A DNA stretch of 64,000 nt from Rhizopus arrhizus. Lineage: Eukaryota; Mucoromycota; Mucoromycetes; Mucorales; Rhizopodaceae. The stretch is taken from assembly GCA_024220505.1 (NCBI GenBank), contig JAKZZE010000005.1, positions 1,510,501 through 1,574,500 of the forward strand. The letters are read 5' to 3'. A program made the translations under genes and the position numbers. The number at the start of each line of letters is the position of its first letter. The first letter of the stretch is position 1. Positions 1-64,000 of this stretch are shown piece by piece. The notes under the pieces are model-generated. The model saw only the letters and a list, made by a program, of their open reading frames with translations. It made no database searches and was not told where the DNA came from.

Positions 1-1236
1 GGCTGTCAAAGAAATCCGTTTCCCAGACTCAAGCTCTCTTTCTGCTCTTCATAAATCCATTAAAGAGGAAATGAAGGTTATGGAGATGCTCCATCATAGA
101 AATATTGTTCAATATTTCGGAATGGTAAAAGAGAAAGGCTATAAAAAGTATTTATTCACGCTAACCTGCATGTTTTGTATATAAATAGGAAGTACATCGA
201 GATCGTGTCTACATCTTTATGGAATACTGTGAAAATGGAAGTCTAGGCGCTTTGCTAGATCATGGAGGTCGAATTGAAGATGAGCTTTACGTAGTTGATT
301 ACGCATATCAATTATTAAGTGGCCTTGCTTACTTGCATGAAAACAACATTGTTCATAGAGATATTAAGCCTGACAGTAATGTATTTGTAGATGAAAACTT
401 GGTCAATTATTTAACCCATTCTTTTTTACTCTAGATATTTTGATTGATTATCAAGGTCAATTAAAATTTACTGACTTTGGTGCGGCAAAGATTTTAGCAA
501 AAGGACAAAAGACAATGGGACGTACTACTATGCATATGAATGTCAATAGTTTAGCGGGAACACCCATGTATATGGTAAATATTTTTTTGGTTAAAAGAAA
601 AGCTGTCATCTTTAATTTATCTTAATGTAGGCGCCTGAAGTGATTACAGGTAGTGATACAGGACGAAAAGGTTCAATGGATATTTGGTCTCTTGGTTGTT
701 GTATTGTTCAAATGGCCACAGGACGAAGACCTTGGAGCACATTAGAAAATGAATGGTCAGTCATGTATCATGTTGTTACCGGACACCCTCCTTTACCAGA
801 CGCATCACAACTTTCTACTGCAGGCATTGACTTTTTGAAAAAATGTTTTATTCGAGATCCTATGAAAAGACCTACAGCAGAGGAATTGTTGGATCACCCT
901 TGGATTAAAGATTATATCCAAAATTACACTGAAGACAATCATTTATATCCACATGAGCAAGAATATAATTCCAATCTTACAGATGGAAACTGGGTTTCTG
1001 AAATACCTGATCCATCTGTTGTAAGTCCAGAGGAAATTCCACCAATAGTACGATCTATCAATTCTATACATTCGCTAGATAGACCCATTGTGCGAAGTAT
1101 CCCCAATAGTTTAGCTCTGGATGGTATGGCAAATAGCTTAGAGAATGGACCTCAAGCTCAAGCTTATTTTCGTGATATTGCTGCTCAACATGCTACAGAT
1201 ATGCAGTGGAATACCGGTGCTTCAAACAATCCTTAA
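1..1236 (+). CDS. MAP kinase kinase kinase, SSK2/Wis4-like (C-terminal part)
   Basis: Serine/threonine kinase domain, open at the left window edge. Exons by frame and splice logic: <1-124, 189-375, 435-574, 631-1236. The joined frame begins AVKEIRF (ATP-binding lysine strand). It continues through HRDIKPDN (catalytic loop, completed only when the donor at 376 is used), DFGAAK (Mg-binding loop), AGTPMYMAPEV (activation segment/APE) and the SLGCC...MATGRRPW segment. A tail of about 100 residues, rich in Ser, Pro and Asn, follows the kinase core. The MEYCENGSLGALL and SLAGTPMYM segments fit the fungal HOG-pathway MAPKKKs, which phosphorylate a MAPKK in osmotic or stress signalling. The family call is confident; SSK2/Wis4 over STE11 or BCK1 is a resemblance from memory. 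Confidence 0.85.
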
Positions 1237-1309
1237 ATAATTTGCATTTTTCTTTTTTTTTTTTATTTCATTTTATTAGTTCTTCCATCTTTACATAATA
1301 TAGTACTCT

Positions 1310-1311
<2 letters not shown>

Positions 1312-1357
<46 letters not shown>
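1312..1357 (+). repeat. Poly-T homopolymer tract
   Basis: About 46 consecutive T between the kinase stop codon and the next gene. Shorter T tracts flank it. The length is prone to assembly error. The open frame at 1360-1590 just after it looks non-genic. Confidence 0.95.
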
Positions 1358-1680
1358 CATTGCTCTACATGACGTCTCAGAAAATGGCCTGGAAAAAACA
1401 TAGGACACGTTCGATCTTGCAAAATAATGAAACAAACTCCTTTAAATCTTTATTTACAGAAATAAAAATGCGTAAAGCATTTTCTTTTAAAAGAGGCGGT
1501 TGGCAAAGTGTCAGACTGAACAACTTTTACTATTACTTAAGGTTAAACCCCTCATTGTTGGAATGGTACTTTACCAATAAAATAAGTTGAACTTTACAGG
1601 GTTTCTTTTTTTTTGTATACAGATGCAAACACGATCCTACTCTTTTCTTTTTTTTTTTTTCTTCTTTTTTTTACAGTGTA

Positions 1681-2674
1681 ATGTCTAGATATTTACTTGG
1701 AGTATTAGCTTCGTTCTTTTTGTTTGCATCCTTTATACTTGGATTGTTCATCTTAATTGGTCAGCTATCTAACAAACCATTCATCAATATTATTAGCTTT
1801 GTTCATGCCAATAATCCTCAATACAATTTATCTTATCAGTTTGCATTATGGCAAGTACTTCATTATTATCAATTACATTAAACTAATGTGTACATTTTTT
1901 AGGACTTATTGTCAAGGAATACCTTACGGATCTGTACAAAGTTGCAGCAAAGCTGTCCCAGCTTATAATTGGGCCAGTACACCTGGATTTAATCAGATGT
2001 TACCAAACTATGCCTCCAGTAGCTTAATTAATCACTTGTTTACTGCCAACTTTATTCTGTATTTTATTGGTGCTGGTCTTAGCTTTTTATTATGGTTGGC
2101 TTCATTACCTTCCCTCTGTGCTGCAGGTCGACGAATGAAGCGTGGAAGAAGAGCATGTGCAGGTTTGATGGCACTCTTGACTGGTTTCACCTTTTTAGTT
2201 ATGCTAGCAGCTCTCATCTTGGGACTTGTGCTTGTCATTAGTTCTGTCAAAGCGATAGGTCAGACCTCAGATGCCTGGCAAGGACATGCTGGTATAGCCG
2301 TTTGGTTCACGATTGGATCTGTTGTGAGTCTTTTTTTGGCCTTTTTATGTTATACGATGCGAAGTTGTTTGAAGACACAAAACGTGCATCCTGCTAAGCG
2401 TAAATATCAACCTTTTGACTTGCCAGCACACCAACCTACGCATCAACAAAATACACCTCAAATGCCACACTCTTATGATCATCAACCATTGAATAATCAA
2501 TATCAGACCACAAATCAAACAAGTCATTATCCGATGGCAAATCCCATTCATACAGGTCAAGTTGATAGTAGTACAGAGCATTATCCAAGCAGTCTTTCTC
2601 AACAATACTCGCCAAATTTAAATATGCAGTACTTGTCTCCTATATATAACAGTGGAGCACCACAACGGACTTAA
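1681..2674 (+). CDS. SUR7/PalI-family four-TM membrane protein
   Basis: Predicted plasma-membrane protein of the SUR7/PalI (Pun1/RIM9) family, which acts in cortical domains or pH signalling. Exons 1681-1850 and 1903-2674, giving 313 aa. An N-terminal TM segment follows the start; further TM segments are encoded near 2040-2110, 2160-2250 and 2290-2350. The family hallmark LW-x-YC is rebuilt exactly at the splice junction (FALW|TYCQG). This only works if the intron 1851-1902 uses a GC donor (GCAAGT) with an AG acceptor; the nearby GT at 1855 would put the protein out of frame. The C-terminal tail of about 100 residues is rich in Gln, His, Pro and Tyr and probably cytosolic. The exact subfamily is not resolved. 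Confidence 0.75.
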
Positions 2675-2841
2675 TTTTTAATAAATAGATTTCTTACACA
2701 ATAAAATCCTTATTTTCATGTCATTTTTCCTTCCACAACTATAGAATTTAAATAGAATCAGTGACTTTTTTTCGCGTACTTGCAAAAATCGCGTTTTTTT
2801 TTTTTTTTTTTTTCTTTTTTCTTTTTTCTTTGCAGTTGTTT

Positions 2842-3741
2842 ATGTCTTCTAGAGAATCAACACCCTTGTCGAATTTAGAAGACATTCATGAAGACACTGT
2901 CTCAGATAAAACCCTGAAGGGTTTACTAAGGCGAGAAATTGAACTGCAGGATCAGATTGACGCTATCCAAGTTGAAATTACTCAGTTAGAGGAAAAACTG
3001 GGTACAAACAATTCAAACGATTTAGATGAACAAGGTAAAATAAAATAAATGATCAATGATCAGCTTTCTCTGATTATATAATAGATCTGGAGGAATTTGA
3101 AGCACCTGAATGGTGTATACCAATCAAAGCCAATGTCATGACTTATGATTGGGATGTAAGTTACATATTGCTAAATAAACAAACTAAAAAACACTAATAA
3201 ATATCAATAGTCGTTAGCGAAAGAAGTACAGTTTGATGTAATTGTAACTGATCCACCATGGCAACTAGCAACACATGCACCTACAAGAGGTGTTGCTATT
3301 GCATATCAACAACTGCCTGATATTTGTATAGAAGATATTCCTATACCCAAACTTCAAAAGAATGGCTTCCTCTTTATCTGGGTTATTAATAACAAGTATG
3401 CAAAGGCATTTGAATTAATGGAGAAATGGGGTTATACCTATGTAGATGATATTACATGGGTTAAACAAACAGTGAATCGACGTATGGCTAAAGGACATGG
3501 ATATTATCTTCAGCACGCCAAGGAAACTTGTTTGGTGGGCAAAAAAGGAGATGATCCACCCAATTGTCGACATTCCGTAGGATCTGATGTGATCTTTTCT
3601 GAAAGAAGAGGACAAAGTCAAAAGCCAGAAGAGTTGTATGAATTGATTGAGGAATTAGTGCCCAATGGTAAATACTTGGAAATATTTGGTAGAAAAAATA
3701 ATTTACGTGATTATTGGGTGACGATCGGTAATGAATTATAA
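2842..3741 (+). CDS. MT-A70 family adenine-N6 methyltransferase (MTA1-like)
   Basis: SAM-dependent adenine methyltransferase. Exons 2842-3034, 3085-3155 and 3211-3741, giving 264 aa. An acidic, coiled-coil-like N-terminus of about 60 residues (heptads in LLRREIELQDQIDAIQ) precedes the catalytic domain. DPPW, the signature active-site motif, lies at about residues 102-105. Later motifs are FLFIWVINNKYA, the GYYLQHAKETCLVGKKGD block and LEIFGRKNNLRDYW. The short length and the GYYLQHAKE block fit the MTA1/AMT1 clade, which forms DNA 6mA in ciliates and early-diverging fungi, better than the long METTL3 mRNA methylases. The start is the ATG after the T tract; an upstream in-frame extension is mostly poly-Phe and was rejected. 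Family certain; substrate (DNA or RNA) inferred. Confidence 0.85.
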
Positions 3742-3755
3742 GTTTATTAATAAAA

Positions 3756-3974
3756 TCATTTGGGATAAGTTGGTAAAGGAGGTTCAATCATGTTATTCAT
3801 TTTTATAACTTCCATATGTTCAGTACTATTTATTAATACAAAATCATTCCACACTTCATCACTATTACGTCTTTTTAGCAATAAATAATCTCTTTTTCTG
3901 CAAACAAGAATAAGAATGGATAGGATAGACATGAATAATAAAATGCATAAAGTGATTAATATTGTATTTTCCAT
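3756..3974 (-). CDS. Small single-pass membrane protein, hypothetical
   Basis: Intronless 72-aa frame convergent with the methyltransferase, with stop codons 14 nt apart. Residues 4-25 form one strongly hydrophobic helix (ILITLCILLFMSILSILILV). A basic stretch CRKRDYLLLKRR follows, suggesting a cytosolic C-terminus by the positive-inside rule. The tail ends PPLPTYPK, a proline-rich, PY-like peptide. No family recognised. The composition, a TM followed by a basic stop-transfer, and the neat fit between two genes make it plausible, but it could be chance. Confidence 0.45.
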   Translation of the reverse strand: MENTILITLCILLFMSILSILILVCRKRDYLLLKRRNSDEVWNDFVLINSTEHMEVIKMNNMIEPPLPTYPK

Positions 3975-4119
3975 TAGATTGGACGATGCTATTGTAAAGT
4001 TGAGAGAAAGAAATAGAAAAGACCCCTTTATACTTTGGTTATATCTATTCTATAAGATAACTCAGTCATATCATTCAACGGAAGGGTAAATGCGATATCA
4101 AATGTCTATTATTATCATG

Positions 4120-4875
4120 TTAGCTCTTGTTTAATTCACCATCGTTTATTACCTTTTCAGCATCTTCTAATGTTTCATTAATAATCTCAATTTCACCTCG
4201 AAGTTCTCTTTTCTTTTCAACCAATTGCTGTAGTAATAAATCATTCTCTGCTTTCAACTATTAAAATGATATTTAGTATAGCCCCACCTCCTTTTTCGTG
4301 ATCTCTCCTTACAGTATTGAATTCTTCTTGTAACCGTATCCTCTCCTTCTCTTTTGATTCATATATCATACTCCTAGCGATTTGCTCTGGTGTAGGAAGA
4401 ACCCTTTAAACAAGTGAATACACCTAGTTATTTGTTTATTCCTTATCTACCTTTTCTCTATTGGTGGCCTATCTTTTGCTTCTTTCATTAAATTGTCCAA
4501 ATGTTGCATTTTTTCATTTAATTGATATTTTTCTTTATTTCCTGCAGTTTGTTCTAGCAGACTATTAGCTATACTTAACAAAAGCTTTTTTATTGTTTGC
4601 TATTTACCCTTAGTTCTGTGTCTATAAAATCTTGCGCTTGAATATGAGCGTTTTCTAACTCTTCCATTCCTTCTTTAGGTAAAATAGGTCTAAAGGCTTC
4701 TTTTACTGACTTCAAACTATACACGTTTACAGCTTTATAAATGTATACAGACAATTCATTTGTGTTTTTACTTGAAAGCTTTTACTGTTAGCTTAACCCA
4801 TTTATCAGTCACTTCATCAAACTTTTCATTTGTTGATTTATCTTTTTTTGCTATAGGTGTAGATTCTTGTGACAT
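4120..4875 (-). CDS. PMF1/Nnf1-like kinetochore coiled-coil protein
   Basis: Five short exons assembled by hand, in transcript order: 4875-4772, 4716-4608, 4584-4451, 4403-4313, 4257-4120; about 191 aa. The layout parallels PMF1/Nnf1, a subunit of the Mis12/MIND complex linking centromeric chromatin to outer kinetochore: an N-terminal helix (VTDKWVKLTVKAF), a helical middle with EELENAHIQAQDFI, a DRPP linker, then VLPTPEQIARSM and a long coiled coil with KAENDLLLQQLVEKKREL. Length also matches (about 200 aa). The junction between exons 2 and 3 is odd: the only in-frame solution is a 23-nt intron (4585-4607). An alternative 66-nt intron with a good acceptor is out of frame by one base. The family call is by pattern only. 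Confidence 0.45.
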
Positions 4876-4940
4876 TTTGTATCAAAAAAAAAGCATATAA
4901 TTTATTATACAACGAAAAAAAATATACGTTGTGTGACGGT

Positions 4941-5212
4941 TTAAAGGTAAACACCAGCAGCATTGGAAGCAAAAATAGCTCCAAAACCTAGAAAAGCAGA
5001 AGCTATAATGGCAATTTGAAGTTGGTGAACAACAGATGTCTTTTTTTCTTGACTTTAGAAACAAATTAAGTTTAGTATAGCACTATATTCCTATATGAGT
5101 ATGCTTACATAGCAAAAGAGCCAGCAGCAAATAGTCCAATAGATAAAGTGATATATGCTGCTAAAAAGTATAAAGAACGCGGTATAGGTGATGTAATAGG
5201 TGTTCCTGACAT
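4941..5212 (-). CDS. Small two-TM membrane protein, hypothetical
   Basis: Exons 5212-5109 and 5052-4941 encode 71 aa beginning MSGTPITSPIPRSLY. There are two hydrophobic helices: about residues 14-34 (FLAAYITLSIGLFAAGSFA) and 47-70 (LQIAIIASAFLGFGAIFASN), joined by a short charged loop QEKKTSVVH. The size and hairpin form suggest a small organelle-membrane subunit such as a mitochondrial or ER accessory protein, but no family is recognised. It lies head-to-tail with MIM1 on the same strand. Clean GT-AG splicing joins the two hydrophobic halves in frame, which supports a real gene. Confidence 0.6.
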
Positions 5213-5488
5213 CCACTCGTCCTTATTTTGTATATTAGTTCATTACTCTATGTTCATCACAACTTAGACTTACAACAATCGTCATTTTGCTCTTTTTTAT
5301 TATTGGAAAAAAAGAAAGAATTCCTTACATCGGAGATGATTATTTACCCTTTTATAACTGTTAAAAGCGTGTATAAGAATCAATTAAGTTTGATTTATTA
5401 TAAAAAGAAAAGAAATATGTGGGGCTTTATATATTGTGTGTGTACATGCCACAGTGCATAACAAAAGAAAGTCTATCATTTTATATTT

Positions 5489-5806
5489 TTAATCCAATTT
5501 TAGCAAATCTTTTTGTTGCTGTTCCTCTCTTTTAATAGCTGCGTTCACTGTCTTTCTATATTCGACAGTTGCACTGGGTGGTACTCTATTATTTAAACCG
5601 AGTTGAGGAAAAGAACGTCCAAACCAACCATACTTGAAAATGAGTTCATTAGCCAAGATTTCACCAAAGCCAAGCATAACACCATTAAAAAAAGGCAAAA
5701 TAAGATTAATAGCTGTTGACTTTAATAACCAAAGAAGTGTTGGGTGACTGTACCAAGGTTCACGTCGAATAAGTGCATTGTTTTCTTTGTTGTTATATTC
5801 TGACAT
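5489..5806 (-). CDS. MIM1: Mitochondrial import protein MIM1 (TOM13)
   Basis: Intronless, 105 aa. The core LILPFFNGVMLGFGEILANE (about residues 35-54) is the hallmark TM segment of Mim1/Tom13, the fungal outer-membrane protein that forms the MIM complex and inserts alpha-helical outer-membrane proteins, helping TOM assembly. A GW-aromatic segment follows (KYGWFGRSFPQLG). The N-terminus is polar and cytosolic-like and the C-terminus is a charged helix (REEQQQKDLLKLD). Length is typical (about 100-115 aa). The start is the ATG at 5806. Confidence 0.85.
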   Translation of the reverse strand: MSEYNNKENNALIRREPWYSHPTLLWLLKSTAINLILPFFNGVMLGFGEILANELIFKYGWFGRSFPQLGLNNRVPPSATVEYRKTVNAAIKREEQQQKDLLKLD

Positions 5807-7314
5807 GTCTTGAAATAAAATATTAAAAAAGAAAAAGAAAAACGAAATGGAGGTACTCTAACAAAATTGAACCTCCACTAGACTTTGGCATGGTCCGATC
5901 CACTTGTTTTAAAGAAACCGGTAGAGTGTGAATTATTTCAAAAAGCTTTTAGAATATTAAAAAATGATGATTAACAATATAAAATTAGTTAAAGAATATG
6001 CCAAGTACGTGATTTAACATCAAGCGACATTTGCCCAAGTCAAAGATCATGAAAATACGAAAAAGAAAGTATTAGAAACAGAGAGTGTCTCTTATTTTTT
6101 CGCATACTCCACTATTCTTCTCTACTTCAACGAAAAGACGTAAGACTTCATTGATTATTTCTAATAAAGAATGATACAATCAGACAATACTTTAGCAAGA
6201 CCATCTGATATACAGTCCTTCATTTTGGCTATCAGATTTTCGTGGCCATAAATAATAGCTTTTTTTTTATATCCTATCTTTTGCAATTAGCACCTTAACA
6301 TTCATTAGACTATTCATTCACCTTGTTTGATTCAGCATAACCAATTTTATTCCAAATCATATTGAAAGTGATGTTAATTAGTCAAAATTCATAAACAGGC
6401 AGCTTGCTATATCTACTTGCGAGAGCGAACATAATATAACACCCGTGCCTTTTCTGGTACAAACTGACATTGCTGTGTACTAGATTTTGGTGTAAAACAT
6501 CTAAAGTATATTTTATATCCATGTAGATTTTACATTTTTTTTTCTAATCTTCTTTGATATCTACTTTTTTTATCATTCAAAATATTATCTGGTAATGCCA
6601 GTTCAAGGTGTTAATCTGGTATGACCATTTTAGGCTGGAGACATACGACAAATTTATCAGGACTGTATATTCTTCTGACTTTGTAGTTCATCTCAATTTT
6701 TTCTATGGCAACTGTAAGAGACTTTCTCCAATGTTATAAAAGAAGAGATAAATAGCTTTTTTGAAGAATATGTGTCTCATCTGAGATACTTGAACCCTGG
6801 CATGTGAAGCAAAGGAACAATTTAGGCCAAGGACGAACTGCTACTCTTTTTCTTTTGAAAATATCATCAGAATGATGCACGATAAAATTAAACTTGTCTG
6901 TTTATAGAAAACAACTTCAAAGAAGGGCGCTTGAAACTAATGACCACTGCAGAGGCTGAGAACAACCCTAAAGATAGAAAGGACAGCAGCTGTATCCAAC
7001 ATTTGCTTCAGACTCTTCTACATGATAACGAGTCAAAGCTCATCAAGGAAACAAATTTGTGTAGTAGATACATTCTACCAACTTTGCAATCTTTTTTTTT
7101 ATTATTTTTTTTTATTCGTAACAAGACAAGGCTTTTCATTTAAGGAAAATATCCATTTGGTTCATTGACTTGACCATAAAGCTTATATAATGGCCAACTA
7201 TAGTATCCCTGTGAGTTCCATCTACCTTTGAGCAAAGCCTTAAAAGAAGTGAGAGTGGTAACATATAAAGTGACATTTATTTGTTAACAAAATATTTAAA
7301 GATGCAAACAAGGT
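5807..7314. other. Gene-poor region between MIM1 and the P450
   Basis: No convincing gene on either strand. It contains short AT-rich frames with frequent stops. A minus-strand snippet around 6600-6700 (MNYKVRRIYSPDKFVVCLQP) and a plus-strand snippet around 6930-7060 look coding-like and may be remnants of an old element, but neither can be assigned. The part nearest 7314 is presumably the 3' UTR of the P450 gene. Confidence 0.6.
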
Positions 7315-9158
7315 TTAAACCTTGCGAGGAATAATACGATATTTGCAAGGCAAAGGCTTACACATGATACCTTCCTCAACACAGCCATCCAGATCAAGTT
7401 TCACATGTTGACCTTGTGAATCAAGTTCTGTTTCGATCGTAAACTTTGAAAAGAAACGAACAAAGAAATTGAACACTTCTTTTTCAGCCTGTGTACATCA
7501 AAACAACCTTTAGTTTTCTTTGCTCATTATTTTCTTATTCGTTTACCAAATGAATCCCAGGACATATTCTTCTTCCCCAACCAAATCCAAAGTGATCTCT
7601 ATCTTCGATTTTTGTATTGGCTGCAGCTCCCATTCTGTTTGTATTGTTCAAGAATCTCTCTGGTATAAATTCATCTGGGTCTTTATAAAAGTCTGGATTC
7701 TTGTGCATCGCAGCCATACTGCTGATCAAAATAGTGCCCTTGGGGATAAGATAGCCGCTGACTGTTACATCCTCGGAAGCCATATGGACAACACCAAAGT
7801 TTGTCGCTGGACGAAATCGCATGACTTCTTTTTGAACACAGACAGAATACGGAAGGTCATCACGATCTTGGTTGAAGCGTGGTATGGCTCCTGGGCTATG
7901 TTTTGATTTCCATTCATCAAGTTCTCTTGTCAACTTGGTCTGAACCTTTGGCATTTGAGAAAGGATGGCAAAGGTCCAATAAAGGGTAGTGGCCACTGTA
8001 TCTGCGCCGGCAATGACCAGGTCACCTAATTGAAATAGAACAGTGTTAGGTTCATAGAAAATGAGGTTTCTATTTTGCATACTTGTGAAAACAAGAACAT
8101 CATCATCATCAATAAGGCCATCCTCTTTCATTTGGTACAAATCTTTCACCAGCGAATGCTGCTCTTTCTCTAAAGCGTTCTTGATGAGCTTCGTGAAAAG
8201 ATTATCACGATTAATATTGATAGAATCACGCATCTTGTTTTCTATGCCGGTCAATTTATCTGTCCAAGTCAACATGGGAAGAAAAGAGCCAATGTCACCC
8301 GCAGGACCAGCGAAGATCATGACATCATTAATGGCCCTGTGCATTGTTTTGAAGTCTGGAGTATCAATCGACTCAAATCGAGTGCCTAAGACCAAGGTAA
8401 GGACAACATTCAGAGATGTCAATTGGAGCTCTTTGAATGGGTCTAGTGCCTCTCCCGATTCAGAGTACTTGGAAAATCGATCGATCAATTGCTCAACTTC
8501 AGCTTCTAAAACATCACTGAATTTATCTACAGATCCTGGGCTTAGGATGGTAGTAGCTATTTGTTATCATCAAAAGAAAGGGATGAAGTAGTCTGCTGCT
8601 TGTGTGTTCTACTGTCTTACCTGCTTTTCTCTTGTTTTTCCATAAATGGTTGGTTTGAGCCAAGACGAGACCTCTAACTAAGGTCTGTATAAATTCTTTA
8701 CTGGAAAGTGTAATGTCTTTTTACCTATTGTTTTTACTGTAGATCTCGATTAAAAATCGATGATAAGGTCTGGAAGAGGTACTACTGCCTGCCTTGACAA
8801 AGATCTCATGGGCCAAAAGAGGATCACTGATCATGAACCATAATTGATTTCCCATGCGTAGCTTATAAATAGGACCTGTCTCTTTATGCCACTGTGTGAT
8901 TTGTTTTGATGGGGACTTTCCCAATCCAAGCATATGGCCTGTAGATGAAATACATCATTGAGTGATAAAAGAAGAAGAATAGTTTGTGTTTTATTTACCA
9001 AAGATAGGCCAATTAATCGCGTTATGTGGAAAGGGTACTTCGATCATCCCCTTCTTTTCGTCTGATCTTTCTCTTTTCGATAAATAAATAATAGAAAGTA
9101 GGGCAGCACTGGCAGGTATTATGATGAAAGCATTTTCCTTCAACTTGTTGATGTCCAT
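7315..9158 (-). CDS. Cytochrome P450 monooxygenase
   Basis: Haem-thiolate monooxygenase, probably ER-anchored. Six exons, in transcript order: 9158-8999, 8938-8725, 8673-8621, 8556-8083, 8025-7547, 7488-7315; 517 aa, typical for the family. An N-terminal hydrophobic anchor (AFIIIPASAALLSIIY) is followed by the basic/proline hinge and NWPIFGHMLGLG. The I-helix oxygen-binding motif AGADTVATT is near residue 310, the K-helix pattern is present as KEVMRFRP, and PDEFIPERF precedes the haem loop FGWGRRICPG with the cysteine ligand. The intron 8026-8082 is a multiple of three and could be read through, but removing it restores the usual spacing before the I helix. Substrate unknown. No neighbour suggests a metabolic cluster. 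Confidence 0.93.
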
Positions 9159-12100
9159 CCTTTGGTAGAAAAAAAAAAAAAAAAAGGTTAGTGTAAGGAA
9201 GATTAAAGCAAGGTCTACAAAAAACTATTTATATCGTTTTAAAATAAAAAAAAAGTGGGCTAGTAAACATTACACAACTCGCGATAAAAGGATCATGTTA
9301 CTGTTCAACATGGTTACTGTGCTCTGTAATACAGCTACTAAGAAAAAAAAAAATGCAGCTTGCGTTTATAGCAAGCAAAGCATATGCTAAAATCATTTTT
9401 TTTTTTCAATGGTTTACTCCTTTTATCAAACAAAATAAGAAGCTTGGGTTAAAAGTATCAAAATCGTTTCCACAAACTCCTTTCTAATTGTAATTTGTGA
9501 GATAAAGGATATAGTTTTAAAATAGTAAAAGATGGGAATCAGTAAACAATCAAAGGTAGTAAATACAGTGCTGCCTGTGTCAAATTGCAGGTCTTTTGAA
9601 ATAAATGGCAAATTTTAAAATTCCAGTTTGTCCAGCCAAATGCCATGTTGATGAAAAGAGAATAAAGGTTGTGGTATATCTTATTCCATGGTATTGAAGG
9701 GTATTTGATTATTTTTAAAAAAGACAACTTGAAATTATGCATTCAAAAGAAAAAATGTCAAACATTTTGCTTGAAAAGGATAAAGAGTTTAAGTTACTAT
9801 CAATTTTTAGTCTATTACAATTTCGAATAAAAAAAAAAAAAGCGCGATTCAAAGAGCATATATCACATATTCTGTCCTTTTCTCGTCAATATCGGTATTG
9901 GTTACCGTTTCACAAACAAGTATTTATTGAGCACTTTGTCACAAAGTCTTGAATAAATAGTTTTTGTAATGGCTTCGTATTTAACATTAGTTTTGTTTTT
10001 ATTATTCTAACACAAGCTGTTATTAATCACTTGTATACGTATTCTTCTCGGTCAATTTACTAGCAGTGTTTACCACAGCGGTTTTCAAGTCAATTAAGGA
10101 TGATGTGTTGGCAGCAAATTGCTTTGGTTCAGAAGGAGTGGTTGGACACTTTAATGCACAATTTGTTTGTTTTTTTTTTTAAAAAAAAATCTTTTGCGGC
10201 TTTGATTTCAGCAAAAGTTTCGAGAAATACATGAGACTTTCTTTATTTATGGACTTTAAAACAATACGCTTACCAACGAATCTCACGACAAAAAAAGAAG
10301 GATGATTAATCCTTTTAGTGTGCGTATTCAAGACATGTCATACTTGAGGGATACTGTCCTATATCTTGTTTGTATCAGTATTTTGTTTCTTTTTCAATTG
10401 AATTAGACTTTACACCACCAGAAAATTCTATGATCACAGATGTCAACTTGCTGTTTTCAGGACAGAAAGCAACTCCGTCCCACTTGATTTATATATCGAG
10501 CTAATTCTCCTTTCGAGTTTGTTTCAACTATGCTTATTATGATGATGATGATCTTTTAGCCTCTATATTATCTACCATCCAAGCTGTAAGAGATCATTAT
10601 GAATTTTTTTTTAAAAAAAAAAAAAACATTCAATATGTCAATTGTGGTAAGCACGGCGGTTGATCTTTCTAGACGCTTTTGTGGGAGCGGGTTTCTTGGT
10701 ATTTGCATGACATATAAACCATACAGAAACAAATAAGACATACAAAGTATAATGTAATTAAAAGGTCTTGCAAATGCTCAGTCATATTTTCAACAAACAC
10801 AAGATCCCAGTGTAAATAAAGATTCCATTTTTCAATCATGTTTTCACGTACTAGATTTGTTAGAGGTCTTGGTGGTGGAGGGCAATTGGATATTTTGTTT
10901 GATAACTTCTGGCAAGGAGGAGATATTGAATAAGTTGGTTTAATTTGCCTCTATTTCTCTAGATGATCAAATTTCAAGAGTTCATATGTTGAGCATTGTA
11001 TTCAAATCTAATACTTGAAATTCATGGGTATTAGTAATAAAATCAAATAAATACTACCTTTTACTGATCAGTTTACAAGTATTTTTGTTTAGATTTGTTG
11101 GTTATTTGATAAATGATAAATTATAAGCTTTACAACTTTTGTTTTGGTATAATCCTTGTTACTGAATATTCTGAGTGGTCGATTTTCTCGATTACTTTAT
11201 AAAATATTGGATACTTGGAGTTGTAGTAAAATAGAAAGAGAAACGCAACTTATAAGAAACCTTTTTTTTTTACGTATATTTTGTAGTATAAAATAAAATT
11301 TTGACACACAAACTTTGTGAAAATTCTATAAATGCACATGTATTGTTGTTTAATTCCCAAGTCGTTTCAATTTGTTGATTGCTAACGTCTCGTTATAATA
11401 GCACAGTACTTTTCCTCAGTAGTCTTTATTATTTTTTCCCCTAAAAATGTATTGTTCACATTTTGTGATATTGGTGTGTGTAGTTGATTCAAAATAAAAT
11501 AGGAAACTTGATGAGTCTCTTGAACTTCTTTATTGAATACGATCTACAACTTGTTTTTTTTTTATAAAATCGATAATTGTAAAACCAGAGTTATTTTCGT
11601 GTAATAATGAGTCTATAACACATAATATTATATAGACAAAGTTGAAAGTTATACAATATGAATCTCACAAGAATTGAATACAAACTATAGTTTATAGCTA
11701 TTTCAAACAATTTCTCTTTACTCAATTTATCACTGGCACTGTATACTATTTTCAGGAATAAATGTCACATTTAATTGTATGCATTGAACTGTTTAGCTGA
11801 GCATGTAATAAAATAGTACAACCATATGATTCAACACCTGATACTTGTACTAGGAATAAGGTTTAAGTTTAACTTTTGATCTTCCCTTTTACTTGCTTTA
11901 GACAATTTAAGAATTTCTCCTTTTAAAAATTGAACAAATCGAATATAAATGAATAATGTATCTATTTCAATAGAATCTATTGATTTCACTGTGCTGAAAT
12001 TTGAATGGAGCGCAACCATTCGAGTTTTTTTTTTTTCAAAATGTCATGCAAAAGCCTTGATGTTATAGTTTGATTGGTATCCAAAAGATTGTTGAGTAAA

Positions 12101-12790
12101 ATAGAACAATGATTAGTGAAGTTTCTTTTCCCTTTTTTTTTCCTAATCACGTCTCTTGAAAGGGGGCTACCAAGTTTCAATTTGATAAGCTCTTTGGTAT
12201 CCAATCAAAATAAAGAGTTTTTTTTTTTACTAAAGAAAGCTATTGTTTTATAAAATAATAGGTGTTTAATAAAGATTTATGAGTTCAATTGATTCAACAC
12301 ACAATCATGTTTTGATTAAATCATGTTTTTAAAAAAAAGAAGGGAAGAGAGAGCAAGAGAAAAAGAAGGAGAGAGAGAGGTCTGTGCGAATGACCATTGG
12401 CGGTATTTAATTTGATTCGTACAACTAAATCAGTGTACGTTTATTTTTTATAGACAACCATTTAAAATCATAAACTGAATACATAAAAATCATTCGAGAA
12501 AGAAAATGTTGCGTTTAATGAAGAGAGAAAAAAAATACAAGCTTCATGGCCTGTTTTTTGATTTTTCATTTGCTTATTTTATTCATTTTACTCTTTTACT
12601 TTTTGTTCATGAGATAGAAGACTTAGAAGGATCCAATCTTTCTATGACAGACAGTTTACCATTTTTTGATAGAATATTTCAGCGTGGACTTGAATTTGAC
12701 TTTTAATTGGATAAAAAAATCAAACTTTGCCATTTTGTATCACCGAATATCCATCTTTTTTTTATTTTATTTTACCTGGTAACCGGCTAT
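9159..12790. other. Long gene-free AT-rich region
   Basis: About 3.6 kb with only short chance frames, many poly-A/T runs (for example near 9170, 10185 and 10600) and no tRNA, rRNA or transposase-like signal that I can support. The first part holds the P450 promoter; the last few hundred bases are upstream of the phosphate symporter. Confidence 0.6.
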
Positions 12791-12810
12791 AAACATGTCC
12801 CCACATGTTT
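12791..12810. promoter_or_regulatory. Perfect inverted repeat in the phosphate symporter promoter
   Basis: Two perfect 8-nt arms AAACATGT / ACATGTTT around CCCC, ending 130 nt before the start codon. A symmetric site of this kind is typical of a dimeric DNA-binding protein. It contains CATG rather than the CACGTG core of yeast Pho4, so the regulator is unknown. Confidence 0.45.
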
Positions 12811-12864
12811 CAATTGATTGGATACATCAATCAAAACGAGAGTGAAGCAGTAGAATTCATTTGA

Positions 12865-12872
12865 TATAAATA
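12865..12872 (+). promoter_or_regulatory. TATA box of the phosphate symporter gene
   Basis: TATAAATA lies 69 nt upstream of the start codon and is followed by a long pyrimidine-rich leader (CTTTTTCTATCTTTCTCTC), a common layout for highly expressed fungal genes. Confidence 0.6.
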
Positions 12873-12940
12873 GTCACCCTCCTTTTTCTATCTTTCTCTC
12901 TTTCTCTCTTTATCAATCCTATCTTTTTTTTTTTTTTCTC

Positions 12941-14594
12941 ATGTCCCTTCATACTGGTGATCACAAGACGATTCAGATCACTGAAGAAGTCAATCATGAT
13001 CAACTCGCTTTAGATGCTCTCGAACGTCGTCGTGCTGCTTTAGATGAGGTACGATCTATCAAATTGAATTCAGGTTTATTAAAAATTCATTTAGATTGAC
13101 AATGCAAAATTTGGCTGGTTCCATATTCGTGCTTGTATCGTTTCTGGTATTGGTTTCTTTACTGATTCTTATGATATCTTTGCAATCAATTTGGTTTCAA
13201 TCATGATTGGTTTTGTTTATTTTCAAGAGAATGGTAACAAGACTCCTCATGATGTTGATACAGCCATCAAAGTATCTTGTTCAGTTGGTACCGTGATCGG
13301 TCAACTCTTGTTTGGTTATTTAGCAGATCGTGTGGGAAGAAAGAGAATGTATGGTGTTGAATTGATGATTATCATCATTGGTACCATCGGTCAAACACTT
13401 GTCGGTAATGGTCCTGCTGCTTCCTTTTGGGGTGTGATCACCTTTTGGCGTGTCTTGGTCGGTATTGGTATCGGTGGTGATTATCCTCTGTCCTCGGTCA
13501 TCACTTCTGAATTTGCTACAACCAAACATCGTGGTGCTATGATGGCTGCTGTCTTTGCCATGCAAGGTTTCGGTCAACTCACTGCTGGTCTCGTCGGCTT
13601 GATCGTCACCGCTGCTTTCCAAAATGCCATCAGAGCCGATCAAACCAAGTTGGATTATGTCTGGCGTATCGTGATCGGTCTCGGTGCTGTCCCTGGTGTT
13701 TGTGCTCTCTATTACCGTCTGACGATTCCCGAAACACCTCGTTTCACGATTGATGTCGAACAAAAGATTGAAAAGGGTATTCAAGATGCTAAAGCTTTCA
13801 TCGAAAAAGGTGCTTCTTCTGGTGATTACACTGATAATTCTGCTATCGCTCATGTCGAAACTTCTCCCAAGGCTTCTTGGGCTGATTTCTGTGCTCACTT
13901 TGGCAAGTGGGAAAACGGCAAGGTCCTCTTTGGTGCTGCTTATTCTTGGTTCGCTCTTGACGTGGCCTGGTACGGTCTCGGTTTGAATAACTCGATCATC
14001 TTGTCCAACATTGGCTTTGGTGGCTCTGGCGATCCCTATACTGCCGTCTTCCGTGTCTGTGTGGGTAATGTGATCATCAACTTGCTTGGCTCTGTTCCTG
14101 GTTATTGGGTCTCTGTCTTCACTATTGATAAATTGGGTCGAAAGACGATTCAAATCATGGGCTTCATCGTCCTGACAATCATGTTTGTCATCCTTGGTTT
14201 TGCTTATGACAAAATCCTTGCTACATCCAATGCTCTCTTCATCTTTCTCTACACTGTCACTCAACTCTTCTTCAACTTTGGTCCCAACACGACTACCTTT
14301 ATCGTTCCCGGTGAATGTTTCCCTACTCGTTACAGATCCACTGCTCACGGTATCTCTGCTGCCTCTGGTAAAGTGGGTTCCATCATTGCTCAAGTCGGTT
14401 TTGGTCTCTTGAAGGATATCGGTGGTTCAAACAAGTGGATCAACCATTTACTTCAAATCTTTGCTTTCTTTATGCTCACCGGTGTCTTTTCTTCTTTCTT
14501 GATTCCTGAAACCAAAGGAAAATCTCTTGAAGAATTATCTGGTGAACTTCCTCCTAGAGAAAAGATTGATGAACACGTCAAGGATGTTTACTAA
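12941..14594 (+). CDS. High-affinity phosphate:H+ symporter, PHO84 type (MFS)
   Basis: Plasma-membrane major facilitator importing inorganic phosphate with protons. Exons 12941-13048 and 13095-14594 (intron 46 nt), giving 535 aa. A hydrophilic N-terminus of about 40 residues is followed by GIGFFTDSYDIFAINL (TM1 signature of the PHS group), the MFS loop motif LADRVGRKRMYG after TM2, GIGIGGDYPLSSVI in TM4, a central cytosolic loop, GWFALD-like SWFALDVAWYG, the second-half repeat IDKLGRKTIQ and the C-terminal PETKGKSLEEL. Codons are strongly biased to C/T-ending forms, unlike neighbouring genes, suggesting high expression. A TATA box and a perfect palindrome lie upstream. The long antisense frame over this gene is a by-product of codon bias. 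Confidence 0.93.
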
Positions 14595-14848
14595 TTTACA
14601 CATACACTCTTTATTTATAATCCTTTTTTATTAGAAAAAAAAAATTTATGTTTACAATAAATTCTTTAAACTATAATATTTTTAATTTATGAACTTTACA
14701 ATCTAAAAAGGACTTTTTATCTCTCTCTCTCTCTCTGACATTTTATTTAAAAATCCATCCATTTTTCTAGCACAAATACGATTTTTTTTTTTTTTTGGCA
14801 CTGTACTTTGTGAAACGGAATTTTTTTTTTGTTTGTTCTTCTTTTGCA

Positions 14849-17756
14849 ATGAACTATTCACCCAGTGCTAACTGGCCTTCAGGAACAACACGTTCTTCTC
14901 TAGTTTCAACATACAGCTCAACAGTATCAGCAGAGACAACAACACCTTATTCTAAAACACTCTCTAAACTCATTGATCGATTTGATCTTTTTAATTATCA
15001 GCAAGATCTCGAAGAAACAGCAGGACAGCAGCAAGGTCTTTTAGAGAAATACAACCTTATTCTTACAAGGTTTTCATAATGTGTAAAATCACGTTTCATT
15101 CTAACTTTTTTTTTATACAGTCAAAACGACCCTTCTATTGTACCAGACGAAAATAGTATTGTAAATAGCATTCATGACGATTGTAAATGTAGATTGAAAA
15201 CATCAATCACTTTATTTTAATGTATTTTATATCTAGTAAAACAAAAACAACAAAATTCAGAAAAAGCGTTTCGATTTGCACATTTGTATAATAAATTATC
15301 TTCAACAGTAAATAATAAAAACAATAATCCTTTGAATCCAAAAACCAACTCACATAAACAATAGCAACGACTAAGCAAGAAGCGATCTATTCTTTACTTG
15401 TTATCACTTTTAAAAAACTTATCAACAGATCAACAGCAACCAATTACTAAGGCTGTAAATATACACAGAGAACGAAAGAGATGTACATCTAACAACAGAT
15501 ATCTATAGCCAACAAGGAGCCACAGTCCGATGTCTTTTGGCTCCTCTGGTCTGCCAAATATTGAACAAGACACGGAGCCCTTTCAACTGCCAGTCTCTAG
15601 ACCGAGTGAAGCGGACATACATGATTCACCCAGAAATTTACGAAGAAGGATCACCAGAGACTCGTCAAGTGATATCACAGATCCGCCTGCAATACAACTA
15701 GCCAAAGCAAAAGCCTCTTACAGACCAGATGGTAAAATAAAAACCAAAAAAAAAACTTTTTTATTCTAAACTACCCTCTTTTGCTAGTATCCGAATCTGA
15801 TATATTACGTGATCTTATCTTTATTTTTCAGGGTATTGATGGACAGTACATCAAATTGAATCCAACTACAGATGAATACCTGATCGACAAACAGCTTCTT
15901 TGCGTATCAGAACCCACTGAGCAACTAATCTACCGATTGACAGAGACTGGATGGCTCTATACACACATTAAAATATTTGTAGAGGAAAACATGAATTTGA
16001 ACAGGAGCGGACTCGTCGGACAATCACTCTGTGCAGCTATTCAGAATGAGCTGACGGATTATTATAAATTAATTGCTATTCTAGAGGCACAAGTGGAAAA
16101 ACAGCTTGCTCAAAAGAGTCTAGTGATCAGTGATCAGAGCTTGACATTGAAAAGGCTATTGGTATGGATGGAAGACGCCAACAACAAGTTGAGATTGATG
16201 AGCATGCTTGTAGATGCCTCTCAAGGTAGAAAAGAAGAAGAAGAAACAAAAACAGAAAAGAACTGAAGCGTTCTTCATAGGTCATAAGGGAGGAGCACTA
16301 GTGAGCGCTCTACATAATCACACAAAACATGGTGATCCTTTTATTAGAGAATTCATCACAAACATACTACAGACAATATCCAAACCGTTCTATAACATGC
16401 TGCAGCGTTGGGTTTATGAAGGTGAACTAGACGATCCCCACAAGGAATTCTTTGTTGCTTGTGATCTGACAGTGCCTGAAGAAAACCTCTGGCAGTATAA
16501 ATACTCTATACGCGAAGACATGCTACCCTCATTCCTTTCCAAAGAGTTAGCACAAAAGGTATTCTCGATAGGTAAATCCTTGAACTTTATTCGTTACAGC
16601 TGTCATGAACGTGTGGATCCATTTGATGTCATCCACCGTACAAAAGACATATTCAAGTATGGAGAAACACTGGCAGTTGAAAGAGCGATTGATGTCATCT
16701 ATCTGGACACAAGCCAATCTTTACTGAATTTGTTAAAGACAAAGTACAAACTCATGGATCATTTGCGTGCCCTCAAACGATATTTGCTACTCGGACAAGG
16801 TGACTTTATCCAGTGCCTGATGGATGTGCTAGGGTACGAAAGAAGCCACTTTTATTTGCTCGTCTCATCTTTTTTTTTCTTTCTTTCTTAGGCTTCAATT
16901 AAATAAGCCTGCAAACACTTTATATCGTCATAATCTGACGAGTCTACTGGAAACAACCATACGTTCATCCAATGCTCAATACGATGAACCAGAGATATTG
17001 AGACGGCTGGACGTTCGACTACTTGAGATACAAAAGGACGATTTGGGCTGGGATGTGTTCACGCTGGACTATCATGTGGATACACCCATCAATACTGTGA
17101 TCAATCCAAATGCGATGGTTCAGTACCTTCAAATATTCAATTTCCTTTGGCGTCTAAAACGAATGGAATATACTCTGTCAGCTTCATGGAGACAGTGCGG
17201 GAAATCCAATCGAAAGTTCTCACAGCTTTCCAACCTCACACAAGACCTCCATCAAGCTCAAATGACGATCCAGAGAATGATTCATTTTATATACCAACTA
17301 CAACATTATGTATTATTTGAAGTACTAGAGTGCTCTTGGAAGAAGCTAGAGAACGATATCGAAAAGTGCAGTATTGATCTGGATTCTATCATTAAAGCCC
17401 ACACGAATTACTTGCGAGAAATCACTGAAAAAGGGTTTCTTAGTGGACTAAAGGAAAAAGCATTAGCTGAAAGACTGGACAATCTATTCAACTGTATATT
17501 GAACTACAAAGCTGTACTGGATCACTTGCATGGATATGCCTCCAGTGAGTTGGTCAAACGACACAGTCAACATGCTCTTGAAGACAACCAGGAAAGATTG
17601 GAAAAGATCAGACGTCACCATCAGGAAATCGAAGGTGCTTTTACAACCCAAGTCTTGCAATTTTTAGACATCTTAAAGTCATATCACGATGAAGATCTGA
17701 GATCTTTATCCATACGATTGAATTATAACGATTTCTATTCTTCTACTTCTTCATAA
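14849..17756 (+). CDS. Gamma-tubulin complex component 3 (GCP3/Spc98/Alp6)
   Basis: Subunit of the gamma-tubulin small complex that nucleates microtubules at the spindle pole body. Eight exons: 14849-15069, 15121-15182, 15237-15307, 15365-15454, 15509-15731, 15788-16225, 16281-16833, 16892-17756; 840 aa. The N-terminus contains RSILYLLSLLKNL, matching the small GCP3-specific helical domain. Then come DILRDLIFIFQGIDGQYIKLN, GLVGQSLCAAIQNEL, LTLKRLLVWM and the GCP3-type GHKGGALVSALH, where GCP2 differs. RWVYEGELDDPHKEFFV and MLPSFLSKELAQKV...GKSLNFIR follow. The GRIP2 half has EILRRLDVRLLEI, WDVFTLDYHVD and FNFLWRLKRMEY. Two introns end in TAG in phase 0 and read as stop codons if left unspliced, so the 5' exons look like a separate small gene. 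Confidence 0.92.
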
Positions 17757-17809
17757 ATAAAAATGTTTGCATGATGAGTGAGTCCCTTTTATACATCTTT
17801 AAATACCCT

Positions 17810-18392
17810 TCAGTGTATCAAGTCTCCAGCCCAATCACACTCTGGATCGTGAGAAAGAACCAAGCTACTTGTTTGGGACGCTTGATCTTCTGGACAAATA
17901 GCTGGCAAGTACTCTTTACAGGCCCAGGTCAGTGTAGGCATAATCTGTCGAGGCAGCTCGCTGTTCATAGACGACAGTCAACTGCATGCGATGAATAGGA
18001 TAAAGACGGTCTGGTTGATTGATTCCATGTTCGATTTGGCATGAGGCACTGTAAAGCAAGATGTAGTACGTTTGATGTCTTGCATGTTTCAAAAAGGACT
18101 AAGCCATCTGTCCTCTTTAGAGATCGGTAGTCATCCCAAGGTTCTTCTTCTCAGCAACTGCCTGCATTTGTTATCAAGTCATCATGAGAGCTGTTGCGAA
18201 TGAGAAATGGATACCGTCAGCAAGTACAATCCACCACACAATCCCTGCAATCAGACTAGCACAGCTTCTCAAGAGGTGATCAAAAAGTGAAATGACGAAC
18301 GGTTTAGGAGGAATTCCGTTTGTAAAGATAGTTTGAAGGGAACATTTAGGATGATGGAAAACCCCGTCTATTCTTATATCAACCAAAGGCAT
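17810..18392 (-). pseudogene. Decayed protein-coding gene, family unknown
   Basis: Minus-strand stretches read as coding in shifting frames: MPLVDIRIDGVFHHPKCSLQ (18392 downward), PWDDYRSLKRTDGLVLFETC, YYILLYSASCQIEHGINQPD and QIMPTLTWACKEYLPAIC before a stop at 17810. No set of standard introns joins all of them, and stops fall between the blocks, so this looks like a gene broken by frameshifts. A lipid-binding START-type domain crossed my mind because of the order of motifs, but I cannot support it. Confidence 0.35.
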
Positions 18393-18420
18393 TTTTCAAG
18401 TGACTGAATGACCTATTGCA

Positions 18421-19297
18421 CAGTCAAAAGATGAGCAAAGGTCTTGGGTAAACAAACCGTCATGCATTTTCCTTCCTAAAAAATAAAAAAAAACGAATCC
18501 AGTTTATGCTGCACTTTAGCTATAATGCATCTAATCAACAGACTTGATTCTAGTATTTGCTTTCTGACTTTCTTAAATCTCTCTAATTTTGTCTTTTTCA
18601 TCTACTTTTACATGGCATGCTTTGTGTTATGCCAACACACACTCTCTCTAAAACAGCTCTAACGCGTTGCTAAACATTATTCCTCTTAATAAAAAATAAA
18701 TATAGACCCATCCTAATGCTTTTATTGCTCTTCTCTTTGCTTTCTTGTCCCCTTCCCCTTTCTACTTTCTTTCCTTGTTTTTCTTCTACTCCTTTGCATT
18801 TGATCATTCATTCAGTCCTTTCACTTGTTCTCCTGACTGTTAATTTTCCTTTGTCATCATCAAATTGTTTCACACTGTGCTTCTAACAATCAATAAAACT
18901 GAAAACTGTATTATCGTGTCACATTCGGTTTCAAAATGATTACACGTGGTTGTAACAAGAATGATAGCAATCGAACTCAGGCAAACATTGTAAGCTCATT
19001 GTTATGAGCTTATATGACAGTTACTATTTTATTCTATAAAAGACACATACAATCAGAATAATGATGTCTCTCTTGGCCTGAGCTTTTAAACTCTAATTTG
19101 CTGATTTCAAAATCTTGTAAAATCTGTAACTGCAAGGTCTTTTTATAGAAAAAATGACGTAAAACATGATTATTGGGGAAATTTACTTTTCATTGCAAGC
19201 GTTTTGTTGAAAAAAAAAATCTCTTTTTTGGACATATGCAAGTGCATAAAACTACAAATCTCGTTGTGCACAAGTATTTCTTTTCTCATTTTTGAAC
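18421..19297. other. Intergenic, pyrimidine-rich promoter region
   Basis: No gene seen. From about 18720 to 18800 the plus strand is a long C/T-rich tract (CTTTGCTTTCTTGTCC and similar), a frequent feature of fungal promoters. It probably serves the gene starting at 19298. Confidence 0.5.
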
Positions 19298-20283
19298 ATG
19301 ACAAATCAATCACCGCATCCCAATCAGTTATCACCTCGCAGTAAACATTCCATGTCTGCCTTTCAGTGGCCAATCTCGCCTTCGTCTCAATCATCTACTG
19401 AAATTAGCCTCAAAGAAATACTAGATCGTCACGGCGACAATCCTGAATTATTGAAATGTATCTTGCGAGCCAAAGCTGATGAAGACAAGGTAAACAATTT
19501 ATTTATTTGCATAATAAAACTCTAAACTTGCATTATCAGAAAAAAGCTGCTAGAGATACCCTGAAGGCTGAAGAAGCTCGTATCCAACTTCGGCATATGG
19601 ATCTGGAGTTAGCAAGAGAACAATCGAAATCGAGAACAGCAGCACCACAGCCATCACAGCCACAATCACAACCGCCATATGTATACGGGCTTGCTCCAGT
19701 TCAGCAGCAGGTACTTGCCCGATTTAATTATCCCCCTCAGCCACTACCACAGCAACAACAACAACAACAACAGCATTACCGACCGCCACCATCTCCAGCC
19801 ATTCCATATCCTCACTCAGCTCACCCGCTCTGTCCTCCGTCTTCTTCAAGTGATTATTGCTTACCATCCTCTAATAACGAAGAGCGACCTCCATTAAAAC
19901 GTCATCGGTTTTCTATATCCAACGAAACAGAGCAACAAGATAAATTATCTCACAATAAAGTAATGGAAGCACTGAAAGCAAAAATTCAAAGAGGCAACAG
20001 TAATAACCCCCCATCCCCCCTGTCAACAAGCAAAGATACCAAAAAGAAAAAGCTGCCTTCTCGTCCAGCAGTAAAGGTTGACGTACCAAACCAGTCACCC
20101 TCTTCAGACTCACCAAGATCTGCAAAACCGACTTTACCTCCAATTGACACTAGCCTAGGCAGAATAGATCAACCAACTAGACCAGAGGAAAGCAGCACAG
20201 GTAGTACCAACACAGACAGTCATAGTCATAAGGAGTCACCTGTGCTTCAACAACGTTCTGGCTCACTGACACCCCCTGAATGA
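19298..20283 (+). CDS. Proline/glutamine-rich protein with conserved-looking helical block
   Basis: Exons 19298-19489 and 19540-20283 encode 311 aa. Near the N-terminus is a charged helical block across the splice junction: SLKEILDRHGDNPELLKCIL then AKADEDKKAARDTLKAEEAR and IQLRHMDLELAREQ (about residues 36-103). The rest is low complexity: polyQ around residues 135-145 (CAGCAA repeats), Pro/Ser-rich stretches, a basic patch KDTKKKKLPSR that could be a nuclear localisation signal, and an STGSTNTDSHSHKES tail. The layout suggests a nuclear regulator or scaffold, but I do not recognise a named family. Confidence 0.7.
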
Positions 20284-20773
20284 AGTAACAAAAAACATCA
20301 ATAAAATACTTTTTTTTGCTTCATTCATTTTTCTTTGAATGCTTTGAGAATGTGCACTGCTTCTTTCTTTCACCTAGAAATGCTGATGTCACTGCTTTTC
20401 AATAAAGAAAAATGCTAGTTATCGTTGGATTTTTTTTTTTTACTAAAATATACCTTTGTAGCCATAGTCCGTATGTAATCGCATCTTTTAAATGTGTATA
20501 AAAGTAAACAACCCTTATCTCACTGGACAGGAGAGCAGAAGAACATGTGTGTTTCCATAGATAATCACAGGTTGAATCTGTTTGATAATTGTATATTGGT
20601 TGTATTTTATAAAATGATGCAGCCAAGGATATTTGTAAAGTCATCGATACTCTTCAATTATTTGAAAACGTTTTATACAACAAAAATAAAGCTATTTTTT
20701 ATTCATTTTTTACAGTTACACATGTGTTTAAAATATAAAAATACAGTAGAGCGCAAGTGAAAAAGAAAACGAC

Positions 20774-22405
20774 TTATGCGTCATAGGTGGAAGCAGAGAC
20801 GTTACCGCCCTTACCGGTCCAGTTGGTGTGGACCCACTTACCGGGAGCGTCCAAGAGTTCGTATGTGTGAGCACCAAAGTAATCACGTTGAGCTTGGAGA
20901 AGGTTAGCGGGGAGGATTTCGTGGCGGAGACCGTCGTAGAAGTTCAAGGCAGTAGAGAGAGCAGGAGTGGGAATACCCATAGTAACAGCTTGAGCAATCA
21001 CTTCTCTCCAGGAGTCTTGAGCATCAGCAGTAGCCTTTTGGAAGAAGGGATCGAACAAGAGGTTTTCAAGAGCAGGGTTGTTTTGGTAAGCATCCTTGAT
21101 CTTACCCAAAAAGACGGAACGGATGATACAACCACCACGCCACATCAAGGCAATACCAGAGAAGTTCAAGTTCCATTTGTAATCAGCACCGGCTTGACGC
21201 ATAAGCATGAAACCTTGAGCATAGGAAACAATCTTGGAAGCATAGAGGGCTTGACCGAGAGCGGCAATGAACTTCTTCTTATCACCAGAGAAGGGCTTCT
21301 TGGAAGGACCAGCAAGGATCTTGGAGGCACGAGTACGTTCATCCTTGAGGGAAGAAAGACAACGAGAGTAGACAGCTTCACCGATCAAGGTGACAGGGAT
21401 ACCACGGTCAAGGGAGTCAATACCAGTCCACTTACCGGTACCCTTTTGACCAGCGGTATCTCTGATCTTTTCGACAAGAGGCTTACCATCAGTGTCTCTG
21501 AACTTGAGGATGTCACGAGTGATTTCGATCAAGAAAGAGTCCAATTCACCCTTGTTCCATTCTTCAAAGACTTCAGCCATCTCATCGTGAGACAAACCGA
21601 GACCTTCCTTCATGATTTGGTAAACTTCACAAATCAATTGCATGTCTCCGTATTCTAAAAGGACGCGTCTTAGATTCATGTTTTTCCCTTTTTCTTAAGA
21701 CTTACCGATACCGTTGTGAACCATCTTGACATAGTGACCAGCACCGGATTCACCAACCCATTCACAACAAGGAGCACCATCGGGAGCCTTGGCAGAGATA
21801 TCTTGGAAGATGGGCTTAATGTGTTCCCAAGCCTTAGGGTTACCACCAGGCATCAAAGAAGGACCGAAACGAGCACCTTCTTCACCACCAGAGACACCAG
21901 AACCAACAAAGAGGATGCCCTTGGCTTCCAATTCCTTGGTACGGCGGATAGAGTCAGGAAAGTGAGAGTTACCACCATCGATGATGATATCACCTTCTTC
22001 CAAGTAGGGAAGCAATTGATCAATGAAGGCATCAACAGCAGAACCAGCCTTGACAAGCAACATGACCTTTCTGGGACGCTTTAACTTGGCACAGAGCTCT
22101 TCAACAGAGTGAGCACCAACAATCTTGGTACCCTTGGCTTCGTTAGCCAAAAAGTCGTCGACCTTGGAAGTAGTACGGTTATAGGCACAGACAGTATAAC
22201 CGTGATCGTTCATGTTTAAGATGAGGTTTTGACCCTATAAAAACAAAGAGGTTAGAACTTGATCCATTACTACTGCATGCGCGTAGAGCAAACTTACCAT
22301 GACGGCCAAACCGATAAGACCAATATCAGCACTAGATTAAAAGTAAATGAATATTGAATTTCCCAACGCGCATTTTCTTTTAAAAACTTACACTGCTTCA
22401 ACCAT
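20774..22405 (-). CDS. GND1: 6-phosphogluconate dehydrogenase, decarboxylating
   Basis: Oxidative pentose-phosphate enzyme converting 6-phosphogluconate and NADP+ to ribulose-5-phosphate, CO2 and NADPH in the cytosol. Four exons in transcript order: 22405-22392 (only 14 nt), 22331-22298 (34 nt), 22234-21706, 21654-20774; 485 aa, the usual length. The Rossmann motif [12 protein letters not shown] is assembled across exons 2 and 3. Then come [25 protein letters not shown], the signature [19 protein letters not shown], the catalytic Lys/Asn segment [19 protein letters not shown] (spanning the last intron) and GQKGTGKWT. The codon bias is very strong, as in the phosphate symporter, pointing to high expression. 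The long plus-strand frame across it is antisense noise. Confidence 0.95.
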
Positions 22406-24417
22406 TTTTGTTTTACAAGATTTTTTTATTGAAAAGAAAAGAAAAAAAAAGTAAAGGCGAGAAAAGTAAAGGAGATTAAATAGATATCGGAATGATGTAA
22501 GCGTTGCGGTCAGTGAACCCTTTTGTTTAAAAAAATATGACTGCTATTAGATAATAGAGATTAACTTCATTAATTCTATATAAAACAATAGAATTGATTT
22601 CGTGTGTTCTCTCCTTTCTTATTTTCTTGTTGTTTTGCCTTTACATTCTCTTACAACTAATATCAAGATCTAACAGCATCACCTTTATTATCTGGCTTTC
22701 ATTTTACATTTTTTTTTCTCCGAATATTGATTATTTTCCCGTTTCATGTGTTTTATATATTTTATTGGGGATTCAAATTGAACCCCACTGTATCCTGGAA
22801 ACACGTAAATTGTGTAAAAAATGTACTCTTTCTAAGACTTGATAAATTCAAATTGAATTCAACTGTAGCATAAAGGATCTCTAGCATCAAGTCAGTCAAG
22901 GTCTTTTCATATTAAGGAAGAATCAGTGTGCAGGACAATATTTAGGATAATTATTTATTCCTTTTCATTTGTCATCATCCAAGGATCGCTATCTGATTGG
23001 CTCATTGTTTTAGGTATCATTGTACGACTAAGTCTATTTTGCCTTGCAGATATCAACTTTTCATTTATAACCATTTATAATTCATTTATAACGATTTATA
23101 ATTCGCTTACAAAAAAAAAAAAAAAAAAAAAAACGAATGTTTAATAGGATAATATGAATATGACATTTGAACTACTGATAGCATTAAATATATTTAGCTA
23201 TAGTTTATATTCTATACTGAAATGCATATATAAATAAAAACTGTCCTTGATTTCGATTGAGCCTGTATATATTGTTTTAGTGCAGCCAGCTATCATTAAT
23301 TTTATCAACTTAGTAAGCAATTCATTTCTAAGTACAATTATATCCTTTCCAATTAAAATATTAGAAAGAAAAAAGACTATTGTCAACGCGAGGTGATCAA
23401 ATTCTTGTAGCTCTCCTTCAAAAATTTATTAAAATAGAAGGCAAAATAAGCATACACAATATTTATTATTTTTGTAGAAATCAAAAGCTTGTAGTATAGT
23501 GTTCCTGAAAGAGTGAAAGGGTGCAAGCAATTTGTGCATGTGTTACTTTTAAGAAGATTTTTATGATAACCATAATAACGCTTCTACTAATTATTACAGA
23601 ATGAAACATTTACAAATGCAAATGTTCGGCAACTACATTATTCAAAAGCGTGCCTAAAGGCTATACCTGAATGGCCAGATAAAAAAGTGCTGTTAATTAA
23701 AAATGACTAAATGTTCTAAACATCAAGATGCTTCTGCCGCGGATTTTTCCGTGCTACCTAATTTAAACAAATACGCAGGAATTTTGCAACTTGTCAGTCT
23801 ACATTACGTACTCTAACATTTTGCAGCAAAGAGAAAGGGAAGGAAAGAGAGAGATTCTCATCAGAATTTTGTTATTCAAAGAAAGGTACAAACTGAGCAT
23901 CAAGTACAAAAATAACATATATGACATCTTTTGTGATCATCACATAAACAGAAACATTAAGAAACAAGAGTACTTTGTGTAAAAATGATGATAAGCTTAT
24001 GTTTCGTGAAATTAGATGATACAACTATAAGCTTTAACAATATCCTTTTAAGGGAAATTATTTAAACTATGTAAAAGATAATAATATATATTTATTCTTT
24101 TTATTATTTATAGTTGACCCAAATGATCAACATCTTGCAACTAATTCATCGACTTCTTCTTGTATGGTAATTATTATGTAGCATCAAATATCCACATGCT
24201 TTATGTTTGAGATACTATTGGTATGCCTAACCATCTTCTTTATACAACGTATTGGCCACATGGCTTACGATGGCTGTCATATCATTTGCTTACTTAAACC
24301 ATATAATATTATTCCAGTATTCCTTTCTATCAAAATCATATATTAATGTTATGCATACTTGGTGGCTTGAAAACTAAACTGTAAGACTCCGCATAATAAC
24401 ATTGCTTTTTCTCACTA
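22406..24417. other. Gene-free AT-rich intergenic region
   Basis: No supported gene. It holds short local repeats such as three CATTTATAA-type units near 23058-23095 directly before a poly-A run of about 22 nt (23109-23132), and a pair of similar blocks beginning ATTCAAATTGAA near 22768 and 22847. Confidence 0.55.
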
Positions 24418-27400
24418 ATGTCATCAAAGAACCTTGAGCACTTCAAGTCGCTTTTAACACAATATAATCAAGCTGTATTTAACAATAAAAACAAAAATAA
24501 TGAAAGCGATATATCATTAGATTCAATCACTGAGGCACTCGATTCAGTAGAACATGTTAAAATTCCTGATCAAGTAATCATTATACTCATTAATTATTTA
24601 ATTCTTCTGACCAACATGTTCTTTTTACTCACTAAGCAAACTGTTGAACTTTTAGTGACAGGATGTAAAGGAATTGGCCATGCTCATGAAATGTCCCGTC
24701 CTTTCTGTCAGTTCTTTTACAAACTAATGTCAAAGCAGGTAAGGAAAGAGGAAGTTGAAGAAAAAAGCTCGAAAGATTGATTTTTAAATTTATAGATTCG
24801 AGTTAGTAACCTTCGCCCTTCTCAGTTTGATATATGTATGAACTATCTCTTGGAAGGATTGGACACAGTTAAAAGTAGCGACCACTTGATCGACTTATTG
24901 AGAGCACTCAGTGCACTTGTGTTTGAAAATGGAACCAATACGCAACGTTTTTCCAAGAGACTCTCTGACATATTATTAAAATTTGCAAACAAGTCAACAA
25001 AGCCATTGGAAATAAGACGCATGGCCATCAACTGTATCGGAAACACATGTGCTGGAGCAGGTACAAAACTTCAACCATTATACCAAAATTTCTATGCGTG
25101 TTTATTAGAAAACATCTGCAACGTCGAGCGTACCTCTCAGGGCACAATCATGGTCGCTGCCAACTCATTAGACTTTGCAGACACGGCTGTTCGAAAAGTG
25201 GCCAGTTCAACGCTAAGGTCATTACAGTTTTTGCTGGCTCAGGACAAGTCCCTCGTGACAAACCCATTGTGTGATATTATTGAAATCATTTATGCATTCA
25301 TCTTCATGGATGTCACCGTACAGTCCTATTCACCCTCTGCAAACAATATTCAACGTCACCGAATGCTTTCCATCAGACAAACACAGTTTTCCTGGAGATC
25401 ACCCTTACAGACCCAAAGGACGTCAGTTCCTGGTTTAGTGACAAGCTCAGAATCTGAGCTTTCTGATTCTTCTGGCTTATCTGATTTATCACCTCGCAGA
25501 CAAAGAGACTATGCCAAGATCCGGATTAACGCATTACTTTGCTTGTCAGCTATTGCTAACGTAAGTCTATTTTAAAAAACCTCATTCTTTTAAATCTTAT
25601 ATCTCCCTCTCTACAGTGTGCCCCAAAAGTCTTTTATCCTTTTTGGAACAAATTCATTCCAGATACCTTTTCTAAATTTCTAGCCAACAATAGCACACCA
25701 GGAAAACAACTATCTCCTTTATATAAATCCGACAACCAACCTCATTCATTGTTTACAATCTTATTGTATGATCCCATGACTACTGTTCGTGTCGCCGTTT
25801 GCAATACGCTGATAGCAATGTTAGAAGGCTCTAGACAATACTTGAGTCTAGCTATTGAAAGGTAAACAGGAGATCGTTTTTACAAATAGGTAGCTGATAA
25901 ACGAATTACAGTACACAGAATAAGAAATCTTCATTTACTTCGCTATCAGAAAATTTAGGATCTATTTTACATGATATTCATATGGGGATTATTCATGCTT
26001 TGCAAAAAGAACAAACAACTCAAGTTTTATCCATGATCATGAACGTTGCTTCTGTTCTTGTTAACAACTGTTCTTATGAAAGATTGTCAAATACTCATCT
26101 ACCTTTACTATATCAAACAGTGAAAATACACTGGAAAGAACCAGGTAAATTACGCATAAAGCAATCGCAGGTTTTCCCATCTTTTTTTTAATCAGAAAAA
26201 TAAGAAAGTGTTGCATAGTGCTATTCTAAAAGTAATTGCGTCCATATTCAACACTGGTCAACAGAATCTAAAGGATCTGATTCAGCTCGACTTGATTGAT
26301 ACGGTTTTGTTGGAAGCTGTAAAGGAAGAAGAAAAGGATGTCTGCACAGAAAGCTGGCGTATTTGCTCTATTTTGACTAAAAACTATTTTGAGGAAACGA
26401 TGCCAGTCTTTTGGGAAAAATTAACTAGAGCCTTTGATAATAGACTACCCATGTCACCCGCAAGCCTCAAATTGGCTGAGGCATACTCTAGTGCCATGGG
26501 TGAACATATCAAGGAAGATGATGGAGTCAAGCCGGAGCATGTAGAGTGGTGGAAATCGATGATTGAAAGATATTTACAACAAGCATCTGCAAACATTCCT
26601 GCTGTCCGAGCTGCTGCGTGTGATTGCTTTGCAAGCATGTCCAAAGATATTTTTGAAAGTCTTCATGTAAGTTGTATTGTTTATAAGGAAAGAGTTGAAG
26701 CTTATTGACAAATACATAGTATCGGCATCAAAGATTGGCTATTACTTTACTATATCCACTTGCCTCAGATTCTGATGTCAATGTAAGGGCTGCAGCATGT
26801 AGAGCGTTAGGTGTTTTTGTGCTGTTTCCATCGCTTAAAGAAGATTCGCTTTTCGTTTCTGATATGATGAAGGCAATTTTAGCACAAAAGGATGAAAAGA
26901 TTACATTAATACTCGTTAGAAGCAGCTGGGCTCTGGCTAACATGTGTGATGCACTTGTATTGGAAAGGTAGAGTGAACGGATGTGTACTAGGGGTAGTTT
27001 GATATTGAATGAACCTTAGTGAAAAGGAAGAATTTAAATTGAGAGAATACATGTCAACATCTGAGTGGATTGATGTATTGACCTTTTCAACCAAAGCTTC
27101 TACAGATAATGAAAAGGTATACACGAAATAAAACCATTGATAGCATCTCATGTATATAATGGGGTCTGTAGTTACGCTCGAATGCGGTACGTGCCATTGG
27201 CAGCTTATTAAGAGTAACACCAAAAGAGTATTTTGATAATACACGTATTATGTCACTTGTGTCTCATGCAATGGATGGTTTAGTCAAGAACATCGAAACC
27301 GGTTCACTCAAGGTAAAACCCAGAAGGGGAGAAGAGTATAGTTACTTACTAAATCACAGACACGATGGAACGCATGCCATGCAACAAGTAACATGTTTTT

Positions 27401-27773
27401 GAACCCTTATTTTCCCATTGGATACATGAATGAAGGCGGTATCTATCCTTGGACGCAAACGATCTATGAAGCGTTGATACAGTCACTACTTCAATGCAAG
27501 AACTTTAAAGTAAGAATAAATGCATGTCTAGCGTTAAGTACACCCAAGAGTCGAGAAAAATACGGCAATAAATTAGAAATGATCATGTCAAGTATTTCAG
27601 AAGCATGGAAAAAGTGCCAAGAAAATGAAGGATACAGTGAAATAAAGTATAGAAATCAGTTGGAAAGTCAAGTAAGTTTGTAATAAAAATAAAAATAAAA
27701 AATCAGTGCTTATTCTTTTGGTTTATTTTAGGTTGAAGCGTCTTTAAAACATTTAAGGAGCTTTAAAATTTAA
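24418..27773 (+). CDS. HEAT-repeat protein, HEATR6-like
   Basis: Large alpha-solenoid protein. Eleven exons: 24418-24573, 24637-24738, 24796-25560, 25617-25861, 25912-26144, 26209-26666, 26720-26967, 27020-27116, 27172-27312, 27360-27671, 27732-27773; 932 aa. Repeated HEAT-type helices occur throughout, for example LEIRRMAINCIGNTCAGAG, SDVNVRAAACRALGVFVLF and VRAAACDCFASMS. A central acidic/serine linker (SSESELSDSSGLSDLSPRRQ) is followed by KIRINALLCLSAIA and FYPFWNKFIPDT, then TVRVAVCNTLIAMLEGSRQY. This order matches HEATR6, whose molecular role is poorly known. The intron ending at 26208 uses a downstream AAAG acceptor; the closer TTAATCAG would break the frame. The 24574-24636 intron is a multiple of three and is less certain. 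Confidence 0.8.
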
Positions 27774-27877
27774 TTCACTCCCACGATTTTGCTAAACTGG
27801 ATTGAATAAATTATCACATGAAAATCAACTTTTTCTTTTTTTTTTTTCGTTATTTTTCCCTTTTTCTTTCTATTCAT

Positions 27878-30580
27878 ATGCCCAACGTATTTTCCAAACT
27901 AGTCATACAGGACTGGGCATTATCGGCTCTCCCTCATGTAAATAATGTGTTTAGACGATATGGAAAACATCGTACAACAATACAACGTTCAATCATATTT
28001 ATTCTCATCTTACGCTCCATCTTATCCATCAGACGACTTGTGAAGTCTATGAAAAGGAAAGGTACTACAAAACCGTTAAAAAATAACAAAAATAAAAAAG
28101 TAGAGGTAAAGGATACTATATGAAACTAGTTGCACATAAAAGCTTAATATAATCAATACAGGTTGATGTGGTATTCTTTAAACAGCTTTATAAGCTACTG
28201 CAAATCATTATGCCCGGCATACGTTCAAAAGAGTTTTGGTTGTTGATTGTACATTCTGGCTTTTTGAGTGCGTGAGATGAATCTGCTAAATATACACTTG
28301 TTTACTGTTTATTTGTAGTCTTTAGAACAGTTTTATCGGTTTATATTGCTGCATTGGATGGCAGGATCGTTAGCGCTTTAGTAAGAGGACAGATACGAGA
28401 GTTCATTTTGGGTATCATCTGGTGGATGACTGTGGCTATTCCCGCAACATATACTAACAGCATGGTAAAATCATATATACTTTTCTTAATCTAATTATTA
28501 ATATGACCGTATAAGTTGAGTTACATGCAAAATAAGCTATCCATTCAATTCCGTACTCGACTCACTACCTATATCCATAATAAATACCTTACAGACATGA
28601 CATTTTATGCTGTTGGTAACCTAGACGATCGGATCAAAAATGCAGATCAGTGCATCACAGTAGATACAATGAAGTTTTCCAACTCATTGGCCGAATTATA
28701 CTCCAATCTGGCCAAACCTGTCCTTGATGTTTTTATCTACAACTACCAACTTTCTCGTAATGTAGGCTTTGAAGGTGTGTTTATCGGAACTGCCATTGTG
28801 AATCTGTCATCGATGGTCATGAGAAAATACACGCCATCGTTTGGTAAGATGGTTGCAGAAGAGCAAAAACTAGAAGGTGAATTTAGATTTAGACATTCTC
28901 GTCTGATTGACAATGCAGAAGAGATCTCTTTATTTGATGGACAAGAGATTGAAAAGGCAGAATTAGATAAAAGTTATTATGCATTGATTCGTCACGTCAA
29001 CAGGATCTTTAGAATCCGTATCCCACACGGAATGATGGAAGATTTTGTGATTAAATACTTTTGGGGTGCTTGTGGTTTACTGTTGTGCTCTGTTCCTGTG
29101 TTTTTCAAGGTCCCAGGCTTAGAATCATTAGATGCTTCAGTCGGTGGACGTACAGAAAGTAAGGAAAGAAAGACGAATAGAAACAGCATTTCCTTATGAT
29201 CTTTATTAGGCTTTGTTACCAATCGCCGCTTACTGTTGAGTTCTTCTGATGCTGCTGGTCGTATCATGTATGCATATAAAGAAGTGACTGAATTAGCTGG
29301 TTATACAAGCAGAGTAAAAAAAAAAAAAAAGTAGTTGCAGTCCATAGTTTTAATGTCAACATTTATTCTTAGGTAAACGATTTATTACAAGTATTTGAAG
29401 ATGTTAAAGTTGGAAAATATCAAAAGAATCTTGTCTCTTCTGTTTCCATCGAATCAAATGCAAAGACCTTACAAGGTCGAGGCAATATTGTTAAAAGTGA
29501 AAATATCGAATTTGAAAATGTGCCTATTGTTAGCCCCAATGGCGATATCCTTGTACCTAAACTTACCTTTCATGTTAAACCAGGTGTAAGCTTTTTGTAA
29601 ACTATTTGAAAAAAAAAAAGTAGCTGACGTTTGATATAGATGCACTTGCTTATTGTTGGACCCAATGGATGTGGTAAATCATCTTTGTTTCGTATTCTGG
29701 GTGGATTATGGCCTGTTTATGGTGGTACGGTTCATAAGCCTTCACATAAAGACATTTTCTATATTCCTCAAAGACCTTACCTTTCTTTGGGTACTTTGAG
29801 AGATCAGTAGGTTTATGATAGAGATCACAGCAGCAAATAGTTAATGTGTTGATTGTATAGGATTTTGTATCCAGATACAGTTGAAGACATGAAGAAAAGT
29901 AAGTTGGAATAGATCACTTTCCTTCTCTTCTTGATCGAAATGATTAATTTTATTCTTTAGAAAATGTGTCTGATCAAGATTTATTGGACATTCTCAAAGT
30001 TGTTCAAATTGAACACATTGTACAAAGAGAAGGAGGCTGGGAGAGTGAAAAAGATTGGTCATTGTCATTATCTGGAGGTGATAAACAGCGTGTAAGTTGC
30101 TTTGGAAGCAATGTAAGTCAAGTTTATCTAAAATTGACTTTTTTTTGTTTTAGATCGCGATGGCTCGTTTATTTTACCATGCACCTCGCTATTCTATTTT
30201 GGATGAGTGTACGAGTGCGGTGAGTATGGATATTGAAAAGATCATGTACACACATGCTACAGGTAAGGAAGAAGAAATGTTAATCCAGAGTGCAATATTA
30301 ACTCTCTATAGCCCTTGGTATTTCGCTTTTAACTGTATCACACCGTCCTTCACTTTGGAAATATCATAACTTTATCCTTCAATATGATGGTCAAGGAGGT
30401 TATGTGTTTACCAAATTGGATGCTGAAAAAAGATTGGCGCTTCAAGAGGAAAAGAACTTGGTAAGTTTTGTATTCTTAACAATAAAACATGTATTCAACT
30501 TGAAATCTTAGATTGAACAAAAATTACAAGAAATACCAAAGTTACAGGCTCGTATCCAAGAGTTGCTTGAAGTCAAATAA
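27878..30580 (+). CDS. Peroxisomal ABC half-transporter, subfamily D (PXA/ABCD)
   Basis: Imports long-chain acyl-CoA into peroxisomes for beta-oxidation, as a dimer. Twelve exons: 27878-28105, 28162-28267, 28319-28464, 28516-29158, 29210-29313, 29373-29585, 29640-29806, 29861-29898, 29961-30091, 30154-30262, 30312-30460, 30512-30580; 700 aa. The transmembrane domain includes [20 protein letters not shown] and the family-specific [20 protein letters not shown] (EAA-like) segment. The nucleotide-binding domain has Walker [11 protein letters not shown]-loop [17 protein letters not shown], signature LSGGDKQR (Asp where Glu is usual), Walker [13 protein letters not shown] and the switch His in [11 protein letters not shown] coiled-coil tail ends the protein. 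The donor at 28268 is GTGCGT, a weak match, and one exon is only 38 nt. Confidence 0.92.
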
Positions 30581-30731
30581 AGATTATACTATAATGTATT
30601 CAATCGAATCCCAATACATGCATTTCACCTGTAGTATTCTTTATAAGTTGTGGTCATTGTTCTTTAATAAAGACAAATGTTTTTTTTTTTTGTCTTTTTC
30701 TTTTCTCTCTAATTACAATACGTTCTAGTGA

Positions 30732-31576
30732 ATGACTGTAATATATACAGAAACCCACCTTACATCTGATCCAGTGTATTGTGAAGACAAAGCCTACTTT
30801 TCTATTGCACTATCGAACATTTCGATCGAATGCCACATGCATCGAGACGAAAATCTAAACTACCTTCGAGAAAACAAGATACGTACAGGTGATTTAGTAA
30901 GGATTGATGGTAATCATACTCGATACGCTTTCATATTATAGCTTACGACTTTATGTGTCTAGGTGTCTTTATGGCAGAATCAAAGACTGCTGCATCCTAT
31001 TACATCAAAGTGTATTCGCTTTGCTTACTTTCCGGAAGCTTGAATGGGTATATCAAGAAAAGAAAGGCGTCCGACATTGACAGTGGTATGAGCAAGCTCT
31101 GTGACAGATGCGCCTCTGGTTTTTTCTCAAAGATAGAAGAACGTCTTCAACGTAAACTACGCGACGCTAAACCATACGCATCCGATGAGATCTCTGTGAA
31201 ACAAAACACGGGTCTTTACACAGAGTTTCTCGGTAGTTTTAGTGAATATTTCTTCATGCTCTATGGGAAACTTAGCTTTGTAGCAACCACGGTCACCCAG
31301 CAGCTAGCTCATAGTCCTGTGGCTATCGAAACAAATGATGCTGAAAAAGAAAAGATGCTCAATATCATGACAAAGATTTACAATATCTTTGGTGATTTGA
31401 CTGATCATGGATTGAATGACTTGAATCTAAATAGCTTTGTTAACGCCATCACAGAACTCACTCAAAATATCAATCAGTTAAAGCAGATGTCTAACATCCA
31501 AGTTCCAATGGGTTTAGCCATTGATAATTCTGTGCCTTTGCCTTCTACAATCTACCATAATTTCATAAAGGATTGA
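30732..31576 (+). CDS. Unrecognised protein, possible OB-fold N-terminus
   Basis: Exons 30732-30909 and 30963-31576 encode 263 aa. The first about 75 residues alternate short beta-like segments (VYCEDKAYFSIALSNISIEC, then RTGDLVRIDGVFM and YIKVYSLCLLSG) in a way that suggests a small OB-like barrel. The rest is helical: IEERLQRKLRDAKPY, then a C-terminal half with EKEKMLNIMTKIYNIFGDL and NAITELTQNINQLKQM. No catalytic motif is visible. Telomere or replication OB proteins are a possibility from the fold guess only. It is transcribed away from the ABCD gene and convergent with the aminotransferase. Confidence 0.6.
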
Positions 31577-31739
31577 TCGTTTTTAGTTAGCCATAGTAAA
31601 ATAAAAATAAAAAGATGTTTGATGACTATGTAAGATGGGAAGGTCGAAAAATAAGATGTATATTAGTACAGTACAGGGCGATGAAGAAAATAACTGGGTC
31701 ATCTTTTTAAAACTACAAAGGGTATCGAATGATACACAT

Positions 31740-33214
31740 CTAAGTATGCTTGAGACTTTTGACTGCTTCAGCTATACTGGCAGTAACACGATCAAGAGCG
31801 AGATCCGTTTCTTCTTTGGTGATTGTAAGAGGAGGAATCAAACGGAGTGTTTCGTAAATAGAAGTAGTCAAGAGGATGGTATCAAGCTTCAAAGCTTCAG
31901 TGGCAACATGACTTGCAAAACCATAAGGAACACCCATAAATTCAATACCAATCATTAATCCTTTGCCTCGAATATCACATGTCACTCCTTTGGGTAAAAG
32001 CAAAGGGACCTTTTCCCTGAGGCCCTTGAAGAATTGTTCGGATCTTTAAAGCTGTTTAGTTTATAAAACACATGTAACCTGTCAAAAGCTCACCTTGCAT
32101 TACAGTTTTCTAAAAGACGCTCATTTTCAAATACTTGAAGAGTAGCCTTTGCTGCTGCACAAGCAATTGCATTACCTGAATAAGTACCTCCCATGGATCC
32201 AGGCATTTGATGATCCATCAATTCCTTGCGAGACACGATAGCTGAAAGAGGATATCCGGATGCAATACCCTTGGCCATGACCATGATATCAGGAACCACA
32301 TCAAAATGTTCTACTGCAAACATTTTACCAGTACGTCCAAATCCAGATTGAACTTCATCACAAATCAATAAAATATCATGTTTGTCGCAAATTTTTCTAA
32401 GACCCTTCATGAAATCTAAAAACGTCCTGAGTTCTCTCTCTTTTTTTTTGATCCAATCTTCATGTACTTACTGTCTGGTGGAACGACGTAACCTCCTTCG
32501 CCTTGGATGGGCTCGATCAAGATGGCAGCTGTGTCTCTAGGGTCTGATCGTTGTTTTAACAAGAGCTCAAGTTGATGAAGGGCTTCCTCTCCACACCACT
32601 CGGGCGTGAAGGTCTCGGGGTCAGCCTTATGAGCTGCCCACTGCTGAAAGTAAGGATAAGGCGCGACATGCACACCAGGCATCAAAGGAGAGAAACCGGC
32701 ACTATAGACTGTTTTTGATGTTGTCAAAGCCATCGTACCAAAGGTACGGCCGTGATAGGATCCTTGAAACACAATGATGTTTTGCTTTTTGGTGGCATGA
32801 CGGGCGAGTTTGACAGCGGCTTCGACTGCTTCAGAACCTGAGTTCCAAAAAAAGAAGGTATCGAGTTTGGAAGAGGGCATCTTGGGTAACAATCCCTTGA
32901 TGAGGTCAAGCATGGGCTTTTGATAAAAGATGTTGACTTGACCATGGGAAAGGTTGGCTGCTTGCTCTTGGACTGCTTTCACAACCGTAGGATGGCAGTG
33001 ACCTAAAGAATGTCTGAATATTTTGCTACTTTTTAAAAGAAACAATACCTGTATTTGTTACACCGATACCTGTAGAAAGGTCAAGATATTTTTTGCCATC
33101 CAGGGCATAAACATAAGTGCCCTTGCCTTTTTCAATAACAAGCTCGGTAGATCTACCAATACCTTTTGCGATATGTTTTTTACCAAATTGAGCAAGCTTT
33201 GATGTAATAGACAT
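31740..33214 (-). CDS. Class III PLP-dependent aminotransferase (4-aminobutyrate type)
   Basis: Transfers the amino group of GABA or a related omega-amino acid to a keto acid. Four exons in transcript order: 33214-33049, 33002-32472, 32415-32094, 32043-31740; 440 aa. Motifs in order: [27 protein letters not shown] (assembled across intron 1), [19 protein letters not shown] (phosphate-binding), [43 protein letters not shown] (Asp contacting the PLP nitrogen), [18 protein letters not shown] with the Schiff-base lysine, and [14 protein letters not shown]. There is no clear mitochondrial presequence, so it is probably cytosolic. GabT-like rather than ornithine-type is a judgement from the motif wording. 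Confidence 0.88.
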
Positions 33215-35165
33215 TATGATTGTACCGAGAAGAAAGAGAGATGAAAAGAAGAAAAGGCAAAGAAAAAATTATTTATAGTTTACTTGCAAGGATTTTATTT
33301 TACCCAATGAGGACATGAAAAGCTGCATAATAACAAAGCATTTGTCAGATATAGCCAATCAATTCGTTTCATTTCTCTAAACAGTCATCGATGGACTGTC
33401 CACTTTTGATTCCAAAACCTTGACTCGTGCGAAAATCGCACAGGATTCATTTGAGTCCTCTTTGACTGAATACGCGTAAGTTGCCTGCTTCGTTTCTAAA
33501 GATGATAACAAGATACACTCTGCTTTATTCACATTCTTAGTAAAAGACTTGAGTTGCATCATGTTTTGTAATTTGATTTTGCTTTCAGACAGGTTACACT
33601 ATTTTTAAAACAAAAGCATGGTTCAGATGAAATGTCACACGAGATGCCCCTCATCATGTCATACTCGAAAGGATCCTGCTGCGTCCTCTTTTGAAGTATA
33701 TTTATGTAATCATGAGGTTATTCTACAAATTAGAGGTCAGTTCATCTTGTCGACCAAATGAACTTTTTTTCGCTTTTGAAAATAGATAAACATGAGCAGG
33801 TTAAAGACGCGATAAAGACAAAAAGATATATACCAAAACAAGCTTAATCAAAAATGAACATTATAATCCATAATGACTATAAAGAGTTTTATAAAAGAAA
33901 AATACTTTTTTTATTCCCTAAAAGGTATATAAACAATTAAATAAAAAGGTCCATTTAAAGGGAAAAAAAAAAAAGTCCCGATCTTTGAATCCATCACCAA
34001 ACCAATGAAATCGACTTGCTCTGTTCATTTCTAGAAGATTCAGTGAGTTATTTCATTTGTATTAAAAGAATACAAGTTTGGGATGAAGTGAATGCTTACT
34101 CGTTTTATTCTCTCTGGTGCTTAAATGTGAAGGGTATGTTGAGGTGATGTCTACTTTTTTTTATTTATTTGTTTTTTATTGATGTTATTTTTTGCTCATA
34201 AATCAATTAGTCATGTCCGAGACGAACTTGTAGGACTGTGCAGTGTGTTGATGAGGTCTTTTTATGTCTAGTATCCAATTGTTTCATGTTTTGGCAATAC
34301 TTAATATTGATTTGCAATTACTTTGTATATGATTATTATTATCTTGAGGAACACATACGATCAACATACGCGTTTATTTTTGTTTTAATAAAGCAAAAGC
34401 ATTCAACTTGTGACTTTATTCTTCAAATGATAACAGCAAAGACGAAAAGTCCAGACTTGTGTGAAAGTAGGGACATGATTCAAAATTTCAACCCAGGTGA
34501 AATTATCTAATTCATGGCGAATCATATATAAACTAAACAATTAATTTAATATGGGATCTATCAGCCCCAGGAAAAAAAAAATAAAGGGGAGAGAGGGGGG
34601 TACTTGCATACAAAACTCATCAACTGGGTTCAATTGCTTTTAAATGATTAGTTGTCAGGGCTTTATTCAAAATCAACCAATACATTTATAAATTGCCTTA
34701 AAGAGAGTCCCTGAACTTCTGAATTGACATCAAGTGTTACAAAAAATCAAGTTTATAAACAAATAGTAGCAGCATTCATGTTTGTTTATATAAAATAAAG
34801 GAGACTTTTTAAAGGTGATTGACCTTTGTTGTCAATTGAATTGACGTCATGGTAACCATGCGTTAAAGAAACAGCAGCCTTGTTTTATTCAAACCGAGGG
34901 TTGATAAAAAAAAGAGCGAAAAAGAATTCAGAATGAGTTGAATTTTTTAGAACTTCACTCAAAAAATGGATCACTTTTGACGTCAATTGAAAAAAAAAAG
35001 TGAATGCACTGCAGCTGAATTTTTCTCTTTTTTCTTTTTGTAAACTTTATAAATAACGGGTGGTTAATTAGCACTGCATTATGTAACCGCTCGGATCATT
35101 CATTAAACTAAATAAACTAAAAAAGATCGCCGTCTGGACCGGCCCCGTAAGCTTGTTTCAGTTGG
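33215..35165. other. Intergenic region with TATA box near its right end
   Basis: No supported gene. A 61-codon minus-strand frame at 33377-33562 has no recognisable feature. A TATAAATA box at 35048-35055 sits about 110 nt before the predicted start of the zinc-finger gene. A short purine-rich block (GGGGAGAGAGGGGGG) lies near 34587. Confidence 0.5.
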
Positions 35166-35953
35166 ATGAAGAAGCTCTTGGCTCGTGCCCAGATTGATTT
35201 CGGTTCCGATGAAAAAGGTATAAAATCATTCAATTTTCTTTTTTCGTTTTTTATTTTTTATTTTTTTTTTCTTAATGACCTTTTTGATAAAAATGGATAT
35301 TCATACTTTATTAAATCATACAACAGAAGATGAGATGTGTAAAAAACAAAGCACTAGACCTTATGCTTGTACATGGAATAATTGCAGTAAATCATTTCGT
35401 CGTAAATCTGATCTTTCTAGACATTTGAGGATACATACGGGTGAAAGACCTTATGTTTGCTCATGGGAAGGATGTTTGAAGCGATTTATTCAACGTTCTG
35501 CTTTAACTGTTCATTATCGAACACACACAGGTGAAAAACCTCATGCGTGTGGATATGAAAATTGTGACAAATCATTTGGAGATGTAAGAATGATATTAAA
35601 ATACAAGTACACTTAATAATTTCTTTCTTTAGTCTTCTTCACTTGCTAGACATCGTCGAATTCATACAGGCAGTCGTCCATATTCATGTACTAAATGCCT
35701 CAAGACTTTCACTCGCAAATCTACTCAAATTCGACATGAAGATTATACCCACGGCAACCAAACATCTAGACTTTCATCCCCTGTTAGTTCAGGTTCTGAC
35801 TTGGAAGATGAATGTAAAACTCCTCTGTCACCACTTATACAACATTCATCCAATTTCATAACATCTACAAAACCCATGCTTGATTATCACGGAGGCAGTC
35901 AATGTTTATATCCAACTTCTATCTTTGTTTCCCCTCCAGTACCTTTTTCTTGA
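35166..35953 (+). CDS. C2H2 zinc-finger transcription factor
   Basis: Probable DNA-binding regulator. The coding core is 35327-35583 plus 35633-35953. It encodes three classical C2H2 fingers with TGERP/TGEKP linkers: [28 protein letters not shown], and [12 protein letters not shown] joined across the intron to [13 protein letters not shown] fourth is [13 protein letters not shown]-x4-C spacing in the first three fingers and C-x2-C in the fourth resembles GLI/ZIC-like fungal regulators. The tail is Ser/Pro-rich. Two starts are possible: a spliced 5' exon at 35166-35217 ([17 protein letters not shown], joined to 35327), which I prefer because of a TATA box upstream, or an unspliced ATG at 35290. 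Confidence 0.8.
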
Positions 35954-36384
35954 GGTCACTCTCTGTACTATACATTCCATACCCTCTCAATCGTTTCTTC
36001 AAACTGAAAATATTAAACACACATATTAGATGTTTACGCTTACATGTTTACAAACAATTACATGCTCTTATTTGATTATACGAAAATAAAAAAAAATCGT
36101 TTGCATTTTTTACAAGACAAATAAACCAGTGCCTCATTTTGTTGATCATCTTCTTGACCATTACCACTTTTAGACAACTTTAAGCATACATATAAGATGC
36201 GCTATTTACTTTTTTTTTTGCATTGCATCAAACGTGTCCTGACTATCATTATCAATACATGTGAAATTGCACTCTCTTCATCAAGTTTGGTTTGATTGGA
36301 CTCCGCTGCCAATGTGAAGATTTTATAATAAAAAGTATGGATTTTAAAATAAAAATTGAGGACACCACCAAAAGAAAAAGAAAA

Positions 36385-37095
36385 CCCCCCAAGAAACACG
36401 AGTTAATGGGAGTCGACTGTAATCTTAGTCTGAAGTAAACTACATGTTGGCCAGAGTCAAGAGTAAGCATGGATAGTTGGTCTATCAGAAGAGTGGAACT
36501 ATAATGTTCAATACAAGATACAAAGTTAACCATCTTATTATAAAAACCTCTTTCCCCCCCCCCTCCCACCAAATCTAAGTGGTGTGCTGTTTCTGGTGTC
36601 AGGTAATGTGTGAGGTATCTTAATGATTGACATCATACCATGAGTCTGTCTCAGTGGCTGGTGATTACAATTGCATCACGTCAGTCATATTATTGAAGCG
36701 AGCTGTTTGATACAAGTCTCAGGATATTTGATATTTGTCATCTATCTTGAAATATATATAATTGTACATGTATATGTGATATATCAATAATATCCAAACA
36801 CGCTGCGATTAGGTTGTCAAATGAAGCAGCACTGATCAATCAGTAATTGGATCATATAAATCAAGGTAACAAAGCGAAACATATTACTTAATGCTATAGG
36901 TACAATTCGTTTATTGCATTGATCAACCCACTGTCATACTGAGACTCTTTAGAATACATCCATTTCACTCTCAATAAATAGTAAACTTTCAATTCTATAT
37001 TGAATTGTTTTAACTTTACTTTCTGATACAACATCGGCCCTACGCTTGCAAAATGACCTGCCAAAGATATCTTACGCTCACGCATAAAATAGCTG
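36385..37095. repeat. Left 711-bp arm of a large inverted repeat
   Basis: Reverse complement of 38472-39182, beginning with CCCCCCAAGAAACACGAG at the outer edge. The two arms translate identically in corresponding frames over long stretches and include a matching poly-C/poly-G tract (36554-36563 and its partner). I saw only isolated differences, such as GCGTGAGCG versus GCGTGAGTG near the inner end. Confidence 0.9.
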
Positions 37096-38471
37096 ACAAG
37101 TGATGTTACGCTCATGGAACGGCTTATTGTATTTACCTCATTAAACACTCATTATTCATACGAGATTACTCAAATTTTATGTATGAAATAACATGTATTT
37201 AATGATCTAAATACGACATAGTTACCCACGATTCATCTTACGCTTAGTTTCCGGTAAGATTTGTGGAGGCATATATCAGATGCTCTGAATTGGAGGATAC
37301 TTGTCAATTATATCAGAGCGTGGAGTATCCGTAAATATGAGTATGCGGAACAGATCTCTATCAAGACCTAAACACTCTTGTAATAAAGGGTTAGGAGACC
37401 AGTCGTAATGAGGGTGTACGCTCAGTGATTGTAATAATGATTAACTGTCATCGTTGTCGAGATTGAAAGATATTTGCTGTTGTTGTACAAGCTGTTGCAC
37501 CAGCGCTTGTATTTCACTCAGTTGTTTATAAGGCTCGTGAAAGGTTTGTTCGTTTAAAGCAGACATATAGACGGAATAATCAAGACGCGGTTATGACTGA
37601 GCGAAAAAGAAGATCAAATAATTACTAATTTTGTAAAAAAAAATTTATTTTCCTTGTTTCATTTTGCTGTTTTAAAATAAAAGAAGATCATAACATATTC
37701 GACCGAGAATACAACAGTATAAACTCTATATACAATCATAAAAGGTATAAAGGCCCCTCACAACAACAAGCTTATTCACAAAAAAAGAATCAAATACATC
37801 GTCAATCACAACGCAGTTGTCTCAATCGCAACAAATCGTTGTCCTTAATTCGACACTATATTTTAGCTTGCTAAATCGAAGAGCGAGCTGGTTCAGAATC
37901 GTTACAAGGTGGTAGCTCTGTGTTTTTCCAAGCCGTCTTCCAGCAAGTGCACAAATGATAACAAGATTTCCCCCTCGACTTGAATGGAGCGTTGCCTTTT
38001 GCCTAAGTGCTTTAACCGTGGTAGTGGTTTTGAACGCATTTAAGGCTGTTCTAAATTCTGTCCAAGACTTGCCGAACAATACTGACATAGTCAAAGATTA
38101 CAGAAAGCGTGATGCAAGCGTACCAACAGATATTGCAGAGGAGTCATAGCCTTGGTTGTGTGAGGGTGCTGAAAGGCGTGAGAACGGTCGTCTGCATAGT
38201 AAGTTCAGTGGCAAATACATTAGGTGCTGCCCGCCATGGCGGAAAGGTGCTTGGATCGCCAAAGCTAATATCAGTTTATAAATTTTTCCTTTTACATGTC
38301 AAGTCATATTGATCATAACTATCATTTGTCATCTAATCTCAGGTCCTGCTCAAACTAATATAAATAGTCTTGGAATGTTATTTTAATAAAAGTGTTCAAA
38401 TTTAGAGCTATTGTTCGGTCTCGTTAATTCCTCTTTGTCTTATTTTTATAGTTAAAAACATTTCAGCTCAC

Positions 38472-39182
38472 CAGCTATTTTATGCGTGAGTGTAAGATAT
38501 CTTTGGCAGGTCATTTTGCAAGCGTAGGGCCGATGTTGTATCAGAAAGTAAAGTTAAAACAATTCAATATAGAATTGAAAGTTTACTATTTATTGAGAGT
38601 GAAATGGATGTATTCTAAAGAGTCTCAGTATGACAGTGGGTTGATCAATGCAATAAACGAATTGTACCTATAGCATTAAGTAATATGTTTCGCTTTGTTA
38701 CCTTGATTTATATGATCCAATTACTGATTGATCAGTGCTGCTTCATTTGACAACCTAATCGCAGCGTGTTTGGATATTATTGATATATCACATATACATG
38801 TACAATTATATATATTTCAAGATAGATGACAAATATCAAATATCCTGAGACTTGTATCAAACAGCTCGCTTCAATAATATGACTGACGTGATGCAATTGT
38901 AATCACCAGCCACTGAGACAGACTCATGGTATGATGTCAATCATTAAGATACCTCACACATTACCTGACACCAGAAACAGCACACCACTTAGATTTGGTG
39001 GGAGGGGGGGGGGAAAGAGGTTTTTATAATAAGATGGTTAACTTTGTATCTTGTATTGAACATTATAGTTCCACTCTTCTGATAGACCAACTATCCATGC
39101 TTACTCTTGACTCTGGCCAACATGTAGTTTACTTCAGACTAAGATTACAGTCGACTCCCATTAACTCGTGTTTCTTGGGGGG
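38472..39182. repeat. Right 711-bp arm of a large inverted repeat
   Basis: Mirror copy of 36385-37095, ending outward in CTCGTGTTTCTTGGGGGG. The apparent 60-80-codon frames in both arms are the same sequence read on opposite strands and are probably not genes. Confidence 0.9.
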
Positions 39183-39571
39183 ATTTTTAATCTTGAGACC
39201 AGCAAATTTGTTTGTAGACATCTCGACAACATCTTGAATGTAAGCTTTTACGTTTTTGACAAAGTCTCCCCTCCCCCCAATTTCATCTTTTGTTCATTAA
39301 ACCAGCAATACAATAAAGATAAACAGTAGATTTCTATGAATTATAGAGGCAATATATTTAAAACACTACCATCACAAAGATGTTTCTTTATATACTTTTC
39401 TTTTGAAACAAAATGAAACAGACTTAATTCAGCAGAATCAATCGGTATGCATTGATATGTCAAAAAAAAAGGAAAGAAAAAGAACAAGGTCGTGTCATCT
39501 CATCCTTGAAAAGGGAGAGCTTTTAATTGTTTAGTTTTTTTATTATATCTATATTCTAAGTGTCTTTTTAT

Positions 39572-40679
39572 TCATCTTAATTTACTGGCAAGCTTTGTAT
39601 TTTTTAAAGCTTTTTTCAAATCATATTCTTTCAACGTGATTTTAGCCATTTTGTTTGCTCGCAATTTTTTCTGCTTCCCAATATATGACTCAATTCCGAT
39701 AGCTAAGAGTACATCTTTTTTTTTAGAAATTATCATTATGTATGTATGTTTGTTGTGTACCTGTAAAGACAAGTCCAACACCAACCCACTGACCAAGATT
39801 CAGTGTATGATTAAACCAAAAGACACTAAGCAGCATTGTAAAAAGCTTACGAGTCACTGTAACGGTGACTAGATGAAGACTTCCATAGCGTTGAAGGGTA
39901 TAAAAGATAAAGCATTGGCCGATTGCGCCACAGAGGCCAAACAAGAGAACATCTCGAATCACAGCTGGATGTTGTTGAAAAAATAAAAATGCTTGTTGTA
40001 ATTCGTCGTTAAATGGATACAGGATAAGGTATAAACTAGATAGGATGGAGCTTAAGGAATTCATATAAAACATCATATGCTGACCGCCAACAAGATGCTT
40101 ATATTTCGTAAAGATTTGATCCTGCGTTGCATTCGTAAGTCCATCGATCGTCAAGTTCATGCCAAGCGAAAATAAGCCCCAAGCTGAACTTGTCGTGGCA
40201 ACCTTTTTTGAAAGGCTGACTTCATGATAGAGTATAAACATAGATACGCCTGCAGTTACTAAAGCAACATAAAGATATTTATGCCAATCAAACTTGCGTC
40301 GATAAACAAGGACATTCATCAAAAGGACCGGGACAAGTTTACATGTTTTTCCAAGAATTATAATTGGATAATCAATATGTTTTAGTGAAGCGTACCCAAA
40401 CGATGATCCAATACAATGAAAGAATGCGACTTGTGCATATCTAAAGTAGAGGCTCCGTGGGTTTTCTTTCATGTTGAGGCTTTTACCACTAATTTTCAAA
40501 TAGATAAAGGCGATAAATGTAGCTATTAATGATTGTATAAGATTGAGAACAATAAAATGTTTAAATTTCTTCGATGATTGTGCGTCTCCATAAGGTTTTG
40601 TACTAATACGTTCTTGAATCACTCCACAAGTCAAGAAGCATGCATATATTCCAATAACACACAATGCAAAACGAAGCAT
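39572..40679 (-). CDS. HUT1: UDP-galactose/nucleotide-sugar transporter, HUT1/SLC35B1 type
   Basis: ER multi-pass transporter of the drug/metabolite superfamily. Exons 40679-39761 and 39702-39572 encode 349 aa with about ten hydrophobic segments. Family landmarks are GIYACFLTCGVIQERI in TM1, FGYASLKHIDYPIIILGKTCKLVPVLLM, GLTNATQDQIF, GLCGAIGQCFIFYTL and the TVTVTRKLFTMLLSVFWFNH motif near the end. The spliced C-terminal exon supplies GAIGIESYIGKQKKLRANKM and a lysine-rich tail (KKALKNTKLASKLR) that may serve ER retention. The gene starts a few kb right of the inverted-repeat element and is intact. Confidence 0.9.
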
Positions 40680-41259
40680 GTCAATAAAGAGATGAAAAGA
40701 TGTAAAAAAAAAAAATTAATTAAAAAAGATAATTAAACAGTGCATTAACGTGACTGATTAACGTGCACCATTATCTATTCTTAGTGAATAACTATCTTGT
40801 AATATATATTCTTGCCACATTATTCCTCAAAAATCACATTATATTTATCGTTTGATGATAAACAAGACATAAGGAGTAGTATGAAAGCTATTCAATTAAT
40901 GTAGCAGACTTAGTACTCATAACTGGAAGCTATGAATCTAACCGGCCAGTTTATATATGTGCAATGCTACTTGCATTATCAATGGTTAAGCGCATTTCCG
41001 GCTAAATTAGCCGATATTATCCGAATGCGCTGTATCTGTTACAGAACTACAAACAATTAGAATATGTCTTAGACAAAACATCTTTACTCGACAATAACCA
41101 GTAGAATTACACGTAAGCGGCCCAAGAATAATCAAGAACATTCATCTTTACTGGTCTTGTTTTTCTACAAAAGCAAATCAATTGGCTTTTTCTTCTTTTC
41201 ATGAATCCCTTTAGTCATATACTTTGGTGACCAAGAAAGTCCTAATTCAAATAGTCTCC

Positions 41260-41800
41260 TATTTCGGAAAAAATGAATAAGAATCACCGATTTATTCATT
41301 TTTATTTTTCAATAGATTTGCGCATTAGGGGTTTTAATTTGTCTTTCAAACTAGGTGGTTTAAGGGTCCTCCAAAATACAAGAATTAAGACCGTCAAAGC
41401 AAAATTTGTCCATAAAGCCATAGTTCAAGCTGTCGTTTCTATCACTTGGCACTGTAACTGGTAGAATTTCAATGAGAGTCAAGTGAAAGACTGTGGCTTT
41501 TGTAATTGTCTAACAGCCCTGAAATTTGTTTTTAAAAATAAGAGTCATACCATCAGCATATAGTAAATAGTTCATAAGAGCCAGTTTTATTAAAGAAATG
41601 CCTTTGGAAGGTTACTTTAATCGAAATCTTCTTGATAAATCATTGATATAAATTGAATAGAGTAGTAGAGGATTATAGGTCTCTATAAGATACCAATTCG
41701 TGGGATTAGGCAATAGGAGTTCTCATTTATTAAGGAGAGTCTCAATATAAATTTGATCAAAAAGGTGTTGAAGGAGAGTTGGTAGTAGAGACCAAGCGAA
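41260..41800 (-). pseudogene. Decayed reverse-transcriptase relic (non-LTR type)
   Basis: On the minus strand, LLFNLYINDLSRRF and then MNYLLYADGMTLIF are readable between stops, matching the ...YINDL...LLYADDxxLI order of non-LTR reverse transcriptases, with the second catalytic Asp of YADD changed to Gly (near 41545-41560). Frames shift and stops interrupt it. The plus-strand 63-codon frame inside is a shadow. Confidence 0.55.
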
Positions 41801-42082
41801 TGAAAAAACGACGGAATTCAAAATAAAAGTCATGATTAGTAAATTCATTGGAAAAATTAACGTGTGAATGATTCATTCTGAAAGACAAAAAAAAAAAAGG
41901 ACTACAAGCATTGAAATCATGACGAATATGCTTTCAAATATTTTTTGAGAATATAATCTTTCTTGTATATAGAATGAAAAAACGATAAAGCTAAAATTTT
42001 TATGTATGCAGGTCGTTAGTTTCAATTGTACCCGTAAATTATTCGATCAATTATTTTTTTTTTCTTTTTCAATAAAACAGAA

Positions 42083-42565
42083 ATGTGGAGAAAGAGAGAC
42101 AGTGTTTTGGTTGATTTATACAAGAATCACTCACGAGAAGACCCAACATTACGTAGCAACCGCTACTCTGGTAATTTTTATAACAACAACTGCATCTCTC
42201 AAACACTCACAAAAAGTGCAAAAGATCCCTCTTCAATATATGCAGGCAGTGATTTTGATGTCTTTGGAAAAGAGCAATCGCCGCAGCCTTTTGCAGCACT
42301 TTATTCTATAGAACCTTTTATTCCAAAGCAACCAAAAGAGAACAAAGAAGAAATAGTCATAACTCAGAGATTTAAAAGAGGGCAAATGGAAGCTCTTTTG
42401 GATAGTACTGCTATTATTAAGAAAAGAAAAGTAAAAGAGGTGACAATACACGGACCACAAGGTATATTCTACAAGCCGACAGCTCCATACAATACACCGT
42501 CAAACATTTTTATGACACATAGTAATGAGCATTGGGAAGATTCTATTGACTTGGAATATTGTTGA
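42083..42565 (+). CDS. Hypothetical basic/polar protein
   Basis: Open frame of 160 aa starting MWRKRDSVLVDLYKNHSRED directly after a TTTCAATAAAACAG sequence that looks like a splice acceptor, so an upstream non-coding exon is possible. It is polar overall, with an FDVFGKEQSPQPFAALYSIE segment, a basic patch TAIIKKRKVKEV and an acidic end EHWEDSIDLEYC. No TM or signal peptide and no recognised family. It ends 115 nt before the mariner element, so it may be a host gene just outside the insertion. Confidence 0.5.
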   Translation: MWRKRDSVLVDLYKNHSREDPTLRSNRYSGNFYNNNCISQTLTKSAKDPSSIYAGSDFDVFGKEQSPQPFAALYSIEPFIPKQPKENKEEIVITQRFKRGQMEALLDSTAIIKKRKVKEVTIHGPQGIFYKPTAPYNTPSNIFMTHSNEHWEDSIDLEYC

Positions 42566-42679
42566 GAGTAAAAAAAAACGAAGTTTTGTATTTTTTTTTT
42601 TTTCACGATTTTTTATTTTTATTTTTTAGACTAATTAAAATATTTTTTATGAATGAGAATTGTAATGTTTATATGAATA

Positions 42680-42702
42680 CAGTGGGGCTGGTAAATTTTG
42701 TC
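42680..42702 (+). repeat. Terminal inverted repeat, left (3' of Fanzor)
   Basis: CAGTG-GGGCTGGTAAATTTTGTC, next to the TA at 42678-42679. It pairs with 47813-47835 and shares GGTAAATTTTGTC with another mariner-type end at 54477. Confidence 0.8.
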
Positions 42703-42909
42703 GGTTTAAAGAAAATAAACTTCGTTTAGCAAAAAACAAATGTTTCCAGAAAAATAAATGTCACTAACCTAAATGAAAATTTTGTTTAGTACATTTATTG
42801 TTGTCGCTTTGTACTTGTTTTATTGCAATACCTGTATTAAATGGCCAAGGCGATAACCTTGGTGGTGAATTTTTTGTGACTTTCCTACTTTTGTTCTACT
42901 TAAAGATGA
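42680..42909 (-). ncRNA. Candidate Fanzor guide (omega) RNA region
   Basis: About 230 nt between the Fanzor stop codon and the element end on the Fanzor strand, with no open frame. In TnpB and Fanzor systems the guide RNA scaffold derives from the element end 3' of the nuclease gene, and the guide from the DNA just outside. Placement here is by analogy; I have not identified a specific fold. Confidence 0.35.
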
Positions 42910-45897
42910 TCAGTCTAAAGGATATTTTCTGGTGAAAAGGTTAGGGCGTTTGCCAGTCTTTCTCAAACTATTTAGGATCTTGAGAAAATTCAACACGGCT
43001 GCTTGATCGCGATTCCAAAGTCTTCTTTTTGTACCTGTGGTTTGTTGTTTAAGGCATGAGAGGCTCTTACACCTAGTACTGCATTAGTTATCAAGAGTTA
43101 TTCTAGTTTATTTTTCCCTTTGGATTACCTCAGCAAACCATTACATAGCACATCTGGCTTCTTTTTCCGTTGGTAAGGGCGAGGATTTGGCACGGTTTTG
43201 AATTTTTCTAAGTCATTTTCACAGGTTGGACAATAGGAAGATGTTTTGTATTCATTGATTAAGTAGACAACAAACCCATTCTTCTTTAACATCCTGATTA
43301 ACCCCTTGCTTCTTGTCGGTTCTTGATGCTTGACATTAGGGGCGGACCAATCTCCAAAAACTAAGACAGCATCTTGACCAAACTTTGCTTTTAAGTTACG
43401 CACTAGTTTTTGATCATTCTGGTCAAAGAAAAGTTTACTTGAAAATTTTAATTTTCGAAAAGGCAAAAGTTGTAGCTTTTCTAATGCTGTACTGATAGTC
43501 TTTTTGTAATTGCTTTGCTGTGGTCGTCTACACATCTCTTTTGCCAGCTCTAGAACTTTGCTTTTCTCACTATCATCTAGTCTTTCTGAAATATGCTTTT
43601 GTTGTAGCATTGTTTGTAGGTAGATGGTATACAGTTGGGTCTTTACAGAGCTATCAGTAGAGTAATTCTCAGGTTGAGGGAAAAAACCACGGATTCTTGC
43701 TATGAACAGATTTCCATAATACAAATTACATTTTTGATCGACTCGAAAGTCAAATTCGGATTCAGGGAAATATGTTTCTTTAGAATTTGTTGTCTCGTTT
43801 TCATAATATTCGTACAAGGTGTTTTTTACTGATGCTCTTGTTTTAATGTACTGTACAAACTTTTTCAAGTCTACAGAGTTGGATTCAGATCTAGAAAGGA
43901 TTGCTTCGGCTTTCTGGACCACAAAAGGTTGAGTACGCTTTCTTAAATATCTGAAGTGCCTTGAACATTGTGAGCGGTTGTTCTTGGTAAATATAAGTGT
44001 TCGTTTTTCTTCGATAGCGCTGGTTTCTTTCATGCAGTACATCAAGTCCCGCCTTCCAGGGTCTATCAAGACACACTTGCCTTCAGTGCTCTTTAAGTCG
44101 GCTTGACCTAATCCTTCAATATGTTTTGTTTGATTACCGTCCACTTTCTTTTCAGTGTTGGGTTTAGGCGACTTTTTGCTTGTATCAGTGTTTTGCTTTA
44201 TTATGGAGACACCGACTCCATCGGTTTCGAGAGTTCCTTGGAACCGCAAAGTCTTTTGAAATCCTTGATGCTTGAACGCCTTTTTATTTAAGTCTACGAC
44301 GGCACCCCATGTCTCAAACTTGCTTCCTGTTTTTGGATTCTTTTTGCTCTTGAGAACATGGTGATGGATTATTTTGCTATCCAACGTCATGTAGCAAGGA
44401 ATAAAGGTGGTGCGTAGCGGGAAACAAGCAAACTGTTTCATCTGTTCAGCTTCAGACAATTCGGCAAGTCTGAAGAAGGCTTTAAAATGGTTTTTTGGAC
44501 TAGCCATAATGTCATAGTAAATTGAGTTCTTTTGAAAGGTGTAGTCCTCTGGGTAGCTTGAGAGAAAGCCATTTAATTGTGTTCTTGATTGATCATCTAA
44601 AAGACCAACTTCAGGCATTTCTTTTTTTGCGATGGCAAGCTTCACCTTATTGCAAGGTCCATAAATCTTCTTTCGGATAGCTTCTTTTATCGCTTTACTA
44701 CTAGACTTGTTTGCTTGCATTTCTCCTCTGAGACTCTCTGTCTTTTCCTTCTTTTTAAATAACTTGTTTATCAAACCACGCAGCCTATTTCCAAAATGAG
44801 CTTTGATGTTATTATAGTAGGCCGTTTGGATCTTCGTACACTCGTACAAGGCTATTTGCTGAGCATATGGTAAGTTTTGAGGAGTATAACCAGCGTTTTC
44901 AAAGTAAGCTCCTTTATATCTTGATATCAATCGCCTATAGTTTTTGGTTGTATCCTTCAGCCTTGAGCTATTTCCACCCTTTGAGAGAATAAGACTCAGA
45001 AAAACTTCAACAAAGAAATTCCTTGTCACAAAGTTGTTCAGCGCAAAATTTTCATTTGCTGCCAGTTCTTGTAAATATATGTACTTTGTGAAGGCAAAGG
45101 TATGTGTAACTAGTAAGTTGGTAGTATGAACCAAATCATACAATGGCTGTAAATATGCTGGTTTCCAAATATTTTTTACAGTCGTTTTAATTGTCATCAC
45201 ACGCTTGCTTATCTTCTTAGGGCCTTCTTTAATGTCACTTGCCTTGTCAACAGTCACAGGGCAAAAACTTGACTTGACAGAAGTTGCAGCTGAATTGAAA
45301 ACAGTTGGAACAGGTTTACTAGGCTTGAGGGAAGTTAGACTTGTTTTAGAAGCAGTTGTGCTTGACTCCACAGCAGCAGAAGTTAATTTGGTGATACGAA
45401 AATCAGACTTGGTTGATTCACTCAAAAAGGGTCTTTTGACGACAGGCGCATCAAAATCGTCACTGCTATATTCAAGATCATAGTCATCAAGAGTGATCTT
45501 ATTGAACATGATAGTTTCATCTGTTGTAGAGATACCAGTACTACTTGTAGTAGTAACTTCAGAATCTGTAGCTTTTCCTTTGCCTTTGAGCCTCTTTTGT
45601 AATCCACTCTGTGGAGTATTTTCCCTACCTATGATGGAGTTTCATACGTTAAACTAGCTGTTTACCTACATCAAGCTTGACAATGCAACTTACTTTTTCT
45701 TTTTCTAGCTGTTACAACGGGTTGGAAGTCGTCGTCTGAGTTGTCTTCTACATATAGTTCAAATGAGTCTATAATAGTATCAATTTTGTGGTCAGTGACA
45801 TTTCGATCCATTATTAGATATGGAGCCTACCATTTTCGCTCTTAGATGGCTTCTTTTGGTTTGAAGGGAATAAAGAATCCTTTTGCTTTCCTTTCAT
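42910..45897 (-). CDS. Fanzor, eukaryotic TnpB-like RNA-guided nuclease
   Basis: Eukaryotic relative of IS200/IS605 TnpB and Cas12. Exons in transcript order: 45897-45831, 45768-45694, 45628-43129, 43078-42910; 936 aa. The N-terminal about 190 residues are Ser/Thr/Lys-rich and disordered. A helical region follows, then the split RuvC: VLIDPGRRDLMYCM (RuvC-I, Asp about 570), VFGDWSAPNVK, INEYKTSSYCPTC (RuvC-II, Glu about 840, running into the zinc ribbon) and RLWNRDQAAVLNF (RuvC-III, Asp about 905). The last motif is encoded by the final exon, so the long unspliced frame ending at 43125 lacks it. All three catalytic acids and the CPTC...C zinc residues are present. An alternative start is MDRNVTDHK within the first intron. 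The gene lies downstream of, and parallel to, the transposase. Confidence 0.92.
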
Positions 45898-46379
45898 TTT
45901 CTAACGTGTTTTCATGAGTGAAATGTACGAACAAAAAGAAAAAATGTCTTCAGAAATTGATTTAAATGTTAAAAGGAAATACTCCCATCCCATTTATATA
46001 GATTTATTCAAACACAGCTACAACAGGATAATAGCAATGTGCCTACAATGAGCTTATACTATGTAGTAACTTGCAATAGAAGATACTTGTTTTCTAGATT
46101 CACATAGAATAGTAGTTACACATAGTAGGTAGGACTCGAGAAGTTATTAGCGTCTGAATGTGTCAAGTTCTTTATGTTTTTTCATCAAACCTCAATGATA
46201 AATATGTTAAGAACATACCTGATGATCATAAAATGTTGGAACGTCATCTTGTAATGGCACTGCATAATGATGATATATTCACTGATCAAAATATCCATTA
46301 AAAGTCCTTTGCTGAGACCAATAAAACTGTTTTAAATCATATCAATTCTCGCAAGGTTTATATTCTAAAAAGATATGGT

Positions 46380-47598
46380 GTTATGAAAATATCATAGTAT
46401 GATTTTAAAAGCATGTTCACATGAGAGGCCATAAAGAATTTGATTATAATCATCAGCACTTCAATTCAATAAGTTTTCATTTAACGATGTTTGAGCTTTC
46501 CTTTAACTATAGCCTAAAACTGCTCAATTGGGTTGAGCTCTGATGAACAAGGAGGTAAGTGCATTACTCTATAACCTCTACTGTCAATTTTTCTTATCAT
46601 TGGATGAGACTTATGAATAGTACAGTAATCCATTACAAGATATCTACCCATAAGACTTTCGTCTATGTCCATGATATCAAGAAGCTCGTTTATAAATCTT
46701 ACAAAGTGGGCAGTAGTTGTATATTTTGCTACTGGCTTGTTGTTCTCGATGGCAGTACTCTTCTCCACATCAGCGTACTCTATAGTAGGTTCTTCAATAA
46801 TCATGTCGCCTGCTCTTTGCCTCCTGCAAGCTTTTTTTTTTTTTTTTTTGGCTGTCTTCAATGCAGCCTCATCAATAAAAACGCAGTTCTTAGTGTAACC
46901 CAGATCCGAGCCTTTCCACTTCATGAACCACTCGTATCTCGTTTGCAAGTTATTGTCAGAGTTTCTTGTCATAGGATCGAAGGTTGTCTTCTTTATTGAA
47001 ATGAACTTGTTATTTCTCAAGTGGTGTTTCATTTGAGGCTTTGAAATCTTTAAGTCCTCAAACTGCGATTTCAGAGAAACAATAATATCATTAGCACAAA
47101 GTTGTGAGCCTTTTTCTACTATTTGTTGAATGTGCTGCTCATGCTCAGGAGTCAGTGAGTTGGGTCGGCCGGGATTTCTTTGCAACTTTTTGTAAGCTAC
47201 CTTCCCAGTTTCTTGATAGTGTTCCCACCAGCGCATAGCAGTACGAGGATTAATTCCAAGATCCTTTGCATGCAAAGTCACTTTTCCTCTTTCCGTAAGA
47301 CCCTCGATCATTCAGTCAATAAATATCTCTCTGGTTTGGTCGTCGTAGTCTTTGTAGACGCTGCTTTCTTGACCACTTTTATAGTCTTTTTTGTTGAATC
47401 TTTTGCAGTAGTTTCTTTCTCTGCTGGTTTGAGACTCAGATAGGACTTTTGGCTCGTTATGGTTTCAAGTATTACGTTTGGATCACTGATTTCGGTTAAC
47501 ACACCTTCCATTGGGTCGAAGACTCTCTCTCCATCCTTATTGTAGGCATTATTGTGTTCGTCTTCATAAAAAAATGTATTTTTTGTCATGTTATTCAT
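46380..47598 (-). pseudogene. Broken Tc1/mariner (IS630-type) transposase
   Basis: DDE transposase of the same element as Fanzor. The N-terminal part runs 47598-47308 (MNNMTKNTFFYEDEHNNAYN...RYLLTE, then stop); the remainder continues from 47311 in another frame. The HTH segment is LGINPRTAMRWWEHYQE, followed by CVFIDEAALK (first Asp), YLVMDYCTIHKS (second Asp) and NPIEQF (Glu), with 34 residues between the second Asp and the Glu (DD34E). Two lesions are visible: a single-base frameshift near 47305-47311, and a TAG where Trp is expected directly after NPIEQF (46511-46513). Readable C-terminal debris (AIVKGKLKHR, YGLSCEHAFKII) continues to about 46380. A lysine run (TAKKKKKKAC) sits in the catalytic domain. 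Confidence 0.85.
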
Positions 47599-47812
47599 TT
47601 GTTAGAGCGAAGGGAAAGAAATAAAGCCTTTACATCATAGCTGACAATAATCCCTCAGTAACCCAATTTGACTCGGCCCAAAAAGACAAAGTAAAGTTTT
47701 AAGAGCGACAATTATTTGCTAGCAAACAGCTAAACATTTATCAGGTAGTGCCGTTTATTTTTAGGTAACCGCCATTTATTTTTCGGAAGTTGCCGTTTAT
47801 TTTTTCAGAATG

Positions 47813-47835
47813 GACGAAATTTACTAGTCGCACTG
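47813..47835 (-). repeat. Terminal inverted repeat, right (5' of transposase)
   Basis: Read on the minus strand: CAGTGCGACTAGTAAATTTC and onward, next to TA at 47836-47837. Partner of 42680-42702. Confidence 0.8.
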
Positions 47836-47837
47836 TA

Positions 47838-48037
47838 TAAAGGTGATAAAGCTGTATTAGGCTGTGAAGGGGCAAAGCCCCCTAGCGAAGTAGTCAAAGT
47901 TCTTTCTGCTAGTTTAGTCTCTCGTCTGGCGACACTAGTTCAAATCTCCATGGCCGTTTTTCTGTGTTTGTTTGTGGGTTTAAGCCCTGTTATTAAAATG
48001 TTTCTTATGATGACCAGCTAAATATGCGGCATCCGAA
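47838..48037. other. Short unique spacer between mariner element and LINE array
   Basis: About 200 nt with no gene. A stem-like GGGGCAAAGCCCC and a GTTCAAATC string give it a faint tRNA look, but the arms do not fold as a tRNA. Confidence 0.4.
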
Positions 48038-48136
48038 TAAAATCCTTATACGATTAAAGAATATTTTATTTATCTGAGAATTAAAATAACCCAATTGAGC
48101 ACATAATAATGGAAATTATTGTATTGCCCGGGTCAG
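48038..48136 (-). mobile_element. LINE fragment, 3' end only
   Basis: About 99 bp identical over most of its length to the 3' end of the near-full-length element at 48776. On the minus strand it ends ...TTTAATCGTATAAGGATTTTA. Its 5' edge abuts the 3' end of the next copy without spacer. Confidence 0.75.
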
Positions 48137-48775
48137 TAAAATCCTTATACGATTAAAGAATAATTTTTTATTTGTAAAAATTTTAAAACCCAAAATGAGC
48201 ACATAATATTTGACATATTGTATTGCCCGGGCCAGTTCAAAGAAGTGTTAGAGAAACTAAAAACCTTTTTGATAGCCAAAAAGTAAAAAGGATAGAGAAG
48301 GGAAGATGGTAGGAAGATGTAATCAATACATTTAAGAGTTAGAGAATAACCAAGATAATAATTTTTGGCCAAGAGGGGGAACATCGGGAGAGATTTGATC
48401 GTGATGCAAATAATCTAGTTCATGTAAAATTTGACAGATAATTGGCCAACGAATAGACCATGCAATATGCTTTGAGCGGTTTTTGTCGGTTGGTTTCTTT
48501 CTGGAAATGGGCAGCTCGTTTAAGAAAAATGACAGAGGGTCAGAGATAGATTGTGGCATTTGCAGACGTCGATGCATATGAAGGCATTCAATGGCATGAG
48601 TCCTTGTTAGTAGATCAAATGGGTGGTAGATACACGGTTTGGGGAGGCCACCAGGAAGCCAACCGAGACGCCAACGGAGTAAGCGACTACGTTCAACGGG
48701 GGTCATTGGGAGCCATAGTATAGGATCAACCTTTCGGTCAACACGACAGGCAGATAAAAGGACAGAGTTAGTGTG
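48137..48775 (-). mobile_element. 5'-truncated LINE copy
   Basis: About 640 bp. It encodes the C-terminal part of the LINE ORF2 (stop at 48332), including WLPMTPVERSRLLRWRLGWL, PGGLPKPCIYHP with the C-H-type motif LLTRTHAIECLHMH, and ends with the family 3' UTR. It joins its neighbours directly on both sides. Confidence 0.8.
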
Positions 48776-48977
48776 TAAAATCCTTATACGATTAAAGAAT
48801 ATTTTATTTATCTGAGAATTAAAATAACCCAATTGAGCACATAATAATGGAAATTATTGTATTGCCCGGGTCAGATCATGAGATGGTTAAAGAGCTAAAA
48901 AACCTTTTTGATAGGCAAAAAGGGAAAAAGGATAAAGATGGGAAGATGAAGAAGATACAGTAACAAGCGATACGAGA

Positions 48978-51900
48978 TTAATTAGAGCTGAACCAATGCA
49001 ATAGTTTAGTACCCAGAGGTGGAATTTCAGGAGCAGTTTTGTCATGGCGGAGGTAGTCAAGTTCATGCAGGATTTGGCAAATGATTGGCCATCGAATAAA
49101 CCACGCTGAATATTTTGATCGACGTTGTATAGTAGGTTTCTTCCTTGAAGTAGGCAGGAGATTGAGGAGATATGATAAAGGGTCAGAGATAGTGCTTGGC
49201 ATAAGAAGGCGATGATGCATATTTAGACAGGTAATAGCATGCGATCGGGTGAGCAGGTCATGAGGGTGGTAGATACATGGTTTGGGACGGCCACCAGGCA
49301 ACCAGCCCATACGCCAACGAATTAATCGGCTACGTTCAATGTATGACATCGGTAGCCAGAGGATGGGATCCACGACTAATTGAGGACGGCAGGCGGAGAG
49401 AAGGATAGAGTTAGTGTCTGCACGGCGGTTTTCAAAAGATTCTTGTAGATAATCTTTACGAATTGCTTTGAACTTGCGTCGATCAAGTTGATCAGGATCG
49501 GTTTCAGCGCAGAGCCGCCATAGAGGGGAAGTAGTGAGCTTGTACCATTGTGAGTGGCTTGTTGATGTTCGAATGTAAGGAAGTAGTCTAAACATAAGAG
49601 TATCATCAGGTGCATCAATAGTTCGAAGCAAGAATTTGGCTTGTAAGATGTGGATACGCTCTTTCATTGTTGGTTGATTTACTAGGTGTAGCATGACCTT
49701 GATGGACGAGCGTGAAGTACCCCCAAATATTCGACGTAGACATTGGTTTTGGCAAGATTCTATCTTCTGAAGTTCCCTGCATTTCACCGCACTGATGGCT
49801 AGACCGTATTCTAGTTGTGGACGAACAATTTGAGAATAAAACCGCGTGGAGGTGAGCTTCTCAAAACCAGTAGAGTTCACACCAATGGCTGTCATTTGGT
49901 TCATGGTCTTCAGTGCTTTATTGATATTATTTTGGATAAGTTCCTTTGTGTTAAGGTATCCTCCAGGGCTGATAGGAATACCTAGGTAGCTGAATGAAAC
50001 TTGACGTGGAAGTGTAATCCCATAGAGAGCATAGTCTTGAGTGTCAGAGGAGGGGGACAGTATTGCGCATTTGAGGGGGTTCCAACGGAAACCTAGTTGA
50101 TGGCTATAGTCTTCACATTTTTGTAGAAGCGTCGTTAGATGTGGAGGTGACGCTATTAGTACCACGTCATCAGCGTACAGGAGACAGTTGATTGATAAAG
50201 TAAATTCAATGGGATTAGTCTGAGAACCATCAGCAAGGGGGTGATCTCGTAGAAGATTTGGCAATTGGTTAATGTAGATTGAGTATAGGAAAGGAGACAG
50301 AATCGAACCCTGCAACACACCAGTAGCGGGTGAGAATCGGGAAGATTTAGCATTCCCCAGGAGAACTTCAATCTGGACATCATTAAAAAGGTTTTTAAGC
50401 AAGTTGAGTAGCGCCGGATCAAGGCTTTGCTCTAAAGCTTGCCACACATGACAGCGGTCAACAGTATCATAGGCAGCTTTAATGTCTAAGAACGCCAGAG
50501 TTGGAGTGACCTTATGGTGCTTGCGTAGAATAGAACATATTTCAACGAGGGACAGTGCTTGATCAAGTGTACTACGGGCTACACGGAAACCGCCCTGTGC
50601 AATATCAAGTGTAGGGCTTTGATCGACTAGTTCAGGATATAGACATTTTTCTATGATTCTTCTGAAAATAGAGGTTAAGCTAATCGGACGGAAGTTTCCT
50701 GGATCAGTTACCGGGCCTTTTTTATATATGGGAAGAACCTGAGCGACTCTCCATGACAGAGGGGTGTAGCTCCATCGCCAGCAAAGTTGAAACAGGTACA
50801 CAAGAATTGGTGTTAAGCGATCAGTGATAGGTATAATTGTTTCTATAGTAAGATGGTCTACACCGGGTGCTTTCCGTCGGGGTAGGTGTGCAATGGCATC
50901 ATTAACTGTTTCGATAGTAAAAGGACATGTGTTTGTATCAAATGGTTCATTCTGGTTGACGGATGGCGTCGATTCAGTAAGTTAGATATTAAATCACCAG
51001 CAAAAGTGCGCTGAAGGTGTTGCGCCATTACTTCAGCAGCACGCTGTGGCCCCTCTATATGAGAGAAGGTAGGCTTGAGAGTTCTGTTTTTTCTGATACG
51101 ACTGAATTTAGCGATCGCCTTGGAGTAGTTTCCCTGGGACATTTGGTCACAGAAGCAGCGCCAAGTTTCGCGACGTCTCTTTAGAATGAGTTGACGTAAT
51201 TTCGCTTGAGCTTCCTGATGTGCTACCCATAATCGTAGTGCATTGAAACCATGTGCTTTCCTCCACTTTTTGTAATAATATTCTTTACGGTTAAAGGCGG
51301 CTGTCATTTCAGTTGTCCAAAAATCCTTAAGCCATTCATCCGTTGGCGGTGAGCGTCTACCACAAATCTTATCCAGGCTGTCGTAAATAGTGTCACATAG
51401 TTGCTGGTGTATTGAATCAATGTATTGACAAGCCTCAGTTCTATTAGGGAAAGAAAGTGATGACTGGTGGGGTAGTATTATCTGTAAATTTTCAGTGAAT
51501 ACTTCTTTGTAAGAGTTTCTGAAACGTGGATGTTTGAGTTTTCCAATATTCCAGGTAACGCGTTGTGGAGGCAAATGGACTTGGAGATTAGAGGGCAAGT
51601 CAAATGACATTGACATGAACTTGTGGTTTGAATTGAGAGAAAGATCATGCCTTATGTGTATAGATGGCGAGATCAATTCATTATTGCTGAGAAAAAAGTC
51701 AATGATGCTTGTATCCTGAAATGTATACGAGGTAGGTTGTCCATGTGTAAGACGTTGATTCCAGAGTATAAGATTATGGGAGCACATCCAGTTGTAGAAA
51801 ATTCGCCCTCGTGGGTCTATTCGAGTGTCGCCTATGTAAGATCCAAGGCGAGCATTAAAATCACCGCATAATATAGTATTGGACGTATTAGCGTATTGCA

Positions 51901-52288
51901 AAGGTAGTGTATCTAGTATCGTTGTTACTTCATCATCATCTAAAGAGGGTGGTAAATATAGGCAGTGGATCAATATTTTAGAGGCTAAGACAATTGATAA
52001 AGAATACTTAGCTAATAGGGGGTGAGTATGAGTAATTTGGTAGACTGGTAGTTTGCATCGAGGATTCACCAGAAGAGCCAGACCAAGCTGTCCAATACCC
52101 GTGATAGAGTTCCGTGGTGTACCATAGGTGTAATATTCGGCCCAGGTAGTCTTGTATCTTGTTGGGGGGAGTAACCAAGTCTCAGTGAGAAAGAGTAAGT
52201 CCGAATTATGTGAGAGTTGCAGGATTGGATAGATAGATTGCTTTGGCATTCCGGTTGCATTGAATAATGAGATTCTGAGAGAACTCAT
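48978..52288 (-). pseudogene. LINE A ORF2: endonuclease-reverse transcriptase, one frameshift
   Basis: Starts MSSLRISLFNATGMPKQ, 4 nt after the ORF1 stop. The N-terminal APE-like endonuclease has LLFLTETWLLPP, ILCGDFNARLGS and LNSNHKFMSMS. The reverse transcriptase follows: VLPIYKKGPVTDPGNFRPIS, LAFLDIKAAYDTVDR, TGVLQGSILSPFLYSIYINQ, LLYADDVVLIA. The C-terminal end carries WLPGGRPKPCIYHP and a Cys/His cluster (C..H..H..C..H). The frame is lost by one base near 50975-50990: after GDLISNLL the correct continuation (NDAIAHLPRRKAPGVDHL) is in another frame until 50801 and beyond. No other stop interrupts it, so inactivation is recent. Confidence 0.85.
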
Positions 52289-52292
52289 TATA

Positions 52293-53546
52293 TTAATTAT
52301 GCAAGGAAGGAGAAGCGCGATCACCAGGCTGAGCAAGTTCTTCATCGGTGAGCATGTTGATGTCGTCTAAGTCATGAGCGTTGGAGGTATCTTCGCCTGA
52401 GGCAGGCGATTGATCAAAGATATTTGACAAGTGAGGGTTACGAGCCGAGGCAAGCGTGTCATAGAATTTCTTAGAAATCCATTGTTTGTCGTAGAAGAAG
52501 CGGGCCACAGCATACTTGACTGGAGCACGGATGTGTTGTACGGCACGTTCAAGGCGTGTAATTTGGTGTTCTTTAGCAATTTTGTCACGTTCTGTAGTGG
52601 AGAGGGAGGCGAGGTTTGGGTCTTCAAGGATGGATCCACTGTTGGGATTAAAGTTCTCTTTAGGTGTAATTCGATGTTTTGTTAAGAGTTCAATAAATTC
52701 GTTTTCATAGTCGTTGTGGATGAGGATAGCGGCTGTGTGGCGTGCAGGGTAGTGAATGTCTAGAAGACGAGCATTGTTGACACCAAGACGGCGGAAAGTT
52801 GTACGGAGGGTTCCAACAGGGATACGAGCCTTCGTAGGGATGTAGAGGTACTTGAAGCCTTGGTTTGGAGATGGTGGTTGGAAGACCCGTGCGGCAGCAG
52901 CTTCACGTTGAACACGGCGTTGTTCTTTTTGACGAAGCATCGACTGTTTGAGGGAATCTAACTTAGCCTTGTTATGCCAAGGTGCGTCAGGGAATCCAAT
53001 ACGTTGTGAAGACTCCTGAATAGTAGGGAATTCATCCGACGCGGCCTGTTGGTGAGCTTGGGGTGATTGTGTGGACATAGTGGCTATTTGGTTCTGCAGC
53101 TTCTGAATAGCTTCATGGGCCTTAGAAAGTTCGGCGGTCAGATATTCAACTGTTTTTTGTAATTGTATAATCAATGGTTGCGAATCATCAGTCACAGTTG
53201 ATAGTTGGGTGGGTACTGAGTTAGCTGCGTTAGAATCTTCGAGTGTGTTCGAAAGTTCCATACTGTGAGGTAATTGAGATGTTTGTTCGTCAAAAGTAGC
53301 TGTACACTGTAAAAGTTGGTACATAGGGTGTGCTTTAATATATTTATGGCAAGAAGTGCACATAAACTGTGGTTGAGTTGGATCGCGTGAAGATGAGCCA
53401 TGGCGATGAAAAGTAGTGGTCGCCTTGCACGCAGGACATGTGATTCGTTTACGGTAGGTTTTGAAAAGTGTGTCAAGTTCAGCCAGCTGCTCTTCTGTGA
53501 GAGTAGGTAGTTGAGCCTTATTATAAGGGCCTCTCGTGGGTGGCAT
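52293..53546 (-). CDS. LINE A ORF1: zinc-ribbon/coiled-coil RNA-binding-type protein
   Basis: Intact 417-aa frame. The N-terminus has a CPAC...CTSC zinc-ribbon-like motif (about residues 37-65). A coiled coil follows (VEYLTAELSKAHEAIQKLQN), then a basic stretch MLRQKEQRRVQREAAAARVF and a conserved C-terminal domain with PPSPNQGFKYLYIPTKARIP and RLLDIHYPARHTAAILIHND. The plus-strand element at 54.6 kb has a clear relative of each block. It probably binds element RNA. It ends with TAA, 4 nt before the ORF2 ATG, so ORF2 may be translated by reinitiation. Confidence 0.8.
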   Translation of the reverse strand: MPPTRGPYNKAQLPTLTEEQLAELDTLFKTYRKRITCPACKATTTFHRHGSSSRDPTQPQFMCTSCHKYIKAHPMYQLLQCTATFDEQTSQLPHSMELSNTLEDSNAANSVPTQLSTVTDDSQPLIIQLQKTVEYLTAELSKAHEAIQKLQNQIATMSTQSPQAHQQAASDEFPTIQESSQRIGFPDAPWHNKAKLDSLKQSMLRQKEQRRVQREAAAARVFQPPSPNQGFKYLYIPTKARIPVGTLRTTFRRLGVNNARLLDIHYPARHTAAILIHNDYENEFIELLTKHRITPKENFNPNSGSILEDPNLASLSTTERDKIAKEHQITRLERAVQHIRAPVKYAVARFFYDKQWISKKFYDTLASARNPHLSNIFDQSPASGEDTSNAHDLDDINMLTDEELAQPGDRASPSLHN

Positions 53547-53669
53547 TTACTATTGTCGGTGGTTGTGATGTAGGAATGTAGTTTTGAATAATGTATGAAA
53601 GTGCCTTTGCGTCGCTTGCCAAAAAAGGAAAAAAACTTATAGAAAGTATTGGAAAGCGGAAAAAAGTCC

Positions 53670-54462
53670 TAAAATCCTTATACGTTTAATAATAATGTAT
53701 TTATTGTAAAATTTTAATGACCCAAATTGAGCACATAATAATATGAAATTATTGCATTGCCCGAGCCAGTTCAAGATTTGGGTGGGAGCTAAAAACCTTT
53801 TGATAGGCAAAAGGGAAAAAGGGTAAAGAAGGGAAGAGGTGATAGACAAAGTAACAAACAATACTAGATTAATTAGGGCCAAGCCAATGCAAGAGTTTAG
53901 AGCCAAGGGGTGGGACCTCAGGAGCGATCTTGTCATGGTGAAGATAGTCAAGTTCATGTAAAATTTGGCAAATGGTTGGCCAACGTATAAACCAAGCAGC
54001 ATATTTCGATCGATTTTGTGTCGTTGGCTTTTTCCTGGAAGTGGGCAAGATATTCAGGAGAAAAGATAAAGGATCAGTAACAGTGCTTGGTAATTGAAGA
54101 CGTCGATGCATATTTAGACAAGTAATAGCATGTGACCGAGTAAGTAGATCATGGGGGTGGTATATACACGGCTTTGGTCTACCACCGGGTAACCAACCCA
54201 TACGCCAGCGAATTAAGCGACTACGTTCAACATAGGTCATCGGTAGCCAGAGGATGGGATCCACAATCAATTGGGGGCGACAAGTGGAAAGGAGGATGGA
54301 ATTGGTATCGGTACGGCGTTTTTCGAGAGTTTCTTGTAGGTGAGCTTGACAAATAGTTTTAAACTGTCGTTTATTAAGTTGGTTTGGATCAATATCCCTA
54401 CATCGACGCCAGAGTGGAGAAGTGGTGAGCTTGTACCATTGAGATTGGCTTGAAGAGGTGCT
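53670..54462 (-). mobile_element. 5'-truncated LINE copy (LINE B)
   Basis: About 790 bp of the same family as LINE A: the C-terminal ORF2 part (coding remnant 54462-53869, QSQWYKLTTSPLWRRC...LLHWLGPN) and the 3' UTR. Its 3' end joins the 5' end of LINE A directly. Its truncated 5' end meets an AT-rich 14-nt stretch and then a mariner-type end at 54477. Confidence 0.8.
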
Positions 54463-54476
54463 TTTTTTTTTATATA

Positions 54477-54571
54477 TAGTGAGAACGGTAAATTTTGTCA
54501 CTTTGAGAAAATTAAATGTCCGTAACCAAATAATAAATGTCACTTTCTAAAAAATTAATGGCACTAACCCA
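54477..54571 (+). mobile_element. Second mariner-type element end, interrupted
   Basis: TAGTGAGAACGGTAAATTTT-GTC matches the left terminal repeat of the Fanzor element at 18 of 23 positions, is preceded by TA (54475-54476), and is followed by the same kind of subterminal motifs (ATAAATGTCACT, AATGGCACTAACCC). Only about 95 bp remain before the LINE insertion; continuation is expected after 61556. Confidence 0.6.
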
Positions 54572-54583
54572 AAAATTGATTGT
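54572..54583 (+). repeat. Target-site duplication, 5' copy
   Basis: AAAATTGATTGT, repeated exactly at 59308-59319, 60427-60438 and 61545-61556. It marks the insertion site of the plus-strand LINE and of the boundary of each tandem unit. Confidence 0.8.
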
Positions 54584-54641
54584 GAGCTCTTTCGCGAGTT
54601 TGTACGTAACACAAACATAGAATAAAACAACTGCTCTTAAC

Positions 54642-55859
54642 ATGCCACCTGGCTCTACTAATCCAACAAACACTACAACTCTAATCAGTAATCTCAACCC
54701 AGAGGAAACTGCAGACTTACTTTTAAAGTTTGAAGCTTGTCGTAAAAATTTAGCTTGTCCCCAATGTGCGAAACGAGGAGTCTTTCGCCGCAACGGCAGC
54801 ACCAAGAGCGAGCCTCCACAGCCAATATTTCGCTGTAATGGATGTGGCGCCAGTTTTCGAGCTGCAACTATGAGATCTATTGTTTATTCTTCTTTTTCCA
54901 CTTCTACGCAATTGTCTCCCATGGAAGAGAACTTTGAAATTTCCAGAACTTCTACAGAAACTCCGACTACACATACCGAAGATATGCAAACACTGTTAAA
55001 CATGGTTAAACGCCTCACCAACGAACTTGCAGCCGCCAGATCAGAAATTGAGCAATTACGTGCCACTACTGTTCAGTTGCAAAACCAATTAAATAAGGAT
55101 TACACATCGTCTAGCCAAATTGAACCACTTTTGGCAACGGCCACTCAACCCTCTCTCAATTCGTCAGGACTTAACACTACCTCTACTCCCTGGCGAAATC
55201 CTGAACGATTACAGCGTATGAAAGAAGAGTTATTTCAAAGTCAACAACATAAACGTCAACAACGTCAAGAAGCTGCCGCAAGACTTTTGCAACCACCCTC
55301 GGCAAACCAGGGTTTCCAGTACCTTTACCTCCCCACGAAGGCCAGAGTACCTATCGGACAGCTCCGATCCCGCTTGCGAAAACTCGATATCAATAACAAC
55401 CGCATCCTAGATATTCACTACCCGGACCGTAACGTAGTGGCTCTTCTGATACACAACGATTACGAGGATGAACTTCGTTCCCAACTAAAACGATTCAAAA
55501 TTTCTCTGAAGGATGACTTTGACCCATGTGACCCTAAAATCCTCCGTGATCCCAAATATGTCGACTTTACCGATGAAGAACGAACCAATCTCGCGTTTAT
55601 GCATCATTGTAACCGCATGGAACGTGCACTGCGATTCATCCGTGTTCCGGTTAAATTCGCTGTTGCACGACACTTCTTTAACAAAGGCTGGATTAGCAAA
55701 CAGACCTTGGAGGAAACCCTTTCTTCAAACCGACGTTCCAGCCATGCAGAAGCCGACCCTCTTTTCTTCGAAGATGAGCACATGAGTACTATGAACGACT
55801 GCAATAACACTCAGTCCAACTTCATGGAGTCCCATATGGAAGATGATCCTTCCCTATGA
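54642..55859 (+). CDS. LINE ORF1 protein (plus-strand element)
   Basis: 405 aa. N-terminal zinc-ribbon-like CPQC...CNGC (about residues 38-66), a coiled coil (LLNMVKRLTNELAAARSEIE), a basic region QQHKRQQRQEAAARLL and the conserved domain PPSANQGFQYLYLPTKARVP...ILDIHYPDRNVVALLIHNDY. The same architecture occurs in LINE A, which argues that it is functional in the element life cycle, most likely RNA binding and particle formation. The stop codon overlaps the ORF2 start as ATGA (55856-55859). Confidence 0.85.
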   Translation: MPPGSTNPTNTTTLISNLNPEETADLLLKFEACRKNLACPQCAKRGVFRRNGSTKSEPPQPIFRCNGCGASFRAATMRSIVYSSFSTSTQLSPMEENFEISRTSTETPTTHTEDMQTLLNMVKRLTNELAAARSEIEQLRATTVQLQNQLNKDYTSSSQIEPLLATATQPSLNSSGLNTTSTPWRNPERLQRMKEELFQSQQHKRQQRQEAAARLLQPPSANQGFQYLYLPTKARVPIGQLRSRLRKLDINNNRILDIHYPDRNVVALLIHNDYEDELRSQLKRFKISLKDDFDPCDPKILRDPKYVDFTDEERTNLAFMHHCNRMERALRFIRVPVKFAVARHFFNKGWISKQTLEETLSSNRRSSHAEADPLFFEDEHMSTMNDCNNTQSNFMESHMEDDPSL

Positions 55860-58800
55860 GTACTCTCACGATCTCCCTTTTCAATGCAACTGGCTTGGCT
55901 CGCCAAGCCCTCAATCCACTCCTTAGTATAGTTCATTCCTCCTCTATCCTTCTTCTTACAGAGACATGGCTCTTAAGCCCACTCAAATACCCAACACGTT
56001 GGAAACAGTTCCACACATATGGTATCAAAACTCAACCTCTCGCTACCAAAGGTAGTCAAGGCATCAGTCTTCTAGTAAATCCTGATTGCAAATACCATGT
56101 TCACCACTTTGAATCTGATGATACGCACCTAAGCCAATATAAATTATCCTTTGCCGTTGCTAATATTTTAGTTCATTGTCTCTACCTACCTCCTCATCTG
56201 GATAACCAGACTATCACTCAAGTCTTGAACTCACTACCGCATACGACTAACCACACCAGTCAGACAATCATATGCGGCGACTTTAATGCTAGACTGGGTT
56301 CACTCACAGGAGACCGCTCAACAAACTCCAGAGGCAATCTGATCATACAATGGATGCAACGGAATAATATTATCTTATGGAATCAAAGACTGACATATGG
56401 GCAGTTTACCTTTATGGCTCATCAAGGTAGTAGCATTATCGACTTATTCATGAGCAATGCCGAACTTGTTGAACCTTCAATGAAAATTTACCAAGACTAT
56501 TCATTGGACTCGAACCATAAATTACTGTCTCTTTCCTTTCAAATAAGTGCTAACATTCCACAGCTTTCGGGACACCCTCGAGTCATCTGGAGCCTTCGCA
56601 AGCTTGCCGACCCAAATACCCACGAATCATATGTGTATCGTTTCAAAGAGCTGTCTCAACCTTTGCTACCATACGATGATGCCCAATTTACTAATTTTAA
56701 TAGCCGGACTTCTGCCGTTGACTACATCGAGAAGCTCAACAACGACATCTGCCAGGCGATATACACCTCATTAGACGACTGTTGTGGCAGAGTCTCCCAT
56801 TCTGGAGATCCACTGTATGATTTTTGGACCGACAAAATGCAAGAAGCTTATGACTACAGGGAATTTTGTTACAGAAAATGGAGAAAGGCACATGGACTCA
56901 ACAAGTTCCACTACTGGCTGAAACACCAAGAAGCTCGAGCTGCATTGCGTCGACTGATCAACCAGCGCCGTCGAGCTAAATGGATCTCTTTTTGTGAACA
57001 AATGGCATCCGGGGACTATACTAAGGCAATATCTAGACTTAGCCGTATTCGCAAAAATCGCACTATGAAACCCACTTTCTCCACTCCGGAGGGCCCACAA
57101 CATGCAGCAAATGTAATGGCCTCTCATTTGGAATCTACATTTTCAGGAGACCTCCTCAGGGAAGTTCAATGTTACGAAATTGAAACACCTGTTTTACCTT
57201 GTGAATTAGATTGCCCAATCATCATGGAAGATATTAGCCGCGCCATTAGCACTTTGCCGGTCAAGAAAGCGCCTGGTGTAGATCATTTGCGGATTGAGAT
57301 GCTCCAGCCAATACGTCACTTGCTAGCACCAATTCTCCTTCGCCTCTTCCAAATGTGCTGGGCATGGTCATATGTCCCTCAAACATGGCGTATTGCCCAA
57401 GTAGTACCAATATATAAAAAAGGATCACCATCGAACCCAGGTAATTATCGCCCAATCAGTCTGACTACTGTATTTAGAAAAATACTGGAACGCTGCATTC
57501 AACATGATTTGCAGGCCGATGGACCACCCCTTGATATAGCCCAAGGTGGGTTTAGAGAATTCCGTAGCGCGCTGGATCAAGCTCTGTGCCTTTCCGAGAT
57601 TTGTAATATACTACGTACTCGACATCAAATCAAGCCAGTACTAGCATTTCTCGACATCAAATCCGCATACGACACTGTCAACCGCAGTTTCGTATGGGAG
57701 ACTTTACGGCATTACATTTCATCCCCTATGCTCGGCCTACTAAGATGTCTTTTTGATGATGTACAAATCGAAGTTCTGCTTTCTAACGCAACATCCTATC
57801 GATTCAGTCCAAAAACTGGTGTACTTCAAGGATCTATACTGTCTCCATATCTTTACTCAGTATATATCAACCAACTTCCAGCTCAGCTACGTCTTCAAGC
57901 TCTCAATCCTAACATGTCGCCATTGGAAATAGTACCTTCCCTGAACTGTCTACTCTATGCTGACGATGTAGTCCTAATTGCCGAACGCTCAAAAATGATT
58001 GATCTACTTAAGAAATGTGAATACCACAGTATGCAAATGGGATACAGATGGAACCCATCAAAGTGTGTGGTCATAGACAGCCACACTGATCCTATCTCAT
58101 ACATAATGTATGGTCAACCGCTTCCTCAGAAGACCACATTTGCATACCTTGGCGTTCCATTCAAACAAGGTGGATACCTCGACCCAGAAGAACTAATTCA
58201 GCACAACACTCGAAAAGCCCTTGCCACAATGAATCTGTTGTCATCTATTGGTGTAAATCCCTCTGGTTTTTCCAAGCTTCTCTCAACTAGATTCTATGCA
58301 CATATTATTCGCCCACAGCTCGAGTACGGAGTGGCCATCAATCGCTTCACAAGCTCTCAACTTCACACACTAGAAGAAGCGCAAGATACATGTATCAGAA
58401 GGATATACGGCGCTCATGGTAAAGCTTCTACCAAAGTGATGCTCCATCTGTCCAAATTACCTCTCATGTCCGAGCGGGTCAATATCCTACAAGCACAGTT
58501 CCTATTTCGTTCTCTACTTTTGCCGGAAGACTCACTGCTCAGTTGTCTACTACCATACATACGACGCACTAGAAGCCATCAATGGTACCTTCTTTCCAAA
58601 ACCCCACTTTGGAAAATGATACCCGCCTCCAATGATGATTTGGACACTCGTACATTCAAAGCTTTCAAACGGCAATTCCTACAGCAAAACCTGGATAAGC
58701 GCCTTACGAATCGTAATTCTAAACTGCTTTCTCATTGCCGTCGTTCTGTGTCTCTGGACCCCATCCTGTGGCTGCCCATGTCAAATTCGGAACGTAGTCG

Positions 58801-59140
58801 CTGTATACGCTGGAGGTTAGGCTGGCTACCCGGTGGCAAGCCGAAGCCATGTCCCAGACATCCTGCTCACCATCTCTCGAAGAAGCATGCAATCAATTGC
58901 TTAAACATGCATAGCCGTCTCTTTATGCCTGAAACAATTCCGGACCCCCTGTCGTTCCTTCTGAATATGCTTCCATCTCGTCCCTCAGTACCTTCAGGCC
59001 TGGCACTCTCTTGGTCACAACGTTGGCCAATTATTTGCTCAATATTACATGAACTCGACCAACTTCATCACGCTACAACAATCCCGGCTACTCATCCACA
59101 TGGCCATAAGTTTCTTGAATGGATCAAACAATTCCTTTAG
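55856..59140 (+). CDS. LINE ORF2: APE endonuclease-reverse transcriptase
   Basis: 1094 aa, uninterrupted. The APE-type endonuclease occupies about residues 1-230 (LFNATGLARQALN, LLLTETWLL, TIICGDFNARLGS, SNHKLLSLS). A basic linker carries CEQMASGDYTKAISRLSRIR. Reverse transcriptase motifs follow: VPIYKKGSPSNPGNYRPISL, LAFLDIKSAYDTVN (first catalytic Asp), TGVLQGSILSPYLYS, LLYADDVVLIA (catalytic Asp pair). The C-terminal region has WRLGWLPGGKPKPCPRHP and a C/H cluster (HHLSKKHAINCLNMH). No RNase H. The ATG overlaps the ORF1 stop by ATGA, suggesting termination-reinitiation. Confidence 0.92.
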   Translation: MSTLTISLFNATGLARQALNPLLSIVHSSSILLLTETWLLSPLKYPTRWKQFHTYGIKTQPLATKGSQGISLLVNPDCKYHVHHFESDDTHLSQYKLSFAVANILVHCLYLPPHLDNQTITQVLNSLPHTTNHTSQTIICGDFNARLGSLTGDRSTNSRGNLIIQWMQRNNIILWNQRLTYGQFTFMAHQGSSIIDLFMSNAELVEPSMKIYQDYSLDSNHKLLSLSFQISANIPQLSGHPRVIWSLRKLADPNTHESYVYRFKELSQPLLPYDDAQFTNFNSRTSAVDYIEKLNNDICQAIYTSLDDCCGRVSHSGDPLYDFWTDKMQEAYDYREFCYRKWRKAHGLNKFHYWLKHQEARAALRRLINQRRRAKWISFCEQMASGDYTKAISRLSRIRKNRTMKPTFSTPEGPQHAANVMASHLESTFSGDLLREVQCYEIETPVLPCELDCPIIMEDISRAISTLPVKKAPGVDHLRIEMLQPIRHLLAPILLRLFQMCWAWSYVPQTWRIAQVVPIYKKGSPSNPGNYRPISLTTVFRKILERCIQHDLQADGPPLDIAQGGFREFRSALDQALCLSEICNILRTRHQIKPVLAFLDIKSAYDTVNRSFVWETLRHYISSPMLGLLRCLFDDVQIEVLLSNATSYRFSPKTGVLQGSILSPYLYSVYINQLPAQLRLQALNPNMSPLEIVPSLNCLLYADDVVLIAERSKMIDLLKKCEYHSMQMGYRWNPSKCVVIDSHTDPISYIMYGQPLPQKTTFAYLGVPFKQGGYLDPEELIQHNTRKALATMNLLSSIGVNPSGFSKLLSTRFYAHIIRPQLEYGVAINRFTSSQLHTLEEAQDTCIRRIYGAHGKASTKVMLHLSKLPLMSERVNILQAQFLFRSLLLPEDSLLSCLLPYIRRTRSHQWYLLSKTPLWKMIPASNDDLDTRTFKAFKRQFLQQNLDKRLTNRNSKLLSHCRRSVSLDPILWLPMSNSERSRCIRWRLGWLPGGKPKPCPRHPAHHLSKKHAINCLNMHSRLFMPETIPDPLSFLLNMLPSRPSVPSGLALSWSQRWPIICSILHELDQLHHATTIPATHPHGHKFLEWIKQFL

Positions 59141-59311
59141 CTTACTCAATCCCACACTTTTCTTTTTCTTTTACTTTTTTTACCCTTGATCTCAAAGGGG
59201 TTTTTTTTTACCACTAACATCCTAACGGATTGAACTGATCCGGGCGGACAATTGTTTATTTCATTTTTGCGCTCATTTGGATCGTTAAATAAAGATAAAG
59301 TTTAAACAAAA

Positions 59312-60259
59312 TTGATTGTGCACAACACTCGAAAAGCCCTTGCCACAATGAATCTGTTGTCATCTATTGGTGTAAATCCCTCTGGTTTTTCCAAGCTTCT
59401 CTCAACTAGATTCTATGCACATATTATTCGCCCACAGCTCGAGTACGGAGTGGCCATCAATCGCTTCACAAGCTCTCAACTTCACACACTAGAAGAAGCG
59501 CAAGATACATGTATCAGAAGGATATACGGCGCTCATGGTAAAGCTTCTACCAAAGTGATGCTCCATCTGTCCAAATTACCTCTCATGTCCGAGCGGGTCA
59601 ATATCCTACAAGCACAGTTCCTATTTCGTTCTCTACTTTTGCCGGAAGACTCACTGCTCAGTTGTCTACTACCATACATACGACGCACTAGAAGCCATCA
59701 ATGGTACCTTCTTTCCAAAACCCCACTTTGGAAAATGATACCCGCCTCCAATGATGATTTGGACACTCGTACATTCAAAGCTTTCAAACGGCAATTCCTA
59801 CAGCAAAACCTGGATAAGCGCCTTACGAATCGTAATTCTAAACTGCTTTCTCATTGCCGTCGTTCTGTGTCTCTGGACCCCATCCTGTGGCTGCCCATGT
59901 CAAATTCGGAACGTAGTCGCTGTATACGCTGGAGGTTAGGCTGGCTACCCGGTGGCAAGCCGAAGCCATGTCCCAGACATCCTGCTCACCATCTCTCGAA
60001 GAAGCATGCAATCAATTGCTTAAACATGCATAGCCGTCTCTTTATGCCTGAAACAATTCCGGACCCCCTGTCGTTCCTTCTGAATATGCTTCCATCTCGT
60101 CCCTCAGTACCTTCAGGCCTGGCACTCTCTTGGTCACAACGTTGGCCAATTATTTGCTCAATATTACATGAACTCGACCAACTTCATCACGCTACAACAA
60201 TCCCGGCTACTCATCCACATGGCCATAAGTTTCTTGAATGGATCAAACAATTCCTTTAG
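59312..60259 (+). pseudogene. Truncated LINE ORF2, tandem copy 2
   Basis: C-terminal about 310 residues of ORF2, in frame and ending at the same stop as the parent. It lacks the endonuclease and reverse transcriptase, so it cannot be functional alone. Confidence 0.85.
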
Positions 60260-60430
60260 CTTACTCAATCCCACACTTTTCTTTTTCTTTTACTTTTTTT
60301 ACCCTTGATCTCAAAGGGGTTTTTTTTTACCACTAACATCCTAACGGATTGAACTGATCCGGGCGGACAATTGTTTATTTCATTTTTGCGCTCATTTGGA
60401 TCGTTAAATAAAGATAAAGTTTAAACAAAA

Positions 60431-61377
60431 TTGATTGTGCACAACACTCGAAAAGCCCTTGCCACAATGAATCTGTTGTCATCTATTGGTGTAAATCCCT
60501 CTGGTTTTTCCAAGCTTCTCTCAACTAGATTCTATGCACATATTATTCGCCCACAGCTCGAGTACGGAGTGGCCATCAATCGCTTCACAAGCTCTCAACT
60601 TCACACACTAGAAGAAGCGCAAGATACATGTATCAGAAGGATATACGGCGCTCATGGTAAAGCTTCTACCAAAGTGATGCTCCATCTGTCCAAATTACCT
60701 CTCATGTCCGAGCGGGTCAATATCCTACAAGCACAGTTCCTATTTCGTTCTCTACTTTTGCCGGAAGACTCACTGCTCAGTTGTCTACTACCATACATAC
60801 GACGCACTAGAAGCCATCAATGGTACCTTCTTTCCAAACCCCACTTTGGAAAATGATACCCGCCTCCAATGATGATTTGGACACTCGTACATTCAAAGCT
60901 TTCAAACGGCAATTCCTACAGCAAAACCTGGATAAGCGCCTTACGAATCGTAATTCTAAACTGCTTTCTCATTGCCGTCGTTCTGTGTCTCTGGACCCCA
61001 TCCTGTGGCTGCCCATGTCAAATTCGGAACGTAGTCGCTGTATACGCTGGAGGTTAGGCTGGCTACCCGGTGGCAAGCCGAAGCCATGTCCCAGACATCC
61101 TGCTCACCATCTCTCGAAGAAGCATGCAATCAATTGCTTAAACATGCATAGCCGTCTCTTTATGCCTGAAACAATTCCGGACCCCCTGTCGTTCCTTCTG
61201 AATATGCTTCCATCTCGTCCCTCAGTACCTTCAGGCCTGGCACTCTCTTGGTCACAACGTTGGCCAATTATTTGCTCAATATTACATGAACTCGACCAAC
61301 TTCATCACGCTACAACAATCCCGGCTACTCATCCACATGGCCATAAGTTTCTTGAATGGATCAAACAATTCCTTTAG
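60431..61377 (+). pseudogene. Truncated and frameshifted LINE ORF2, tandem copy 3
   Basis: Same fragment as copy 2, but one missing A near 60836 splits the frame (first part ends at 60856, second part is readable from about 60820 to 61377). Confidence 0.85.
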
Positions 61378-61556
61378 CTTACTCAATCCCACACTTTTCT
61401 TTTTCTTTTACTTTTTTTACCCTTGATCTCAAAGGGTTTTTTTTTTACCACTAACATCCTAACGGATTGAACTGATCCGGGCGGACAATTGTTTATTTCA
61501 TTTTTGCGCTCATTTGGATCGTTAAATAAAGATAAAGTTTAAACAAAATTGATTGT

Positions 61557-61789
61557 CCCTTTATGTCTAAATCGAATTGACCTGAAAATGATTTGTATTT
61601 TTTGACTTCAAAATGATTAGAATGGAGTTTTATTACAACATTGAATGGTTTGTCGTTTAAAATGACTGGCAAAGTTGTATAGAATTTCAACAGGTATGGC
61701 ATTACATACCTCAGCAATTCTATCAGATAATTTATCTTCCGTTAACAGTTTGTGGCATTTCAGTTTCCCTTTTAAGATTGCCCAAAACT
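61557..61789. other. Unique sequence after the LINE insertion
   Basis: No gene seen. It should be the continuation of the DNA that ends at 54583, i.e. possibly the interior of the second mariner-type element. Confidence 0.4.
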
Positions 61790-62447
61790 GTTAAATCGCA
61801 ACCGGTCCATTTCACTGCTTAGAGAAAAAAAAAAAATTTAAACTGGTCCATTTCACTGCTTAGAAAAAATAAAAAAAATTAAACCGGTCCATTTCACTGC
61901 TTAGAAAAAAAAAAAAAAAAATTTAAACTGGTCCATTTCACTGCTTAGAGAAAATAAAAAAAATTAAACTGGTCCATTTCTCTGCTTAGAAAAAAAAAAA
62001 TTAAACCGGTCCATTTCACTGCTTAAAAAAAAAAAAAAAATTCAACCGGTCCATTTCACTGCTTAGAAAAAAAAAAAAATTAAACTGGTCCATTTCACTG
62101 CTTAGAGATTCAACCGGTCCATTTCACTGCTTAGAAAAAAAAAAAAATTAAACTGGTCCATTTCACTGCTTAGAGAAAATAAAAAAAATTAAACTGGTCC
62201 ATTTCACTGCTTAGAGATTCAACCGGTCCATTTCACTGCTTAGAAAAAAAAAAAAACTAAACCGGTCCATTTCACTGCTTAGAAAAAAAAAAAATTAAAC
62301 CCGTCCATTTCACTGCTTAAAAAAAAAAAAAAAATTCAACCGGTCCATTTCACTGCTTAGAAAAAAAAAAAAAAAAATTAAACCGGTCCATTTCACTGCC
62401 TAGAAAAAAAAAAAAAAAATTAAACCGGTCCATTTCACTGCTTAGAG
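61790..62447 (+). repeat. Minisatellite, about 17 units of 33-46 bp
   Basis: Each unit is AAC(C/T)GGTCCATTTCACTGCTTAG followed by an A-rich run of variable length (often AAAAAAAAAAAATT). Two unit types alternate irregularly: AACCGG and AACTGG. A few units lack the A run and end GAGATTC instead. An eighteenth, diverged unit (CTGGTCTATTTCATTACTAA) lies at 62463-62482 and touches the ATG of the next gene. Spacers are not unique, so it is not a CRISPR array. Confidence 0.95.
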
Positions 62448-62483
62448 AATTTTTTTTTCAGCTGGTCTATTTCATTACTAAAA

Positions 62484-63750
62484 ATGATTTCTAAAGAAGA
62501 AGCCAGTTGCATTTTTTACTGTAAACAATACAATGAGGAAAATGTTAAAGTTTGTCTTCTCAATGTGGAGACATCACCCGATGTTACTCTCTGCTACGTT
62601 AACAATCCATATGAACCCATGCTCGTTTGCAACCATCGTGTATTTGGCGCGCCAGCTTTTTACAAATTGTACAAAACTAAAGAAGAATTAACTGAAGTTA
62701 TACCCAGCAAAAATACAAATAATAAGAAAGATATCATACTTGGTAAATGTGAGGCTAGAAAGCAATTTCAAAAATTCATTGACTTCTAATTAAATGTACA
62801 ATGTAGAAAATGGAAGTCAAGTCGTTGATTTTATCAATTATATTTTTAGACCAAAAGAGGAATGCTTCTCTGACCCTCGCTACCAACTGCTTTCTGTATA
62901 TGATAAGGATATCTTATCAATCATTTGGAAATATAGTCATATATTCGACAAAAAGACTCCTCTGGGGTTTAGCCAATGGTTGAATTCGCAGAAAGTTGAT
63001 TTAATCTCAACTGAGCCTGAACGAAAAAGCATAAAGGTTAAAGAAAAAGAGATAAAACTTCGAAGCAGACAATTGTATGTCTTAGACAACAAATATTACG
63101 GTAAGTTTGAAGTTGGCGATTAAGAACACAGCAACTTACTGGCTGTTGTTATAGATTCTGTGATAAAAGATATTGTCGAAGTATTGCCAAAACACCAACA
63201 GATAATAAATGAAATGAAGAAAGAAGGATATCAAGTAATTGGTTATTGTAGAAAATCCTTTGGAAATACAGAAAACAGAGTCCTTTGCTTACAAAGGATG
63301 ATAGATGTATTGTACAAAAGATCATTAGTGGATAAGGTCTTTGTTTCTCCCCTTAGTACAGCGAAGCAAATATTTTTAAAGCGCGATTTGAAAGATGTAA
63401 ACCATATCTTGTCACAATTGAACAACACTCATGGAAGCACAGTAGATTTTTTGAAATTTTTAAACAACAATCCAAAAATATGCGTTATATCAATTGATTA
63501 TGCTGGCTTCACCACTAACTGTACAGATCTCAAGCAATTATTAAGGTAACAAAGAGCGTAAATTCTAAAATAGTAATGAACTTACAAACATTTTGTATCC
63601 AGAAACAACTCAAGCCTACAAAAAGTATTTATTGATCAATTTTTTTATGAAAATCAATTCAAGTATTTCGACAGTGCCCAGTTGCTAAACAATCCTGAAG
63701 ATCTTAAGCTGTTTAATTGTCGCCCAGCTTTAAAACAAAGGGGTAAATAG
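62484..63750 (+). CDS. Protein with serine-recombinase (resolvase)-like C-terminal domain
   Basis: Exons 62484-62742, 62807-63100, 63155-63545, 63603-63750; 363 aa. The N-terminal about 180 residues are unrecognised (CYVNNPYEPMLVCNHRVFG; IFRPKEECFSDPRYQLL). The C-terminal part reads like the start of a serine recombinase: strand plus active-site motif YQVIGYCRKS, helix NRVLCLQRMIDVLYKRSLV, strand DKVFVSPLS, and later KICVISIDYAGFTTNCTDLK where active enzymes have a conserved Asp-Arg pair. The Arg and Ser of the first motif are present, but DR is replaced by DY, so catalysis is doubtful. Relatedness to IS607-type recombinases, which can travel with TnpB/Fanzor, is an inference. Alternatively it is a domesticated regulator. 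Confidence 0.6.
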
Positions 63751-63835
63751 ATACGGATAAGTAGACGTATACTATTAATTAGGACAAAAGTCTTTTTTTA
63801 TTAATAAACAATTTAAATTACAAAATTTGGGTTTT

Positions 63836-64000
63836 CTAATCCAAGCTGCTACGATATCTTTTATATTTCAAAGGATTTGAATTGATTCTTTCATTACAAT
63901 GTAACAGGGGTTTATATGGATTTTCTTCGAAGCAGACATCGACATCTTTAATCATTTCCACTTTTTTTAGAGCTATAGTTACGTTAGATTTAGTGTACTC
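63836..64000 (-). CDS. C-terminus of a convergent unknown protein (partial)
   Basis: Minus-strand frame open from the window edge to a TAG at 63836-63838 (54 residues seen). It includes KKVEMIKDVDVCFEENPYKP and LLHCNERI. The segment ENPYKPLLHCNERI resembles NNPYEPMLVCNHRV in the neighbouring resolvase-like protein, hinting at a shared small domain. The gene continues beyond the window; no function assigned. Confidence 0.45.
   Translation of the reverse strand, partial: EYTKSNVTIALKKVEMIKDVDVCFEENPYKPLLHCNERINSNPLKYKRYRSSLD

Follow-up and report, generated by a model that had tools for sequence, protein, structure and literature searches.

The element at positions 42680-47835 of the 64,000-nt stretch of DNA analysed here (the window) belongs to a Tc1/mariner-type family with CAGTG ends and a TA duplication in a Rhizopus-like genome, and the insertion sites of this family are polar, with TATA 5′ of the Fanzor gene that the element carries. 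The Fanzor is under purifying selection, whereas the transposase in the same copies is drifting. From this sequence record it appears fairly probable that the Fanzor helps its element to be retained, or to home, by cutting empty alleles flanked by TATA. Retention through the nuclease had been suggested in an earlier note on this DNA, and as a hypothesis it gains from the polar TATA, from target-derived tails at right ends and from the purifying selection.

Element borders and gene content

Direct sequence comparison of the left terminus (CAGTGGGGCTGGTAAATTTT, from 42680) with the inverted right terminus (CAGTGCGACTAGTAAATTTC, ending at 47835) showed identity at 16 of 20 bases, and TA is present on both sides (42678-42679 and 47836-47837); the terminal inverted repeats and TA duplication of Tc1/mariner elements are thus both found. 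A pattern search of the host genome gave 61 matches for the left-end interior and 130 for the terminal inverted repeat (TIR), with 0 control matches, and the borders are common to dozens of copies, confirming the related inverted ends and TA flanks described earlier. All of the left-end matches scored (40 out of 75 candidates) start at base 1 or 3 of a query beginning at 42681. Five further copies that are nearly complete and sit at unrelated places (L010, L011, L012, L014, L026) have identical borders with the Fanzor in between, as expected of the single mobile unit that the earlier note had proposed. The search for same-ended copies that it had called for returned the same borders in the copies read, but the Fanzor main exon is missing from some; L023, which holds the left end, the transposase remnant and the right end, and similar internally deleted copies keep these borders. 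No copy with different borders was seen among those read.

Table 1 Features of the element and its flanks in the window
Feature	Position	Strand	Basis or remark
Predicted guide source: TSD TA plus ~14 nt of flank	42664..42679	-	By analogy with SpuFz1
TA target-site duplication (TSD), left (guide) side	42678..42679	.	TA here in 44/46 left-end flanks
Left-end TIR CAGTGGGGCTGGTAAATTTTGTC, 3′ of Fanzor gene	42680..42702	+	Sequence and copies
Candidate omegaRNA scaffold (inferred)	42680..42745	-	Conservation of the left end is highest in its outer 40 nt
Fanzor1 gene, 3 exons, 926 aa	42910..45811	-	Exons 45811-45694, 45628-43129, 43072-42910
DD34E transposase remnant (HTH and DDE_3)	46514..47311	-	Terminated by TAG at NPIEQF(W)
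Transposase N-terminal part, different frame	47308..47601	-	Frame comparison
Right-end TIR, 5′ of both genes	47813..47835	-	Sequence and copies
TATA at right end (TSD TA and preceding TA); predicted Fanzor TAM	47836..47839	-	Flank counts

Both genes lie on the minus strand, as had been noted. The Fanzor1 protein retains a D-E-D triad and a zinc ribbon (CPTC...RCKSLSC, then WNRD) in the corrected gene model, which is 10 residues shorter than the 936 aa first given; the RuvC residues are D562, E832 and D895, the numbers first assigned (D570, E840, D905) being 8-10 too high. By sequence it is homologous to Fanzor 1 of Parasitella parasitica (PpFz1), its closest solved relative, with an alignment of 1168 bits that runs through the protein and is gap-free over residues 176-922. 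Among the Fanzor matches in the genome, many are partial or broken, and some copies lack the main exon. A second Fanzor family, 42% identical, is found at C23:648494 and C2:1447396.

The transposase of the element is a pseudogene. Its assignment as DD34E is upheld by matches to DDE_3 (3.6e-11) and HTH and by a spacing, read off the sequence, of 34 residues from the second D to E. The NPIEQF region was found in 12 of 17 loci tested and is followed by TAG in 11/11 that belong to the Fanzor element family; the twelfth (L020) has TGG, in a related transposase located outside the L020 copy. All 10 aligned copies have a stop at codon 266, and the N-terminal and core parts are out of register in the three copies examined (window, L072 and L073). 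The transposase of a relative, L161, reads W at NPIEQF(W) and continues for 54 residues more. No intact (autonomous) transposase was found, with TAG in the 11 family copies read and frames out of register. Movement of the unit by its own transposase is not supported, because the gene is broken and the stop is common to these 11 copies.

Polar insertion sites and selection on the two genes

Paired left and right flanks showed TATA on the right-end side (5′ of the Fanzor) in 29/35 copies and on the left, guide side in 7/35, with 23 discordant pairs one way and 1 the other (p 3e-6). A motif thus adjoins the insertion on the flank away from the guide, as a retention or homing nuclease system would require. 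The remaining six right-end flanks are TGTA (three), TAAA (two) and TCTA (one). The 35 pairs were obtained from 41 by dropping six without a TIR-proximal right end (C4:41, C3:823, C4:345, C10:556, C34:2032, C37:1717); their four-letter flanks, and those of ten control ends, were entered by hand, TATA was counted from the position before the tail in C2:768, C11:819, C8:304 and C14:396, and one pair (C39:1888) may combine two insertions. A machine count gave 31/43 right ends vs 9/46 left ends (p 7e-7), where the script misread the right-end place of C2:1013 and the 43 right ends contain six from Fanzor-less relatives (30/37 without these).

A transposase preferring such targets, and always placing the right end on the TATA side, would produce this polarity with the Fanzor irrelevant to site survival. 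Mariner-like elements often prefer AT-rich sites, and TATA is common in this genome, flanking 7/22 ends of another, Fanzor-less mariner family. A symmetric preference, however, would give TATA on both sides, whereas the left side has just 7/35. Fanzor-less relatives with the same TIR have TATA at 1/10 ends (p 5e-5), although 9/10 keep TA; these ten control ends count L107/L108 as Fanzor-less with interiors unread, and include L075, both ends of which are closer to the left-end type. The TATA flank is also seen in L016 and L023, which are internally deleted but still have their left end, and a transposase preference is judged an unlikely explanation.

TATA was rejected as a part of the element's right end and is assigned to the target, since TATA and target run unbroken in the four tailed copies that keep TATA. 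It sits 5′ of both genes and could have been kept as their TATA box, but it persists where the genes are largely deleted (L016, L023) and its position is fixed to the base adjoining the TSD, making this highly improbable.

Private changes in the five intact Fanzor exons have an N:S of 57:32 (neutral 3.77, p 0.001), as against 73:15 (neutral 4.10, p 0.69) for the transposase that these copies carry. The broken and partial Fanzor matches, and the copies lacking the main exon, would suit an inert hitch-hiker whose open frames are merely young. That reading is very unlikely given the difference between the two genes (Fisher p 0.006) and the intermediate N:S of broken Fanzor exons (221:81).

Target-derived tails at right ends

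The start of the right (5′) TIR is replaced by guide-side target sequence in three copies, and probably in two more. The tail at C2:768 consists of 8-9 nt of target directly after TATA, that at C11:819 of 8 nt, and that at C8:304 of 9 nt (or 11 against a target copy behind a LINE); the probable tails are 5 nt at C14:396 and 9/10 nt at C28:264. Matches of at least 8 right after TA occur in 3/30 true pairs and 0/870 mismatched pairs (3/1190 mismatched pairs under a looser position rule), while matches of 5-6 nt occur in 16/870 mismatched pairs. A further candidate, ACAGT at C3:823, was not counted because the TIR letters CAGTG explain it equally. No shortened left end was found among 40 scored, and the sign test for five right tails vs none on the left gives just 0.06. 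Right ends at C4:345 and C10:556 are shortened, and that at C21:693 changed, without a tail; right ends are changed more often in general. At the left end of L122, 9 nt of flank are missing relative to its paralogue L013, which the homing model does not predict. A search of the own genome for empty sites, in which the flanks of 11 sites were joined and a twelfth (L027) was one-sided, gave no junction-spanning match among the 40 scored of 245 candidates, except the right ends of the tailed copies themselves.

These scars are what would be expected had an empty allele been broken and then mended with the element as the template. One-ended transposition competes seriously as their source, if on balance a doubtful one: only the left end would be joined to the target, the free target strand extended by ~10 nt, and the extension then joined by microhomology to a shortened right end. 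It needs no nuclease, the left junctions are exact, and 3-4 letters are shared with the right end at C2:768, C11:819 and C14:396 (CTA, GACT and AAAT), yet tails would be expected at both ends, where about five are seen on the right and 0/40 on the left, and the TATA polarity and the selection on the Fanzor are left unexplained.

Proposed homing and comparison with known systems

In the homing model, RNA read through the left end would carry the adjoining target as its guide, and the Fanzor complex would recognise 5′-TATA followed by the target, which are contiguous in the empty allele only. The empty allele would be cut some nucleotides inside the target and the element copied in from the element-bearing chromosome as repair template; insertions adjoining TATA would therefore be retained or spread, and imperfect repair would leave a target tail before a shortened right end. 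As the transposase within the element appears dead, transposition to new sites would probably depend on one acting in trans. That the guide is flank transcribed through the left end is inferred by analogy with SpuFz1, whose guide is 14-15 nt long (PMC10432273). Three candidate omegaRNA stretches fold hardly better than shuffles (z -0.3 to -0.8), and pair counts over 49 left ends showed no clear covariation.

The TATA flank fits the TAM reported for PpFz1, 5′-ATN, and resembles that of SpuFz1, CATA, with a conserved CA preceding the 5′ repeat in the SpuFz1 element (PMC11423790, PMC10432273). PpFz1 is known as a protein-RNA complex (PDB 9cf0-9cf3) and the main text describing it is without the word transposase (PMC11423790), whereas the Fanzor here is known from sequence. 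Spu-1 of Spizellomyces punctatus is, like the present family, described as multi-copy with inverted repeats and Fanzor-less ghost copies, but with no transposase found between the repeats, whereas in the present family a DD34E remnant is present, along with TA duplications and scars that look like repair (PMC10432273). Fanzor1 in Mariner elements has been known since 2013 from PGv-1, PUl-1 and PUl-4, which share with the present family a Fanzor1 together with a Mariner-like transposase or Mariner TIRs and TA duplications, and differ in their hosts; because the same survey gives four Fanzor1 families for Rhizopus oryzae, the family described here may already be catalogued (PMC3627910). An RNA layout equal to the one assumed here is reported for the Fanzor1 of a Spodoptera frugiperda ascovirus, with a guide RNA ~15 nt beyond the TSD and the TIR and TSD predicted within the scaffold, although that Fanzor1 belongs to another transposon family and the layout here is deduced from DNA (PMC10711439). 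TnpB of IS200/IS605 is described as a gene drive in plasmids, its guide recording the insertion site, and cuts element-free molecules and favours element-bearing ones as is proposed here; that case is bacterial, whereas the present one is a eukaryotic mariner-type element read from genomic traces alone (PMC11870625). Saito et al. 2023 give the function of Fanzors as unknown (PMC10432273).

That the family records Fanzor homing, with empty TATA alleles cut and repaired and the benefit keeping the Fanzor after the death of the transposase, is a tentative though quite plausible reading. A role in cutting empty copies of their own insertion site has previously been proposed for Fanzors, and the polar motif, the nuclease-only selection and the one-ended, repair-like scars make the idea of retention or homing testable; from the family a TAM (TATA) and, for every copy, a guide can be predicted. 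What is new is the evidence bearing on function, Fanzor1 within Mariner elements being already known; if the homing reading is true, the family would provide natural evidence for Fanzor function.

The element, its nuclease and its transposase

A search of the genome (50.26 Mb, 41 contigs) with the ends of the Fanzor transposon returned at least 40 left-end matches (40 of 75 candidates scored), every one starting at query base 1 or 3, and at least 40 places for the right end (40 of 88 candidates scored). Pattern searches found 130 ends genome-wide for the terminal inverted repeat (TIR) and 61 matches for the left-end interior, with no control hits for either pattern. These dozens of recurring matches with a fixed start, together with the pattern counts, indicate that the borders belong to a repeated mobile unit, in agreement with the earlier note, which had described a single element with recognisable ends. 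Fanzor1 inside Mariner elements was reported in 2013, and Rhizopus oryzae is listed in the same source with four Fanzor1 families (PMC3627910).

Features of the Fanzor transposon and its surroundings in the window
Feature	Coordinates	Strand	Details
Fanzor transposon	42680-47835		termini matching 16/20, TA both sides
Candidate omegaRNA	42680-42745		
Fanzor exons	45811-45694, 45628-43129, 43072-42910	minus	926 aa
LINE with RVT_1	48978-50981		
LINE model	48100-51400	minus	
UAA-family nucleotide-sugar transporter gene	39723-40715	minus	near the element

Translation of the Fanzor gene model, in which the acceptor of the third exon was picked by ungapped match to the Parasitella Fanzor PpFz1, contains residues D562, E832 and D895 and a zinc ribbon, and its closest proteins are from Rhizopus arrhizus (94% identity) and R. 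delemar (83%), pointing to a Rhizopus-like host. No fewer than five places carry a full-length, stop-free main exon (54 of 363 candidates scored), and many of the remaining matches are broken or partial. Private changes, counted against the majority sequence, numbered 57 replacement and 32 silent across the five Fanzor exons that are intact (neutral 3.77:1, p = 0.001). In the transposase remnants of these five copies they numbered 73 and 15, respectively (neutral 4.10:1, p = 0.69); the ratio differs between the two genes (Fisher p = 0.006). Broken Fanzor exons were intermediate, with 221 replacement versus 81 silent changes (p = 0.016 against neutral). Two other stop-free places (C23:648494-650296 and C2:1447396-1449198) belong to a second family of Fanzor, which is 42% identical over residues 147-619.

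The window transposase has DDE_3 and HTH domains (Pfam), and its frame is closed by a TAG where NPIEQFW has its conserved tryptophan. This site is present in 12 of the 17 loci tested and reads TAG in all 11 belonging to the Fanzor-transposon family; the twelfth, L020, has TGG in a related transposase lying outside its Fanzor copy. Codon 266 is a stop in 10/10 copies aligned. In the window, L072 and L073 the core is read in a different frame from the N-terminal part, and the relative L077 has both in a single frame. Loci L010 and L014 have a common transposase deletion and flanks unlike each other, the Fanzor main exon being open in L010 and nearly open in L014 (11-base frameshift). On the simplest reading of these sequences, the family spread while its transposase was non-functional; alternatively, the shortened protein may still work. 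A relative at L161 (C40:1301900-1304300) reads tryptophan at this position followed by 54 further residues, with one in-frame stop elsewhere; its C-terminus looks complete, and it is a possible kind of trans helper. CAGTG ends were not noticed around it in the 2.4 kb read.

Flanking TATA at the right end

Flanks were read toward the element, and the four-letter flanks of 35 paired copies were entered by hand. The right end, upstream of both genes, is flanked by TATA in 29 of these copies (the rest being TGTA in three, TAAA in two and TCTA in one), and the left end, which is the predicted guide side downstream of Fanzor, in 7 (discordant pairs 23 versus 1, p = 3e-6). A machine count gave 31/43 right ends versus 9/46 left ends (p = 7e-7); the 43 include six from Fanzor-less relatives (one TATA), leaving 30/37 without them. 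Weaker right-end-like ends have TATA at 4/10. As controls, Fanzor-less relatives with the same TIR have TATA at 1/10 ends and keep TA at 9/10, and a separate mariner family, also Fanzor-less and with a transposase frame open over 443 aa, has TATA at 7/22; tblastn did not find the Fanzor main exon in the four Fanzor-less relatives read. Several relatives (L074-L077) are built otherwise than the window element, and one of them, L074 (C37:1597000-1602850), an element of ~5.4 kb, shares the TIRs, has inverted arms and is without the Fanzor main exon.

The motif required beside a Fanzor target (TAM) is given as 5′-ATN for PpFz1 (PMC11423790) and as CATA for the Spizellomyces Fanzor SpuFz1, whose element has a conserved CA upstream of its 5′ repeat (PMC10432273). 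If the empty site had to carry a TAM, the predicted arrangement would be the one seen: TATA immediately before the right end and a free flank outside the left end.

LINE copies at the borders

Among 126 flank entries, 11 left and 8 right ends have a 5′-truncated LINE beginning 9-18 nt beyond the TIR, for example at L015, L018, L019, L021 and L027, and the LINE is oriented outward in 19/19 of these cases; three more matches lie 265-839 nt from the TIR. In all five cases in which the LINE 3′ end was read, the spacer between TIR and LINE is the LINE target duplication, which begins at the TIR-border TA (CA in one copy). These junctions suggest that the LINE exploits or favours the border of the transposon, and the association looks independent of Fanzor because both transposon ends are affected.

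Target-derived tails at right ends

Of the 35 pairs, 30 retain the start of the TIR at the right end, a few of them with substitutions and one, C21:693, changed more. At three loci with a shortened right end, TATA is instead followed by letters of the target that lies outside the left end: 8-9 nt at C2:768 (L012), 8 nt at C11:819 (L021) and 9 nt at C8:304 (L027). A second target copy behind a LINE confirms the true target for C11:819 and C8:304, and comparison with this copy extends the C8:304 tail to 11 nt. Tails are also probable at C14:396 (5 nt) and C28:264 (9/10 nt, with TAAA replacing TATA). The scar at C3:823, which is not among the 35 pairs, is ambiguous, and the right ends of C4:345, C10:556 and C21:693 are altered without a tail. 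At least 8 matching bases directly after TA occurred in 3/30 true pairs versus 0/870 mismatched pairs; 5-6 matching bases occurred in 16/870 mismatched pairs and, under a looser position rule, at least 8 in 3/1190. Shortened left ends numbered 0 among 40 scored.

Two further locus pairs were seen. L122 (C34:2032526) and L013 (C34:2008660) have paralogous flanks, and L122 is without TA and 7 further target bases beside the left end. L044 (C1:1958672) and L106 (C1:1252233) are alike in the first 15 nt of the guide-side flank and diverge beyond, and a LINE in L044 starts about where the shared flank ends.

Excision followed by gap repair was rejected as the source of the scars because, relative to that break, the tail is on the opposite side. 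The main rival to a break repaired by copying the element is one-ended transposition with a short fill-in, which could have produced the scars. No uninterrupted paralogue of the joined insertion sites was present among the candidates scored (40 of 245). In the candidate omegaRNA, the outer two 20-nt blocks are 94% and 92% conserved, and the fold is hardly better than shuffles.

TnpB has been reported as an insertion-sequence gene drive in plasmids (PMC11870625), and the role of Fanzor has been termed unknown, with an aid to transposon spread proposed (PMC10432273); no report of Fanzor homing, the copying of the element into a cut empty allele, was found in the titles or displayed abstracts of the papers listed from the open-access literature searched. 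In such homing, an empty allele would be broken inside the guide region and the element copied from the homologue during repair, with the far side restored via homology and the TATA side possibly retaining a target tail. The scars fit the picture that would be expected from a guide-region break repaired by copying the element.
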